Shown: in pieces, positions 1 to 64,000 of the stretch | Position numbering within the stretch: position 1 is the stretch's first letter | Layout of the letters: each line of letters opens with the position of its first letter | NCBI GenBank assembly: GCA_947462335.1 | Contig: OX381710.1 | Location: 57,854,842 to 57,918,841, forward strand | Length of the DNA stretch: 64,000 nucleotides | Reading direction: 5' to 3' | Origin: Harmothoe impar | Taxonomy: Eukaryota; Annelida; Polychaeta; Phyllodocida; Polynoidae | Notes under the pieces: model-generated | Databases searched by the model: none | What the model was told of the DNA's origin: nothing | Seen by the model: only the letters and a program-made list of their open reading frames with translations | Position numbers and translations under genes: made by a program

Positions 1-1462
1 TATCATGGTGTGTCCTTATGGCAATATGGCCAGGAGTTCACTAGGTAAACTGGTAATTGGGCATCCTGAATAGTTTGTAAAAGTGAAAATTTCTGGCATC
101 AAAATATATATATTTTAAGGGAATATCTCAGAGGTGATTCGTTTCAAAGTTATATTGCATACCCGAGGGTTAAAGGGAATCACTGGTTCCTACACAGAAG
201 CCACCTGGCGGCAAAAATCGAAGCTCATGAAAAGTATTCTTTAAGCTGTATTCATATTCCGACATAGACGATCTTCCCTAACCCAACTATTTGTATTTGC
301 TACTTTGACAGTATACCTCCATTGTTCACATATATTCACTGCTAGGACACCCATAGGATCCTATAGCTAAGGCAAAAGAAATATTTTTCCAAAATTCATG
401 CCTTTCTCATTTTATCCGTGACCCCCTGTTTTATTGGTCCTAAAATGTTTGTATAGATGTCCATTATACATTCCCAAGGTTTGGTTACAATATCAATAGA
501 AGAAGGGGATTATCCATGACAGATAAAATGGGAAAATGCTGTTTTCCTATTTATTTCTATAGTTAAGGTACTCCTTTGCTCAAATGGCCGTATCATAAAA
601 GTTATTACCGTGACATGGCAATTTCTTTGGATTTTCTATTAGATAATAAATCAAACTAACATAATCCTGAGTTATATGCAAAAGTCAATAGAACATCAGT
701 AATCCTGCGACAAGTAGCGAGTCCCTTTAAGTCAGATAGACTACACCTGGCCAGGGTCCTTCCACATAACCACTGCCCACTGGTAACTCCACACAGGAGT
801 GCTCGGGTGGTTGTATGGCTCCCCCTGGTGAGCAATACCTGCACCAACCCACAAGGCTGACACACACCTTATGTGTACGGCACATCTCACAGCTGACGAC
901 TCCAATATTTGATGTTTTACTATGTTTTCTACAGTGAGTGCACATTTCATGGCTATCAAATTTGTAGTCACCTCTAGGAATGTCTGTTAAGATCAATGAT
1001 TTTAAACATTAAACTCTAAGAATTCCAAAACCTTACCAAAACATTGCGTTGGCAAGACCATTCATCTCAGAGCACAATAATGTCATCCAAATAGTTATTC
1101 TACTATTGCCAGCCATACGTTGTTCGAAACTAAACCAAAAACTGATGATGTGGTGAACATATAATGTGGCCACAACGCAAGCCAAAACTGAGCCTGTCTT
1201 TTTTTCAAGAAGAGGTTTTCCCCTGACCCATACCTTAACCACTGACTTGATTAAACTGGGAAAACATTTTATATAGGAATAACAAATAAAGAAATGATTC
1301 TTGGCCTGTTAAATCATGCTGGCTCTCAAATAAGAGCAGGTCCTTGTTTAGCATAGGAAATGGGTACATGCTATGGGAAGGAATATCTGACTCCAAAATA
1401 AAGATATGACAATCCATGTGACTTTGATAGCACGCACGATCTTGGGAATTTATTGTATTCTT
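1..1462. other. Intergenic stretch, no gene recognised
   Basis: Only short reading frames under 90 codons occur, with no recognisable domain, RNA gene or convincing splice-site-bounded exon. The base composition is AT-rich like the rest of the host sequence. It may include 3' flanking sequence of the ankyrin gene on the minus strand. Confidence 0.5.
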
Positions 1463-1726
1463 CACTCAAAAAATAAACTCGTCTCTAGACTCTTCAAAGT
1501 GACGGTCATAAAATAAACGAGTCAAAAACTTGTCTAAGTGACAAGGAAGCGGGTCTTCTAGCTAGAGATAGAAGACCCACTTGGTATGTGTCAGCCCAAA
1601 ACCCGACATTTGCCAGCTCCAGACTCTATTTGTGGGATGGTAACCTGATAGGTTAGACAACTTTTGACTCGTTTATTTTATGACAGTCACTTTGACGAGT
1701 CTGGAGACGAGTTTACTTTTTCAGTG
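1463..1726. repeat. Foldback MITE with about 75-bp inverted repeats
   Basis: Left arm 1463-1537 and right arm 1653-1726 are imperfect reverse complements over about 75 bp; both carry the blocks ATAAAATAAACGAGTCAAAA and AAACTCGTCT. The ends are CACT..AGTG. The motif CGAGTC/GACTCG occurs several times in each arm. A shorter hairpin (GGGTCTTCT..AGAAGACCC) lies in the centre. There is no coding capacity, so the element is non-autonomous. The right arm contains TTTATT at 1672-1677, an AATAAA on the minus strand just downstream of the ankyrin gene. Confidence 0.8.
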
Positions 1727-1841
1727 TTCCTTGTTGAAATTGCACATTGAAGTACAGACTTTCCCATTGATACAAATCCAATCAATTGATGACGAGGATT
1801 GGATCTGAGAGAGGATGTCAATAACTAAAGATTTTCAATAT

Positions 1842-3317
1842 TCATTCACCAATGTCTTCCCTTATTATTGCCAGACCTCCTCCGTCCTTTTGGTCCTCAG
1901 AGAGTCTGCGGCTACGACGGACCAACTGTGCATTGGCAGTGACAATGCCAGTTGGGCGTTTAGTTGGCTTTGCTGCTGCCTCCTTTCGAGTCTTGATGAA
2001 GCCTGCGACATTTTTATCAATGGGTAATAACTTAATCCTCTCTTTGGGCTTTTGAAATCCAGCTGCTCTCTGCACTGCCATAACCCCGAGAAGCTGTGAT
2101 ATATTTACCACAGACACTGGGTTTTTGGTTGTCTCTTTCTCCACTACCTTGCTTTCTGATTTAATCTTATCAAGTTTTCGTTTCTTCCAAATCTCACTTG
2201 ACGATGGAGGATACCATTGCTCTTTCCTGATGCTTGGTGATTTTGAATCAGGTCTAGGGCTATGACACTCAGAGTCCGTGGTTGACAGATTTGGCATTGA
2301 CTTAGTGTACCTCAGTACTGGCCGCAGTGGGGGCAGGTTCTGCCTTGCAGTATACACGTCTACATCATTAATTTGTATTCTGATTTTTGGCGCATCAGGT
2401 CGGTAAAAGCTGAATTCCCTGTCAGACGGTAAGAGGTGGATATTATGTTTCAAGTCAGACTTTGATTTTGTTAAGGCCTTTGCTTCGTAAATTGCTTGCA
2501 ATTCTCTACTGAGTCTGTTACGGTATGTTGATCCTTTGTCTTCCTTGGTATTTGGGGCACTCCATGGTCGGTTGGTTTTCCCCTCATACATAGCTCTTGC
2601 AAGTCCCTTTTCATGCCTTGATGCAATGACCTTCACCTTACTTGGTGTATAGTTTGCATCATGTAGTTGTGGCATCCTACCCAATGTCTTTAGAGCTATC
2701 ACTTTCTTTGCTTTTAACCGTTTGTCAACATGCAGCATCTCCTTCTGTCCTTCAGTACCCCAGCTGTCGGCCATCTTGAATTCTGATGTATCAAACTGTT
2801 GCGCACTTGCTCTCCCCTCCCTCTTAAGTATCTCCACACAGTCTGTATGCCCCAAGCGCTTGGCCAGGATATAAGGTGTAAACCCGTCATTGTTAGGAAC
2901 ATCCACATTGAGCCCAATCTTCACTATGGCCTGACATAGAATCTTACACGTGTCCTTGTTACCGTTCATGACGACATAATGGAGGCCGGTGTAACCGCCA
3001 TTATCCCGCTTACAAAGGTCAAGGCCACTCATTCCCTCCTTGATGATGAGTTTGACCTCCTCGTGTCGGTTCAGTACACATGCCCATAGTAAGACATCCC
3101 GCTCAGTGGTGGGGTCCACGTTGAATACATTGGTTCCCCTCCGTAGCAGCATCCTGAACATGTGGTTGCGCCTCCTGGGGTCCTCCACCATGAGGGCAGC
3201 AACAAGCAGGTTCTGTCCCAAGTTGTTCTTGATGTTCACACTGAGCCCCGACCGGAGGAGTAGTTTCACCTGTTTGGTCAAACCGGCCGAGGCGCTCTGG
3301 AACGCTGTCCCAACCAT
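1842..3317 (-). CDS. Ankyrin-repeat protein, 491 aa
   Basis: This is a 491-residue open frame. Residues about 5-170 form ankyrin repeats: helix-turn-helix units such as the one ending KLLLRSGLSVNIKNNLGQN, then GLHYVVMNGN and DGFTPYILAKRLGHTDCVEIL near the end of the array. Residues 170-491 are basic, serine-rich and probably disordered, with no catalytic domain recognised. Ankyrin repeats bind proteins, so a scaffold or adaptor role is likely; partner and location are unknown. The start at 3317 is the first in-frame Met. A TTTCCAG acceptor-like site near 3352 (minus strand) suggests the 5'UTR is spliced from an upstream exon. An AATAAA candidate (minus strand, 1672-1677) lies inside the neighbouring MITE. 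I do not recognise a specific vertebrate orthologue; ANKRD-type proteins are the general class. Confidence 0.85.
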   Translation of the reverse strand: MVGTAFQSASAGLTKQVKLLLRSGLSVNIKNNLGQNLLVAALMVEDPRRRNHMFRMLLRRGTNVFNVDPTTERDVLLWACVLNRHEEVKLIIKEGMSGLDLCKRDNGGYTGLHYVVMNGNKDTCKILCQAIVKIGLNVDVPNNDGFTPYILAKRLGHTDCVEILKREGRASAQQFDTSEFKMADSWGTEGQKEMLHVDKRLKAKKVIALKTLGRMPQLHDANYTPSKVKVIASRHEKGLARAMYEGKTNRPWSAPNTKEDKGSTYRNRLSRELQAIYEAKALTKSKSDLKHNIHLLPSDREFSFYRPDAPKIRIQINDVDVYTARQNLPPLRPVLRYTKSMPNLSTTDSECHSPRPDSKSPSIRKEQWYPPSSSEIWKKRKLDKIKSESKVVEKETTKNPVSVVNISQLLGVMAVQRAAGFQKPKERIKLLPIDKNVAGFIKTRKEAAAKPTKRPTGIVTANAQLVRRSRRLSEDQKDGGGLAIIREDIGE

Positions 3318-5280
3318 GCTTCAGGCTATTTGATGCAGCCCACTTAATCATCTGGAAATGAGATCAGAGTGGAAATGTCAACATTGAACACTCTAAAATA
3401 TTTATTTAATATCGGCCATTATGGAGTAGTCTTCAGGATGGCCACATGAACTATATATTGATTACTTTTGTGTGCGTGTATTGCTATTACCCTGATTAAA
3501 TTGTGTCGATACTTACTATGATATGAAACCATGATTGAGAAAGCAAAGTGTATACATAATAATAATATTGATATGACCTTCTATTCTTCGCTTAACCTTT
3601 GTTGTCACATATCTTACACCCCACGGGATCGTTGTTATCTGCTGACAATGTAATGTAATCTCCTACTGCTTCTGATTGTTCTCAATGACATACATAATGC
3701 AGTGATTTCAGTTGTTCACAGGGATATGGCTATTATTATTAGCCCCAAATTACGAGCTATAGAGGATTAAGACCGTATGAAATTACATTATATGAAATAC
3801 AACTCACCGACTAACAGCTGTCCTTACTACAGAACAACAGCCAATACTCTGAGTCCGTGTCCCTGATTCATACATTTAGTTATCCCGGTACGGAATGGTT
3901 AGATTACTCTTTAAATAAATACATGTTCCTCAGTAGCTGGCATATATACACATGCAACTACACACTATGGATTCACTGAGACTTGCACAGCTTCCTCGGT
4001 GGTGGCCTGCAAGTGTTGTCTGTATTCAGCAGGCAGCGCCATTATCAATACACGGTTAGCTATGTAGGAACATATTGACAACCCAGCTATTAAATTACAC
4101 AAGTTGGTGGTCGATGAATAGCAATTTTACAAACACTGGAAATGTCTCGATCATTTTTCCCTGTCAAAACGCAAAATAACAACTGTATTTGTACAAACCA
4201 GAAAAAGGATGGTAGGTGCTGCTCTTTGATTGTACACGATGTCACTTGTGACTATACTCTCTGATCAAAATGTCAGTATATCTACGCCCTAGTAGTCCCT
4301 CTCTACACAGCAGTGCCACAAGGAGATGTAGTGTGCTTTACTTCCAGTAGCTCCCCACCAGCTCAGTAGGGGGCTCTGCTGCAAGTGGTTGATACTTATT
4401 AAGTACATGTTGTCCATGGTCACTTCAGACAAATGGAGACTGGTTCAGATAGTACTAGCGAGATGTATTTGTTGGTACCAATGGCACACATATACTGTAG
4501 GCTTGCAGTTAAACATCTGCTATTCTAAAGGTTACCAGATTGTTATATATGAGAAAACATTAACTACGAAGGGAATTTCTTTCAAGTAGGTGCTGGTACT
4601 CCACAGCCCTCCAGTCCCCTACACAGTCCGTCAGCACTACTTAGTTTGAATGGAAACCCCTCAAGTCTGAGAAATTATGCACCTGCCTCCAAGGGATTAA
4701 TATCAAGCTAACGTGGGTCATCACAACCATAATCCCACATGAGCCCAACGGGGGTTTCTAATCCAGTTAAGGCCTTAAAGAATTAGAATGTTCTAAGCAG
4801 ACATTGTAAATGTTATTGTTATGTCTTAGTTACCTGGTACTGTTATATTGAGTTTGAGTATTATATTCTGTATGTATTATATAAGTTCTTATACATAGAA
4901 AGTTATTAAACAGGCCGAAGTATATACAATGCAATCACGATTAGAACCGCAATGCATGGGCACATAGGTCTATATATAGTCAGTATCATTGTCCAGCCAA
5001 GTCTGTCGGGGCTAAAGGTCCTAGGTCATGCTCAGTCAGCATATGCAAGAACTTGACTTTCCCTTATTGGTGTTTCGGCTCTAGAATCAGAAGTTGTTTT
5101 CGATGGTCTGTGCTGTGGGGTAGATATCAGACAAGAGTTGTCTATTCCCAAGCGTATGTTCCATGTTGTTGTCTTGTGGAGTGGATCCATGCATCATGTG
5201 TATTGCATATTAGTTTCCTACCCTAACGTTGTATCATTCTAACGGTGACTCTTGTCTCTGCTGCAACGCAAACCTTATTG
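3318..5280. other. Upstream/intergenic region of ankyrin gene
   Basis: AT-rich DNA without a supported gene. It probably contains 5' non-coding exon(s) and promoter of the minus-strand ankyrin gene, but I cannot place them from sequence alone. Confidence 0.4.
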
Positions 5281-5283
5281 ACG

Positions 5284-5570
5284 AATTTATGTCTTCAAAT
5301 TGACAATAGCTAAATTGACAACTTTAAGTCCTCAAGTTGACTACCGTAGGTCATATTTGTGACAAACTTGGGTTGCCACATCAGACTCAAGGTCATTAAA
5401 ATGATAATGAAACCTATAGGTTGTCACATTGTTTGTGATGACATTGGGTCCTCAATTTAGGTATTGTTAATTTAAAGACCCAAAGTCATCAGTAATGACA
5501 ACCTTCATTTCTAGATATGCTTTAGGTTGTCTCAATGACAAGCCTATAAAGCTATATTGTCACACAAGAA
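5284..5570. repeat. Motif array of TTGACAA / GGTCCTCAA type
   Basis: The segment is built from repeated short words on both strands: TTGACAA/TTGTCA, GGTCCTCAA or AAGTCCTCAA, and GGTTGTCAC. They are arranged loosely as an inverted repeat. There is no coding capacity. It resembles the other oligonucleotide-array foldback elements in this window but is more decayed and its borders are uncertain. Confidence 0.5.
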
Positions 5571-5845
5571 GCCATAAATACTGGCACATAGTGGCAAAGA
5601 GATAAACGATATACGGTACATAATAAAGTGGTCACTATATCTAGCCGTTACCTTCACCCGCTGGCAGATCAAACAATTCTTGCTACTTAGGTCTATCAAG
5701 AGTACACCAATACTGTAAAAGGGGTGCCCCTTCTGGAGAAGGACACTGATTAGAGACTACATCCATACCCCACGCTCTATAGGACAGTACTACTACCTGC
5801 CTAGGTCGGCACTACACTGAACCCCCAATGGAGCTCAAAGGTCGT

Positions 5846-6513
5846 CACTGGTGACGACCCTAGAGTGATCAATGTGCTTGTGTCGAGGGCAAGCACCCCC
5901 TCCTCAGTAAGGTCGTCATAAGTGATGACCCAGGGTCATCATATTGATCATATTTTTGACCTAATTATAGAAGAAACTGTAATCAGGGTGATGACCTGAA
6001 GTAATCACTTTTGATTAGTTTCTGCATTCATACATGTTATCATGGATTTCTATGTCCGTTCAAAATAATTTTATAATTGTCCCCTTCCCCCATCATAGAG
6101 CCTTCCTGGGAGCATCCATAGCCCATCTAGTAAACATTAGAAGGTGTATGCATGCAATACGGATGACAATAGCTGTTAATACTTTAAACTATAGGTTAAT
6201 AGACAAAAGAGGTGTTTATAAGTTAAAAACAGTTATTCCTATGTAAATTATGATCAAACTTTCAAATCAAAATTCAATTATGGTAAAATCGAAATCAAAT
6301 ATACTGAACATCTACTACACATTACATGGGGGCAATTTACTATTTGTGATATTAACATAGCAATATTGGTCAGAATGGTTCAAAGAAAATACATCAGTGT
6401 ATAATAAGGCCCCCTAGTGGCTGAAATGTGACGAGTTTAGATGATCAATATGATTACCTTGGGTCGTCATCAATGCATGACGACCCTAGAGTCGTCAACA
6501 GTGACGACCTTCC
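5846..6513. repeat. Motif array of GTCGTCA / TGACGAC type
   Basis: Two clusters (about 5846-6005 and 6425-6513) contain many copies of GTCGTCA and its complement, including AAGGTCGTCACTGGTGACGA near the left end and GTCGTCAACAGTGACGACCT near the right. The clusters are in inverted arrangement around an AT-rich middle that shows no motif. Interpreted as a decayed foldback element. Confidence 0.5.
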
Positions 6514-6599
6514 CACAGAACTGGGTACTCAGTGTAATGACGATTTCAGTTTTACCCTGAGTTGTCAGTGTGTCCTCACTGTGGAAAAACGTTTATTTC

Positions 6600-7920
6600 A
6601 AATCTAAGATTCTGCACATGTGTTCTATGGCAATTTTGAACAGTGCAGCATCAGTTCAATGTACATTAATTTAAACGAAGCACCTATACCCTTTTCTTTC
6701 TGAAAATACAATGAATTTTTTCAGTGTTTTATGTGGTTTTGAATGATTCCTATGCAAACATGCCAGACTTTATTGCCCGTACCCATGTTCAGTCGGAGGA
6801 AGGGGGTGGGTTATACCAAGTAAAAAGATCATTTATAATACCAGACATGTCGGCTGTATAGTTTAGTGGTATGTATCATAGTATTCAAATGTTTAACGGC
6901 AGAGTGGACGAAGGGGGGGGGCAGTAAACGTCAACCCTTTGATGTACCTCTGACAAACTCTGACAGCACGTGCACATCAAACGGGAAGCAGACTGGCATG
7001 AAAAAATAGAGTTGTGCTTCATTTGCAAATTGCTGGCCCTTAGCTCCCACAAATCGCGACATTTAGCGCTTCTGGGAAGGATGTGGGAACTACGGTACAT
7101 TCCGTTTTGTCGGGTGCACAATGCCGCAAGTTTTCACCAGAAAACGGCCAAATATGGCTTTCTAGAATAATTGTACCAAGATAATAAGGGTCCTTTTTTC
7201 TTTATCAGTGACATAGGACGGCTACAGTGATGCTTTGAATCGGTCCAATTATCTGAGTAACTGCATTGAGAGGGGCAAACATGACGCATTGTTTCTCCTT
7301 TGTTTGTCCCCACCAAATACCTGGTAGCAAGAACGCGGGATGCACCAATGCTTGGTTCATACATTCAGAATAGAACGGTTTGCGTGGACACGCGCTAAGA
7401 CGGAACCTACATGTACAGCAGAGTTGAAAGTAAATCGCCCATGGCCATACAGCCATGGGGATTCATCTCCAAATATCATAAAATATAAAAATGACTTTCA
7501 ATTTAATTTACATGAGATTAACTTTCCCACCATAAAAGTCACTTTCATGTTACTACCTACTATAGATATGTGTATACTTGATTTATGATGAATTACCAAT
7601 GGGGTCGTTGTGTAGCTCTAGATGTATAGTTTGCTAGTTTAGACACATGGGTACCTGCGGCTATTATAGAAGGTCAGCAAGGTCAGCACTAATAGTCACT
7701 AACGGTAACTGGTTGATACCAATATTTTAACCCATTTGTGTAAGAATACTGTTTTTGCAGTTGGGACTTCCATGGCCTTTCCTGCTCAACATACCAGGAC
7801 TATACAGTGGGTATCTCCTAAATGGTGATCATTGACCACCCAAGATCTAACTGAGGCGTTTCTCAATAACTCAAAAGCCTGATGTAATGTAGGGATATAT
7901 GAGGTCAATGTAATCTATCA
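6600..7920. other. Intergenic, no gene recognised
   Basis: AT-rich sequence with only short unsupported reading frames. No RNA gene or mobile-element end was recognised. Confidence 0.4.
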
Positions 7921-7929
7921 CTGTCTGAG

Positions 7930-8233
7930 TGACGTCACAAACTGACAGCGGCAGAACGAGGTGCATGCTGGGACGTGGGCCGCTACATTACCGTACAGGT
8001 CACGTGTGTGTCTGATTTGTGACGTCACAGAGTCGTTATGCTGAAATGACGTGACGTCCATGCCAGTATAGGAGAAATAAAACCTGCAGTATGTTAAGCT
8101 GTATAGGACAGTGAGCTATGTGGGTGGTAGTATACGGACTGTAACTGAGACCATTACAACGACCAGGGTATAGTGCTGGAGTATTCTGTACAAGCTTTGA
8201 AGAACAGAGACCTGAGGCAGCGCAAGCTGTAAG
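7930..8233 (+). promoter_or_regulatory. Candidate CRE-containing promoter with first non-coding exon
   Basis: Two perfect CREB/ATF palindromes TGACGTCA lie at 7930-7937 and 8020-8027, with a third compound site TGACGTGACGTCC at 8047-8059 and a CACGTG nearby. Downstream, a consensus 5' splice site (CTGTAAG|GTAAGCGG) falls at 8233/8234. CRE clusters close to a transcription start and a donor site fit a CREB-type promoter plus a non-coding first exon of a plus-strand gene. No matching coding exon is recognised in the next 25 kb, so the gene it serves is unknown. Confidence 0.35.
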
Positions 8234-8634
8234 GTAAGCGGATTCTACATCAACTGGTGTTACTAATAGAGAGACAAATTTCCACGGGTTTTGTTGAGTA
8301 GGTTATTTCACGAGTTGAACGTTGGCTGTATTCCATGAGGCCATGGGCCGAGAGGAATACAGCCAAAGTTCAGCAAGAAACAGTTAACAGACCCTTCCAC
8401 GCGGTAAACCAATATACTGCACAAAATTGCATTGAGTTACCAGAAACCCAGTGGTGAAGGGGTAAAAAGCAGTGCTCATTTGTCTTTGTTTTTAACTTAT
8501 CTATATAAGATGAGAGAAAAAGCCTAAACAAACCAATGTGGAATATTGACTTGGGTGCTTATACTCGACGGCACGGTGAGTTCAAAGCATTGACCACAGA
8601 TATATGTTAAGGATAAGTGTCAGGTACGATGGGG

Positions 8635-8699
<65 letters not shown>

Positions 8700-10084
8700 C
8701 GCAGCCTCTGTAGGAAACATTGGTGCATTAGTAATTTGCTAGGTATCCCAGGTCATTTTCAGATATTATTACTACATATGTGGAAACTAGTTAGATGGAA
8801 GGATTATTTTAAAAGATGCACACAGTTTAAATATCATACAAATGGTCTGGACTTCGAACCTATGTCTCAACTTGTTTATGGGTGAAACGGGAAAAGACTT
8901 CTTGTCCCTACTTTGCACAACCACTGATTATGTAGGCACATAAGTGGTTGAATATCCCCAGTTACATGGTCTCTGATATCACCAAAATATGGCAGATATC
9001 CCTTTTGACCGCTAGGAATTCCTTCTACTGGTCATGGAGTCTGTGCTTCTTTTTCATGATCTAGATAATGAGGGATTACTTAATGATTTTCAATTAAAAA
9101 TGAGGAAAGTGCTAACTTTCCCAATGTCAATAGCACAAAAAAAGTGGTTGCATATATAAAGTTGATTCAATCTGTCATTTGGGTATAGGTTGATATGGTA
9201 TACATCAGTCTAAAGCAGTGTTTCCATGTTAAACATATTGCATAATATGAAGTGATCTAATAAAAATCCTGAAATTCCCTGAAATTGCTGAAAAATGGCT
9301 TATATAGGGCTATTTTATAGCATCTTAGAACAAAATTTCTCTTTCACCTGTGAATCCAACTTGTGATATCAACTCATATTTACTATTCCTATAACATAGG
9401 ACCACAATTATGTAACTATTGGGCCTATTACATAATGATTTACAAATCCTGATATTGGGGTTTTCTATGCAGGAAACAAATGGGTCTGCAGTTGATATAT
9501 TTTATGGAAACACATGTATGAGGATCCTTAAAGGTGTATATATATTGTATGTACAGATATATCATGTTATGTAAACTTTATAGCCTCTATGTAAGAACAC
9601 AGGTCTTCAAACGTGAACCCTGGTGCAGGGTGTTTGGTGACCTATTCTACTCTCGCTCTCACAACATTTATCACATCAGCTAAGTTATTAATGCATCAGC
9701 CCAAATATGTGTATCTAACAGTTTGAAAAAGTGCCAAAATGTACCAGAAATTGCTTGTAAGTTCTTATATTTTAATTTTAAAATACTTACAATATGGCTA
9801 CCCCCCCTTGTAATACCTTAAAATAATGCCTGAAATGTCCTGCTGTCAGTGGAAAAAAATCCTGAGACCGTATCTCTTATAGTATCAGATTGAAAGCAAT
9901 GTATATTGCAGGGTTGCAGGGGGTTAGGAGTGTTATTCTACTTTCGCTCTTACGCCATTAGCCCTACTAACTAAGTCGTTAGTGCATCTGATAGAGCAGA
10001 AAAATACCTTTCACATAACCGCAAACATTTGTATATGACACTTCAAAAAAGTGCCGAAAAAATACTTGCAATATAGTGCCTCTA
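8234..10084. other. Intergenic or intronic, no gene recognised
   Basis: AT-rich DNA. Two similar blocks near 9600-9680 and 9910-9990 (TTCTACTYTCGCTCTYAC followed by a TAAGT-TTAGTGCATC-like sequence) look like diverged copies of one repeat. No coding sequence is supported. Confidence 0.35.
8639..8697. repeat. (TA)n microsatellite
   Basis: Uninterrupted dinucleotide TA repeat of about 29 units. Confidence 0.95.
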
Positions 10085-10262
10085 CATGGGTAAAAATCGA
10101 CACGGGCGACACAGGGGTTATAAAAATCGACACGCGCGACACAGGGGTTTTAAAAATCGACGGACACAGACATTTTTGGGATAAAAATCGACAGATACAG
10201 GTAAAATTGGGTAAAAATCGACGGACACAGTAAACCTAGGGATAAAAATCGACGGACACAAC
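10085..10262. repeat. Degenerate tandem repeat, TAAAAATCGACGGACACAG unit
   Basis: Six imperfect copies of the core TAAAAATCGAC[AG] followed by SACACAGG-like sequence, spaced about 25-36 bp, directly upstream of the LINE reverse transcriptase fragment. Unit lengths vary, so it is not a clean minisatellite. Confidence 0.75.
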
Positions 10263-10324
10263 ACCCAGCTGGGAGTGGGACTGGAGGGAGGGAGAGGGGG
10301 GAGGTGTGACACTTGTAGTTTATT

Positions 10325-11179
10325 ATGTTTATTGACGGTTTATCTGAAACACTTGCTAATGCTAAATATGTTATGTATGCAGATGATGTGTTACTTTATG
10401 TAACCCACCCTGATAGCCAAACTGCCACTCAGCTGTTACAAGAGGACCTGAATAGGGTCAATAGATGGTGCTGTGACAATTACATGACGGTGAAAACAGA
10501 TAAAACTATAGTGATGTATTTTGGATCCAACTCAAAATTAAATGGCCTGGCTGGTCCTGACTTGGTTATGGGAGTAAAAGCCCTACCAATCTGCAAGCAT
10601 TATTGTTATCTTGGCGTTGAGCTTGATGGGAGGCTATGTGTGACATCACAGATAAATAGAGTTAAGAAGTGCTTTGGCAATAAGCTCCTCAAACTAGGAA
10701 AGCTTCGGAAAAGAGTAAAGAAGGATGTTTGTATTGAGGTCTATAAGACCATGGTAATACCAACTGTTGAATATTGTAGTTTCTATACTGGCAGTGGTCA
10801 TGTGGCTGAGCTGCAGAAATTGCAAAGAATGCAAAATCAAGCATTGCGAGTCTGTCTCAGGACAGGGATACGAGCCACACCAGTAGCAGACTTACACACT
10901 GAATGTGATGTAGCCCTACTTGGAACGAGGCGAAATCACCAGCTTTTGGGCATAATGTGGAAAAAGTCAAGAAATGGTGAAGCCTTGGAACAAAGGGAGG
11001 TCCGCACTAGGGGCGATCGCAAAGTTAAGTTTGCCAAGAGAAGAGCCAAGACAGCCTTCTACCAGAAGTCCCCCTATTACAGAGGGGTCAGCATCTGGGA
11101 TAAGCTAGACCATTCTGTCCAGAAACTGGTCACTAAAGACAGCTTCAAGTTGGCAATATCAAAAATAAATATTGATTGA
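10325..11179 (+). pseudogene. 5'-truncated LINE (non-LTR) reverse transcriptase
   Basis: A 284-codon open frame contains the RT palm motif YADD (near residue 19-22), followed by the thumb/connection region typical of non-LTR retrotransposon polymerases (CYLGVELDGRL, then YKTMVIPTVEYCSFYTGSG) and the C-terminal tail with YYRGVSIWDKL. The endonuclease domain and the N-terminal half of the RT are missing, as expected for a 5'-truncated LINE insertion. The remaining frame is uninterrupted, so the copy is not very old. Clade (CR1/Rex-like or similar) cannot be settled by eye. It probably has no function. Confidence 0.85.
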
Positions 11180-11269
11180 TGATGCAGAACTATATTATAC
11201 TGGTACATTCTGTCATTCACATTTTCTTATCCCGCATCTATCATTTATACTATGTTCGGCAAATCAAGG

Positions 11270-11829
11270 GTACTACCGTGACCAGTCATGAAACATGCTA
11301 CCTGTCGGATGGCGATCAGCAGCATTATGTACATATAGCTGCAATTCAACTGTGAGAGCCGCGAGACAGTATTGACTAACATAGGTTTGGCATATAAGGA
11401 GCCAAAATATGGTTAAGAGTGCCTCAGTCATTCTCTGACTCCCTAGACACTGAAACCACAGAGGAATGGAACCAGTCATTATGACGAGCTAGGATGTCAT
11501 AATGAATAATGACAGGTGCTCTGGAGATTCGTCCATAGGTTAAACATGGTGAATGTTCATCCGATCCAACGGATTTGCCTCAGTGGATTCACCCTTAAAG
11601 GTTGTCACCTTGATTACCTAAATTCTTTACTGCCACATAACTGAATTTATCCACAACATCCTCCATGAAATTATTAATACTCTTTCCTTAAGGGCGACTT
11701 GCATCAGTAATACAACGAATAGTAGAACCACTATCTTTAGGTATAGCTCCTAAAGCATGAAAACATTTAGGCAACAATACTTATGATACCCTCATCCAGT
11801 TCCTCTTGAACAATAACATTCATACATTC
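11270..11829 (-). pseudogene. DIRS-like retroelement RT remnant, distal half
   Basis: Read on the minus strand away from the provirus, the flank encodes an RT-type segment (ALGAIPKDSG, then CITDASRP and FMEDVVDKFSY) that matches the start of reverse transcriptases of tyrosine-recombinase (DIRS/Ngaro-type) elements. It is interrupted by a frameshift and stop codons and decays by about 11600. The rest of the RT, RNase H and recombinase are absent. It is the continuation of the minus-strand ORF on the other side of the provirus (22387 upward). Confidence 0.6.
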
Positions 11830-11835
11830 CACCGG
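11830..11835. repeat. Left 6-bp target-site duplication (CACCGG)
   Basis: CACCGG directly precedes the left terminal repeat and recurs at 22381-22386 directly after the right one. Six base pairs is the duplication length known for Polinton integrases. Confidence 0.9.
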
Positions 11836-12227
11836 AGTAGTATAGTATGTATCGGAACGGGACTATAGTTAAGTACTGTTTATTACTCAATCGACATGCA
11901 GCCAATCAGAGGCCTCCATTGGGTCACGTGACCCGTTGCCATGGTAACGTGACCTACTTAGGGCTCTCAGCCAATCAGAAGCCAGCATTCTGGGTGACCT
12001 ACTGACCTACTTAGAAGCTCTCAGCCAATCAGAGGCCGGCATTCTGGTAACCATGGTAACGTGACCTGCTTACGTCACGTGACCTACTTAGGCTCAGCCA
12101 ATCAGAAGCCGGCATTCTGGTAACTAGGGTAACGTGACCTACTTAGGGTTTGTTTGTAAACAACACCACGTGGCTCTCTTGTTTGTAAACAACACCACGT
12201 GACACGTGACTGTTTGTAAACAAACAA
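11836..12227 (+). repeat. Left terminal inverted repeat, 392 bp
   Basis: It matches the reverse complement of 21989-22380 with about five mismatches. It contains four CCAATCAGA boxes (CCAAT at 11902, 11971, 12025, 12098), E-box palindromes GTCACGTGAC (11923-11932, 12074-12083), an X-box-like GTTGCCATGGTAAC (11935-11948) with relatives at 12046-12060 and 12119-12133, and three TGTTTGTAAACAA units at the inner end (12151, 12180, 12211), the first two followed directly by CACCACGTG. This dense arrangement suggests an enhancer/promoter or replication-origin role. That function is inference. Confidence 0.95.
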
Positions 12228-12342
12228 CTTATATATAGAAAATAAACACAACAAGTTCCATGTTATGTTAAAATTATATTTTCAAAAAAAAGCACATCTG
12301 TTACAGCGTCTATGTGTAACTACGCGCGTTCTCATTCAAACA

Positions 12343-12978
12343 CTATAACACTATCATACCGTAGCAGCAGCAGGTAGGACTGGAACAAAAGCAAGCGCAC
12401 GAGCAGAAGCGACGACACCAGTTGCACCATCCGGCCGTCGCGTTGGTAGCCCTACTACTCGTTGCGCGTTCAACTGGAGGTTTAAGAGTGACAAATGACG
12501 ATTCTTTGTCGACGCGACTGCTAACATCAGCATCGGCAGCAGCATCGGCAGCATACGCAGCAGCCTCGGCAGCAGCGGCAGCAGCCTCGGCAGCAGCGGT
12601 AGCAGCAGTAGCAGCAGCTGTAGCAGCAGTAGCGTGAGCATTAGCAACAACAGCAGCAGCGACAGTAGCAAGGGCGGCAGAGCGGGCACTAGCAGCGTTA
12701 TCAGCGGCGTCATCGGCAGCCGCAACAGCATCAGCAGCAGCAGCGTCGGCATCGGTGGCATGAGTAGCTGCATCGGCGGCAGCAACAGCAGCAGTCACAG
12801 CCGCAGCGGCAACAACAACAACGTCATCACAACCAGCGTCACTAACAGCCGCAGTAAATGCAGCAGTAGCACGCTGAGCAGCACTAGCAGCAGCAGTAGC
12901 AGAGGCTACAGCATCAGCTTCACATTCGCGCGCCGCTTCGTCATTCCGCTTCATGTCACGGTAGCAACTTTCCATCAT
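12343..12978 (-). CDS. Alanine-rich protein with Cys-rich tail, uncertain
   Basis: The minus-strand frame runs from MMESCYRDMKRNDEAAREC to the stop at 12343 (211 aa). A longer start at 13089 adds a poly-Leu stretch encoded by a (TAG)n microsatellite and is less likely, since a minus-strand TATATAAG at about 13096-13103 lies only a few bases above it. Residues about 25-150 are Ala-rich with regular Asp/Glu, predicted helical. The last 30 residues are Cys-rich (GWCNWCRRFCSCACFC, then CCC). Alanine codons vary in the third position (GCT, GCC, GCA, GCG mixed) in this frame, which favours coding over pure slippage. No family is recognised. It occupies the left-end position where a polymerase might be expected, and is transcribed opposite to the rest. 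It may be a triplet-repeat artefact. Confidence 0.4.
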   Translation of the reverse strand: MMESCYRDMKRNDEAARECEADAVASATAAASAAQRATAAFTAAVSDAGCDDVVVVAAAAVTAAVAAADAATHATDADAAAADAVAAADDAADNAASARSAALATVAAAVVANAHATAATAAATAATAAAEAAAAAAEAAAYAADAAADADVSSRVDKESSFVTLKPPVERATSSRATNATAGWCNWCRRFCSCACFCSSPTCCCYGMIVL

Positions 12979-13005
12979 GGGGATCTGCAAATTGAGGCGC
13001 GGTGC

Positions 13006-13053
<48 letters not shown>
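13006..13053. repeat. (GTA)n microsatellite
   Basis: About 13 uninterrupted TAG/GTA triplets preceded by GGTGGTGG. Confidence 0.9.
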
Positions 13054-13615
13054 CGTGAACGATGATGTCGATGCCGAATACGGTTTCACTCCCCCTTATA
13101 TACTCTTACTCCCCTCCCCCCCCCTTTTTTTTTCAAGCTACTGGCCAGCTGCCCCCTCACGGCAGGTCTTTAGATCAGCCTTAAGTCGCTTACTACGCGG
13201 CTCATCATCCCTCTAATCGCATTTTCCAGCCGCCGGCCGGCTGACTGCTGACGACAGGAGAGGGTGATTTGTTTTTCTTTAGATTTAAGCCGCTTACCAC
13301 ACAGCACACCCTCTAGTCACAGACAGAGTGACAGAAAGGGAGGGGGTCGCTTTGTTCACGCTACCTGTAGTTGTTTTTCTATACACACGCTGAGCCCATG
13401 ACCCGCTAATCCTTTATACAGGTAACACGCGTTCAACTAATTACTCTATTGTATGACAGTCGGTACACGGATTTAATTTTAAACCACCTTCCCATCTGGA
13501 TCCATGTCTGGCGGGGTGGAAGGATCCAGCTGAAAAGCGTGATTAGGGCTTTTGTTTCTCTTATGATAGCAGCAGGTCAGCATGCGACAGCTGAAAATGT
13601 CAGACTCGCCGCTCC

Positions 13616-13629
13616 TATAAAAGACTGAG
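13616..13629 (+). promoter_or_regulatory. TATA-type promoter, TATAAAAGACTGAG
   Basis: TATAAAAG lies 233 bp upstream of the Met at 13849. The same core followed by A-rich and CTGR sequence recurs before the ATPase (14732) and the major capsid gene (19831), suggesting a shared element-specific promoter. Confidence 0.5.
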
Positions 13630-13848
13630 ATGCGTCTCTCTTTCCACACGCCCTTCTACTACCATCGCCGCCGACACCGCCACCGCCCATCGCCAGCCGA
13701 CCGCCGCCACCGCCTGCAGACACCGTCATCACGCCGGCAGGGAATTTCGAGCTGAGTCTGCTTATTGCTTATTTTTTTTTCTTTGAGCTTTTTGTTTTTT
13801 AAAATTTTTTATTTTCACTCAGTCTTTTTTGTTTCGGAGGAAAGAAAT

Positions 13849-14499
13849 ATGGCGCTGCAGAGGGCGCGAGTTTCTAAAAGACGGTCGCGCGAACAAAGTG
13901 CTCTCCTCAACTGCCCGGCTATTTTTTTATCTCAAAGGAGAGAGCGTCACGTAGTTGAGGTTCACGCTTCTCTTGAAGCGTACCGAATTCTCGAGAAATG
14001 CAAAGCTGAGCGCCATCGTCGTTATACAAGAGCGGAAAAGGAAAACGTAGCGACATGGCCGAGAGCCGTCTTCTCAGAACAGCATTTACTCTACTATTGC
14101 ATAACAGCTGCTCTCAGCGCCCCCACTCGTTGGGCGTTTCATGAAAAGAAAGAGCGCCGCTACTCTCCTCACCCTGCCTCCTCTTATAAAGTGAGAATAA
14201 GTGCTATGAAACGATTCGACAAGCCGATCGGTTTCTTGGGAGCGACTGCAGCTCCCACTCGGTGGGCGCGCGTTGTGGCCGACGTGAACACGGTCTCTAA
14301 ACGTTTCGACGTCGTCACTTGTTATCCCGCATATTGCAACGCAGCCGAATTGAAGAAGATAGGGACGCACTATTTTAAACCATACGCTCCAATATGTATT
14401 TGTCACCGCCGCGCTCACACGCCTTATTGCTTTTTCGAGACGATCGTGTCACAACACAGAAATAGAAAAAAAAACGGCAAAGCGACGAGCTTTGCCTAA
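13849..14499 (+). CDS. Unrecognised basic Polinton protein, 216 aa
   Basis: The start chosen is ATG at 13849 (context GAAATATGG), giving MALQRARVSKRRSREQ; an in-frame upstream Met at 13765 would add a Phe-rich leader encoded by T-runs and is unlikely. The protein is strongly basic. A short motif is duplicated (SAPTRWAF and AAPTRWAR, about 30 residues apart). The C-terminal third has clustered Cys and His (VVTCYPAYC, ICICHRRAHTPYC) that could bind zinc. It is the first plus-strand gene, with a TATA box at 13616 and a hairpin after it. No homologous family is recognised. Nucleic-acid binding is a guess from charge and Cys/His content only. Confidence 0.65.
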   Translation: MALQRARVSKRRSREQSALLNCPAIFLSQRRERHVVEVHASLEAYRILEKCKAERHRRYTRAEKENVATWPRAVFSEQHLLYYCITAALSAPTRWAFHEKKERRYSPHPASSYKVRISAMKRFDKPIGFLGATAAPTRWARVVADVNTVSKRFDVVTCYPAYCNAAELKKIGTHYFKPYAPICICHRRAHTPYCFFETIVSQHRNRKKNGKATSFA

Positions 14500-14525
14500 A
14501 TGATCAAAAAAAAAAAAAAAAAAAT

Positions 14526-14596
14526 TAATCTCCTCCTCCTCCTCCTCCTCCTCCTCCTCCTCCTCCTCCTCCTCTTCTTCTTCCTCTTCTTCTTCT
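14526..14596. repeat. (TCC)n/(TTC)n microsatellite after a poly(A) run
   Basis: A run of A (14504-14523) is followed by some 14 TCC triplets and then TTC/TCC variants. A minus-strand reading through it gives only poly-Glu. Confidence 0.9.
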
Positions 14597-14617
14597 TTTT
14601 TTAAAAAAAAATAAATA

Positions 14618-14650
14618 TTTGTATCAGACTCCTCTGGAGTCTGATACAAA
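14618..14650. terminator. Perfect 15-bp hairpin between first gene and ATPase
   Basis: TTTGTATCAGACTCC (14618-14632) and its exact complement (14636-14650) flank a 3-nt loop. It lies in the intergenic spacer after the first gene. Hairpins mark transcript ends in mimiviruses and relatives, so a 3'-end signal is possible here. This is inference from position and shape. Confidence 0.4.
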
Positions 14651-14731
14651 CATTTATGACTATTGAGTGAAAATAGAATTTTATCGCAAAAAAAGTCACT
14701 TCTGCCGCCGCTACTGTGACACCGGCCGGTA

Positions 14732-14752
14732 TCAATAAAAAGGTCGGCTGAC
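14732..14752 (+). promoter_or_regulatory. Promoter-like motif upstream of ATPase
   Basis: TCAATAAAAAGGTCGGCTGA directly follows a CCGGCCGG palindrome (14723-14730), 124 bp upstream of the ATPase start. It matches the arrangement at the major capsid gene (TATAAATAAAAAGACTGGAG next to GCGGCCGG). It could alternatively act as a poly(A) signal (AATAAA). Confidence 0.4.
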
Positions 14753-14855
14753 TTTTCTCCACAACCATTCACTACCGACCGTTCGAGTGAGAAACACAGC
14801 AGACAGTCAGACACACAACCGCTCTCTGACGCGTCCTGAAAAAAAACAAAAAAAA

Positions 14856-15575
14856 ATGTCCAGTAGTAAAAGCAAACTCTTCACAGAAATTCATTTCGAC
14901 GCTCGACTACAAGGACCCTTTAGTTGTATCATTAGCGGTCCGTCGGGTTGTGGAAAATCGCGCTTGGTGGATCAATTTCTGAGCGACGTGAACAATTTGG
15001 TCACGCCGCCGGTGGAAAAGACTTTTTACCATTACGGCGAGTGGCAACCTCTGTTTGAAAAAATGCAAAATCAGTACGGTGTGGAATTCAGAGAAGGTCT
15101 TCCTAGCAAAGAGTCTATAGCGGGAGACGTGGAAGTAGCAGAAGACGCTTTACGACCCCACACTCTACTGATATTGGACGATCTGATGAGCAGTTCCAAT
15201 CAGCAAGTGGTAGCCGACATCTTTACTAAATACTCGCATCACTGGAACGTGAGCGTCATATACATCACTCAGAACCTATTCCAGAAATCACCTGACTTTC
15301 GAACTATGAGTCTGAACGCTCACTACATGATCGTTTTCAAGAACCCGCGCGACATGGGGCAAATAGCTAGTCTGTCTCGCCAGGTGTTTCCGTCCAACGC
15401 GGCGGCCCTCTCTAGTATATTTACCCATGAACTCAAGCGACCTCACTCATACCTCCTTCTGGACTTCAAGCAGTCAACACCTGACGATCTGAGAATACGC
15501 TCCTCTTTGACGTCCATACACTCTCAGCTAGTGTTCGTACCGCTAGACAAAAAAAAGAACAAGAGAAAGCAGTAG
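14856..15575 (+). CDS. DNA-packaging ATPase (FtsK-HerA, A32-like)
   Basis: This 239-residue protein has Walker A GPSGCGKS at residues 28-35 and Walker B LLILDD at 104-109, followed by a sensor-type region (SVIYITQNLF). This is the layout of the FtsK-HerA packaging ATPases that pump viral DNA into preformed capsids in Polintons, adintoviruses, virophages and NCLDVs. The length fits the family. The start at 14856 is preceded by two A-runs of eight; an in-frame Met at 14787 exists but its extension is not conserved-looking. The C-terminus is basic (KKKNKRKQ). It is followed after 8 bp by the pX-like gene and appears to head a polycistronic array. Confidence 0.95.
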   Translation: MSSSKSKLFTEIHFDARLQGPFSCIISGPSGCGKSRLVDQFLSDVNNLVTPPVEKTFYHYGEWQPLFEKMQNQYGVEFREGLPSKESIAGDVEVAEDALRPHTLLILDDLMSSSNQQVVADIFTKYSHHWNVSVIYITQNLFQKSPDFRTMSLNAHYMIVFKNPRDMGQIASLSRQVFPSNAAALSSIFTHELKRPHSYLLLDFKQSTPDDLRIRSSLTSIHSQLVFVPLDKKKNKRKQ

Positions 15576-15583
15576 CAAAAAAA

Positions 15584-15916
15584 ATGTCTTCTCATCTACT
15601 CGAAAGACACTTTGGTACTCTCAAGCACTTAGCTAAGTGCTCGCCAAAGGACTGCTTGCATCTAATAGACTCTGGAAGCGACGATCTGATCGCAGCGTTA
15701 AGTGAGATCTGTCACAATTTACTGGTAGGGAACATCCCGCTCAGCGACAAACAACTGGACAAGCTTCGAGAATCGGCTGACGTGTTGAGGGAGGTCGGCA
15801 AAAAATCTACGCCCATCAAAAAAAAGAGACGCGTCTTGGTACAAGAGGGAGGTTTCCTCATTCCGGCTCTCATAGGGATGGCCTTACCGCTTATAAAGAG
15901 CATTCTCCGTATATGA
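15584..15916 (+). CDS. Small basic/hydrophobic structural protein (adenovirus pX-like)
   Basis: This 110-residue protein has a helical N-terminal half (HLLERHFGTLKHLAKC) and, at residues about 78-110, a basic stretch (KKKRRVLVQEGG) followed by a hydrophobic helix (FLIPALIGMALPLIKSIL). This two-part layout recurs in small proteins encoded next to the ATPase and capsid genes of Maverick/adintovirus genomes and recalls the adenoviral core peptide X. A role in DNA condensation or membrane interaction in the virion is inferred. The start codon follows seven A residues, 8 bp after the ATPase stop, and the stop overlaps the next ATG (ATGA). Confidence 0.75.
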   Translation: MSSHLLERHFGTLKHLAKCSPKDCLHLIDSGSDDLIAALSEICHNLLVGNIPLSDKQLDKLRESADVLREVGKKSTPIKKKRRVLVQEGGFLIPALIGMALPLIKSILRI

Positions 15917-16898
15917 GACACCTCATTCGACACCTACTCGCCGACAGCACCACCACCACCACCACCACCACCACAACCGCCACCACCAGCGTCATTGCCA
16001 CCGTCGTCCCCATGACGGACTCAGAGCAGCAACAACACTACAAACGTTTAGCGCTCGTGGATCCTGAGACGCTCTACAAATCATCACGAGCAGGTCTACT
16101 TCATCATGTGCCCGCTGCTGCTGCTACTACTAGCGCTGCTACTACTGCAGTCGCTGCTGCTAGTACTTCTACTGCTCCAAACCTTCCTCCTCTTCCTGAT
16201 GAGCGCACTGAAAAGAACGAGAGTTCCGCTCCTGCCACCGCCGCCCGCCTACCTGCCGACATGGCCTATTACCACAAGCAGGCAGAGCAGTCCCTTCATC
16301 CCGACGCGGCCTTGCACCAGGTGCTACAGTTTATCTACAGGGACTTGGATTTAGTGTTGAACGACCCCACTTTGGAATCGCGCGAGAAAATGTTGAAATA
16401 CCGAAGGTTGTTGAATAGATTGCAATTTTTTCTCGCGAATCCCCACAACAGCAACATCTCTTCGTCCTACTCTTCTTCGCCCCCGGCTCACCTCCGTCAG
16501 TCTGCTGAAGAGGCCAGCGCGTCCCTACTCGAGCGGTTGGTGAACCAAGTTCCCAAGAGGAATCGCACTCGGACCGTGGCGCTGTACAAACAATTGGAGA
16601 AATCCGGAGTGATCAAGTGGAACGAGGACGGTGCGGTGCGCGAGATGTCGGGTCGGAGAATACCACCTGAGCGTCGCATCAACATAGTGGACTTACTGAA
16701 CGACGCCGCCAGGTTCAGGAAGACGGCGCCCAGACCGGCGGGCTACTCGCCGTTCACGAAAGCGCTGCGCGAAGCAGTTCCCACAGACTCCTTGATCGGA
16801 AACCATCTGTATAAAGCGAGCGGACCTGGCCAAAGTTTGGACACAAGGCTTGCTGACAGAGGTCGGAAACGACCGAGCTTCGACTCGGAAGAAGGAGA

Positions 16899-16930
<32 letters not shown>

Positions 16931-17118
16931 CAGCAGCAGACTCTTCTCTCCAGGTGGTGGACGATCAATCCTCTGAAGACGAGGAGGACGACCGTGAACT
17001 TTTCCAAACTCCGACTTCCTATAGGAGCGTGCCGCGTAAGAAAAGGAAAGGGCGCAACCGCCTAGCGGCGAGCTCGTCGTTCACGCCCTCAACAAGCCCA
17101 CCATGGGCAAACCAGTGA
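15913..17118 (+). CDS. Conserved Polinton structural-type protein, 401 aa
   Basis: The frame opens in ATGA overlapping the previous stop. The first 33 residues hold a (ACC)n-encoded poly-Thr run, so Met 34 (16012, MTDSEQQQHYKRLALVDP) may be the real start. Conserved-looking blocks are KRLALVDPETLY near the N-terminus, LLERLVNQVPKRNRTR and KSGVIKWNEDGAV in the middle, INIVDLLNDAARFRK, and the block GYSPFTKALREAVPTDSLIGN. This set characterises an uncharacterised protein common in animal Polintons and their relics, probably a capsid- or DNA-associated factor. Poly-Ala (GCA repeat near 16900) and an acidic stretch (SSEDEEDDRE) follow, then a basic tail. It overlaps the integrase start by 16 bp. 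The biochemical function is unknown. Confidence 0.75.
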
Positions 17119-18239
17119 AGAGACTGACCAAGAAGGAAAAAGAAAAGAAGCGCGTAGTAGCTAGATATACCGACGTCAAAGCGCCCTCCAGTTTCACTAG
17201 CGTGACTAAACTCCAGAAACATCATTTTCGCCACCTGAACCCGGCCGTCATCCGAGATGCTTTAGTGTCGCTGGACGCCTACACTAAACATAAACCCATT
17301 CGGAGAAAATTCGCAAGGAACAAGACTATAACCGGCGCAATCGATCAGCAGTGGCAGATAGATCTGATGGACATGCAAGCTTTGGCGTCTCACAACGACC
17401 GCTTCCGGTACGTGGTGACGGCGATCGACGTTTTCTCTAGGTACGCGTGGGCCGTTCCCATTAAATCCAAGAGCGGCGCTGATGTCACCGAGGCCTTCCG
17501 AGAGATGACAGGCACTGGCGAGAGACGACCGCGCACTGTTCAGACAGACAAGGGGAAAGAGTTTTTGAACAAGATCTTTCAAGATCACTTGAAGAGCGAG
17601 GGCATAGAGTTCTTCACTGGCGAGAACGACGACATCAAAGCTAGTCTAGTGGAGCGCTTGAACCGCAGTCTGAAGGAGAAGCTGTGGCGTTATTTCACAC
17701 ACAAGCGCACGTATCGCTACGTAGACGTACTGCACCATGTAGTGTCTTCTTACAATCGCACTCACCACAAGACGTTGAAAATGGCGCCGGCTCAAGTCAG
17801 CTCGGAAAACAGCGAAACAGTTTTCTACCGACAAGATCTCCCAACTAACAAACAAATCGACGAAATATGGAAAAAGAAGAAAAAAACAAAGACGTCCGCC
17901 GTCGACGTCATCGCTCCGGGTGACAGAGTGAGGATGTTGAGAACTAAAGGCGCCTTCGACAAAGGGTACGAGGGAAACTGGCGCGAGGAAGTGGTCGACG
18001 TTGCTAAGACGTTGGGAAGCAGAGGGTTCGAGCTGAAAGACGACAAGGGCGAGGAGATAAAAGGCGTCTTCTACCCGGAAGAGGTTCAGAAGGTGTACAA
18101 GAGTCGTTACGACAACAACTACCTGATAGACGAGGTGTTGCGCCGCAAGACCGTCGACGGTAAAGAGTTAGCTTTCGTACGTTGGTTAGGTTACGACGAC
18201 AAGTTCAACGAGTGGATCCCCGTCAAAAAAATAACGTAG
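17103..18239 (+). CDS. Polinton integrase (DDE, RVE superfamily) with chromodomain
   Basis: This 378-residue protein inserts the element DNA into host chromosomes and makes the 6-bp duplication. The retroviral-type catalytic triad is D87 (WQIDLMDM), D149 (VQTDKGKEF) and E184 (ASLVERLNRS), with 35-residue spacing between the last two. An SH3-like segment follows (about 290-330) and a C-terminal chromodomain (about 335-378, YLIDEVLRRKTVDGKELAFV then WLGYDDKFNEW), which may steer integration to methylated histones. The start sits in a near-ideal Kozak context (CCCACCATGG), unlike its neighbours. All catalytic residues are intact, so the enzyme is probably active. Confidence 0.95.
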   Translation: MGKPVKRLTKKEKEKKRVVARYTDVKAPSSFTSVTKLQKHHFRHLNPAVIRDALVSLDAYTKHKPIRRKFARNKTITGAIDQQWQIDLMDMQALASHNDRFRYVVTAIDVFSRYAWAVPIKSKSGADVTEAFREMTGTGERRPRTVQTDKGKEFLNKIFQDHLKSEGIEFFTGENDDIKASLVERLNRSLKEKLWRYFTHKRTYRYVDVLHHVVSSYNRTHHKTLKMAPAQVSSENSETVFYRQDLPTNKQIDEIWKKKKKTKTSAVDVIAPGDRVRMLRTKGAFDKGYEGNWREEVVDVAKTLGSRGFELKDDKGEEIKGVFYPEEVQKVYKSRYDNNYLIDEVLRRKTVDGKELAFVRWLGYDDKFNEWIPVKKIT

Positions 18240-18257
18240 AAAAAAAAAAAAAAAAAA

Positions 18258-19376
18258 ATGAACATCACTCTACCTAGCAACAGCTCTATGGAGTATTATG
18301 CTGACAACAGCTTGACGTCTTTCCGAACTCACTTCGACTCGCCGCTCCTTCTGCCCGAAGCGTACGAAGCGGCTCTGACTGAGATCATCCTCCCTACAGA
18401 ATGGACTAACGTGCACGACGACGACTTGATCATCGTTGTTCCTCTGCGCACCAAAGGTTCGCTAGAGGAGGCGATCCAGGTTTTAAAAGAAACTAAATTC
18501 TCCGAAGGAAAAAAACCACAGGTAGACTGGAAGAGAATGAAAAACGCGAACGGTCTGAGCAAGCTAACGTTCAGCTCAAAATTCCCGCTGAGCTGGAAGG
18601 AAGCGAGCTATGTAACGGTGGAAGAGATATCAGACACGTCGGAAGAGCAGCAATTGAAACCGGAAACAAAAAGGTTCAAGAGAGAGGTCGACTTGAGACA
18701 GACGAATGCCGTATACAAGCAGTTCTTGTCCCCGGCGGTGAAGAAGAAGACGATCAGCCATCAAGCAAGACAGATGATCGAAAAGATGGAGAAGGACATG
18801 GGAGTGCGCAGTTTCATGCCAAACATATTCGAGATACCTCCTATTTTCACCGGAAGCAACCACACCCTAATCGAGCGCTTGAGTGAGACGTTGCGAGATG
18901 ACAGACTAGAGGGCGACAGCTTCTTGCTCAAACCGATGCGGATCTTATCGTACGACGCCAAGACGAAACGCGTCACCATCAAACCGCCGAGACACTGTGC
19001 TGTCCTGCTGAGTCAGCATCTCGCATGCGTTCTAGGCTTCGGAGAGAAGACGTGTTTCGCGTCGCCGACTACCGGCGCCTACTCGATGGATGTTTACGGG
19101 GACGTGCACTCTGTGTACATATACACCGACATGATCCAGGAGAGACGTGTGGGCGACATGCAAGTGCCGCTGTTGCGCTGCGTGGCGGTGGACAGAGGCG
19201 GAAAGCGTCGAGGTGGCGTGCAAGCTATCAGTTTTCCCCATTTGGATTATTTCCCCTTGAAATCCAAGAGGTTTACCGAGGTCGGCATCTATTTAAGAGA
19301 CCGATCCGGTCATTCCATCCCATTCGGTAGAGGCGAGGTGACCGTGACACTTCATCTGAGACCTATTGAGCGCTGA
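18258..19376 (+). CDS. Penton-like minor capsid protein
   Basis: This 372-residue protein starts MNITLPSNSSMEYYADNSLT then FRTHF, matching the N-terminal pattern of Polinton penton-type (single jelly-roll) minor capsid proteins, in which a lattice-seeking N-terminus (ITLPSN..) is followed by an ALTEIILPTEWTN-type segment. The C-terminal part is beta-rich (HCAVLLSQHLACVLGFG, then GVQAISFPHLDYFPL). It is expected to form the pentamers at capsid vertices. The start codon directly follows a run of 18 A residues after the integrase stop. The position between integrase and the pVI-like gene agrees with capsid assembly genes being clustered. Confidence 0.85.
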   Translation: MNITLPSNSSMEYYADNSLTSFRTHFDSPLLLPEAYEAALTEIILPTEWTNVHDDDLIIVVPLRTKGSLEEAIQVLKETKFSEGKKPQVDWKRMKNANGLSKLTFSSKFPLSWKEASYVTVEEISDTSEEQQLKPETKRFKREVDLRQTNAVYKQFLSPAVKKKTISHQARQMIEKMEKDMGVRSFMPNIFEIPPIFTGSNHTLIERLSETLRDDRLEGDSFLLKPMRILSYDAKTKRVTIKPPRHCAVLLSQHLACVLGFGEKTCFASPTTGAYSMDVYGDVHSVYIYTDMIQERRVGDMQVPLLRCVAVDRGGKRRGGVQAISFPHLDYFPLKSKRFTEVGIYLRDRSGHSIPFGRGEVTVTLHLRPIER

Positions 19377-19387
19377 AAGAGAGAAAA

Positions 19388-19813
19388 ATGATGCGTCAAC
19401 GCGTTCCGTACTTTCCACCCAGGCGCACCGTCGGCAGAGGGTACAGCGATTACTACAACGCGCAGCTGGGCAACGGCGTCAACGTGTACAGCGGGCGCTC
19501 TTTCCAGAGCGGGCACGGTTTAGGCGGCGCTCTGTTAGGTCTGATGCGCTCGGCTACCCCGCTATTGAAGTCGGTGGGAAAAACGCTGCTCCGCGCCGGT
19601 GTGGGCGTAGCTAAAGATGTGCTGGCGGGTCGGACTTTAAAGAGCAGCGTGAAAGACCGAGGCGCAGGCGCTCTGAAGAGACTGGCGAGTACGGCGTTCT
19701 CGGGAGGAAAGACGCCTGTCGCGTCTAAGAAAGGGTCGAAACGTCGCCGGCATTCTCCTCAGACGGGCGGTGGCTCTTGCAAGAGACGTAGAGGGGATGT
19801 ATTCGACCGGTAA
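19388..19813 (+). CDS. pVI-like internal capsid protein
   Basis: This 141-residue basic protein contains VNVYSGRSFQSGHGLGGAL, then a hydrophobic/amphipathic segment (LMRSATPLLKSVGKTLLRAG, VAKDVLAGR) and a C-terminal cluster of basic residues (GGGSCKRRRGDVFDR). This arrangement (glycine motif, amphipathic helix, basic tail) is seen in small proteins placed just before the major capsid gene in Mavericks and resembles adenovirus pVI/pre-core proteins, often cleaved by the viral protease. A role inside the virion is inferred. It begins 11 bp after the penton stop, in purine-rich sequence (GAGAAAAATG). Confidence 0.7.
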   Translation: MMRQRVPYFPPRRTVGRGYSDYYNAQLGNGVNVYSGRSFQSGHGLGGALLGLMRSATPLLKSVGKTLLRAGVGVAKDVLAGRTLKSSVKDRGAGALKRLASTAFSGGKTPVASKKGSKRRRHSPQTGGGSCKRRRGDVFDR

Positions 19814-19830
19814 GCGCCTAGGCGTTCAGG

Positions 19831-19850
19831 TATAAATAAAAAGACTGGAG
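19831..19850 (+). promoter_or_regulatory. Candidate promoter of major capsid gene
   Basis: TATAAATAAAAAGACTGGAG lies about 60 bp upstream of the capsid start. It is followed by a GCGGCCG..CGGCCGC hairpin (19851-19876) in what would be the leader. The motif resembles those at 13616 and 14732. Confidence 0.5.
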
Positions 19851-19892
19851 GCGGCCGGCGTCAGTCTGTCGGCCGCATGAAGAGAGAACACA

Positions 19893-21197
19893 ATGGCTTA
19901 CGTACACGAGAGCAGTAACGAGTGCGCGCTCTCTGAGCTCGACCTGCACACCGTAGCGCCGACTCAGACTACTATCTTAAAGTCGTCTTTCCTGGGGATA
20001 GAAACAAAAAACTCTTTAGAGGATGGAGGTAACATAAATTTCACCATCAACAAGTCGCAAGAGTACACAGACCTGAACGAGAATTACCTTCATCTGGAAT
20101 GTCAAGTGCTAAAGGACGGAGCGGCGATCGAGGACACCGACGCGGTAGCTCCGGTGAACAACTTGGCTCACTCGCTCTTCAAAGACGTCCAAGTCTCCAT
20201 CGGCGGTTTCAAAGTGTCTGGCAACACCGAGACCTACCCTTACCGAGCTTACTTGGAAGGGTTACTCAACTACAACAAAGACGTGAAGGACGGCGTCATG
20301 AGCGCCCAGGGGTGGCATGAAGATACGCCCGGTCAGTTTGACACGTTGACTGACGCGAATGCGGGGTACAAAGCGCGCAAGAAGCTAATCTCTAACAAGC
20401 GCTTTTCGCTGATGGCGCGACTGCACTTTGACCTGGCTCATCAACCGAAGCTCATCGTTGGAGAGACAGAAATCAATCTCACTCTGAAACAAGCGGCGCC
20501 CTCTTTCTATCTGATGTGCGCCGCTGACGGAGGCTACAGCTTGAAGATCTACAAAGCAAAGCTCTACGTGCGACGCGTGCTGGTGGCGGACGCTGTAGCG
20601 GAAACGCACGAGAGAGCGGTGATAGAACACGGGCCCTTCGACTACCCGGTGAACAGAGTGGAGGTGACGACCTACGCCATCCCTCAAGGTAACAGAGATC
20701 ACAGCTACACGCACTCCAACACAGGCCAGCTTCCCAAGTCGATGATGATTTGCTTCCTTGACCACGACGCCTTCAACGGTAGCTACACCAAGAACCCGTT
20801 CGAGATGAAGCATTACGACATCAGCTCGCTTCAAGTGATAGTGAACGATCAGAAAGTGCCGAACGACGCCTACGTGCCCGACTTTAAGACCAAAGCGGCC
20901 GTGAGAGAGTACTTGGCGCTACACACGGAAACGGGGATGTACGAGGGCGCGCGCTCCTGCGGTATTTCATACGATCAATTCCTGAACGGTTACACGGTGT
21001 TCCCCCTCGACTTAACCCCAGACAGATCGCACGACGGGTGTCGCGTGAACCTTATAAGAGCGGGTCAGCTGAGGGTGGAAGTCAGTTTCCGCTCGGCGCT
21101 ACAAGCGACAACAACGGTGCTACTCTACTTGGTGTACGACAACGTCGTCGAGCTGACCCGAGATCGACACCCCGTCACCGACTACCACATGAACTGA
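19893..21197 (+). CDS. Major capsid protein (double jelly-roll, hexon-like)
   Basis: This 434-residue protein starts MAYVHESSNECALSELDLHT and continues with the Polinton MCP pattern: an N-terminal LFKDVQVSIGG strand pair, YPYRAYLEGLLNYNKD, a second jelly roll from about residue 215 (KIYKAKLYVRRV), LPKSMMICFLDHDAFNGSY, and NGYTVFPLDLTPD near the C-terminus. Polinton MCPs form trimeric pseudo-hexamers with the double jelly-roll fold of adenovirus/PRD1-lineage viruses, building an icosahedral shell. The length is within the family range and the frame is intact. It has its own TATA-type promoter and is followed 29 bp later by the protease. Confidence 0.95.
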   Translation: MAYVHESSNECALSELDLHTVAPTQTTILKSSFLGIETKNSLEDGGNINFTINKSQEYTDLNENYLHLECQVLKDGAAIEDTDAVAPVNNLAHSLFKDVQVSIGGFKVSGNTETYPYRAYLEGLLNYNKDVKDGVMSAQGWHEDTPGQFDTLTDANAGYKARKKLISNKRFSLMARLHFDLAHQPKLIVGETEINLTLKQAAPSFYLMCAADGGYSLKIYKAKLYVRRVLVADAVAETHERAVIEHGPFDYPVNRVEVTTYAIPQGNRDHSYTHSNTGQLPKSMMICFLDHDAFNGSYTKNPFEMKHYDISSLQVIVNDQKVPNDAYVPDFKTKAAVREYLALHTETGMYEGARSCGISYDQFLNGYTVFPLDLTPDRSHDGCRVNLIRAGQLRVEVSFRSALQATTTVLLYLVYDNVVELTRDRHPVTDYHMN

Positions 21198-21226
21198 AGA
21201 CAAGACGGCGGTACTCGGCGTATCGT

Positions 21227-21679
21227 ATGAACACGCTTGAAATAAGCAGAGTGTTGAAGGAAAACGTTCACACAAAACATCGTTTCCTGGGCGTTTTCTC
21301 TTGTGACACTATTCCGAAGCACCCTATCAAAGACACTTGTTTCGTGAGCAACACAGATCCGCAACATTTACCAGGTCAGCATTGGGTGGCGTTTTACGTG
21401 TCGAGCACGGGTGAAGTGTACTACTTTGATTCTTTCGGCTTACCGCCGCTGAGTGCGGAGTTCTTGTCCTTCGTGGAACGCTCTGCTCCGTTCAAGTGGC
21501 AAAGAAACCGCATTCAACTACAAGACACTTCTGCTGACACCTGTGGACCTCATTGCGTTCATTTCCTAATTGAAGCATGTCGAACAAGAAACCCCAAGAA
21601 GTGCGTCATGCGCATGAGCAGAATCCCAAAGCTGAGCGACCGGGTCGTGAGTCAGAAGCTATCGATGATGCTGTTGTGA
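21227..21679 (+). CDS. Adenain-type cysteine protease (Ulp1/C5-like)
   Basis: This 150-residue maturation protease carries the catalytic set His52 (GQHWVAFYV), Asp68 (YYFDSFG), Gln97/99 (NRIQLQDTS) and Cys106 (DTCGPHCVHF) in the order and spacing of adenovirus protease and Ulp1-like enzymes. It would cleave capsid-associated precursors during particle maturation. The start at 21227 lies 29 bp after the capsid stop; an earlier in-frame Met (21038) would overlap the capsid gene. It is slightly shorter than adenoviral adenain. Confidence 0.93.
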   Translation: MNTLEISRVLKENVHTKHRFLGVFSCDTIPKHPIKDTCFVSNTDPQHLPGQHWVAFYVSSTGEVYYFDSFGLPPLSAEFLSFVERSAPFKWQRNRIQLQDTSADTCGPHCVHFLIEACRTRNPKKCVMRMSRIPKLSDRVVSQKLSMMLL

Positions 21680-21876
21680 CGGGTTGTTGCGATGGCGGCC
21701 GTTTCATGGAAGCAAAGATTCTCTGCCTTGCCGAAATGGTGTTGGATTTATCCAAAGTCGTGCAATGTCTATTGGAGAGAACTCGTCCGGGGTGTGGTGG
21801 TGCGAGTGACGGCGGCGTGAGACTTTGCGGCCTGTTGAGTTGCTGCAAATCGAAGAAGCAAGCTAAAAAAGCATAA
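21577..21876 (+). CDS. Possible small terminal Polinton protein, 99 aa
   Basis: This frame starts inside the protease gene and extends beyond it to 21876, just before two poly(A) signals. The unique portion (FMEAKILCLAEMVLDLSKVV, CLLERTRPGC, LCGLLSCCKSKKQAKKA) has a plausible helix and a Cys/Lys-rich tail. An internal start at the Met of FMEAK is equally possible. No family is recognised. It is supported only by position, intactness and the lack of any other use of the interval. Confidence 0.4.
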   Translation: MSNKKPQEVRHAHEQNPKAERPGRESEAIDDAVVTGCCDGGRFMEAKILCLAEMVLDLSKVVQCLLERTRPGCGGASDGGVRLCGLLSCCKSKKQAKKA

Positions 21877-21905
21877 ACTTGTGTGTTTTTTCTGATTGAA
21901 ATGAA

Positions 21906-21918
21906 AATAAAGAATAAA
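21906..21918 (+). terminator. Tandem poly(A) signals at end of Polinton gene array
   Basis: Two AATAAA hexamers (21906-21911, 21913-21918) lie 30-42 bp after the last stop codon, between the gene array and the right terminal repeat. They are suited to end the plus-strand transcript(s). Confidence 0.7.
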
Positions 21919-21988
21919 ATGAAAAGAAAAGAAATTATCTTGTTGTGTTTTTATTTCTATAATACAAGCTACATAACTTTTTTTTCGT

Positions 21989-22380
21989 TTGTTTGTTTAC
22001 AAACAGTCACGTGTCACGTGGTGTTGTTTACAAACAAGAGAGCCACGTGGTGTTGTTTACAAACAAACCCTAAGTAGGTCACGTTACCCTAGTTACCAGA
22101 ATGCCGGATTCTGATTGGCTGAGCCGAAGTAGGTCACGTGACGTAAGTAGGTCACGTTACCATGGTTACCAGAATGCCGGCCTCTGATTGGCTGAGAGCT
22201 TCTAAGTAGGTCAGTAGGTCACCCAGAATGCTGGCTTCTGATTGGCTGAGAGCCCTAAGTAGGTCACGTTACCATGGCAACGGGTCACGTGACCAAATGG
22301 AGGCCTCTGATTGGCTGCATATCGATTGAGTAATAAACAGTACTTAACTATAGTCCCGTTCCGATACATACTATACTACT
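21989..22380 (-). repeat. Right terminal inverted repeat, 392 bp
   Basis: Reverse complement of 11836-12227 with about five mismatches, carrying the same CCAAT, E-box, X-box-like and TGTTTGTAAACA sites in mirrored order. Ends CTATACTACT. Confidence 0.95.
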
Positions 22381-22386
22381 CACCGG
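22381..22386. repeat. Right 6-bp target-site duplication (CACCGG)
   Basis: Same hexamer as 11830-11835. Confidence 0.9.
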
Positions 22387-24366
22387 CTTATCTTTGGTGA
22401 TAGACAAATAATTATGCATATCATAGATAGTATTAACATCCACATTAGCAATGGCACAGCCCTGTAAACTACTCTCCCAAATATACAACATGTTTTCATC
22501 CAAAGTACCGGTACTAATACATTCCCTTAGCATTTCACAAGGTTTCAACAATATCTTTACATTATTAATTTCATGCTGACATACCCCTTCACAAGGAACC
22601 AAAGAACCCCATCTCTTGATAAATTCACTGGACATCCATGATTCAGACAAATTCTCACAAACCATCTTTCCTTTCTTGTACCCCCTTCAACTCTATTACA
22701 TTGACTCCTTCACGAAGATTAGATTCTATAAGCATCAAAAATATACCATCATAAACCTCAACTTCTTCACAACAACCCGGCCATTTCAAGCTTACATTAC
22801 TTATTAAATCACCATTTCTCATGGTACGTAATTCAATACTACTACAGTTAACATATTCTGATGCCACAACACTACTAGATATCACATTCAAACATAATTT
22901 CAAAGCTAAAAACCACAAAAAAGATACAAACACACACAGTTCCATACACACCAGCTGTCCCCCCTACCTTGATGGCCCCCCTCCCCCTCCCCCCTGGACA
23001 CCTAGATCCAACATGCTCCTTTGCACCACACTCCACACATGCATGCTTTCGGAAGCACCTCTCCCCCCACATACATACCCCATCGTTCCACTTATAACAC
23101 ACTTGTGACCCCAAATCTTGGATCGACAAGCCCCTCCCCCTCCCCCCCTTGCCATGACCGTATCACTACCCAAATTTTCGTGCACATCATCCGTATCTCT
23201 CTCCCCAAATGCACTCAGACCATCATCCGCTGCTTTCTTCCTCACACAAGAGTCATAGCGCATGATATTTTCATATCTATATGAGTTTACATCTTTCCCC
23301 GCCATGAATCTCAAATGACTGACGTACAGTTTCACATCTTCCCCTTTATCCAACAATTTCTCAACATCTTTCAAGGAATAGTATAATACCTCCTTGTAGT
23401 TCAAAAGTTTCTTCTTCTGGCCACTTGGCACCAAATGCTTGAGACTAAAGTCGAACTCACTCTTGCTCTCTGAAGATTCATTCTCACTCCCTGAGGTATC
23501 GTCGTCACTCTCCACCTTTTTCTTTGACTTTTTGGACTTGTGTTGCTTGACCTTCCCCTGCTTCTTAGTCTTGCCTTTCTTCTTGTCTTCTCCTCGGCCT
23601 TGGTCTTTGTCTTCTGCCCTTTCTTCTGCCCTTTGTCCTTTTCTCCCACAGTCTCACTCGCTACTGAGCTCTCTTCCTCCTCACTTTGCCCTGACCCCAG
23701 ATCGCCCTGGACTCCCTCCTGCGCCTCTTTTATACGCTGTTGACGTCTTGCATCATTTCTGATAGCCACATCAATCATATTGTCCCTTCTTTTGGACTGC
23801 AACATGATTTCTGTGTCACATTCTTCTGCATAATCCTCAAGTTTCAATTTCTTCATCTCCAATACGACTGTTTGGTGACGTACGCTTGCCAATTCTGCCC
23901 TTAAACGAGCAATTTCCTGCACCCCCTCATAATCCAGTAGTTTAGTCTTTTCCATCTCCAACTCATCATGCAGGGATTTAATAACTGCCGCCGTTGCCCT
24001 ACGAGCCCTGTCCTCGTCAAAGCCTTCTAAACATGATGAGCCTCGACGAACACTTCCTGACAAGCCATTTTCTGTGCTACCATCATGGCACACACCTCCC
24101 TGCGAACCAGCTTGAGTTGGTAATCCATATCCGCCTCCATTAGCGGCTGTAGCTCCACCCAGAATTGTCTCTTTCTGCGTATCCAGTCGTTTGGCTCCGT
24201 CCCCACTCTGCCCGAAACTCTCACCAACATCATTCGAGTTTCGTGGTTCGTCTCCATTATCCTTATACTTGTTCGTAGTTTGCAGCCCTGCACGAGGCCT
24301 GCATACCGTACCCTTAGGATTCGACCTTCTGTCAAACAATTCATTGCAGACCGCACAGACTGGCAT
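22387..24366 (-). pseudogene. DIRS-like retroelement: gag and start of pol, frameshifted
   Basis: On the minus strand, Met at 24366 opens MPVCAVCNELFDRRSN (a CxxC pair). A coiled-coil region follows (EIARLRAELASVRHQTVVLE), then an acidic stretch, then a gag-type block (VKLYVSHLRFMAGKDVNSYR, MRYDSCVRKKAADDG), and finally a Cys/His knuckle (WNDGVCMWGERCFRKHACVE, CGAKEHVGSRC). These parts lie in three different frames (24366-23401, 23515-22964, 23129-22950), so the gene is broken by at least two frameshifts. The next ORF (22951-22387), itself frameshifted near 22660, runs into the Polinton border and continues at 11829. The CCxxC/H knuckle next to that gag block is characteristic of tyrosine-recombinase retroelements. 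Terminal repeats of this element were not identified. Confidence 0.65.
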
Positions 24367-26940
24367 AACACGTGGCTTTGTTTATGTTATGACTCGTAGT
24401 TCCAATTTGAATCACAAAATGGCGACTATGAAATCCGCCGGTGTCCGCACTACTCCTTAGAAAAACACATAACTCCTAAAATACGACTTGACAAATCCCA
24501 GCTCCTCTACAGTCTTTAGACAACACCTTCTTACACTCCGTTAACTTCTTACAAGTAATAGTTCGCCTTAACTCAGACAAAATTACACCCGATAAGCGCT
24601 GGTGACTGTACTCTCGGAGCTCTGGCTTCAAATGGCCTGAGCGCCCCGAGCAAGGCGGAAGTCCTCAAGTTGGCGCATGCGCGCTAATACATGTTACCTG
24701 GTGGTTCCCGCCACTCTCTCGTAGAGAGATTATATCCAGTAAACCTTTAGATGTTTCCTGGCACATTACCTAAATTTGGTATTGTCAAAATAGCAACCCT
24801 GAGGTTTTCAGTGTATGACCAATCCGTGATAGTCAATGCTGTCAGGTTAGTCAAACTGACTAACCCACCTTAGTCTTTTCTTTTTATGCATGTTAGGGTT
24901 AGTCATTTTGACTAAGGCATCAGTTTTCCCTTAGTCATTTTTGAATATAAGTTCGTCATTTTGACTAATGATTGAAGAATATACCTATGACGAACCTGGG
25001 ATAGCTATAGTACTGACTAACCTCTAAAATTTTCAGTGTGGGGGTTTCACCCCAGACCTCGCTAAGGACATAAGGAATTCCGCGACATTCCATGCATTAC
25101 GACTCTCAAATAGAACCAATGTTTACAAAACCTCAGATTTATTTCACAATTCATGCACATAAAAAAACAGACATGTAGACAGCTAGCAAAAGTTGAAAAC
25201 TGATTAAGGGAGACATGGTCACCAATTTTGAGCACAGCGACTCCCTTATTTGAAATGTCACATTGCATTACAATGGTCAGCTCTCTCTAAAGTTACATAA
25301 AAGTGCATACCTGAAATTAGATAATATACATAACGTATATATCAGTCAGAATACAGAATGTGATTATTCAAAATCGTGGCATTGATTGTCATTTACCTGG
25401 AAGAACTCTTTAACAAACAAAAAAGAAACGTATGTGTGGGGAATGATCGTGTTCTAATTCACATTAAACTGTCAACGCACACGTACAGAATGCAATATGT
25501 GTGACATATGTATCCATCTAAATATTGTGTACGTGACAAGTCAGACATGTAGAACCATGTAAGGCCCCCTGTGCCAATCACGTATATAGACAAAGGTCCA
25601 TGAGCTTTTGTCTGATGCACGTTTATCTCATGCGTTGACCTGGGAGCCGTATTCCATAAGGCCCCCTTTTCAATGGCGCACAAATATAAACATGGTCATA
25701 TTGATGACGTCACAGGGCCCTGAAATACGTGCGCTAGTTATTCAATGTCCTGGCAAAATACCGCTTTCCTTGCTTGTTTAAGTCAGTATCATAGCATAGT
25801 TTGGTAAAAAGAAAAGACTGTATAATTATGTTATCACATCAAATTAAAAGCTTGTGAATCCCCAACCAATATTACTGGCACCCTGGCAGTGTTGTGCGGA
25901 TTCTTTGCTAGGTAAATCACTTGTGGGTAGCCAATGACCATCCAAGACCTTTTGGGGACCTATTCCCTTCCCTTATAATATATCATGACAAAAATATGTG
26001 GGGATCATCTTTGTGATTAAACTCAAGATTATTGTACATAAGTTCACCAGTCTTGAGCTTAATATGTTGGAGAAATTGTCAGACGCCATTTCAACCTATA
26101 TAAGCTTTTTAAGGAGAATTCCATGGCCAATCTATGTCCTCTGTCTGCTAGAACAGCCAGTAATACTAACAGATTTATACAGTTGTAGGTATGACTGGAG
26201 CTCTGTCCTGCTGGCATCCTACCTTGTTAAGATAAACATGATAAGAATCAGATATTGGTTCTTTTGTTTATACACTGCATTATAGATATATTATATGTTT
26301 ATTAATACAGCCTTTTTATTTTTTAGTAATTTGGACTTGGGTATGAGATGACACTTAATTGTGTGTCCCCATACATGATGATATATTTTTGTAAAACTAT
26401 GGCTTTTTCTAAGGAAAGCATAGGGGGGCCTGTAATACCTTCAGAGAGCCTTTTCATGAGAAATGTGGTTTTGGGTTGATGCTGCAAAGTTATGACTACA
26501 GAGTTACGTTGGCGTAAGTGACCAAAAGCTCATGTCTTTCTAAAGCAGTTATCTTAACTCAAATATTTATGAATCCATAAATAATATTTAAGGTGACATG
26601 TTATGAAAGACTTTTGAGAAAATGCAGGATGTGTTATAGTTGTTTGAACATAACCAGTTTCACTACCATAACTTTTATGGGGGACCATCTTATGCAGCTT
26701 TGGACAATTCAAATTCCCCACAAAGCATGGGAAAGCCCAGGAGAATCCATAGTATGATATCATATCACCTGGTTTAAGGAAGCGAAATGTAAGGACACAT
26801 TTACCTTCACACTTTTAAGGTCATGCCTTATGAACCACACTTTATTTATACGATCATGCAAATCCAGCTTATAAAAACGCTCTCAAATAATATATCTTCC
26901 ATTCCCACATACGTCACCTATTATAAATAGACAAAGGTTC
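24367..26940. other. Intergenic, repeat-containing, no gene recognised
   Basis: Contains 5' flank of the retroelement, the TTAGTCA motif array, and AT-rich sequence. Fragments near 25650 (GCCGTATTCCATAAGGCCCC) belong to a family also seen near 8330 and 27180. No coding exon is supported. Confidence 0.4.
24830..25045. repeat. Motif array of TTAGTCA / TGACTAA type
   Basis: At least eight copies of (T)TAGTCA or its complement occur within about 200 bp, arranged symmetrically (GGTTAGTCAAACTGACTAAC at the left, GTACTGACTAACC at the right). The right border is near TTTTCAGTGTGGG. Non-coding foldback element. Confidence 0.6.
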
Positions 26941-26944
26941 ACGA

Positions 26945-27015
26945 GTATAGTTCCCCACTGAGGGTTATTTCACGAGGCGAAGCCGAGTGAAATAACCCTC
27001 AGTGGGGAACTATAC
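26945..27015. repeat. Perfect 29-bp hairpin
   Basis: Left arm 26945-26973 (GTATAGTTCCCCACTG..ATTTCAC) and right arm 26987-27015 are exact reverse complements around a 13-nt loop. The inner word GGGTTATTTCACG recurs at about 27151 and near 8301, marking a dispersed repeat family. Confidence 0.85.
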
Positions 27016-27365
27016 GAGTGCTCCTTTGTGTTTATTTCATGTCATAATTAACTATATATGTCAAAATTCCACTTAATTGGTCTGAAAAAGCAATTTTATA
27101 GTGTTTAAATCATCAATTTTAATGATTTTAAAGGCCGTGAAATACGGGCGAGGGTTATTTCACGGGGGGTGTTAAATACGGCCTTCCTTGGTAAAGTCAA
27201 TGGGAGTGCCGTATTCACCATGAAATAATGAAATTTACGTTGTCATATATGGATACATTCCATGTTTAGGGACACGTACACAAACATTCAGTATTTGCGA
27301 TTTTGGTGAAAAAAAAGTTTAAATGTTGAATATAATTCTTATTTACAGCTGCAATACCTTTTTCT

Positions 27366-27591
27366 ATTACCGTATAATCTTGCGTATAAGCCTCGGCTAG
27401 TATGCGAATCAGATCGCTGGTGCGGCTTATAGGATCGGCGGTCCAGGTGTGGCTTATACGCGAGTTTTTGCTCCTATAGTACAGTACTAAAGTCACCATA
27501 ACCAGATAGCTGGTGTGGCTTATAGGATCGGCCCAAAGTCGGGGTGCGGCTTATACGTGAGTTAGGCTTATACGCGAGGTTTTACGGTAAT
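27366..27591. repeat. Foldback MITE with GGCTTATA motif array
   Basis: The ends ATTACCGTATAATCTTGCGT and ACGCGAGGTTTTACGGTAAT are imperfect inverted repeats. The word GGCTTATA or its complement occurs about seven times inside. Non-coding. Confidence 0.7.
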
Positions 27592-29149
27592 ATGTATTAA
27601 AAAGAAATTTATGAAAGACAAAAAGTGCTCCCTTAAAGTACTTTATGTTCTCATAAAACGTGATCAAAACCTTATGAAAGGCTTGCAATTTTTCACTTTT
27701 GACAGCGAGGCCAATTTAAAGGCTAAGACTTCTCAAACCAAATCGTAAAATCCTTTGCCAGGGTTGTTGAGTTTATATAACACCTCAGTTAAAATTAGAA
27801 TCGCCCAAGCACAATTCCTGAGATCCAGGCATGTCCTAGCCCTGTAGGATCATTTTCCCTAGCAAAGTACCCCAAAAATAATGGCTCAGGCAACCAAGAA
27901 ATAGGATGCTGGCTGTTCCCTTCCAGCAATTCACTGCTCTACATAAGTTGCACTGGTGTGACCAGCAGTTAGACTATGCCAGTGGTAGTAAACAATGCAT
28001 TGATACCCACCAGTGTACTGACCGTCTAGACTACCACTTATGTGTCCACAGAAAACGGTATACTACCCCTTGAATAGACCACATCCCATGGATTCGGTTA
28101 AAAATATACACTTCCTTTCTGCATTGTGTATCCCTAGAAGCCTAGTTCAATGATTAATTTAAGAGTTATGATAGCTTTATCCTGGTTTTATAGAATGTTC
28201 CATACCAAGCCAAGCCTGATTCATGGTCCCCCTACCAATTTCACCTGACCAGGCCGGGTCAACTGGTTCAAGGTAATAGAGTTGTCCAGTTGTGCTATAT
28301 ATGGCTGATTGGGGATCAAACAAACGCAGTGTCCTGTGCTGGGTGCAGTCGGTAGGGTTTGTAAACTACAAATGTGCAAATCGATCTGAGAGACTGCCAG
28401 TGGCACAGTTAGGAACTACATAAGCCACTCTCCTCCAGTCTCAGAGATCGGCCCCTTTAAGGCAGCGAAATGTAAGGACGCATTTACAATTACACTTTTA
28501 AGGTCATGCCTTATGAAACTAGCCACTCTCGTACCCCTACTAAGCCTCCCGATCCTCTAACGTCAGTCTAACCCCTTAGAGACAGGTATCCATTCTATTA
28601 TGAAACACACCTTATTTATGATCACACAAATTCAGCTTATGAAAAGGCTCTCTGCCATACCAGTAATACCGACAAAATCCTGAGTCATTCCACCAAAAAT
28701 ATGCCTATTATAATGTATTAATTTTCTAATAATTGGGAAGTATGACGGAGACCCTACTCAATGAACGGGTAAAGAGAAAGTCTCTTGTGTCTTGTGTTTG
28801 ATAAGAAGTTGTAGGGAAAATATATAGTTTCAATTCTGGAGATCTATGCAAAGAAAATGTAGCCACGTTTGTCGCCGCTAGTGTCCAGATGGCGCTGTGA
28901 TGAGAGGCAATCCATGGCTGACAGCCATAACTGTCATGTCTGACCACTCAGATGGCAGTATAGAGCTGACCAATCAGCGGGCAGGATACATGTGACATTG
29001 ATGAATGGACGCTAGTACAGAGGTCAGTCCGTGTACCTTGGTCTCTCATTATCATAAGAACGATGATTTAGCAATCAACTTAATTGGTGATGTGTTCGAC
29101 AACGCTGCTTAGCTTCAATTCAATTTCAATTTTTAGAAATTTATTCACT
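27592..29149. other. Intergenic, no gene recognised
   Basis: AT-rich. A 50-bp block (AGGCAGCGAAATGTAAGGAC..) near 28457 repeats one near 26770, so a dispersed repeat is present. No coding exon is supported. Confidence 0.35.
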
Positions 29150-29482
29150 TAAGGCCGTGTCTTATGAGTTTGTAACAATTGAAACGTCTTTGACCGGGTG
29201 TCGTCTTTGACCTGTGTCGTCTTTGACCGGTGTAGTCTTTGACCAGCAAGTTTTAAAATGGCTGAAATGGGAGCTATGTACACAGAAATAGGGGGAAAAG
29301 GTTAATGGATATTTTAACACTATATACTACAAACTTCCCGGCATTTCTGTGAACATAGCTCCCATTTCAGCCATTTTAAAACTTGCTGGTCAAAGACTAC
29401 ACCGGTCAAAGACGACACAGGTCAAAGATGACACCCAGTCAAAGACGTTTCAAGTGTTACAAACTCATGAGACACAGCCTTA
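29150..29482. repeat. Foldback MITE with GTCTTTGACC motif array
   Basis: The termini AAGGCCGTGTCTTATGAG and CTCATGAGACACAGCCTT are inverted. About 130 bp of each arm pair, including four copies of GTCTTTGACC per arm and the 20-mer ATGGCTGAAATGGGAGCTAT. A TA flanks both sides. Non-coding. Confidence 0.85.
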
Positions 29483-31394
29483 GAATCAATAGTTACACAT
29501 TTTTGTATTTACAGTCCGTGTTCATTACAATTGATATATTCCTTCCTTTGCTTAGAATTAAATTAGATATTACAGTACTCTTGCCCGTAGTTACCAGTGG
29601 CATATTAATTGGCACCAGTCACATTGTTGTATATATCGGGGGCACTGTCCCCGCACCCCCTTTTCTTCTTCCTTCTTTTTTAAATGAAATGGATTTTTAA
29701 GGTTACAGGTAAAATGGGTGGTATCTAGTCAACACATTTCACCCGTAATCTTAGAGGCAAATGGTGTATCAAACTTTTAGGGGGGCACTATTAAAATTAC
29801 CGGAAAAGTGGCGATTCAAGATTACGGGGAGAATGGGCAGCGTCTAGTGACTTCACAGGTTCGTCTCTTGTTGCATAATCTCCCGGGTGGGCACCCCGCC
29901 AGATTTCAAGGTTTCAAGGGAAAGACTACCTTTTTGGGCCCAAGGCACAAACTCGCGAGGGCCCTTGATTAGGGGTACTCTTCAGGCGATCCTGGAGGGA
30001 AAGGGGTACATTTTCAGACCATTTGACCATTCATAAAGTAAATTTTGCTGTTTTTTGCTATCATATTTATTGATCAACCAATAACAACGGTATTTTCTTC
30101 CATGTTGAACCGTTATAAGGGTATATTTTTCTAAGTCACCCATGTCATTCTGCTCAATTTCTTCTGAAAAGGGTATCAATTTTGCTGATTTTCCCCCGTG
30201 AATAGGGTCCTAAGTTTTGGGTGATGTTCACACATAGTGACTATGGGAAAGATAGGGAGTGGCCCCCCGGGAATAATTTATACAAATCTGATACATTTAA
30301 CGCATGTATATATGCGCCATCATGCATAAGCCGATGGTAAACACTGTCCCTAATGTGCCGATAAATTATAACACGACCGTGGATGACATAACCTTTCTGA
30401 GTTGTGTAGTTGCCAGGCTGGTTACAAAGGATGTAATTAGCATGTAATGGGTCATCTGTTCAAACTCTGCAACAGGGACATGCTTTGATACTTATAATAA
30501 TAGGTTGTTTAACCTTTTAGGAATTCTTGTACCTGGTAATCAGCACAGGAATCTAGTGAGGATCATCTTACCAATGGATTCAGCTGTACGGACATCAGTC
30601 GGATGAGAACACGGAGTCAAGAAAAGTCCAAATGCACTGGTTATGTACCAGTCCCTAGGGCAGGGGTCGTGAAGGACATATCGGTGTATGAGATGAAAAA
30701 GGAAAAGGTGTCTTAGGTATGCAGACATGTACAGGAGGTTAGGGGGATTCGGCGAAAGTCCCTATCTATGTCAGTATCTTATATTGATTTGCCTTTGTAC
30801 GATATGGAATGTATTGACTTTTTCACAAAACAACAGAACTAACAAACTATGTCCACGCTGGAACAGGTGGTATAGACAAAGGGACAACGATACACATACA
30901 AAAGATCATGCATATATACACACACAATGTACCTGCTCCAGCCCTAAACCTAACTTCAAGCAAACCATATTTTTTACATAATAAGGCCAGACCGAGGAGA
31001 AAGTTGGTAAATGGATGTCTCATCTCTTGTTTCGAACATGCCCATTCAAAAGAGAACATTTCAATTGTCAATCGATTTCGCTCATCTTATTTCTTTCAAA
31101 AATATGATTTTTTTCTATGATTCTTTTTATCGTTATTTCTTTGATTACTTATCGATCAATGCCGCATGTTCACTGAAAATTATCATTATCTTAAAAATTA
31201 TGATAAGAATTTAGCTTTTCACTTTTTTTGGTTTGGTCGTTTTCAATATGGATTTGGTAGCCAATGTTGATGTAATGTTTATGGTTAATCAGATCGTTAT
31301 TGATAAATCCAAACTTCGACTTGTGAACGAATTTTCGAACGGCTGACCAGCCAAAACAACAATATAGGCCTTTCAAATTGGAGATATTTCCAAC
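29483..31394. other. Intergenic, no gene recognised
   Basis: AT-rich DNA with unsupported short frames only. Confidence 0.35.
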
Positions 31395-31500
31395 GTATTG
31401 TAGCGGGCACGTATCGCTCGGGGCAGCCCGAGCGTGCGTGGAGAGCGCATTGCCCGCCTGTGGTAGCTCAAGTACGTTAGCAGAGCAGTGTGAAGCAGCT

Positions 31501-31572
31501 GGCCCTGTGGTGCAGCGGTAGCATTCTCAACTCCGGAGCGGAGGGACCAGGGTTCGACTCCCCGTGGGGCTC
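31501..31572 (+). ncRNA. tRNA-like sequence in left LTR (72 nt)
   Basis: Acceptor stem GGCCCTG/TGGGGCT pairs over 7 positions with three wobbles. The D arm is GTGC-AGCGGTA-GCAT. The T loop is TTCGACT on a 5-bp stem with one mismatch. The total length of 72 nt is canonical. The anticodon stem does not form properly, so it is a tRNA-derived sequence and not a working tRNA. A-box (TGGTGCAGCGG) and B-box (GGTTCGACTCC) could recruit RNA polymerase III. Confidence 0.65.
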
Positions 31573-31957
31573 GACGTTTTCACTGACCTGTTACACTGTT
31601 GCCGGTGACCAGGATTCAAAACCTGGGTTGTGGTGCTTGAGCATGTTCAGCTTCTTCTAGGAGGTCCGGGTGACCTCCATTGACCTGGCAGAAGTCTGAG
31701 CGGTTTCAGCTTGTGCTATGTGTGCGTCCAAAGACACATGTTCAGGGCAGGTGACTGGCTTCGCCGGCTAATTCTAAGTAAGGGATTAGCTTTGATCACA
31801 GATTGCTGAGTAACATGTCTGTCCGCGGACCTAGCAAAAGTCTGAAGGGGAGTAATGTAGCGGGCACGTATCGCTCGGGGCAGCCCGAGCGTGCGTGGAG
31901 AGCGCATTGCCCGCCTGTGGTAGCTCAAGTACCGTAGCAGAGCAGTGAGAAGCAGCT

Positions 31958-32029
31958 GGCCCTGTGGTGCAGCGGTAGCATTCTCAACCCTGGAGCGGAG
32001 GGACCGGGGTTCGACTCCCCGTGGGGCTC
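31958..32029 (+). ncRNA. tRNA-like sequence in right LTR (72 nt)
   Basis: Second copy of the sequence at 31501-31572. Here the T stem is perfect (CGGGG/CCCCG). The three differences from the left copy are in the anticodon loop and T stem. Same interpretation. Confidence 0.65.
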
Positions 32030-32156
32030 GACGTTTTCACTGACCTGTTACAGTATCATTATTTGATTGCCCAAAAGAGGGATTTTTCATGCTTTTTTTT
32101 ACGCCTGCCCCCTGGAACATTTCCCATAATAGAAAAGCTTTTTTTTTGCCCCCCTG

Positions 32157-32537
32157 TGGAGTCACGTTTTGTCCACAGGCCACAAAGTGTCCACAGGTCA
32201 AGGAAAGACACAAGTTCGTGCTGTTAAAATGATTTGTGTTTTCACTTGGAGTATCATTTCTTTGCTCCATGGATGTGTTCACCATACAGGCAACTTTCGG
32301 ACCCACCTAGACAATAAATATCAGTTACAGTTTATTATGGTATAATTGTAGGCTACACCTTATTCTATTATGTACTATGTATCACCAGGCTGAGAGATTC
32401 AGTCATCTAATGATATCTCTGTTAATGAACTTACTAGATCTAATAAGTTCTTGTCTGAAGAAATATATTAAGTTTCTATAAAGAGTTTGATAATGGGTGT
32501 GGACACTTTGTAGTATGTGGACAAAACGTGACTCCAC
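32157..32537. repeat. Foldback element, TGGAGTCACGTTTTGTCCAC ends
   Basis: TGGAGTCACGTTTTGTCCAC at about 32157 is the reverse complement of GTGGACAAAACGTGACTCCA ending about 32537, and the arms continue with ACAAAGTGTCCAC versus GTGGACACTTTGT. C-rich runs lie just outside. Non-coding. Confidence 0.75.
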
Positions 32538-34216
32538 CCTCCCCCTCCCCCCCGCCCTTTAAACGCCCGTAATCCAAGTTATCAAAATGAGGTGGCGTAA
32601 TCTGCCTCTTTGGCTGTATCTGTATCTGTCTCCAGAGTGTGTTTACATATACTGCCTATACATCGGCCTAGTATTCTGCTGTCTTTCTCCCCTTTCTTGC
32701 TTTGTCGTCAGATATGCCGGTTACCTTTGCTATGTATGACCACAAGATGCAATCAGCCCATAAATCCAGTCCAGTAGGGGTCGAGTAGCACATCTGTAAC
32801 TGCGCTGTATGTTGCTGGATTAGGACAGTAAGGTCTAAACTGCACCGTGGCCGTTTTTTTTTAGAAAAGTCCCCTGTCCTTCTGTCCCACATGCTTGTTC
32901 TACTTGACAACGGGTGAGTTGAGTTAGAGTTTTAAATATTTGATTTGATTTCATCACAACATGGGGCGCTTTTAAACAAAATCAAAATAGAAGTAGAACA
33001 ATCGATCGAATTGTTCTAAGGGAGTAATCATTTTTTAACAACAGTGGTGGGTTTGGAGGGGGGATGGCGGGCCAAAAGATGTCGACCCCTTGACCGGGGA
33101 GTGTGATAAATTTGGACCCCTTGGGAGGGGGGAGAGGTATGTCGATAGGAGAGGTAGCAGTAGTAAGATGGGCTTTGTGCCATCAGGACCCTTAGCCGGA
33201 CCCTTAGCTAGCTTTTGAATGAGTCTCATCCAACAAAACTTCCTCGGACACCAAATCTTGTCGTATCGTCCGTGACGTCAGAACGCCATGACGTAGCACG
33301 GACATGACCGGTCAGAGCCACCTAGCGGGGATAGAATTCAGCACGCCAGATGGTGCATCACAGCTGTGTGCACGGCCCTGCAAAGGTGTGGGCCAACCTG
33401 GTGGTAGGTAGGGGAATTAAAAAGATACTAGCACCTAAAAAACAAAACTGGTGGAATATATAGGTGTAGCATGGAGGTGAGAGAGTGGTCAGTCTGTACT
33501 GGACTGTGGACACTTCACACAGACCCTAGTACCTACTAGGGTATAGGAGCAATACACACCAGCAGGGCACACACTTTACCTTGAAGGATTAACTTGGGGA
33601 CTACTTGTGTTATAGTAGGGATCATTGAGAGTACAATAGCATCTTCTAAGACACAACCATAAAAACTGACTTGGAGAGGTAGGGTAAGTTTCAAAAACCG
33701 CCCCCCCCCCCATCCCATACACAAACTCTCAAATTTAGAATTCCCCTGCCATGATTATGATTTTATCTTAACTTTTTATATGTGTTTGCGTCGTTTGCCA
33801 TTGCGTTAGGCTCTGTTGAGTAAACATCCATACGATCATCCATTGCTTTTTGCTGACTCTTTGAAGGGGTCACACAATGACATTCTATCATTATTCTGGG
33901 CTTCACTCTGGTTCAACTATTATATAGAATTATTGTGAAGTTAGTTGAAGGCAAAGATCTGTCCCAAGGCAAACGCTGTCACTAGGCTAAGAAGGAACAT
34001 GTGATTGACAGTAGGTGACATGCAAAGTAGCTATTATAGGGCACAGTGGTGTGACAGAAGTCAATGTTGTATAAAATGCTCCTCCTTTCTTCTTATGACA
34101 TCTGGGATGTGTGGCATTGGGGTCTCAGCTGTTCGGAGAACTGTATCGATAAAGAAATACCCTGTCTTTTTTGTACATATTCAACTGATTGCTAAGTAAT
34201 TACTGTACTATTTCAG
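32538..34216. other. 5' flank of the peroxidase gene
   Basis: The stretch contains a partial relative (from about 33020, GGGAGTAATCATTTTTTAAC) of the MITE at 49238. A TATA-like AATATATAGG near 33455 could be the peroxidase promoter, since an acceptor (CTATTTCAG) at 34216/34217 shows that the first coding exon is preceded by a spliced leader. No other gene is supported. Confidence 0.4.
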
Positions 34217-34220
34217 CACC

Positions 34221-37200
34221 ATGTGGATGATACCAGTGGTGGCGCTGGCTGTAGCCCTTGTATCAGGTAAGAACGTTATAGTTCATTATATGTATCAGAC
34301 TTTATATATTCTCAGCCCTCCAAACAGTGCAATAATCTGTGCCATTGGACTGAATTGGCCCTGTCCCTGTATTAGTCATTGTGCATGAGGTTTGGGATTT
34401 AAACATAACTTCTGAAAGAACCTTTATGCACGCTAAGAACCCACTACATTAGCCAGAGTTTTCATCATTCATGACATTAGGCTGGTGAGGTTTTTGAGTG
34501 TTTTGTTGGGTAAATAATGCATGCAAGCAAGCAATTCATTAGACCCAGCATCTGTGCCCTGCAGTGCAATCATTCTTTGATTTGCTTTTGCAATATCAGA
34601 TTGGAGCATTGGCATGAGGCAATTATCATTACCAATTACTCAGGTGGGTCTTCAAAGGTTACATGACAGATGATGAGATGATAGCCATGACAGCTGGTCT
34701 AGCACCACTACTCTCACCTGTGGTGCACTGCATGAACTGTTGCATTTAGGCATTCACTGAGACTGAAAATGGGCTAAGATATCTAGGAAGCCCAATTTAG
34801 GTAATATATCATTAAATCCCATGCCCATGTCAGTCACCAATAGCACGGGACACTGGCTATATCCGGCAAAATGTCTGCTGAACCAGCATGGCCATCTATA
34901 ATCTTTGTATCCATGCTAGTTATTCTACATATTTTGGAAATGGGAACATTATAAGGTTTCTAGAGAGTAAATCAAAAGACTATGTATTATCGAAATTCTA
35001 AAGATTATCGGGATACATAAGGACACTCCTTTAATCATAGCATTACAATGTACATCCTTGTTTCATAAATATTGTTAAATACAATTATTGCAAGGTATCC
35101 GGGGCTGCCAACCGTAAGCTGGGCCTGCAAAATATGTATTTTACAGTACTGAATGTAAAGCATTGTGAAAATCCTTTTGCATACTGCAGCACATAGAGCA
35201 CCACATTGCACATCCCATAAGCCTGCTACACCCCATTTAAATGGTGCAGAAAGCCTAACATAACATCTAATGAGTATGGTGGCCTCAGGCCTGATTGTCT
35301 TAACCTCCAAGTAATAAGCATTGGTGGCAGAACGGCAATGTGCCAAATCTTTGCAATTACACATGTAATTATTTACCCAATTGACACTTTAAAAATGATA
35401 TGGTGTCTTCCAACTCTATCCAGGTCTATCAGATGAGCTGCCCTCTGACTATTGCTCGGACCGACAGGCAGGTGGCTACAAGCGCCACCCTAATGACTGT
35501 TCCCGTTATGTCAGCTGCTGGTCCCCCAATAACTTCTTCATCCAGTCCTGCCAGCCTGGGTTGTTATATGATGAACGCTCTGGTGTGTGTAACTACGCTG
35601 GTCTTGTGAACTGCGAGAGTTCACCTCTACCACCCCGGGCACCCCCCACCCAGCGTCCTAAGGCAACATCACAGAGGAGGGTTTTCCTGAATGAAGTGTT
35701 TGTGACACATAGCAGGTTCCCTTTACTTGATGGTGCGTTTTACGTGAATCCACCCTTATGCATGTTTCCATGGCAACAACATCCCGAATAATCACCAATT
35801 TAGGCTTAAAACCTTCTTTTTAGATGTATACCAAATATAGATTCTCCAAATTTATATCATATTCCTCATAAAAATGATACACTAGAAGAAGTTTTGGCCA
35901 ATTTCTCCTATTTTAGGCCATGGTGACCTTAGGTGATGACTAAAATTGGTGCACTAAATCCGGGCCCCCCACAGACTCTGCTTTCTGCTTAGCTACACAC
36001 ACATTTTAGGTACAAATTTCGTTTTACATTTGGTTCTAGGAGGAATTCTTTTCTTTTCAGTTTTGAGTTGCGGATGGAATTCCCAAGAATATGTATGCCA
36101 AATTTATCTATTCTCAGCTCTCCAGTCTGTGTAAAAATTCTGTATATCTGAGCTGTTTGACTGAATTGGCCCTGTACATATTTATAACAGTCATCACTTT
36201 GCATTAAGTTTGACTACATCAGCTAGAGATCTTATTCATGGCACATAGACTAATGACGGTTCTAAGTGTTTGTTGGGTAAATAGTGCTGACAAGTAAATG
36301 CATTATACCTGGCATATGCACGTTGCAGTACTGTCGTTTCTTTGTTTGCTTTAGCAATATCAGATTGGAGCAATAGCTTAAGGCAATAATTATATGATTC
36401 CTAATTACTCAGGTTGGCTTTGATAGGTCACATGATATATGATGAGATGATAGCCATGACAGCTGGTGTATAAGAACACAACTCCAAACTCCACTGCAAA
36501 CTGTGGCATTTAGGCAATCAAGAGAAGAGACTAAAAAAAGGCTGAAAAGAAACTACAAATCCAAAAAGCTCAAATTATATCCTTGAAGTTCATACAAGGC
36601 CCATACACATTCACCACCACCAGCAGACTAGTGCATGGGCTTGAGCAAACCTTGTAAATACACAAGCCAACTCAATGGGCTGGCTTTGTGGACTAGGATG
36701 GCTTGTGCAAGTCCACTCTAGTGTGCTGGACAGTTGCTGCCAGAAGCTGGTAAAAACCCATACAGCAAATAGGCTGTAGTTGTGTGTCCAAATGACCATC
36801 AACGTTTTGTTCATGTTCATCCAAAATGTACATATCAAAATCATCAAATGATTTGGGAACACAAAGGAACTCCATTAATTATAGCATCAAAAATTTACAT
36901 CCATGCATGTTTCATGCATATAAGTTACTACAAAAATAATTATTGTCAAGTATCCATGACTGCCAATAGTAAACCAGGCTGCAAAATATGGATTTTGCAA
37001 TACTTAATTGCCTTACACGGTCAACTACCTTGTATTCTATGTAGATTAAACATTGCACATACTAAAGAATTGTGGAAAGAATATGTTTGGGATACATGCA
37101 TATATATGCATCCCTTAAGGCTCAGAAAAACCCAAGTAATTGTGAGTATAGCGTATCAAGGACTGCTTGTATTAAATTGTAACGATGTGTACCTCTATCT

Positions 37201-40200
37201 AGGTGCATCAGATGAGCTGCCCTCTGACTATTGCTCGGACAGGAAGGCAGGTAGCTACAAGCGCCACCCTAATGACTGTTCCCGTTATGTCAGCTGCTGG
37301 TCCCCCAATAACTTCTTCATCCAGTCCTGCCAGCCTGGGTTGTTATATGATGAACGCTCTGGTGTATGTAACTACGCCAGTCTTGTGAACTGCGAGAGTT
37401 CACCTCTACCACCCCGGGCACCCCCCACCCAGCGCCCTAAGGCAGTATCACGGAGGAGGGATTTCCTGAATGAAGTGTCTGTGACACATCGCAGGACGAC
37501 CCCAAGAAAACCGGACGTAGCCAGGAAAGCGATATCAGGAATGATGCATGCAGTGCACCAGGAGGACTTGTCTCACTTCATCCGGCCGGTCACTGCACCC
37601 GCACCAAACGTCAGAGTAAATGCAGGTAAGTTCCACCTTCTCACTTTTTTTACTGCCACATTTATCTATTCTATTTTTACTCACCCAATTTTTTATTTTA
37701 TACTTATCTGTCTCATTTCATCTACTTTTTCACTGTGTTCTCGCGCTCTTTCTCTGCCTCTCTAGCTTTCTATGATAGCCTAGTTGTGTTGTTTTTTGCT
37801 GATTGTCAACGTGTGTAAAAATGGAGCTTTGTTTTCTGATGGTAGATATGCGTCATGTCCATGAATGTTTTGTGTGTGTGGCAGTGTGGGGAGTGGAGTC
37901 GAGACATCTGCTGCTGTGTTGCTGCTATTGAATATGTTCCAAGTGTAGTCGCCACACATTCACAAACATTCAACTAGCCAAATTTAGTTAAATTTAAGGA
38001 CACAAAGAGGGATGACCATTGTGTTTTCCCCCAAGCATTTTCGAAACAACCTTCATTTTAATTGTTTTTGATAGGATCAGTGCTGTACTGAAAACATGAA
38101 GAGGGTTAGGGTAGGACATGGTCATCATGGGCCTTTGCTGTAGTAAGAAAAAGTCATAATCATATGCATTTGAGAAAGATATTTGGCGACAGACCTACTT
38201 TGGTCATTAGCTGTATAGAATCATTTATACATTTATATGGTTCTTTCATTGCATTGCACATATGGCATTGTCCTGTATGCCTTATTTCTGTCCTAGGTCC
38301 CAACTGTAGGAGAGATGGCTTATACCCAGACACATCTGACTGCAACCGTTACTACATCTGCACCTATGGCCGCCACTTCACATTTAACTGTCCTCTTGGT
38401 ACCTACTTCCACCCTGAGCTGCTTCGCTGTGAGTTCCTGTCTGGATTTGGCCACCATGTTTGTGCTGGTCAAAATCAGAAGACCTCGGCACCAACCCACA
38501 GACTGACACCGACCCAGGGAACGGCACCAACCAACAGAGCATCACCATCTCATAGACCAGCTACCAACCGGGCTGCCCTACCCACCCGTGGTAGGCCTTC
38601 TAGCAAGGCCACAACTGTTGGAGGTAGGCTTAACGTGTTTTAGCCCCGTTTTAGCCGCTAATTCTTAGTTCTTTACAACCTGTAACCTGAACCTACTGCA
38701 CACAGAGCTTCTAAAATAGCAGCCACTTGAACTATCAGTTACAACTTAGGCTACATGAGTCCAGTCTCAGAAAATCAAAGTGAATACAAATAATGAACTT
38801 CCAATAAGTTATCTGTACAGACCAGTTTGCTCCTCGTGTAAATGGACTATGATAATGTTAAATATATTAGTTTGTACTTGAACGACTTCATACTACTATA
38901 AATCTATTAATTTTAACCTAACATCAACTTTCATTCCTCAGATATGATGGGAGTGATAGCTAATTTCATGGCAGAGAGTAAGGAGATGGCCAAGGACAAG
39001 GTGAACGAGGCTGTGAAGATGGAGGCCATGACGGCTGGAGGACATGGTGAGGGAGACTTTTCACCAACATATATTCCATTCTGAGTAGTAGGGCATAGGT
39101 CTATGAATTTGAAGGTTCTAAATTTGAGCCGCAGTTTCTCCAGCGAGACGACTTTTACACAACAAGAAAATATATTTTTGTACTATTGTATGTATATCGA
39201 TGCAGGGTGTTATAATTATAATGAACATACAAGATTATGTTGCATTAACCACTTGATTCTGTTTTTGATAGCTGGGCAGTCTTCATTCAGTGGTGTGGCT
39301 GGTTTCCTCGGGTCAAACAAAATTGTCAAGAAGATGTCACTGGCTGCGGAACAACAGCTGGAGATGCTGAAAATCATTAAGGAGGAGTAAGTCTTCAGAC
39401 CAGATCAATACAATCATATAGCATGAATGTTTGAAACAATGGAAGGCCATTGCGCACTAAAAAATGAATGACATAACGTAATTTAAAGCTACTGATTTCT
39501 TTTTAATTATTACATTTTTCAGGATAGCAGAATACAAAGAAAGCTAATTTGTATCAAACACAAAAGTTCTAAGGGTATGATACCCATTCTGGCATCATAG
39601 TATGTGCATTTCAAACAGGGAAATGAGCGTAATTTGCCTTCTGACTGCGATCTTAAGTGGAAGGACCAGAAATTCAAAATGGTGGCACATTGACAGTGAT
39701 GTATCGCTTCACCACAGCCATTGATCTCCAGACAGGTTGATTTTTATACTAAAATCTCTATCTCTATCTATTTGATTTCAACTTATAATATATCATTTTC
39801 CAGGTTTGATTTATCTAAAGATCAGGTTAAAATGGTGATGAGCAAAATGCATTCCCCACTGGGTACCAACCCATCGCGGGTTGTCCCAGACACTCCTCGT
39901 GAACGAATCAAAATGGATCTGGACACTTGTCCCTACCCGAATGAGCAGCGCCGCTCCAGGTGCCAATCATCCTCCCGCTACAGGACCATAGATGGCTCTT
40001 GTAACAACATGCAGCACCCCCTCTGGGGCCGCTCCAATACTCCCTTCACACGCTTTTTAGACCCAGACTACTGTGACAGTAAGTTCATTCATCCCTTGTT
40101 ATTAATTAAATGCTCAATGATGAAATCAAAATGGCATCAAAATATCATCTGAGTATACATTCATATACTTATGATGTTGATATACATCCCATTCCAAAGC

Positions 40201-43200
40201 ATTACGCGTTTGTGCCCCCGAAAAGAGACGTATCTCCAGTGCTGTCTAGTATATAGGGCTTTAGTAAAATTCGAGACCTTTGTTTTAATTCATGGATCTT
40301 TTGCACAGAATAAAAAAAAGAATGACAAAACGTGGGAGGACGTGACATTAGGAGAAAACACCTTTATTTAAGTTCATGTCTTCAGCTACAATTTGATGCT
40401 TTAAGCATCAAAATATTTGAAATAGTTGCTGAGAAATGTCATCTCAAACATGGGATGGTAGGGACATGTAGGAATTCAGAATAGACTGCAATGCAAATAC
40501 ATATCAATCTATTTTCAAATAATCCATATAAATCATATTTATTAGAAATTAAACCAACAAATACATATTATTGATGAGAAAGTACATGGTTTACACTTTT
40601 TGTTTTGTTATCTAGATCGTATGACTGTATCTATTTACCGAAATGGTAATACTGATTGGCTGAGGCTTAGGGCCAGTTTCCTTTACATGAATCATCTCAT
40701 ATGATGAGATACCTGGTAAAATCAGTCCCATTGTAGCACTTTAGACATTTTGAATGGTCAGCCTATTGCAAAGTCCAAATCCACAGTACACTCGAAAAGA
40801 TACATATTTCCAGTGCTGTTCAGAGCGTTCTATATGATGTTCTTCTTTAATCCTACATACAGACATGTGAAAACAGAAGAGGAGAAACCGAGAAGGAGTT
40901 GCTTCAATATATTCATGCTATGTCTGCTAATGTTGTTTTCAATTTACTTATCACAGATATAGGCTGCCCCCGTCGCAGCCGTGACAACAGTACCCTGCCC
41001 CCAGCCCGCCTGGTGAGCCGCACCCTGTTCACATCTAAGCCCACGCAGAGCCACGTCCACACCACCATGCTGATGACGGCTGGACAGTTCCTGGACCACG
41101 ACCTCACCAAGACGGCCTTATCTATGATCTCCTCTGACGCCGCAGGTACCAGGTCCTCAGGTCAGCAGTCAGCCATTCAGCAGTCACTCCACAAGTCGTT
41201 ATATTCATGTTGTGTAGATTAATTATCGTATGAATTGGGATTTATACAAAATCGTCATGTAGTCCCTACAATCATTGACATCCATGAGGCCTCCTTGCTA
41301 CAATTACTGTCATTACTCATTGACAGTATTATGCTTTCTTTCAATCCATAACAGTATATAAAATATTTATGTTGATTAATGATTGTTCCTAACCATAATG
41401 TATCGTACATAATAGATCTTAGATATAACTGCCAAATTGGTCACTGAGTACACTCTGCTTGTTTCTTCATGTATGTCGTGTCTTAATGTCATGTCCATGT
41501 TGTCATTCAAGCTTTGACCAGACTACGACATGAATAACTGGGACAACGTGACTCAAAGCAGAGATTCTAAGGAATCTCTCTCTGACTGCATCTTGTGAGA
41601 CACCCCTAGCAATGTTCCAAAGTCCTTAGTAGTAATTCTGTTACTATAAAACCTTTCGAGATCTTCTCATTCCAAATAAGTTTATTTCACAGCATTTTTA
41701 TTATTATCCGAATTCGAGATTATAAATGATTATTTCAAAAAGACCGTTATGTTAATTCAAACTTATGGTTCAATAACTGCATGAACAGACACGAACGAAC
41801 ATCAATATTCAGACCCTGGTTCATCTGTATAGATGAATAAGCATTATCGTGATTTTATGGTTTAATATGTATGTTTTGTGATTACTATATTCGTGACTCT
41901 GGATTAGACTAACTGAACGGCTGACACCAACCTGTACTGGTGTTGACTTGTCCAGGGGCTCCTTGAATGGCTGTTTAAGCCAGTGCCTATGTCAACACAA
42001 TGTTGAAACAGGCACTGAAAATCCCAATGACCGACCTAAAACTGATTTAAGGGTTAGGGCTCCAGTTCTGAGGACCCTGATTCTAAATTCTTTAGCTCTG
42101 AAAGCCCTAGCTCGAAATGGCCTAGTTCAGGGGGCCCCTGGAAAAGCTCTGCACACACATGTAAGACTGTTTACCCTTGAGTGATCAAACTGGACTAGTA
42201 TCTCACAAACCAAACTAACTACATGACTATTGACAAGCACGGTTACCAAAAGTTCTCTGTCGAAGTGTATGTGTGGTTTAAGTAGGTTTAAGATACTTTT
42301 TTTTCTTGAGAAATTTGTGGTGATAACTAAGATTGTCTAAGTTATAGAAATTAATTTATTGTGAATGATGAGATATACCCTGATGAATTGCGACTTAAAG
42401 AGAGACAACAACGAAAATGCAACTGCCAACTGTGATATAACATGCTAATGCTATACGCACCCACTATGACTAAATGATACAAGTTCCTTAACCAGGTGGG
42501 GGCAGCCTGTCTGAGGTGACTTGTGGAACTGATGGCTGCTCTACAGAAGGACCAGAGAACAGAGCCTGCTGGCCGATAGAGATCCCTCCTGGTGATCCAG
42601 CCTTTGGATCCCTGAGGTGCCTCATGTTTGTACGGACCCAGGAGGTGCCCCAACTAGACTGCCAACTCGGTGAGTGCCTGCTTACCTGGGTCTTAGGTCA
42701 GGGAATCTTGAATTCTAGTTCATCTTTGGGTAGTCGGTCTTTATCAGAAGCAGTAGTCAAACTTTACATGAAAGTCCCTGATGTGTCCTTACTTGCGTTT
42801 GGGGGAATGGATAAACAGAGCAAGAGGCATTTGGAAACGTAAATAAAAGGGGAGGAATGAAGGAAGGAAGGATAAGCATTGTTATAATGACCATGCAGTT
42901 ACAATAATTCGGGGGATACGTAATAGAGAGAGGAGGATCTCAAAAGATGAACAATTAGCACTAATTCAATTGACGTCTAAAGGAAATAAAAGAATGTGTA
43001 TGACTGTATCCCCCTGGCCCGTCGCCATTGTCACACCTTGTATGCTAAAAATGGATGACATGTGTTGTTAGAGGGATCCAAGTACAAACGTGGACAACAG
43101 AAACAATACGCGCGGGTCCTACATGCCGTTATCATACCTTGCCGATGCATTTTATGACCTTTCATCCACCATCTGGCCCCTACATATATGCCAGCACTCA

Positions 43201-46200
43201 CTCCCCAAACACAATCCACACACTCCTGAAGCCTGTACTGTGTTATATGAATCACAATCGATATCTGCTTGGAGAGTATGGTTTGTGGAGGTGTAGCTGC
43301 GCATGCCCAGGTGACGTTTCTGCTACAGGTGGGTTTGACCCTGACTTTGACCTTGGTAGTGACACCTGGTGTCAGGGTCGGAGTATGTATTTGTGGTCTG
43401 GAGCTAAGGCCACAACCCCTGGTGTACTTAGCATCCACGTACGGCAGGGTTAAAGATGAGTCGGTCAGTATGTAGACACAGACTGCTGTCAGACATGTCA
43501 TGTAATAAAAAGGCTAGATAAAAAGCCAACATAAAACAATTACATGTAACATAAGTTTCCTAATAATCGTATTTAAGCAAAACGACATCCATCAAAATGT
43601 TAGGTCAACATGTATGGCCAATTCATGAATAATCTAGTATTAAAAATAATAAGTTTGACCATATCAACTAGAATGGTGCCGTAGTACAATGTGTAGTAGA
43701 TACTCTGTCCGTGGCTCTCTATCGGAACCCTGCACTCTAGATTTACCAGGAAGGCGTTTCTCGTTTATGGAAGTGACTTACGGACCCCCGTTAAGAAAGT
43801 TATGGACTCCATAAGTCAATTTATGGACTATGGACTTTCCAAAACAAGCTATGAAAATGCATTTCTATGAAGTTATAAATCATGCCATGAGGACCGTATA
43901 GGCAGGGCCTTACTTTTCTGTACAAAAACAGTGGTCTTTCTAGCCTTAATTAAGAGAACTAGAAGAAAGTTATGGTTTATGGAAAAAAAGTTATGGACTC
44001 AATGATTCCCCACCAGAAACGCCCTCCTGGAATCAGCACTATAATTATGTTCCTTATAGTTGTTTTGTTGTGCCGGCAGGACCCCGTCAGCAGCTGAACC
44101 AGCTCACCCACTACATGGACGCCTCCATGATCTACGGCTCCACCAAGGAGGAGGCCGAGAGTCTCCGACCTGCAGACAGCAGTACGTAGTGCTTGTTATC
44201 TACATGTACAACTTCATCATACCACTCCGCTAATCACCGCCCTCTTTTGATACATTTACTGACATCAATTATGTTATATCAGAAACTGCAGAAGATAGGA
44301 CCTGTTAAAGCCAGTGTAGGCTAGAAGGAACATGTGGAGTACCCCAGTGGTCTATCCTGGGTACTGTGCTGTACTGTGTTGGCTTCAGAAGCCATACAAA
44401 ACGCACTTCCTCTAAAACAGCCACCCCATCGATATGGCCATGTGTCCATATTTCCAGTGGGTGGCCACATAACAGCTAGTTGGGATGCAAAGTTATTCAA
44501 TAAGGGCTATTGTACAGATGTCTGTTACAGACAAGTATAAACTCAAAGGTAAGCTCATGAATTTGAAATAATTATATTTGGCAGGTCGCGGTAAGCTGCG
44601 GATGTCCAGGAACCTTAACCCCCACTACAAACCACTGTTACCTCAAACAGACAACGACGAGTGCCGGGACGTCAACTCCACCATCCGCTGCTTCAAGGCT
44701 GGTACGTGCACAGGGGGAGTCATAGTACCTACTCTACCACTTGTATTTTGGTCAGACCAATTTCTAGGACATTAATTATAGACACATGTTAGGCCTATAA
44801 AGTATCATGGGTTACGCTTGGTTGATGCAGATGATTGAATATTCATGATATATAGGTGACAATTCTTTGTAGTCCGAGTTCTGATTGCTTGATACCAGTG
44901 ACAATAAATTCTATCTACCTAATGCAATTTCTGATTTGTTAAAAGTTAGACTAAAGACATGTCCACAACATCACATATTATCAAAAGAACATGCCATAAT
45001 ATTTGGTCACAGCGTATGATGGGTCTGGAAATGCTGGTGAGCCCTTTCATCAATTGGCTTCCTTAATTTTTCTATTTAGAATGTTTTCCATGGTAAAGTC
45101 CTATTAACCATGCAACAAGAATACCAAGTTAACTTCGCTCTAAAACATTCCATTTGGGTCATATCTTTATATCTTAAATATAAAAGATTTAATTGCACCC
45201 AAAATGGAATTCTTTGTTGTACTTGTCCGGCTATTAAGGCGCCCCTGATGGCTAAAACCGATGGCTTAAAATCGCTCACGGAGGTTTTCCCTTGTTAATC
45301 TGCATGTAACGTCCTGATTGGTTGATGTAGGTGATGACCGTGTCAATGAGAACGTGCCGCTGACCGGTCTCCACGTGGTGTTTGCCCGCACCCACAACGA
45401 CATCGAGTCCGGCCTCCATCGGGCTAACCCTCAGTGGAGAGGGGAACGTCTGTACCAGGAAACCAGACGTATTGTGGGAGCCGTCTGGCAGCATATAGTA
45501 TACAACGAGTACCTGCCCATCGTCCTTGGTCCTCAGGCCATGAGCCGCTATGGTCTGACTCTACAGAGAGCGGGCTACAGCACCGGTTAGTACTGACATC
45601 CATTTCTCAGCTGAATTTGGCAAGACTGTATGGGTACCCATTTCCAATTAGTTCTGTTAGAGAATTGTATTAACTGTACTGTCTTGTTTACTTTAAGCAC
45701 CAGAAAAGGGCTCTAGACATATCTATTATGCACTAAAATCATGAGCAGGTATCAGCACCGGGCAATGGGGGTAGTCACTCGGGTAGTCATGAAGCCTCCA
45801 CATCTAGAAGCGTTAAGGCGCTAGTTACATGATGATAGGCCTCAGTATATTCAGCCAGTGGGGTTTGAAATTGCAGTATGTTCTTCTGTAAATCATAAAT
45901 CTTATAACCTTTATTTTCATTGATATATAATTTCCCATGTGTCTTTTACCAGTGTACGACCCGTCTGTGAGTGCAGATGCAGCGAACGTGTTCGCCACAG
46001 CCGCCTTCCGCTTCTCCCACAGCATGATCCCGGACACGGTGGTGTTCAGCAACAACAAGTACCAGATGAGGGAGAGCAAGCCGCTCAGCTCGGTGAGTCC
46101 TGGTGGTCAGTCTGTACAGGCCGCTCAGCTCGGTGAGTCCTGGTGTGTGTCTGTACAGGCCGCTCAGCTCGGTGAGTCCTGGTGTGTGTCTGTACAGGCC

Positions 46201-49200
46201 GCTCAGCTCGGTGAGTCCTGGTGTGTGTCTGTACAGGCCGCTCAGCTCGGTGAGTCCTGGTGTGTGTCTGTACAGGCCGCTCAGCTCGGTGAGTCCTGGT
46301 GTGTGTCTGTACAGGCCGCTCAGCTCGGTGAGTCCTGGTGTGTGTCTGTACAGGCCGCTCAGCTCGGTGAGTCCTGGTGGTCAGTCTGTACAGGCCGCTC
46401 AGCTCGGTGAGTCCTGGTGTGTGTCTGTACAGGCCGCTCAGCTCGGTGAGTCCTGGTGTGTGTCTGTACAGGCCGCTCAGCTCGGTGAGTCCTGGTGTGT
46501 GTCTGTACAGGCCGCTCAGCTCGGTGAGTCCTGGTGTGTGTCTGTACAGGCCGCTCAGCTCGGTGAGTCCTGGTGTGTGTCTGTACAGGCCGCTCAGCTC
46601 GGTGAGTCCTGGCGGTTAGTCTGTACAGGCCGCTCAGCTCGGTGAGTCCTGGTGTGTGTCTGTACAGGCCGCTCAGCTCGGTGAGTCCTGGCGGTTAGTC
46701 TGTACAGGCCGCTCAGCTCGGTGAGTCCTGGTGTGTGTCTGTACAGGCCGCTCAGCTCGGTGAGTCCTGGTGTGTGTCTGTACAGGCCGCTCAGCTCGGT
46801 GAGTCCTGGTGTGTGTCTGTACAGGCCGCTCAGCTCGGTGAGTCCTGGCGGTCAGTCTGTACAGGCCGCTCAGCTCGGTGAGTCCTGGCGGTCAGTCTGT
46901 ACAGGCCGCTCAGCTCGGTGAGTCCTGGTGTGTGTCTGTACAGGCCGCTCAGCTCGGTGAGTCCTGGCGGTCAGTCTGTACAGGCCGCTCAGCTCGGTGA
47001 GTCCTGGTGTGTGTCTGTACAGGCTGCTCAGCTCGGTGAGTCCTGGCGGTCAGTCTGTACAGGCCGCTCAGCTCGGTGAGTCCTGGTGTGTGTCTGTACA
47101 GGCCGCTCAGCTCGGTGAGTCCTGGCGGTCAGTCTGTACAGGCCGCTCAGCTCGGTGAGTCCTGGTGTGTGTCTGTACAGGCCGCTCAGCTCGGTGAGTC
47201 CTGGCGGTCAGTCTGTACAGGCCGCTCAGCCCGGTGAGTCCTGGTTGTCAGTCTGAACAGGCCGCTCAGCTCGGTGGTCAATCTGGACAGAGAGGGATTG
47301 AGGGACATTTATAGGATGTCACAATGCCCTCCGACAATGATTATGAGCCACCATGTGAGGAGAGGATGGCTCTATGAGGATGGGGAGGACACATGCTGAC
47401 CAACAGGCACATATACAACCGGGGGTTGGGAATCGGGTGACTCCTGTCAGCTCAGTGAACCTAGAACCAAGGACTGCTCGGGGAACTTCTCAAACTGAGA
47501 AATGTGATTAACAACTTCATTAATTTATTATTCTAGGTGCTGCGTCGTCCATATGAAGTGTACAACAATGCCCATACAAGTGGGTCTGCTGTTGACGCCA
47601 TTATGCACGGTGTCATGTCCCAGAGTGCAATGCGCATTGACCGTCACTTCTCCAAACAAGTCACACAACATCTATTTGCAGAGAACCCTCCACATGGGCC
47701 TGGTAAGTATAACCCTCATACCATATAGGCAATATACCATCAGAAATTCGCTGCAACCAGTTACAGTACCCAGTGAGTACACATAGAAAAGAAACAGAGT
47801 CAAAAGGCACACTTTTCTCAACCATATCTTGCATGGCAGACAATGGTCTAGAGTTTTCAGCAGCCATGTCTTGTGAGATCTAAAGGTTACATTATATTAC
47901 AGAGTGTTTCCAAGGCAGACTGTTTAGGGGAATCACAGTGCTTCATAATATTTGTTTAACCATTTCTAGCAAATAAGTTAAAAATACCCATGAAGCAATA
48001 GCTGATATACGCATGCCAACTGGTAGAATCCTTCAGATCGAGACTGTCTGCTGCATAATCAGCCACTATGGCTGTGAGCCTCTATTTAATTATTTATTGA
48101 ATTATTTCCATGACTGTATTCCCTTTGTACTTCAGGTACGGATTTAGCATCAATCAATATTCAGCGTGGACGTGACCACGGGTTGCCATGTAAGTGCAAA
48201 ATGTCACCCTCAATACCTCTGTCACAATAAGTACATGCTGTGCTGTTAGAATAGACAAAATGAAGTACTAGCATGTATCACACCTTACTACTATTTCTAA
48301 TACATCAGAGACTGGAATCAGAAGTGTGTCATCGGCCACCACTTTATTAGCCATATGTCACATGGCCTTACAGTTTCCTGGTTAGTGCACCATTTCGGGC
48401 AGTACAACCCTACATACTGATGCAACACCACGTCAAAATATAAATCATCATGACCCTTTCCAGCATACAACACCTGGAGGAAGTGGTGTGGGCTAAAGGT
48501 AGCCCGTACCTTTGAGGAGTTGGTGGACCTGCCTGCAGAGGACAGGGCAACCCTCAAGAGTGTTTATCAGTAAGTGTCATCTCTCATTCCCCTCCAGTTC
48601 CAATGTCCATTACTCACATCACATCAAATACCGTTTTGTTGGTATCCACCCGCCCCCTTAAGTCTAACTTTCAGGTGAGAGTGGTTTTAGCGACAATGAC
48701 GCTGACTTTTCTGAGTGTGTAACCTTTCTCTATGTTCCTCCGTTCTTCCCATCTGCCATCCTCCATCACCGCCCATCTCGTAACTGGTGTATGTCCCTGT
48801 TCTTACTCTGGAACCCGTTGGACTATGGCTCTACGATCTTCATGTCCTCCCATTCGTCACCCCCCCCTACCCCCTTGCTTTCCCCTTTCCCCTTAATTCC
48901 TCCCACACTCTGTACAGTACTGTTCCCTACCTCTATATCACTCTCTGTTCCTCTCTTCTCCCATTACTGCCTGTTTGACTGCAGTCCCTATACATGTGTT
49001 GGCGTGTTTCAGACACGTGGATGACGTGGACGTGTTTGCCGCCTCTGTCTGTGAGGATAACGTGGCGGGCGGCATGGTGGGCCCCACCTTTGCCTGCATC
49101 CTCGGACGGCAGTTCAGGAACTCCAAGGTCGGAGACCGCTTCTGGCATGAGAACGGGGATCCCAAGGTCAGGTTCACTCCAGGTGAGTCGATGGGCGGAT

Positions 49201-51502
49201 TGATAGACACCAGGCATACATGTACCTTCCGAAATAAGGGAGTGATCATTTTTTATCAACAGGGGGGGGGGTTGGTTTGGGGGGGGGCAAAAAAATTTGG
49301 ACCCCTTGACCGGGGGGGTGTAAAAAATTTGGACCCCTCTTGGGGGGGGGGGTCAAAAAAATTTAACCTGTTTTGGGCCAAAAAGCCCGCGCGTTACTAT
49401 GCTTCAAAGGGCCCGCGCGCGCGCCGATTTCCGACCCGTGGGGGGGGGGGGGGTAAAAAATTTCGACCCGTTGACCGGGGGGGGGTGAAAAAAATTTCGC
49501 ACGCTCCGCGCGGAAAAATCCCCCCCCCCCCCTGTTGTTAAAAAATGATCACTCCCTAAGGCCCCTATCAACTATTGCCCGTTTTACGTGGGGTGGGAGG
49601 GAAGCGGTACACCATTTACTATTGACATGGTTGTGTGTACCTTGGTGAGAGATATCTTCCATTGTAACATTTAGGGAGGTTGCCATTGTTGTTGCTAAAT
49701 GCAATAATTGTACATAAGTGGCCCTTAGATAAAAATGACTTTGGTGAACAATGACCGTTAGGCCACTTAAAAAAATAAAATGGTTTCTCATCACCGCACA
49801 CATCATAAAAATCAGCTTTGGAGTGATTATTTTTTTCAGATATTGGCATATTTGGTATCAAATTAAAGCTTATACTGCCAGTTATGCAGTAGGATAGAAA
49901 TGACTTACATTTTCCCCACTTTTAAAGACCAATACATTCTTAACTACTAAAATGTGAATTTAGGTTGTGAAAAACATATCATATTATTCTACACATTTTG
50001 GCCCGTGAGTAAAAAAACACACAATAAAAACCTCCCTCGTCTCATTTTTGAGTCCTTGGTGATGAGAAACCACTTTTTTTAGTGGCCTCAGTGAGAGGGA
50101 TATTGGCCAACAGTTATAACCCTTCGAATCACGCACACATGTATAAGGAATGCCCCCCCCCCCCCCGCCTGGGTACATAGGATCGGTTCAGCACTATTCA
50201 TAGATTTCCATGAGTCTGGCAGACTGTTAGCTGGATTATGTCTGTAGAGCAGTGAAACTACACTGTAAAAAATCACCGTTGAAATTACGGAGAATCAATG
50301 CCAAATTTGACGGTGTATCACCGTAATTGTGATTTACGGTGAGACACTGTAAAACTTATTACTTTCACATTGAACATCCGTAAACCAGTACAGTGAAACA
50401 ATGTTTTTTCATTTACGGTGAATCTCACGTTAAAAGTTTGCTCACCAGGTGGCAGCTTGGTTTGATAGAGAGACTTTAGTGGAACCTATCAACTAAAAAC
50501 ATACATAATTGTGTTAGATTTATAAAGATATCCAAATATCTCATTAATTATACAGTCAAAATTAAAGCCTTTGGCATAATAAAGATGAAAAATACATAAT
50601 TTCCTTTTTTCAGACCCTGGACACTAGTACGAATAGTATAAACACCCATGTTGTGGTAATTAGAATTATACATATTGAGACTGTTGTCAGAGTTTCTTTG
50701 TAACAATCCTAGAGTACCTTTTGCTCATGGATTGTAATTGTATATTGCTATGAGGCATTCAATTATGCTTCTCAGGCCTAATATATGTATACAGGCCTGG
50801 AATTAAGATGATATTATGAAATATACAACAATGAATTAATCCAGAAACAATTATAATCATCATTGAATAGCAGAGAATCACCGTATAATAATGATGAATC
50901 ACCGTAAAAATACAACAGGAAAGGCCTGTAAAATTTACGGGGGAAAGCAAAATACGGTGACCGTAAAAAAAACGGGAAACGGTCGGCATTCAGTGATGCA
51001 AGTGATTCACCGTAATTTTTACGGGATATTTTTTACAGTGTACTAATACTATCTTGCTGTCAACTTCTTTAGGTCAGTTGAAGGAGATTCGGAAGATGAC
51101 CTTGTCCAAGCTGGTGTGTAAGACCTCTGACCTCAGGCCATCTGAGTCTATGGTGCAGAAGTATGCCATGCTCAGACCATTAAGTGAGGCCTTCAAGGAG
51201 CTGGGGTAAGTGCATCTATACTGTCTTATTGGGTGGCATTCGATGATTTTTATCCACGTGGTCTCTAAGAACTGCTTAAAGGGTCCCTAAATACCCACAT
51301 TATACAAAAAAAAATGAAGTGCCCATTTACTGACTTCAAACACATGGTGTTCTCCCCTCATTATATCTGCTTTTGTTGCTGTTTCAGATCAAGGAACTAT
51401 GCTGAGGTGTACAGCATGGTCAGTTTGTACCACGGTGAACAGAATGAACGACGACCCTGCAGCGCCCTACCAGACATGGACATGACCCAGTGGAGACAAT
51501 GA
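34221..51502 (+). CDS. Secreted chitin-binding (CBM14) animal heme peroxidase, 19 coding exons
   Basis: Coding exons with GT..AG borders and matching phases: 34221-34266, 35424-35732, 37203-37625, 38297-38623, 38942-39046, 39272-39386, 39804-40078, 40957-41145, 42496-42669, 44080-44181, 44585-44701, 45331-45585, 45953-46092, 47537-47702, 48136-48189, 48464-48569, 49013-49182, 51073-51205, 51388-51502. The sum is 3321 bp (1106 aa). Domains: signal peptide (MWMIPVVALAVALVSG), three CBM14 domains, Pro/Thr linkers, then a myeloperoxidase-superfamily domain. Heme-site residues are present: distal GQFLDHD, catalytic Arg and ester-linking Glu in GDDRVNEN, proximal His in AFRFSHSMIP, calcium-loop YMDASMIYGS, and INIQRGRDHG. 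It should use hydrogen peroxide to oxidise halides or phenols at a chitinous or mucous surface. The exon 2 donor is uncertain (35732 or 35714, both in phase). Confidence 0.9.
34300..37495 (+). repeat. Tandem segmental duplication (period about 1.78 kb) carrying a CBM14 exon
   Basis: Copy 1 (about 34300-35715) and copy 2 (about 36090-37495) align through intron and exon, e.g. TGACTGAATTGGCCCTGT in both introns, and TGATGAGATGATAGCCATGA. Exon parts differ at only about 16 of 290 positions whereas introns are much more diverged and gapped. Homology stops near the end of the CBM14-encoding segment, after which the exon tails differ. Confidence 0.85.
35424..38623 (+). other. CBM14 (peritrophin-A) module of the peroxidase: exons 2-4
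   Basis: Exon 2 (35424-35732) and exon 3 (37203-37625) each encode nearly the same chitin-binding domain with the six-Cys pattern (SDYCSDR, NDCSRYVSCW, SCQPGLLYD, GVCNYA, NCES). Exon 4 (38297-38623) encodes a more diverged one (GPNCRRDGLYPDTSDCNRYY, FNCPLGTYFHPELLRCEF). All exons are phase 1-1, so any combination keeps the frame and exon skipping would yield one-, two- or three-domain forms. Pro/Thr-rich tails follow each domain. Confidence 0.85.
39523..39547 (+). other. Possible alternative terminal exon of peroxidase gene
   Basis: An acceptor (ACATTTTTCAG) at 39522/39523 is phase-compatible with the donor of exon 6 (39386) and would add EIAEYKES and stop, giving a secreted chitin-binding protein without peroxidase. 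No clear poly(A) signal follows, so this may be a cryptic site. Confidence 0.25.
46081..47272 (+). repeat. Minisatellite of exon end plus splice sites, 31 copies of 39-40 bp
   Basis: The first unit is the real 3' end of exon 13 (CCGCTCAGCTCG|GTGAGT at 46092/46093). Thirty further copies of the exon-end word follow at 39- or 40-bp spacing, all but the last with GTGAGT and almost all preceded by TCTGTACAGG (GTACAG acceptor-like). Variants TGTGTGTCTG, TGGTCAGTCTG and CGGTCAGTCTG or CGGTTAGTCTG distinguish unit types. The final unit (47261) lacks the GAGT. Many 39-bp units keep the exon frame open, so partial retention would be translated. The next real exon starts at 47537. Confidence 0.97.
49238..49556. 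repeat. Harbinger-like MITE rich in G-runs, in peroxidase intron 17
   Basis: The termini GGGAGTGATCATTTTTTA and the reverse complement TTAAAAAATGATCACTCCC are flanked by TAA on both sides (49235-49237, 49557-49559), fitting the 3-bp TWA duplication of PIF/Harbinger elements. The interior has runs of 7-14 G followed by AAAAATTT and GACCC words. A partial relative lies at 33020. Non-coding. Confidence 0.8.
50261..51040. repeat. CACTGTAAAAAAT-ended element with TTACGGTGA array, in intron 17
   Basis: The ends CACTGTAAAAAATCACCG and TATTTTTTACAGTG are inverted and flanked by TA. CACCGTAA or its complement occurs about ten times, confined to the outer thirds (50270-50430 and 50870-51035), with an AT-rich middle. 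Non-coding; 780 bp. Confidence 0.8.
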
Positions 51503-52098
51503 ACAAATCAATACTAAACAGTATATTCCATGTCCAGCTTTGTCCATTTATTTCACTCTGCTCTCATTCAGTTGAGACAAATGCACGTTGTCTCCCTAAT
51601 CATTTTCATCAGACTCCCTAGAAAAGATGACATGGTAATTCCTGTCTAAAGTTTAGTAGTTTGACCTCTTGTCAATGTTCTCAAGTAGGTTTAGCATGTT
51701 TCTATTCCAACTTTAAATCTCAACTTGTCATATAACTTTAGCTTGAAATGTAGTGTAGTACCTTCCTTAAAAATGTTATTTAAAAGACATCCTGCATGCA
51801 TTTTTCTAGCTTTTCCCAATCATGGTCTGTGTTAATTTGTAATTAAAAGGTTCAGACAAAAACAACATGACAAGGACAAGAGTTTAGGGTTATACGACTA
51901 ACCATATGTATTATACAGTCTATTCAAAGGGCTTAATTGTTCAGTCTGTGGGCCCAGTTGTACTTTATCACATTGCCACATTCTACTAGCAGTGACACGT
52001 TAAATAGTATTTACCGGATATTCATGATGTGCACAAAAGTGTTTCAAGACTCAAAATAGTTCTTCGATGATAATTTTCTCCCCTAAAATAGCTCTAAG
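51503..52098. other. 3' flank of peroxidase gene
   Basis: AT-rich; contains the 3'UTR. ATTAAA near 51842 is the first poly(A)-like hexamer noticed. No other gene. Confidence 0.4.
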
Positions 52099-52390
52099 CA
52101 GAGGCGTAGGAAGCAAATCTCCATTTGGAGGGAGGGGGAGGCATGGAGGTCCAATCCAACCAATGTTAATCATCGACTATAATGTATGGTGGCGCATATA
52201 CATTCTTGTATTTGAATCGCATAACATTTATTTTTGAGCCCATTTAGTTCTGATTTCGGCCCAGGCCCCATTATCCCCATATAGGTTTTGTGAAATGTGT
52301 GTATTTTATAAAAGCGTCTTGGCAATTTTTTGGGGGGACCCACTGTGATTGGGAGGGGGGGGGCTGGCTCCCCTTCTTCCTACGCCACTG
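52099..52390. repeat. hAT-like MITE (CAGAGGCGTAGGAAG ends)
   Basis: CAGAGGCGTAGGAAG and CTTCCTACGCCACTG are inverted termini. The flanks share CTAAG (5 bp). The interior has G-rich runs. Non-coding. Confidence 0.75.
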
Positions 52391-54106
52391 CTAAGGTAAC
52401 TTAACATTGTAAAATAAATGGACAAAAAGGGACATTGTTATTGTCAATATGCAGCTCACTACAGACCTTGCCATCAGTGCACATTCTGTTTGTTATGGAA
52501 ATCCTATTCCTCCTTTGAATGAAAGGTATATTGTTCTTGCACTGACAATTTGTTTACTTGCTCTGAAGGCTTTTGAATTAATGCCATTCTATACGGATAA
52601 CATTAAACATGCCCTCCTATTTTGGACTAATGGTGAAAAGTCAATATCCAATGGTAAATAGCTTAGATCAGCATATATCACTTTGATGCGATGATTAAAG
52701 GTTAGGGCAGACAGGGATGCGGCAGTCAGGGCAGGCAGGGGTGCAGCATAATCATGCGGTGCTAGAGCACAACGTTTGTTACATAGACCCTGGCCCAGGG
52801 GACCTAGTGACAATGCACATTACCATGTAAACCATGATAGTATGGCCCAGGGGAATATAATGCATGGTGGCCAAAATAAGGCCTAACACAATTATCACCC
52901 ATCAGGACCAGGTGTGGCACAGCTTTTCCGGGTTGATAACTAAGGGCAGGCCTAGTAAATCATGTACTGTTACATCATATTAACAAGTACTTAACATATT
53001 GCTGAGGTGTTGATGTTAATGGCTGTTCATAGACACGTATTGGAAATTTGCGTCGAAATACTGGACCATATATCTATAACTGTTGGATTGAATCATCTAT
53101 CTAGCACCAGTCAGTTATCATGTCGGGCTTCGTTGTGACACGGTTCCCACCATAAATCTTTATGACCTAATCCAGAGCTTCTATGCAAATTTCATACTGG
53201 TTTTAAATGCTTTCCATGACTTTGTATGACTGGGAAACCTCATATAGTATACTGAGGAAACTGTGTATCTTTTCCATTATGTATGCGGTGACAGTTCATG
53301 TAAATAATAAATGTAGGGTGGAAGTCATTGGCAATTACTGGAATGTCAACACGTTGAGTGTTTTGCTGTGTTGTTAGCTGTGGCTGTATGGATCCCCAGC
53401 TCTTCAATGAAGTATACTGGATTTCTATGTACTCAAATATCTAAAGGATGGGATGAATAAATACGGGAAATTGATCTCTTGCTTTCATTTTCTTTCTGTA
53501 ACAGTCTGACAACAATAAATGCTTGAATATTGATGCCTCTAAATCCAAAGTGGTACTGGGTCCGTTAACGTAAGCACATGAGGACGTTACAATTCCGTGA
53601 TTTGGAATAACAAGAAGCGCATTAACAGTTATGTCATTTGCAAACAAATGTGGAAATCATCCCGTTATTGAAGATAGTTTAGAATGTTTTTAATAAAAGG
53701 ACGTTTAAAATTTAGCTAAATACCAAGAGTGCTTATTTAGTCAGATACAGTATTATGTATCATACTGATGTGACTCAACCATATGGGCATCTGCAGGGGG
53801 TTGATGTCCCCAGGGGTAGAGGTCCTAGAGGATAAAAGTCCAAGGGAGTAGATGTCCATTGGTGGATGTCCTAATATGGGGTAAAGGTCCAGGGGGTAAA
53901 AGTCCTAGGGGGTAGCCGCTCTCCGTGGCGGATCCAGGAATTTTGGAAAAGGGCGGGGGGGGGGGGGGCGTGAAATAGGCAATGTACTGGGTGTATTGAA
54001 AAATGTTACATTAAAATATACAGGAAAATAGGGGGGGGGGGAGTACGCCGGATCCGCCCCGTCTGAATCCGCGCCTGCCCTATAGAAACCTTTCATTCTC
54101 CGGATA
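52391..54106. other. Intergenic, repeats only
   Basis: It holds a degenerate tandem array (about 53790-53915) of GGGGGTARAWGTCCTA-type units and a short foldback (about 53930-54060) with GGCGGATCC inverted ends and G-runs. No gene is supported. Confidence 0.45.
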
Positions 54107-57100
54107 GTACAGGAACTTTAGATGAATTCTAACCCAAACCTGGAATTAAATACCATAAAGCTGAAAATTTCAGGAATGGCTCGTTATCATATTAGGTTTG
54201 ACCTCTTAAAAGTCCTGGAGTGTCCTATGTGGGCTTCCATTGAAAAACGGGCCAAATCCAATATGGCCGCCAAATAATCAGAATCTCATCTCCAATAATG
54301 ACAATATCACTCCTAGAATAATTTAAACCTTACCTACCCCCCCTAAATTGGGTACAAGGAATCCACTGGTGTCATTGGTTAATTGCTAGGACAAGTGGTT
54401 GCTTAGCAATAGCAGGTTTGCATAGCAAACCGGGCTTAGAAGCAAGCATCTACGGCAAAACCCCAAGACTCCATTTAGGAAGATCTTTACATCACTCACC
54501 CCAACTAAATGAACCCCAATGAATCAATTGGTATGGCTAGGACCTCTAGTTGGTTAACAATATCACTTTCAACCATATAATTGCTTAGCAACTCAGGTTT
54601 GCATAGCAAACTGGGCTTAGAAGCAAGCATCTACAGCAAAACCCCATTACAACATTCAGGAAGATCCTGACATCACCCACCCCTATACTAAATTAACTCC
54701 AATGAATCAATTGGTATTGCTAGGTCCTCTAGTTGCTTAGCGATATTACTTCCAATTATATTGTTGCCTAGCAACACCGGTCTAACTTGTTCCTAATGCA
54801 ATATCAATATAGCGATCCCCTCAAAAGGAACAGTGAGGATACCAATCATGTCATTAATCTCTTTCTTTTCTATTCAATTCATGTGTGCTTGCTTAGCAAC
54901 CTTGGTTATATTTATTTATTTGCCTAGCAACACCATGGGCCCCCTGATCAATTTTCATTCTGCCTTTCCTTATATTATAAGATAATCCTGGGATAGAAAT
55001 GAAAGTGTAGCTAATCACTCGTTACTAACATATTCTCTCTAAAATTGATTATTCGGGTTAAAGGAAAAGACCAGCGTGATTTCATGTGGCCTTCTATCGG
55101 TAGTATTGATTAGCAATATTCTGACTTGGACACTATCAAAATGTGAATCATGTACTTAAACCAGTAATAAAGAAGATCAGAGTGACATCACATGAGACCA
55201 AATATGTACCCAGTCATACAACTCCTATACAAGTTCGGTATATTCTACTACAATTTACAGTGTAATAGAAGGTAATATATGGCTAGGGGGCTATTCCTTG
55301 CATACATGAAGTAATTACAACCCCCTTTTCCTTCTCATTTTGTACAGACAGTTATAAGGGAGGCCACAATAGTCTTATCAAGCACAGACCAGGGGTGAGG
55401 TAGCTGTCTGCTTCTGTCACTCTCTACACAGATTGTTTTGTGAGACAAGAGTTATTTCAGCTGAGGGATCAGTCTTGCATTGACCCCGATGGAGTGCACA
55501 TGGGGGGGCAGAGATATTGTATTTTACTTACCCCATTAAACTACATGGCAATATGGGTTTATTTCTTACTTATGTATCTCAATAAATCTCATTACTAGAT
55601 TAAATAAAATGAAAATAATTGATATTGAAAGTGCCTCCCTCTAGAGTAGGGAGCACTGGGGTGGCTTGCAGCTGGCCCTGGGGCAGGTAGGCCCCAGTGG
55701 GGAGCACTAGGGTGGCTTGCAGCCGGCCCTGGGGCAGGTAGGGCCGGGTATGGAACACTGGGGCAGGTAAGGCCGGGTATGGAACACTGGGGTGGCCCGT
55801 AGCCGGCCCTGGAGCAGGTAGGGCCGGGTAGGGAGCACTGGGGTGGCTTGTAGCCGGCCCTGGGACAGCAGGTATACACATGCACACATTGTAGAGGCAC
55901 TAGATGAAGCCATAAAGTAATATTTTTATAACAATATTGGACAATAGATTTAAGAACTTGCCTGTATACAAACTATACTATACACTACAGCATATCTGAT
56001 GTCTGCACATGCTTACCCTAACTCAATTTATTAGATAAATAAAATGACTTTTCATGGATACTATTACCTTGGCCTGTATACAATATCACTTAATTGTAAT
56101 TAATCGAAGCCTAAGGCCAGTACAAACTTGTACAAACTTGTACAAACTATGTTGCTTTCTACTGGGCCCTACCTGCCCCAGGGCCGGCTACAAGACACCA
56201 CTATCAAGCCCCATTATATTCCATGACAACTTCCCCTCCCAGGTAGTCGAGGTATCAAGCCCCATTATATACCATGGCAACTTCCCCATCCAGGTAGTCG
56301 AGGTATCAAGCCCCTTTATATTCCTTAGCTTAGGATTAGCTTGGGTATATTCCATGTCAACTTGAAGACCTAAGTTGCCATGGGATATACTGAGGTTGGA
56401 TGAGGTTGTCATGAGAAATAAGTAATAAGTATATCTCTTAAACCTCCATTTTCGTGCAGTGTTAATACTGCTGCGTCTGGGGATTCAATCTGCCGCATTC
56501 TGTGGAGTTTAAACCATCATAGAGCTGGATGGAAAGGGTTAATAGTGCCATTGCTATCCAACATCAGTAACATTTAACCTTTTGCTAAGCAACTCCCACA
56601 ATTATAAATGACATCATTGTTTTTCTTTTTCCACTTGGTGCTGTTCAATATCAATTCTAGATTATGTTAAAACATCTCAATCTGCATGGAATTCAACCAC
56701 AAAAAAGTGAAATGTGAGTTGCTAGGCAATTATGTATTTGAAAGTAATGATGCTAAGCAACTAGAGGTCAAAACTGAAGCAATATTAGCAATGTGTTCCT
56801 TAGAGTTGATTTAGTGGGGCTCTGTGATACCTGCAGGTTCTTCCTGAATGGCACCATGGGGGTCTCACTATAGATATTTGCTTTTAAGACCAGGTTGCTA
56901 GGCAAGCCTGCTATTGCTAAGAAACTGCTTGTCCTAGCAACAAACCAATGACCCCAGTGGATTCCTTGCACCTATTTTAGAGGAGTAGGTAAGGTTTGTA
57001 TTCTTCTAAGATGAATATTGTTGTCATAGGAGATGGGTCTAACCCTGGTTTGCTAGGCAAACCTGCTGTTGCTAAGCAACCACTTGTCCTAGCAACAAAC

Positions 57101-57360
57101 CAATGACATCAGTGGATTCCTTGGACCCATTTTAGGGGGGGTAGGTAAGGTTTATATTCTTCTAGGATAAATATTGTTGTCATAGGAGATGAGATTCTGA
57201 TTATCTGGCGGCCATATTGGATTTGGCAGTTTTTTAACGGAAGCCCACACAGGATACTCCAGGACTTTTAGTACAGTGATAACAGTACTAAAACCAATCA
57301 TTTCTGCGATTTTCAGCTTTATGGTATTTAATTCTAGGTAAAAACCTAAAGTTCCTGTAC
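54107..57360. repeat. Large foldback element, 3.25 kb, TA-flanked
   Basis: GTACAGGAACTTTAG at the left end and CTAAAGTTCCTGTAC at the right are inverted and flanked by TA. At least 310 bp of each end pair at roughly 80 percent, e.g. AAATCCAATATGGCCGCCA against TGGCGGCCATATTGGATTT, and further inner segments also mirror. The word GTTGCTWAGCAAC or a close variant recurs more than ten times (e.g. 57068-57080). No transposase frame is present. Confidence 0.8.
55649..55872. repeat. Minisatellite of about 50-bp units
   Basis: About four to five units of GGGAGCACTGGGGTGGCTTG and CCGGCCCTGGGGCAGGTAGG. A single inverted partial copy lies at about 56162-56194, on the other side of the foldback centre. 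Reading frames through it are repeat artefacts. Confidence 0.85.
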
Positions 57361-59904
57361 TAGGATGGTTCATTTAGTGTTTGTTTGCTTTCCAAATCTT
57401 AGATGTGTTTAGAGAGCACATTACAGATATTAGTCATCACTTCATATTATCAGAATATGTCAAATATCCAGAACTGTTGACATCTCCAGACCATACACAC
57501 TCATAGCAAAGGGTACAAGCTTCATCCACTAGCCATCTGGTGGTTGGGTACGGAACTAAACATGGAGGACCTCATTTGAATCTATGCTCTCCCTTTGTCA
57601 ACATTGACTGCCCCTCCAGGGATGTGATTTCGAAAATTGTAAAACTGTAGGAGAATTTTAAGTCTCAATGCATGGTATCTAAAGACACTTAATACAGCCC
57701 TCGAGTGAAATATTGTTTTTAAATAGTAGCAATAAAGCTAGTTGGGGGTCAGGGGTATGGCCCTACGGAAAATTTTGAAAATCTATAAGCCAAATGTTGC
57801 ATTCTCATTTCTTCTGTCATACATTCTGCTCACCCTGTGACAATTTGAGTAACAGACCACCCCAACCCCCACCCCTCTGAAACAATATCTCAATGGATCT
57901 GGACAAATCACGAGGGTTGACATTTTTTGCTCAAAAGTGTAGGAAATCCTACAACTGTAGGAGGAATCACATCCCTGCCCTCCCTCGGGTGTATAGGTTC
58001 TGAACTGCAAAATGGCTAGAGGGCCCCACTTTCAGGCCATGCTTCACCGCGCACGTCATGGAAATCAGGCTTTAGAAAAGCCTTTCTTTTTTGCATTTTT
58101 TTTTAATGAAAAAAAACGTGATAAAAATTGACAAATATTGCCATACTTGGTACCAAGTTGAAGCTCATAAAAGTTGGTAATCCAGTTGGGTAGAAATAAC
58201 TTTCCCAAGGTCTGAATATCAATACACTGAATGTGATTTTAGGTCACGAAAAAATTTGATTTTCCCATCATAAATTTAGTCCCCGAGTTATTTAAAAAAA
58301 TGGTCCCTCGTCATATCTTACAGTGCTTTGTGATGAAAGGTTCTTTTTCAAATGAGTGACCTTGTGACATTGAAAACTACCGATTTCAAGACTTCGAACC
58401 CGGAAAATAATGTAGTGGGAAGAAAAGAAAACAACTGAATTTGCAGACATTTGACATTTATTGACAGATCATTAATTTAGTTTCCAAGAGTAATACAGTA
58501 AGCTTCGCACTTGTTGTTTAGCACATACCCGTCGATTTTTTATAATACCTGTTGTTTCTGCGACACCTAATCAGGGACATACAAATAGGCTAAGTTAAAT
58601 ACACTGTATCCACATAAACGGCTGTCTGCGACCTAAACAAAGGGAATGAATTCTTGCTTTTCTAATTGCAAAATATAAATCCTGTTTGGCTTCGGAGCTG
58701 AACCATGATTTGTTTAAGTGAATAGAATCATATTTATCTTATTCTGGTGCCTACTTACTACTAGCTTATTCAGCGAATTTGATACACATACTTGTCGTAT
58801 TGTTCGACCTATGTACTTTTAGACTGCACAGCCTGAATGTTGTGAACGGCTGAGTCGCTTATAGTTATACCAATGTATAACGACAGTCACTTCAACTTAG
58901 AAGGCTCTAGAGGAGCAGTACCCATCTCTGTGTTTACTTATAAGGCGCACTTCTGGTACACAGTCAAGTCATTCACTATCGACCCACTCTGCTCGGTATT
59001 GCAGGATATTGCACGCAATATAGTGAACAGTACTACATGCACAACGGACTAATGATTCATGATGTTGGAAATCTGTCACAGCATTATGTAATGTATGTAG
59101 TGACACTATTAGAACCCCATCAATTTTACAACTGATCGGCCATATGTGAAGCACTTGATTTTCCCGTTTTGTCGGAGTGGCACAGGCTATGTTTACAACA
59201 GCTGTCTAACTGTATACCATGCTTATAGTCACTGAATTGACATTTATTCTGACTAATAATAAATGCTGACTCGTACGATACGACAATGGAATGAACCTTT
59301 CAATTAACAAGTTACGAATGCTAACGAAGATCTAAAAATACACACAAAATATGAATGTTACTTTGATTTATATAGAATCGGATCTTTAAATAAATCAAAC
59401 ATAACGTTGCAGTGCTATTGATAGAACTCTTGTGGTGTGATCCAAGTGACAATATTACATCGAAATAAAGTATTACCAGAAGCTTGGGACGAGCATGGTT
59501 TGTCAGGCTAGGTACACACATAAACCCTGTTCAGCTCCATGTAAACACACTTTTAGACGCACCTGCCACACAGAGCCTGCAATCTAATGCGCATTATACC
59601 ATCTCTGAACCAACCCTTAAATCCACATTTCCGGTTTTGTCCCAATCCCAAATGGCATACAGACCTGCTTCTGGTAGCAGGATACTTTCCGTATATATTT
59701 AAAATGTTGAGCACTTCAGTCAGTCGGTGAGAGGGGTGCTGGTGGTGACAGTTTTAGGGAAATCATGTTCGCGACAGAAAACATTTCTTCTTAGTTTGCG
59801 ACAATGGCACATCAATCACACCTGACAATGTAGTAGCAGGGCCACGACAATCACAATGTAGAGCGCTGAGCGGGGAGACCCGCGGGGCCGTACGCGGTCC
59901 CTCC
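57361..59904. other. Intergenic, 3' side of UCHL gene
   Basis: AT-rich sequence in which no gene was recognised. It includes the 3'UTR of the minus-strand hydrolase gene next to 59905. Its poly(A) site was not located with confidence. Confidence 0.4.
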
Positions 59905-62900
59905 TCAGGCCTTGGACAGTGCCACCATGGTGAAGTTGAGGTTCTCTGGGTCCCGCTCCATGAACTTCTTCACGATCGTACAGGCATCCTAAAATGGTGA
60001 AAAGTGACATATTGGAGTTCCATACATTCATGATGTGAGTACTTCTACATATATTTAGCCTACCGCTGACCCCATCATGTGTCACACATGATAAAGTGGA
60101 AACACTGGCGGCAAACTTCTACATTACAATTTACTGTCAGACGGAGGTTGCATGCCGGATACCTGGGTTTCAGCCGGGAACTACAGACTACTCTAATTAA
60201 AACTGAAACCCCTGGGCTGTGAAAGGGCGACTCCCTTTTTTATATATTATTTGAAAGAAAAGTATATAAATATGGATTTAAATTACATAAAAAAAATTGA
60301 ATAAATATGTGACGGGTCAGACAGTATGAGAATGGCAGTCTCTGACTAACGTCCGCTCACCCCACCTTCATGAATGACAATTATGAATAAATTGATAAAT
60401 CACAGGACGTGCATGTGACACAAAAACGCGGATCCACAGACAGTTCACGCCCTTGTACCCATTATAGATTAGAAGGAGTGTTACTTACCTCTAGGAGGGT
60501 GTCGTTGGTGGTTTTGCCGTGCTGTACAGGACCGTCCTTCCTGCCGTCTGCAAACACCAACAATGAATTAAAAGATTGAACGTGTGACTTACATCAAAAT
60601 TGACTCAGGGTCAGGGTGATTTTAGTGATTGAATTGATCGATTGAAATGAATTTGGGTAAAAAGATGTAATGTGCGAATTATTTCCTTAACAAAGAATTA
60701 TTTATTGATTCTGAGTGCAGAAATGTATGCCTGGTTCAAACTACCCTCAACTCTGATGGCCTGATAACCCCAAATGAAAGTGGATGGTTGATGTCTGAAG
60801 ACTTACCCAGTTCGTAAAGGCCACCATCTTTGTGGATGAAGCAGATGAAGTGGAAGTTGGTCTTGTCTTCCCGAGACGGTGCCTGAATGAAATGCACACA
60901 TTTAAATGCATACCACTTTATTTCTATACTTTGGGTTTATTTTACATTATAAATTGGGGCACAAAATTACAAAGATACTTCTGCTGACAAAGTCCGCTCA
61001 AAGTTATCATGTATATAATAATGCTTTAATGCATGCTAACCAGCATAGTTAATGATCCTTCTTTAATGCTAACATACTGTCTGTACATAATACATTACAG
61101 CAGCATAATCAATAAATCAATGTGGCAACCATGGCATGGTGTTCCTCATGTTAGGCCACTTAAGGTGGGTCGCTACCTCTTGAATATGGACACACTGCGC
61201 AGGTATCTGCACATATAGCTTAAATGTATCAGAATTAGCTAATATTACAGTATCTGATACATATATATCCTGAATAAGCCATGTTAAAAAATTGGGAGAT
61301 TTCGAGCAAAATTGAGCGTTTTTTTGGACTTTGAATATTTTATATATTTGTAGCCAGTGGTATTTGCTATTTTTATCAAAAGTTAGAATATTGAAACTAT
61401 TCACCAATAAATCATTTTCTAGAATGATGTAGATCTGATTAAGTTACATAGAATAACCAAGGGTATGAATTGTAGCCATTTTCTACTCTGATTCTAGCCA
61501 TTCTACACTTTATTTTTAGCTTTAAATGTAAGATTTAGACCGATTTTGCTATATTTTTTAACTTCAAAGGCCAAAAAACCTAAAAATATGCCCGGGACCC
61601 CCTATCAAAATCACTTTCATATGTTAGCAAATGATCTTAACTATTTTCTGAGAAAGTTAAAAAAAATTCTGTTAACTTTGAATACCATTTTGAGCCAATA
61701 ACGCATCAAAATGATAGCAATTTATTCCTTTTCTTCCCCAAAACATCATATTTTTACCCAGAATTCCATGGCATACAACAGTGAAATTAATTTTCAGCAA
61801 AGTGGAACATATAGCCATTTCACATATGAAGTTTTACATTTTTGTGCATAATGGTTGATATTTTAAAAAATTATTGAAGTTTTCACACTTTTTTCTCATT
61901 TTTAGAGAAAAATTTAAATACTTTAATTTTTCAAAATTCTGTATCTAAAAAAGTAGGTCGGGACCCCCCATTTTTCTTTTCATTTTCTGTTTTTATATGA
62001 TTCAGACTGTCTTTAGAAAAAAAATAGAGACATTCTGTTAACTTTGATCAAAGGGTAGCGACCCACCTTAAAAAAGAATATCAGCTTTGCGGACACCGCC
62101 CGCACCAGTTAAGGAGGGCCGCATGGGTGCTTTTTATTTATTTTTTTCCATAAAAAATATAGCCAAAATACCGCATGCATGAAGAGGGTAACCTATGATA
62201 TACAGAACTAGCCATAACTCAACCAATAATTAGTGTAGGAACTAGATTTAAAAAGCATTTTACTCCCTGTTCTATTCTGAATGTATTTCGATTATTGTCC
62301 CCATAATCTATGATGGTTGTATAGAGGATTATGCATCAATTAATGTATCGAAGTTCTATCAAAACCTGAATAAAAATAAAAAGTGGCCGCCCTCATGGCA
62401 TAAAATAGGAATATCAAATAAAATAAAAAAGCCTCCCTCCCGCACCCCTTTTTTACCCAAAGTATCCGCAAAGCTGATAATCATTTTTAAGCGGCCTTAA
62501 ATAGATGGCCTTTCGCCATGTTAAGCAGGACTGAAGATTGTGGTAGGTTTTCTGTAGGAAATTGACATAATTCAATGCAGAAATTGCAACAAAAAAGTAG
62601 CAATTTCTGCAAAAACATGAGATGTGTCCTCTCTGATCCCTACAGCATGTGGTCAGGTACTTACGGCGGTCTGCCCCTCGTTGGCGCTCTCCTCATGGGC
62701 TGCTCCCAGCGCCTGTAACAAAGACAGCAAACCTCTACAACAGGCACACAAAGGGCACTTCTCATTATGTTTTAAATTATATGGAGCTATTTCGCCGACT
62801 GCTCGTTGTGATTCTACTGTCTATTTACTCAGCTTTACTGGTAATCCTTTTCTGTGTGTATTAAATAACTTTTGCGTGGAAGTAAAACTGGAGTACCGTA

Positions 62901-63631
62901 CTTAGGCCACTTAAAAAAGAATATCAGCTTTGCGGACACCGCCCGCACCAGTTAAGGAGGGCCGCATGGGTGCTTTTTATTTATTTTTTTCCATAAAAAA
63001 TATAGCCAAAATACCGCATGCATGAAGAGGGTAACCTATGATATACAGAACTAGCCATAACTCAACCAATAATTGGTGTAGGAACTAGATTTAAAAAGCA
63101 TTTTACTCCCTGTTCTATTCTGAATGTATTTCGATTATTGTCCCCATAATCTATGATTGTATAGAGGATTATGCATCAATTAATGTATCGAAGTTCTATC
63201 AAAACCTGAATAAAAATATAAAGTGGCCGCCCTCATGGCATAAAATAGGAATATCAAATAAAATAAAAAAGCCTCCCTCCCGCACCCCTTTTTTACCCAA
63301 AGTATCCGCAAAGCTGATAATCATTTTTAAGCGGCCACAAGTTTATCAAGCATCAAATTATATTATGGTGTAGTGCTAATCTAGGGTACGCCCGTTTTCT
63401 ATCAATGACAAAACCACCACAATGAACTGGAACGAGTTCATTCAAGAAACACAGGGGGAAAAACACATCAAACCAATGACTGTCAGCTGTGAGGGTCAGG
63501 TTGAGGGTAACTGACTCACACTGTAACAGTGGTATGGTAACCACTTACCTCGTCCGTCTCCATGTAGGCAGCCCGCTCAGCTGGGCTCATCTCCTTGGTG
63601 GCTTCATAAAACTTAGCGAAGTGGGCGTCAC
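59905..63631 (-). CDS. UCHL1/3: Ubiquitin C-terminal hydrolase, UCHL1/UCHL3 type, 3' five exons (partial)
   Basis: Minus-strand exons with GT..AG borders: 63549-63631, 62665-62712, 60807-60882, 60489-60547, 59905-59988. They encode in order HFAKFYEATKEMSPAERAAY, then AHEESANEGQTA, NFHFICFIHKDGGLYEL, the joined DGRKDGPVQHG segment and KKFMERDPENLNFTMVALSK with the stop. This is the C-terminal half of a peptidase family C12 enzyme, which removes small adducts from the ubiquitin C-terminus in the cytosol. The catalytic His (NFHFICF) and the Asp (LYELDGR) are present. The catalytic Cys, oxyanion Gln and N-terminus lie on exons beyond 64000. The crossover-loop region sits on the 48-bp exon. Introns carry the nested transposons at 61154-63336. 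L1 and L3 orthology cannot be separated from this half. Confidence 0.93.
61154..62496. repeat. Harbinger-like MITE copy 1, interrupted in its left terminal repeat
   Basis: GGCCACTTAA at 61154-61163 continues, after the inserted element, as AAAAGAATATCAGCTTTGCG from 62072 to the right end AAGCGGCC (62496). The ends are inverted repeats (TATCAGCTTTGCGGA against TCCGCAAAGCTGATA). TTA flanks both ends (61151-61153, 62497-62499), fitting the 3-bp duplication of PIF/Harbinger elements. Confidence 0.8.
61164..62067. mobile_element. TTAA-targeting non-autonomous DNA element, 904 bp
   Basis: It starts GGTGGGTCGCTACC and ends GGTAGCGACCCACC, with TTAA on both sides (61160-61163 and 62068-62071). piggyBac and Kolobok elements duplicate TTAA. 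The interior is AT-rich and non-coding. The sister MITE at 62905-63336 provides the uninterrupted site. Confidence 0.85.
62905..63336. repeat. Harbinger-like MITE copy 2, intact, 432 bp
   Basis: Nearly identical to copy 1 apart from a 3-bp indel (GATGGTTG versus GATTG) and a few substitutions, including the same inverted ends. In direct orientation about 410 bp downstream of copy 1 and also in the hydrolase gene. Confidence 0.9.
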
Positions 63632-64000
63632 CTGAAGGTAGGGTAGAGTAGACTTAGAAGTTGAAGCATACCATCAAACCCAATTAAGGCACCAAGTCAA
63701 TGCTAATATTAGTCTTAGTCAATGCTAATATTAGACTGGTGAGTGTACTTTTACAACTGTTGCTGAAGGGCAGTGATGGTGATCAAATCTATGAGAATGA
63801 AGAGATAAGAATATTGCAGCGGTAATTCAGTTGAAGCATGTCCTTCTTATACGGCGGTTCAAACACTGGGCCCGGGTCAGAGGGGCTCCCTTGTTTTAAA
63901 CGTCTACCTGCTGCCAGTTTACTAGTGTCTGGCCGAGATCAGGACCTGCTGAAAGGAGTCCTTCTAGCAGGCAGAGCCATCTGACAGTAAGTCGTGACTG
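63632..64000. other. Intron of UCHL gene, no exon recognised
   Basis: No further minus-strand exon with splice borders and homology to the enzyme is visible up to the window edge. A short direct repeat (AGTCAATGCTAATATTAG) occurs at about 63697 and 63718. Confidence 0.45.

What the first reader, a model, noticed from the sequence alone, without database searches (positions are those of the whole stretch)
46081..47272. Minisatellite built from an exon end and its splice donor: 30 extra 5' splice sites
Each 39-40 bp unit repeats the last 12 nt of exon 13 and the donor CTCG|GTGAGT, plus a CTGTACAG|G acceptor-like site, so every unit could act as a 13-nt microexon or an alternative exon end. The array begins precisely at the real exon-intron border. 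The splicing machinery must choose among about 30 identical donors. Most units are 39 bp, a multiple of three, so the retained sequence translates as a 13-residue repeat, which could make copy-number-dependent isoforms.
Basis: seen in the sequence. Interest (0 to 1): 0.75.

Follow-up and report, generated by a model that had tools for sequence, protein, structure and literature searches.

The report
Splice-site minisatellite in a scale-worm gene
About 30 tandem copies of an exon end with its splice signal sit at a real exon border of a scale-worm peroxidase gene; such arrays ("mirages") are known from lancelets, and several related genes of this worm carry their own, so the kind is known but its recurrence in an annelid looks new.

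Summary
Window 46080-47290 holds 31 tandem units (19 of 39 bp, 11 of 40, one of 30), each the last 13 nt of a coding exon plus its donor and about 26 nt of intron; 30 of 31 keep G|GTGAGT. The gene encodes CBM_14 and haem-peroxidase domains; contig sizes and COX1 match Harmothoe impar, a polynoid annelid. The isoform idea is not supported: donor 1 alone of 31 keeps the frame when joined directly to the next exon, and 8 of 9 homologues align without a gap at that join. Such arrays are known as "mirages" in amphioxus. Beyond the finding: in 76.8 kb of related peroxidase/DUOX loci, 6 of 6 arrays with units of 30 bp or more (this one and a duplicated pair included) sit at splice junctions. My paper searches showed no annelid case. 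Best reading: a minisatellite seeded at a splice site, tolerated because the first donor is used. No RNA could be examined, and no independent gene family could be sampled.

The parts
45953..46092 (+).
   Evidence: acceptor ...TTTTACCAG before it and GTGAGT after it; An_peroxidase hit of the joined exons, E 1.2e-180
46080..47290 (+). Minisatellite ('mirage') of 31 units: 13 nt of exon end + donor + about 26 nt of intron start
46093..46098 (+). Donor 1 (GTGAGT), whose use keeps the reading frame and matches homologues
47221..47290 (+). Degenerate last two units: CCG|GTGAGT, then a unit lacking about 10 nt and the donor
47537..47702 (+). Next coding exon (VLRRPYEVYNN...), after acceptor TTATTCTAG
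39272..51502 (+). Haem-peroxidase part of the gene, 14 coding exons modelled by eye (some ends uncertain by a few nt); a CBM_14 exon lies upstream at about 35.4 kb and two more look-alikes at about 37.2 and 38.3 kb
   Evidence: Pfam was run on the 35.4-kb CBM_14 exon and the joined peroxidase exons only

Best explanation
The array is a 'mirage': a minisatellite that arose by tandem duplication of the last 13 nt of a coding exon together with its 5' splice site and about 26 nt of intron, and then grew and was homogenised by slippage or unequal exchange. Shown: the anatomy; the exact start at the border; loss of frame with every donor but the first when joined directly to the next exon; continuity of homologues across the donor-1 join; unrelated arrays at other splice junctions of related genes in the same genome. 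Inferred: the spliceosome joins donor 1 to 47537, and the other 29 intact donors are intronic bystanders whose occasional use gives frameshifted messages for nonsense-mediated decay; copy number drifts neutrally. Not shown: any RNA junction, any allele length.
For: 31 near-identical units starting at the border. Donor 1 alone of 31 keeps the frame. Of 9 homologues examined (picked from 120 listed of 2859 found), 8 align without a gap at SS|VL; Lingula P0003 reads EFSSVFRRPALVY against PLSSVLRRPYEVY. Same architecture in paralogues: L025 (C5), 20 donor units of 36 bp starting at the exon end ...NGFTQ + A|GTAAGT; L023 (C7, 8.3 Mb away), 16 donor units of 36 bp after ...REHGIPG and 9 acceptor units of 74 bp before YDARVQ; DUOX-like L035 and L033 (C6), 33-bp units whose last copy supplies the acceptor of exon EVMQENPRSQIEELL.... 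Amphioxus mirages are reported not to disturb regular splicing (passages of PMC3087553 and PMC3902484).
Against: No RNA-seq or second haplotype could be read here. Of the 9 homologues, P0025 has a 6-residue gap covering the join, and P0002 and P0014 have gaps nearby. In the DUOX arrays the 13 nt after the AG only weakly resemble the exon start, so the exon-derived part is unclear there. The array donor is strong (U1 duplex -9.4; 9 of 674 GT sites of 39150-51600 outside the array, the exon's own donor included, are as strong), so use of downstream donors is not excluded.
Confidence: 0.85

Rival explanations
1. The array is a working splicing device as in human IFI6: several downstream donors are really used and regulate the amount of productive message (extensions that lead to decay) rather than making protein isoforms.
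For: 30 strong donors; a cited human precedent in which downstream repeat units serve as donors (PMC4526556 passage).
Against: Nothing here shows use of donors 2-30; joined directly to the next exon all of them break the frame; the amphioxus mirages studied by RT-PCR are reported not to disturb splicing.
Confidence: 0.1
2. Copy-number-dependent protein isoforms or tandem 13-nt microexons.
For: Each unit has an acceptor-like CTGTACAG|G 13 nt before its donor; 3 or 6 microexons keep the frame, as do donors 2-8 with 2 microexons and donor 9 with one.
Against: Single microexons and all direct donor extensions break the frame; the acceptor-like site has a poor pyrimidine tract (TGTGTGTCTGTACAG, judged by eye); 8 of 9 homologues have no gap at the join.
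Confidence: 0.03
3. Assembly artefact (expanded or collapsed array).
For: Tandem repeats are hard to assemble; PMC3087553 reports an aberrantly assembled mirage in a draft.
Against: The units carry ordered variants (39- and 40-bp types), the array is 1.2 kb and the assembly is a PacBio SEQUEL II one with QV 58.6 (passages); exact copy number could still differ.
Confidence: 0.02

Closest known systems
Mirages of amphioxus (Adh3, globins BflGb6 and BflGb9, troponin C; similar repeats in PGBD5)
   Same: Minisatellite-like tandem duplications spanning an exon-intron boundary, at donors and at acceptors, with splice signals in many units (passages of PMC3087553 and PMC3902484; the original Adh3 paper was not seen).
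   Different: Here a polynoid annelid, not a cephalochordate; about 30 homogenised units of 39-40 bp against 3-6 units of 150-160 bp in BflGb6 (Adh3 units are 10-72 bp, so the unit size itself is not new); several paralogous peroxidase and DUOX-like genes carry unrelated arrays at different junctions.
[quoted passage not shown] 1995)
   Same: A minisatellite whose units are splice donors (reference title and one passage of PMC4526556).
   Different: In IFI6 two downstream units are reported to be used as donors; here usage is unknown and direct use would break the frame. The 1995 paper is not held.
Internal tandem repeats at exon-intron boundaries of human segmental-duplication genes; intron gain by tandem genomic duplication
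   Same: Tandem repeats at exon borders can create or activate splice sites (passages of PMC2812944; PMC4974935 and PMC3443670 seen only as search listing with the start of the abstract).
   Different: No new intron is seen here; the repeated part lies inside an existing intron.

Membership tests
Mirage (splice-junction minisatellite) | Repeat unit spans an authentic exon-intron boundary | tested here: met
   13 nt of exon + GTGAGT + intron per unit, first unit at the border
Mirage (splice-junction minisatellite) | Several tandem near-identical copies | tested here: met
   31 units of 30-40 bp, 94% matches
Mirage (splice-junction minisatellite) | Donor and acceptor junctions of the genome can both carry them | tested here: met
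   donor arrays in the window, L025 and L023; acceptor arrays in L023, L033, L035, of which the L033/L035 unit is only weakly like the exon start
Mirage (splice-junction minisatellite) | Length instability between haplotypes or individuals | tested here: inconclusive
   one haplotype held; duplicated DUOX-like genes, 95.3% and 97.5% identical in two aligned stretches, have 8 against 10 complete units, which shows turnover between paralogues only
Mirage (splice-junction minisatellite) | Regular splicing not disturbed (RT-PCR) | not testable with these tools
   no RNA data here; homologue continuity is indirect support
IFI6-type multiple-donor minisatellite | Downstream repeat units used as donors in mRNA | not testable with these tools
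   no RNA data; every downstream donor joined directly to the next exon breaks the frame
Intron gain by tandem duplication | A new intron inside former coding sequence | tested here: not met
   the array lies between two exons that join in frame and align with homologues

The most novel reading that the evidence does not exclude
In this polynoid genome splice junctions are preferred birthplaces of minisatellites: independent arrays, each from its own junction, have arisen again and again, at donors and acceptors, so that something tied to splice sites or to exon borders during transcription promotes tandem duplication, in an annelid as in lancelets.
Probability: 0.35. Interest if true: 0.75.

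Novelty: new member of a known kind. Interest (0 to 1): 0.5.

Why it matters
One array alone is a neat example of a known oddity. Several unrelated arrays at different junctions of one gene superfamily in an annelid suggest that mirages are not a lancelet speciality. They give natural series of about 9 to 30 near-identical splice sites on which competition between equal donors or acceptors can be read from RNA-seq, and a possible source of raw material for intron gain.

Tried and rejected
Protein isoforms from the repeat: rejected on frame for direct splicing. Dispersed origin of this unit: a whole-genome DNA search (which skips simple repeats and very common words) returned it only here, plus two 65-69% matches on C21 that are one different 33-bp array with its own donor CAG|GTAAGT; I recognised no exon beside that one by eye, and it was found through its likeness to the query, so it is left out of all counts.

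Genome-wide donor triplets: GGTRAGT three times, 12-42 apart, gives 18,745 matches against 9,211 for the reversed pattern. The places listed, only the first ones on C1, are mostly a 30-33-bp satellite, a 40-bp array and (GTGA)n repeats, so I draw no conclusion. A stricter pattern did not complete, nor was an independent gene family, PF00067 (asked repeatedly), nor an ADH5 protein query. So the recurrence rests on one superfamily. Controls: 104 kb around and including the window has this as its only array with a unit of 30 bp or more and at least 4 copies (the scan listed arrays from 3 copies up, and one 31-bp x 3.6 row falls below the cut). 50 kb from five chromosomes (five of six stretches asked for exist) has one, of 69-bp unit, in which I saw no full CAG|GTRAGT. 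The cut-offs (unit >= 30 bp, >= 4 copies) were chosen after seeing the data; with unit >= 12 bp the score is 6 of 8.

Full report
The sequence. Window 46080-47290 holds 31 head-to-tail units: 19 identical units of 39 bp, 11 of 40 bp and a last one of 30 bp (TRF). The commonest unit is GCCGCTCAGCTCG|GTGAGTCCTGGTGTGTGTCTGTACAG, where the bar in unit 1 is the exon end at 46092. Donor G|GTGAGT is kept in 30 of 31 units. The 13 exonic nt differ in 2 of the first 30 units; the main variation is a TGTGTGT against GGTCAGT-like stretch in the intronic part. The last two units are degenerate.

The gene. Joined exons give an animal haem-peroxidase domain (PF03098, E 1.2e-180), and an upstream exon a chitin-binding CBM_14 (PF01607, E 6.8e-11). 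The best named homologues are Lingula, Owenia and Ridgeia peroxidases at 44-46% identity; myeloperoxidase is the best solved relative. The genome is 1,511.8 Mb in 736 contigs. COX1 on C736 is 98% identical to a cluster named Phyllodocida; the next named hits, at 93-91%, include Branchipolynoe, Branchinotogluma and Neanthes. Contig lengths (C1 124.10, C2 111.32, C3 93.07, C4 87.89, C5 87.48, C6 85.95, C7 84.46, C8 83.40, C13 71.58, C21 64.98 Mb) agree with those printed for Harmothoe impar chromosomes 1-8, 12 and 18 (PMC10541532, passages). The paper counts 1,512.3 Mb in 861 scaffolds, slightly more than is held here. The window thus lies on chromosome 7 of a PacBio assembly (QV 58.6).

Which donor. 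With donor 1 the exons read ...ESKPLSS|VLRRPYEVYNN.... Of 9 homologues examined (of 120 listed, 2859 found), 8 align without a gap at this point; P0025 has a 6-residue gap covering it, and P0002 and P0014 have gaps nearby. Spliced directly to the next exon, donors 2-31 shift the frame or meet a stop: 1 of 31 keeps it. Because unit 1 is 40 bp, the '39 = 3 x 13' argument fails at the first step. Reading on through the whole intron meets a stop at residue 151 from the exon start. On paper 3 or 6 microexons, donors 2-8 with two microexons, or donor 9 with one would keep the frame, but each microexon needs an acceptor with a weak pyrimidine tract. The donors are strong by U1 pairing, so leakage is possible; no RNA data are available here.

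Other genes of this genome. A protein search gave 36 matches, 30 of them with loci. I took 28 loci (L001 and L006-L035 without three that others cover), merged to 19 blocks and 76,770 bp; TRF gives 8 arrays with unit >= 12 bp and >= 4 copies, 6 of them with units >= 30 bp. All 6 are at splice junctions: this one; L025, 36 bp, 20 donor copies from the exon end ...RPNGFTQ + A|GTAAGT; L023, 36 bp, 16 donor copies after ...INIQRGREHGIPG; L023, 74 bp, 9 acceptor copies before the real ...CTTACCTTACAG|ATTACGATGCGCG; and the DUOX-like pair L035 and L033, 33 bp, whose last copy supplies the acceptor of exon EVMQENPRSQIEELLMGMASQITEREDNIITPDLR (DUOX1 match E 2.2e-13). In that pair the letters after each AG are only weakly like the exon start. 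The pair is a duplication (95.3% and 97.5% identical in two aligned stretches) with 8 against 10 complete units, so it counts once for origin: five independent arrays, four of them not the one I was given. The two arrays with shorter units (16 and 14 bp) do not reach an exon block.

How unlikely. With 79 exon blocks (about 158 edges) in these blocks, a founding unit of 33-39 bp placed at random touches an edge with probability 0.066-0.078, and one of 74 bp with 0.15. For the four independent arrays other than the given one that is about 5e-5 by chance (my arithmetic). This is post hoc, uses approximate exon edges and one gene superfamily, and the DUOX exon beside the array was added by eye. 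By contrast arrays of this size are scarce elsewhere: one, namely this one, in 104 kb around the window and one in 50 kb from five chromosomes. One search listed arrays from 3 copies up; a 31-bp array of 3.6 copies at 10151-10260 is under the 4-copy cut. A 10-kb stretch on C21, found through its likeness to the array, holds several more, one of them with a perfect donor, none beside an exon that I could recognise. The genome-wide count is inconclusive.

What is known. Tandem repeats spanning exon-intron boundaries are called mirages in amphioxus: Adh3, globins, troponin C, with similar repeats in PGBD5 (passages of PMC3087553 and PMC3902484). They are described as length-unstable and as not disturbing regular splicing. 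Human IFI6 has a minisatellite whose units serve as donors (cited in PMC4526556; the original is not held). One search named annelids; it returned a single paper, on earthworm metallothionein intron repeats (also listed), whose passages do not describe junction-spanning units. The other listings (and 20 of 26 papers) showed no annelid case. Most subscription papers are not in that library.

Verdict. The wider point, unrelated mirages recurring in one annelid gene superfamily, is the part worth following up.

Noticed in passing
L025 849-1566; L023 8-656 and 1688-2309; L033 2246-2597; L035 621-904: Unrelated arrays at donors or acceptors of paralogous peroxidase and DUOX-like genes of the same genome.
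   Followed up: yes
L004 4814-5603: 33-bp x 24 array with donor CAG|GTAAGT in its consensus on C21; neighbouring arrays of 31, 40 and 21 bp; no exon recognised.
   Followed up: partly
window 55645-55863 and 56202-56321: Short arrays of mostly 51-bp units (about 2 copies) whose units hold CAG|GTAAGG- or CAG|GTAG-like sites; no exon assigned.
   Followed up: no
G000:C1:591750-592809, 810205-810577, 835572-836481: Satellite GGTGAGTAACTCAGCACTATACAACTGTTAACT (30-33 bp) at three places listed by the donor-triplet pattern.
   Followed up: no
G000:C1:968273-969879: A 40-bp array with CAG|GTGAGTTACA in most listed units, a possible further donor array.
   Followed up: no
L041 1501-2832 (contig C466): A second, very divergent mitochondrial-type COX1 in the assembly, perhaps from an associated animal.
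   Followed up: no
window 35399-35791 and 36773-37765: Two open frames with near-identical CBM_14-like stretches and flanks, a duplication inside the gene.
   Followed up: no
window 31501-31572 and 31958-32029: A tRNA-like sequence of unclear type and a tRNA-Ser-like one about 450 bp apart, perhaps tRNA genes or a tRNA-derived repeat.
   Followed up: no
G000:C6:82771401-82774589 and C6:82858369-82861503: DUOX-like genes in opposite orientation 87 kb apart, 95-98% identical, with different array copy number.
   Followed up: partly
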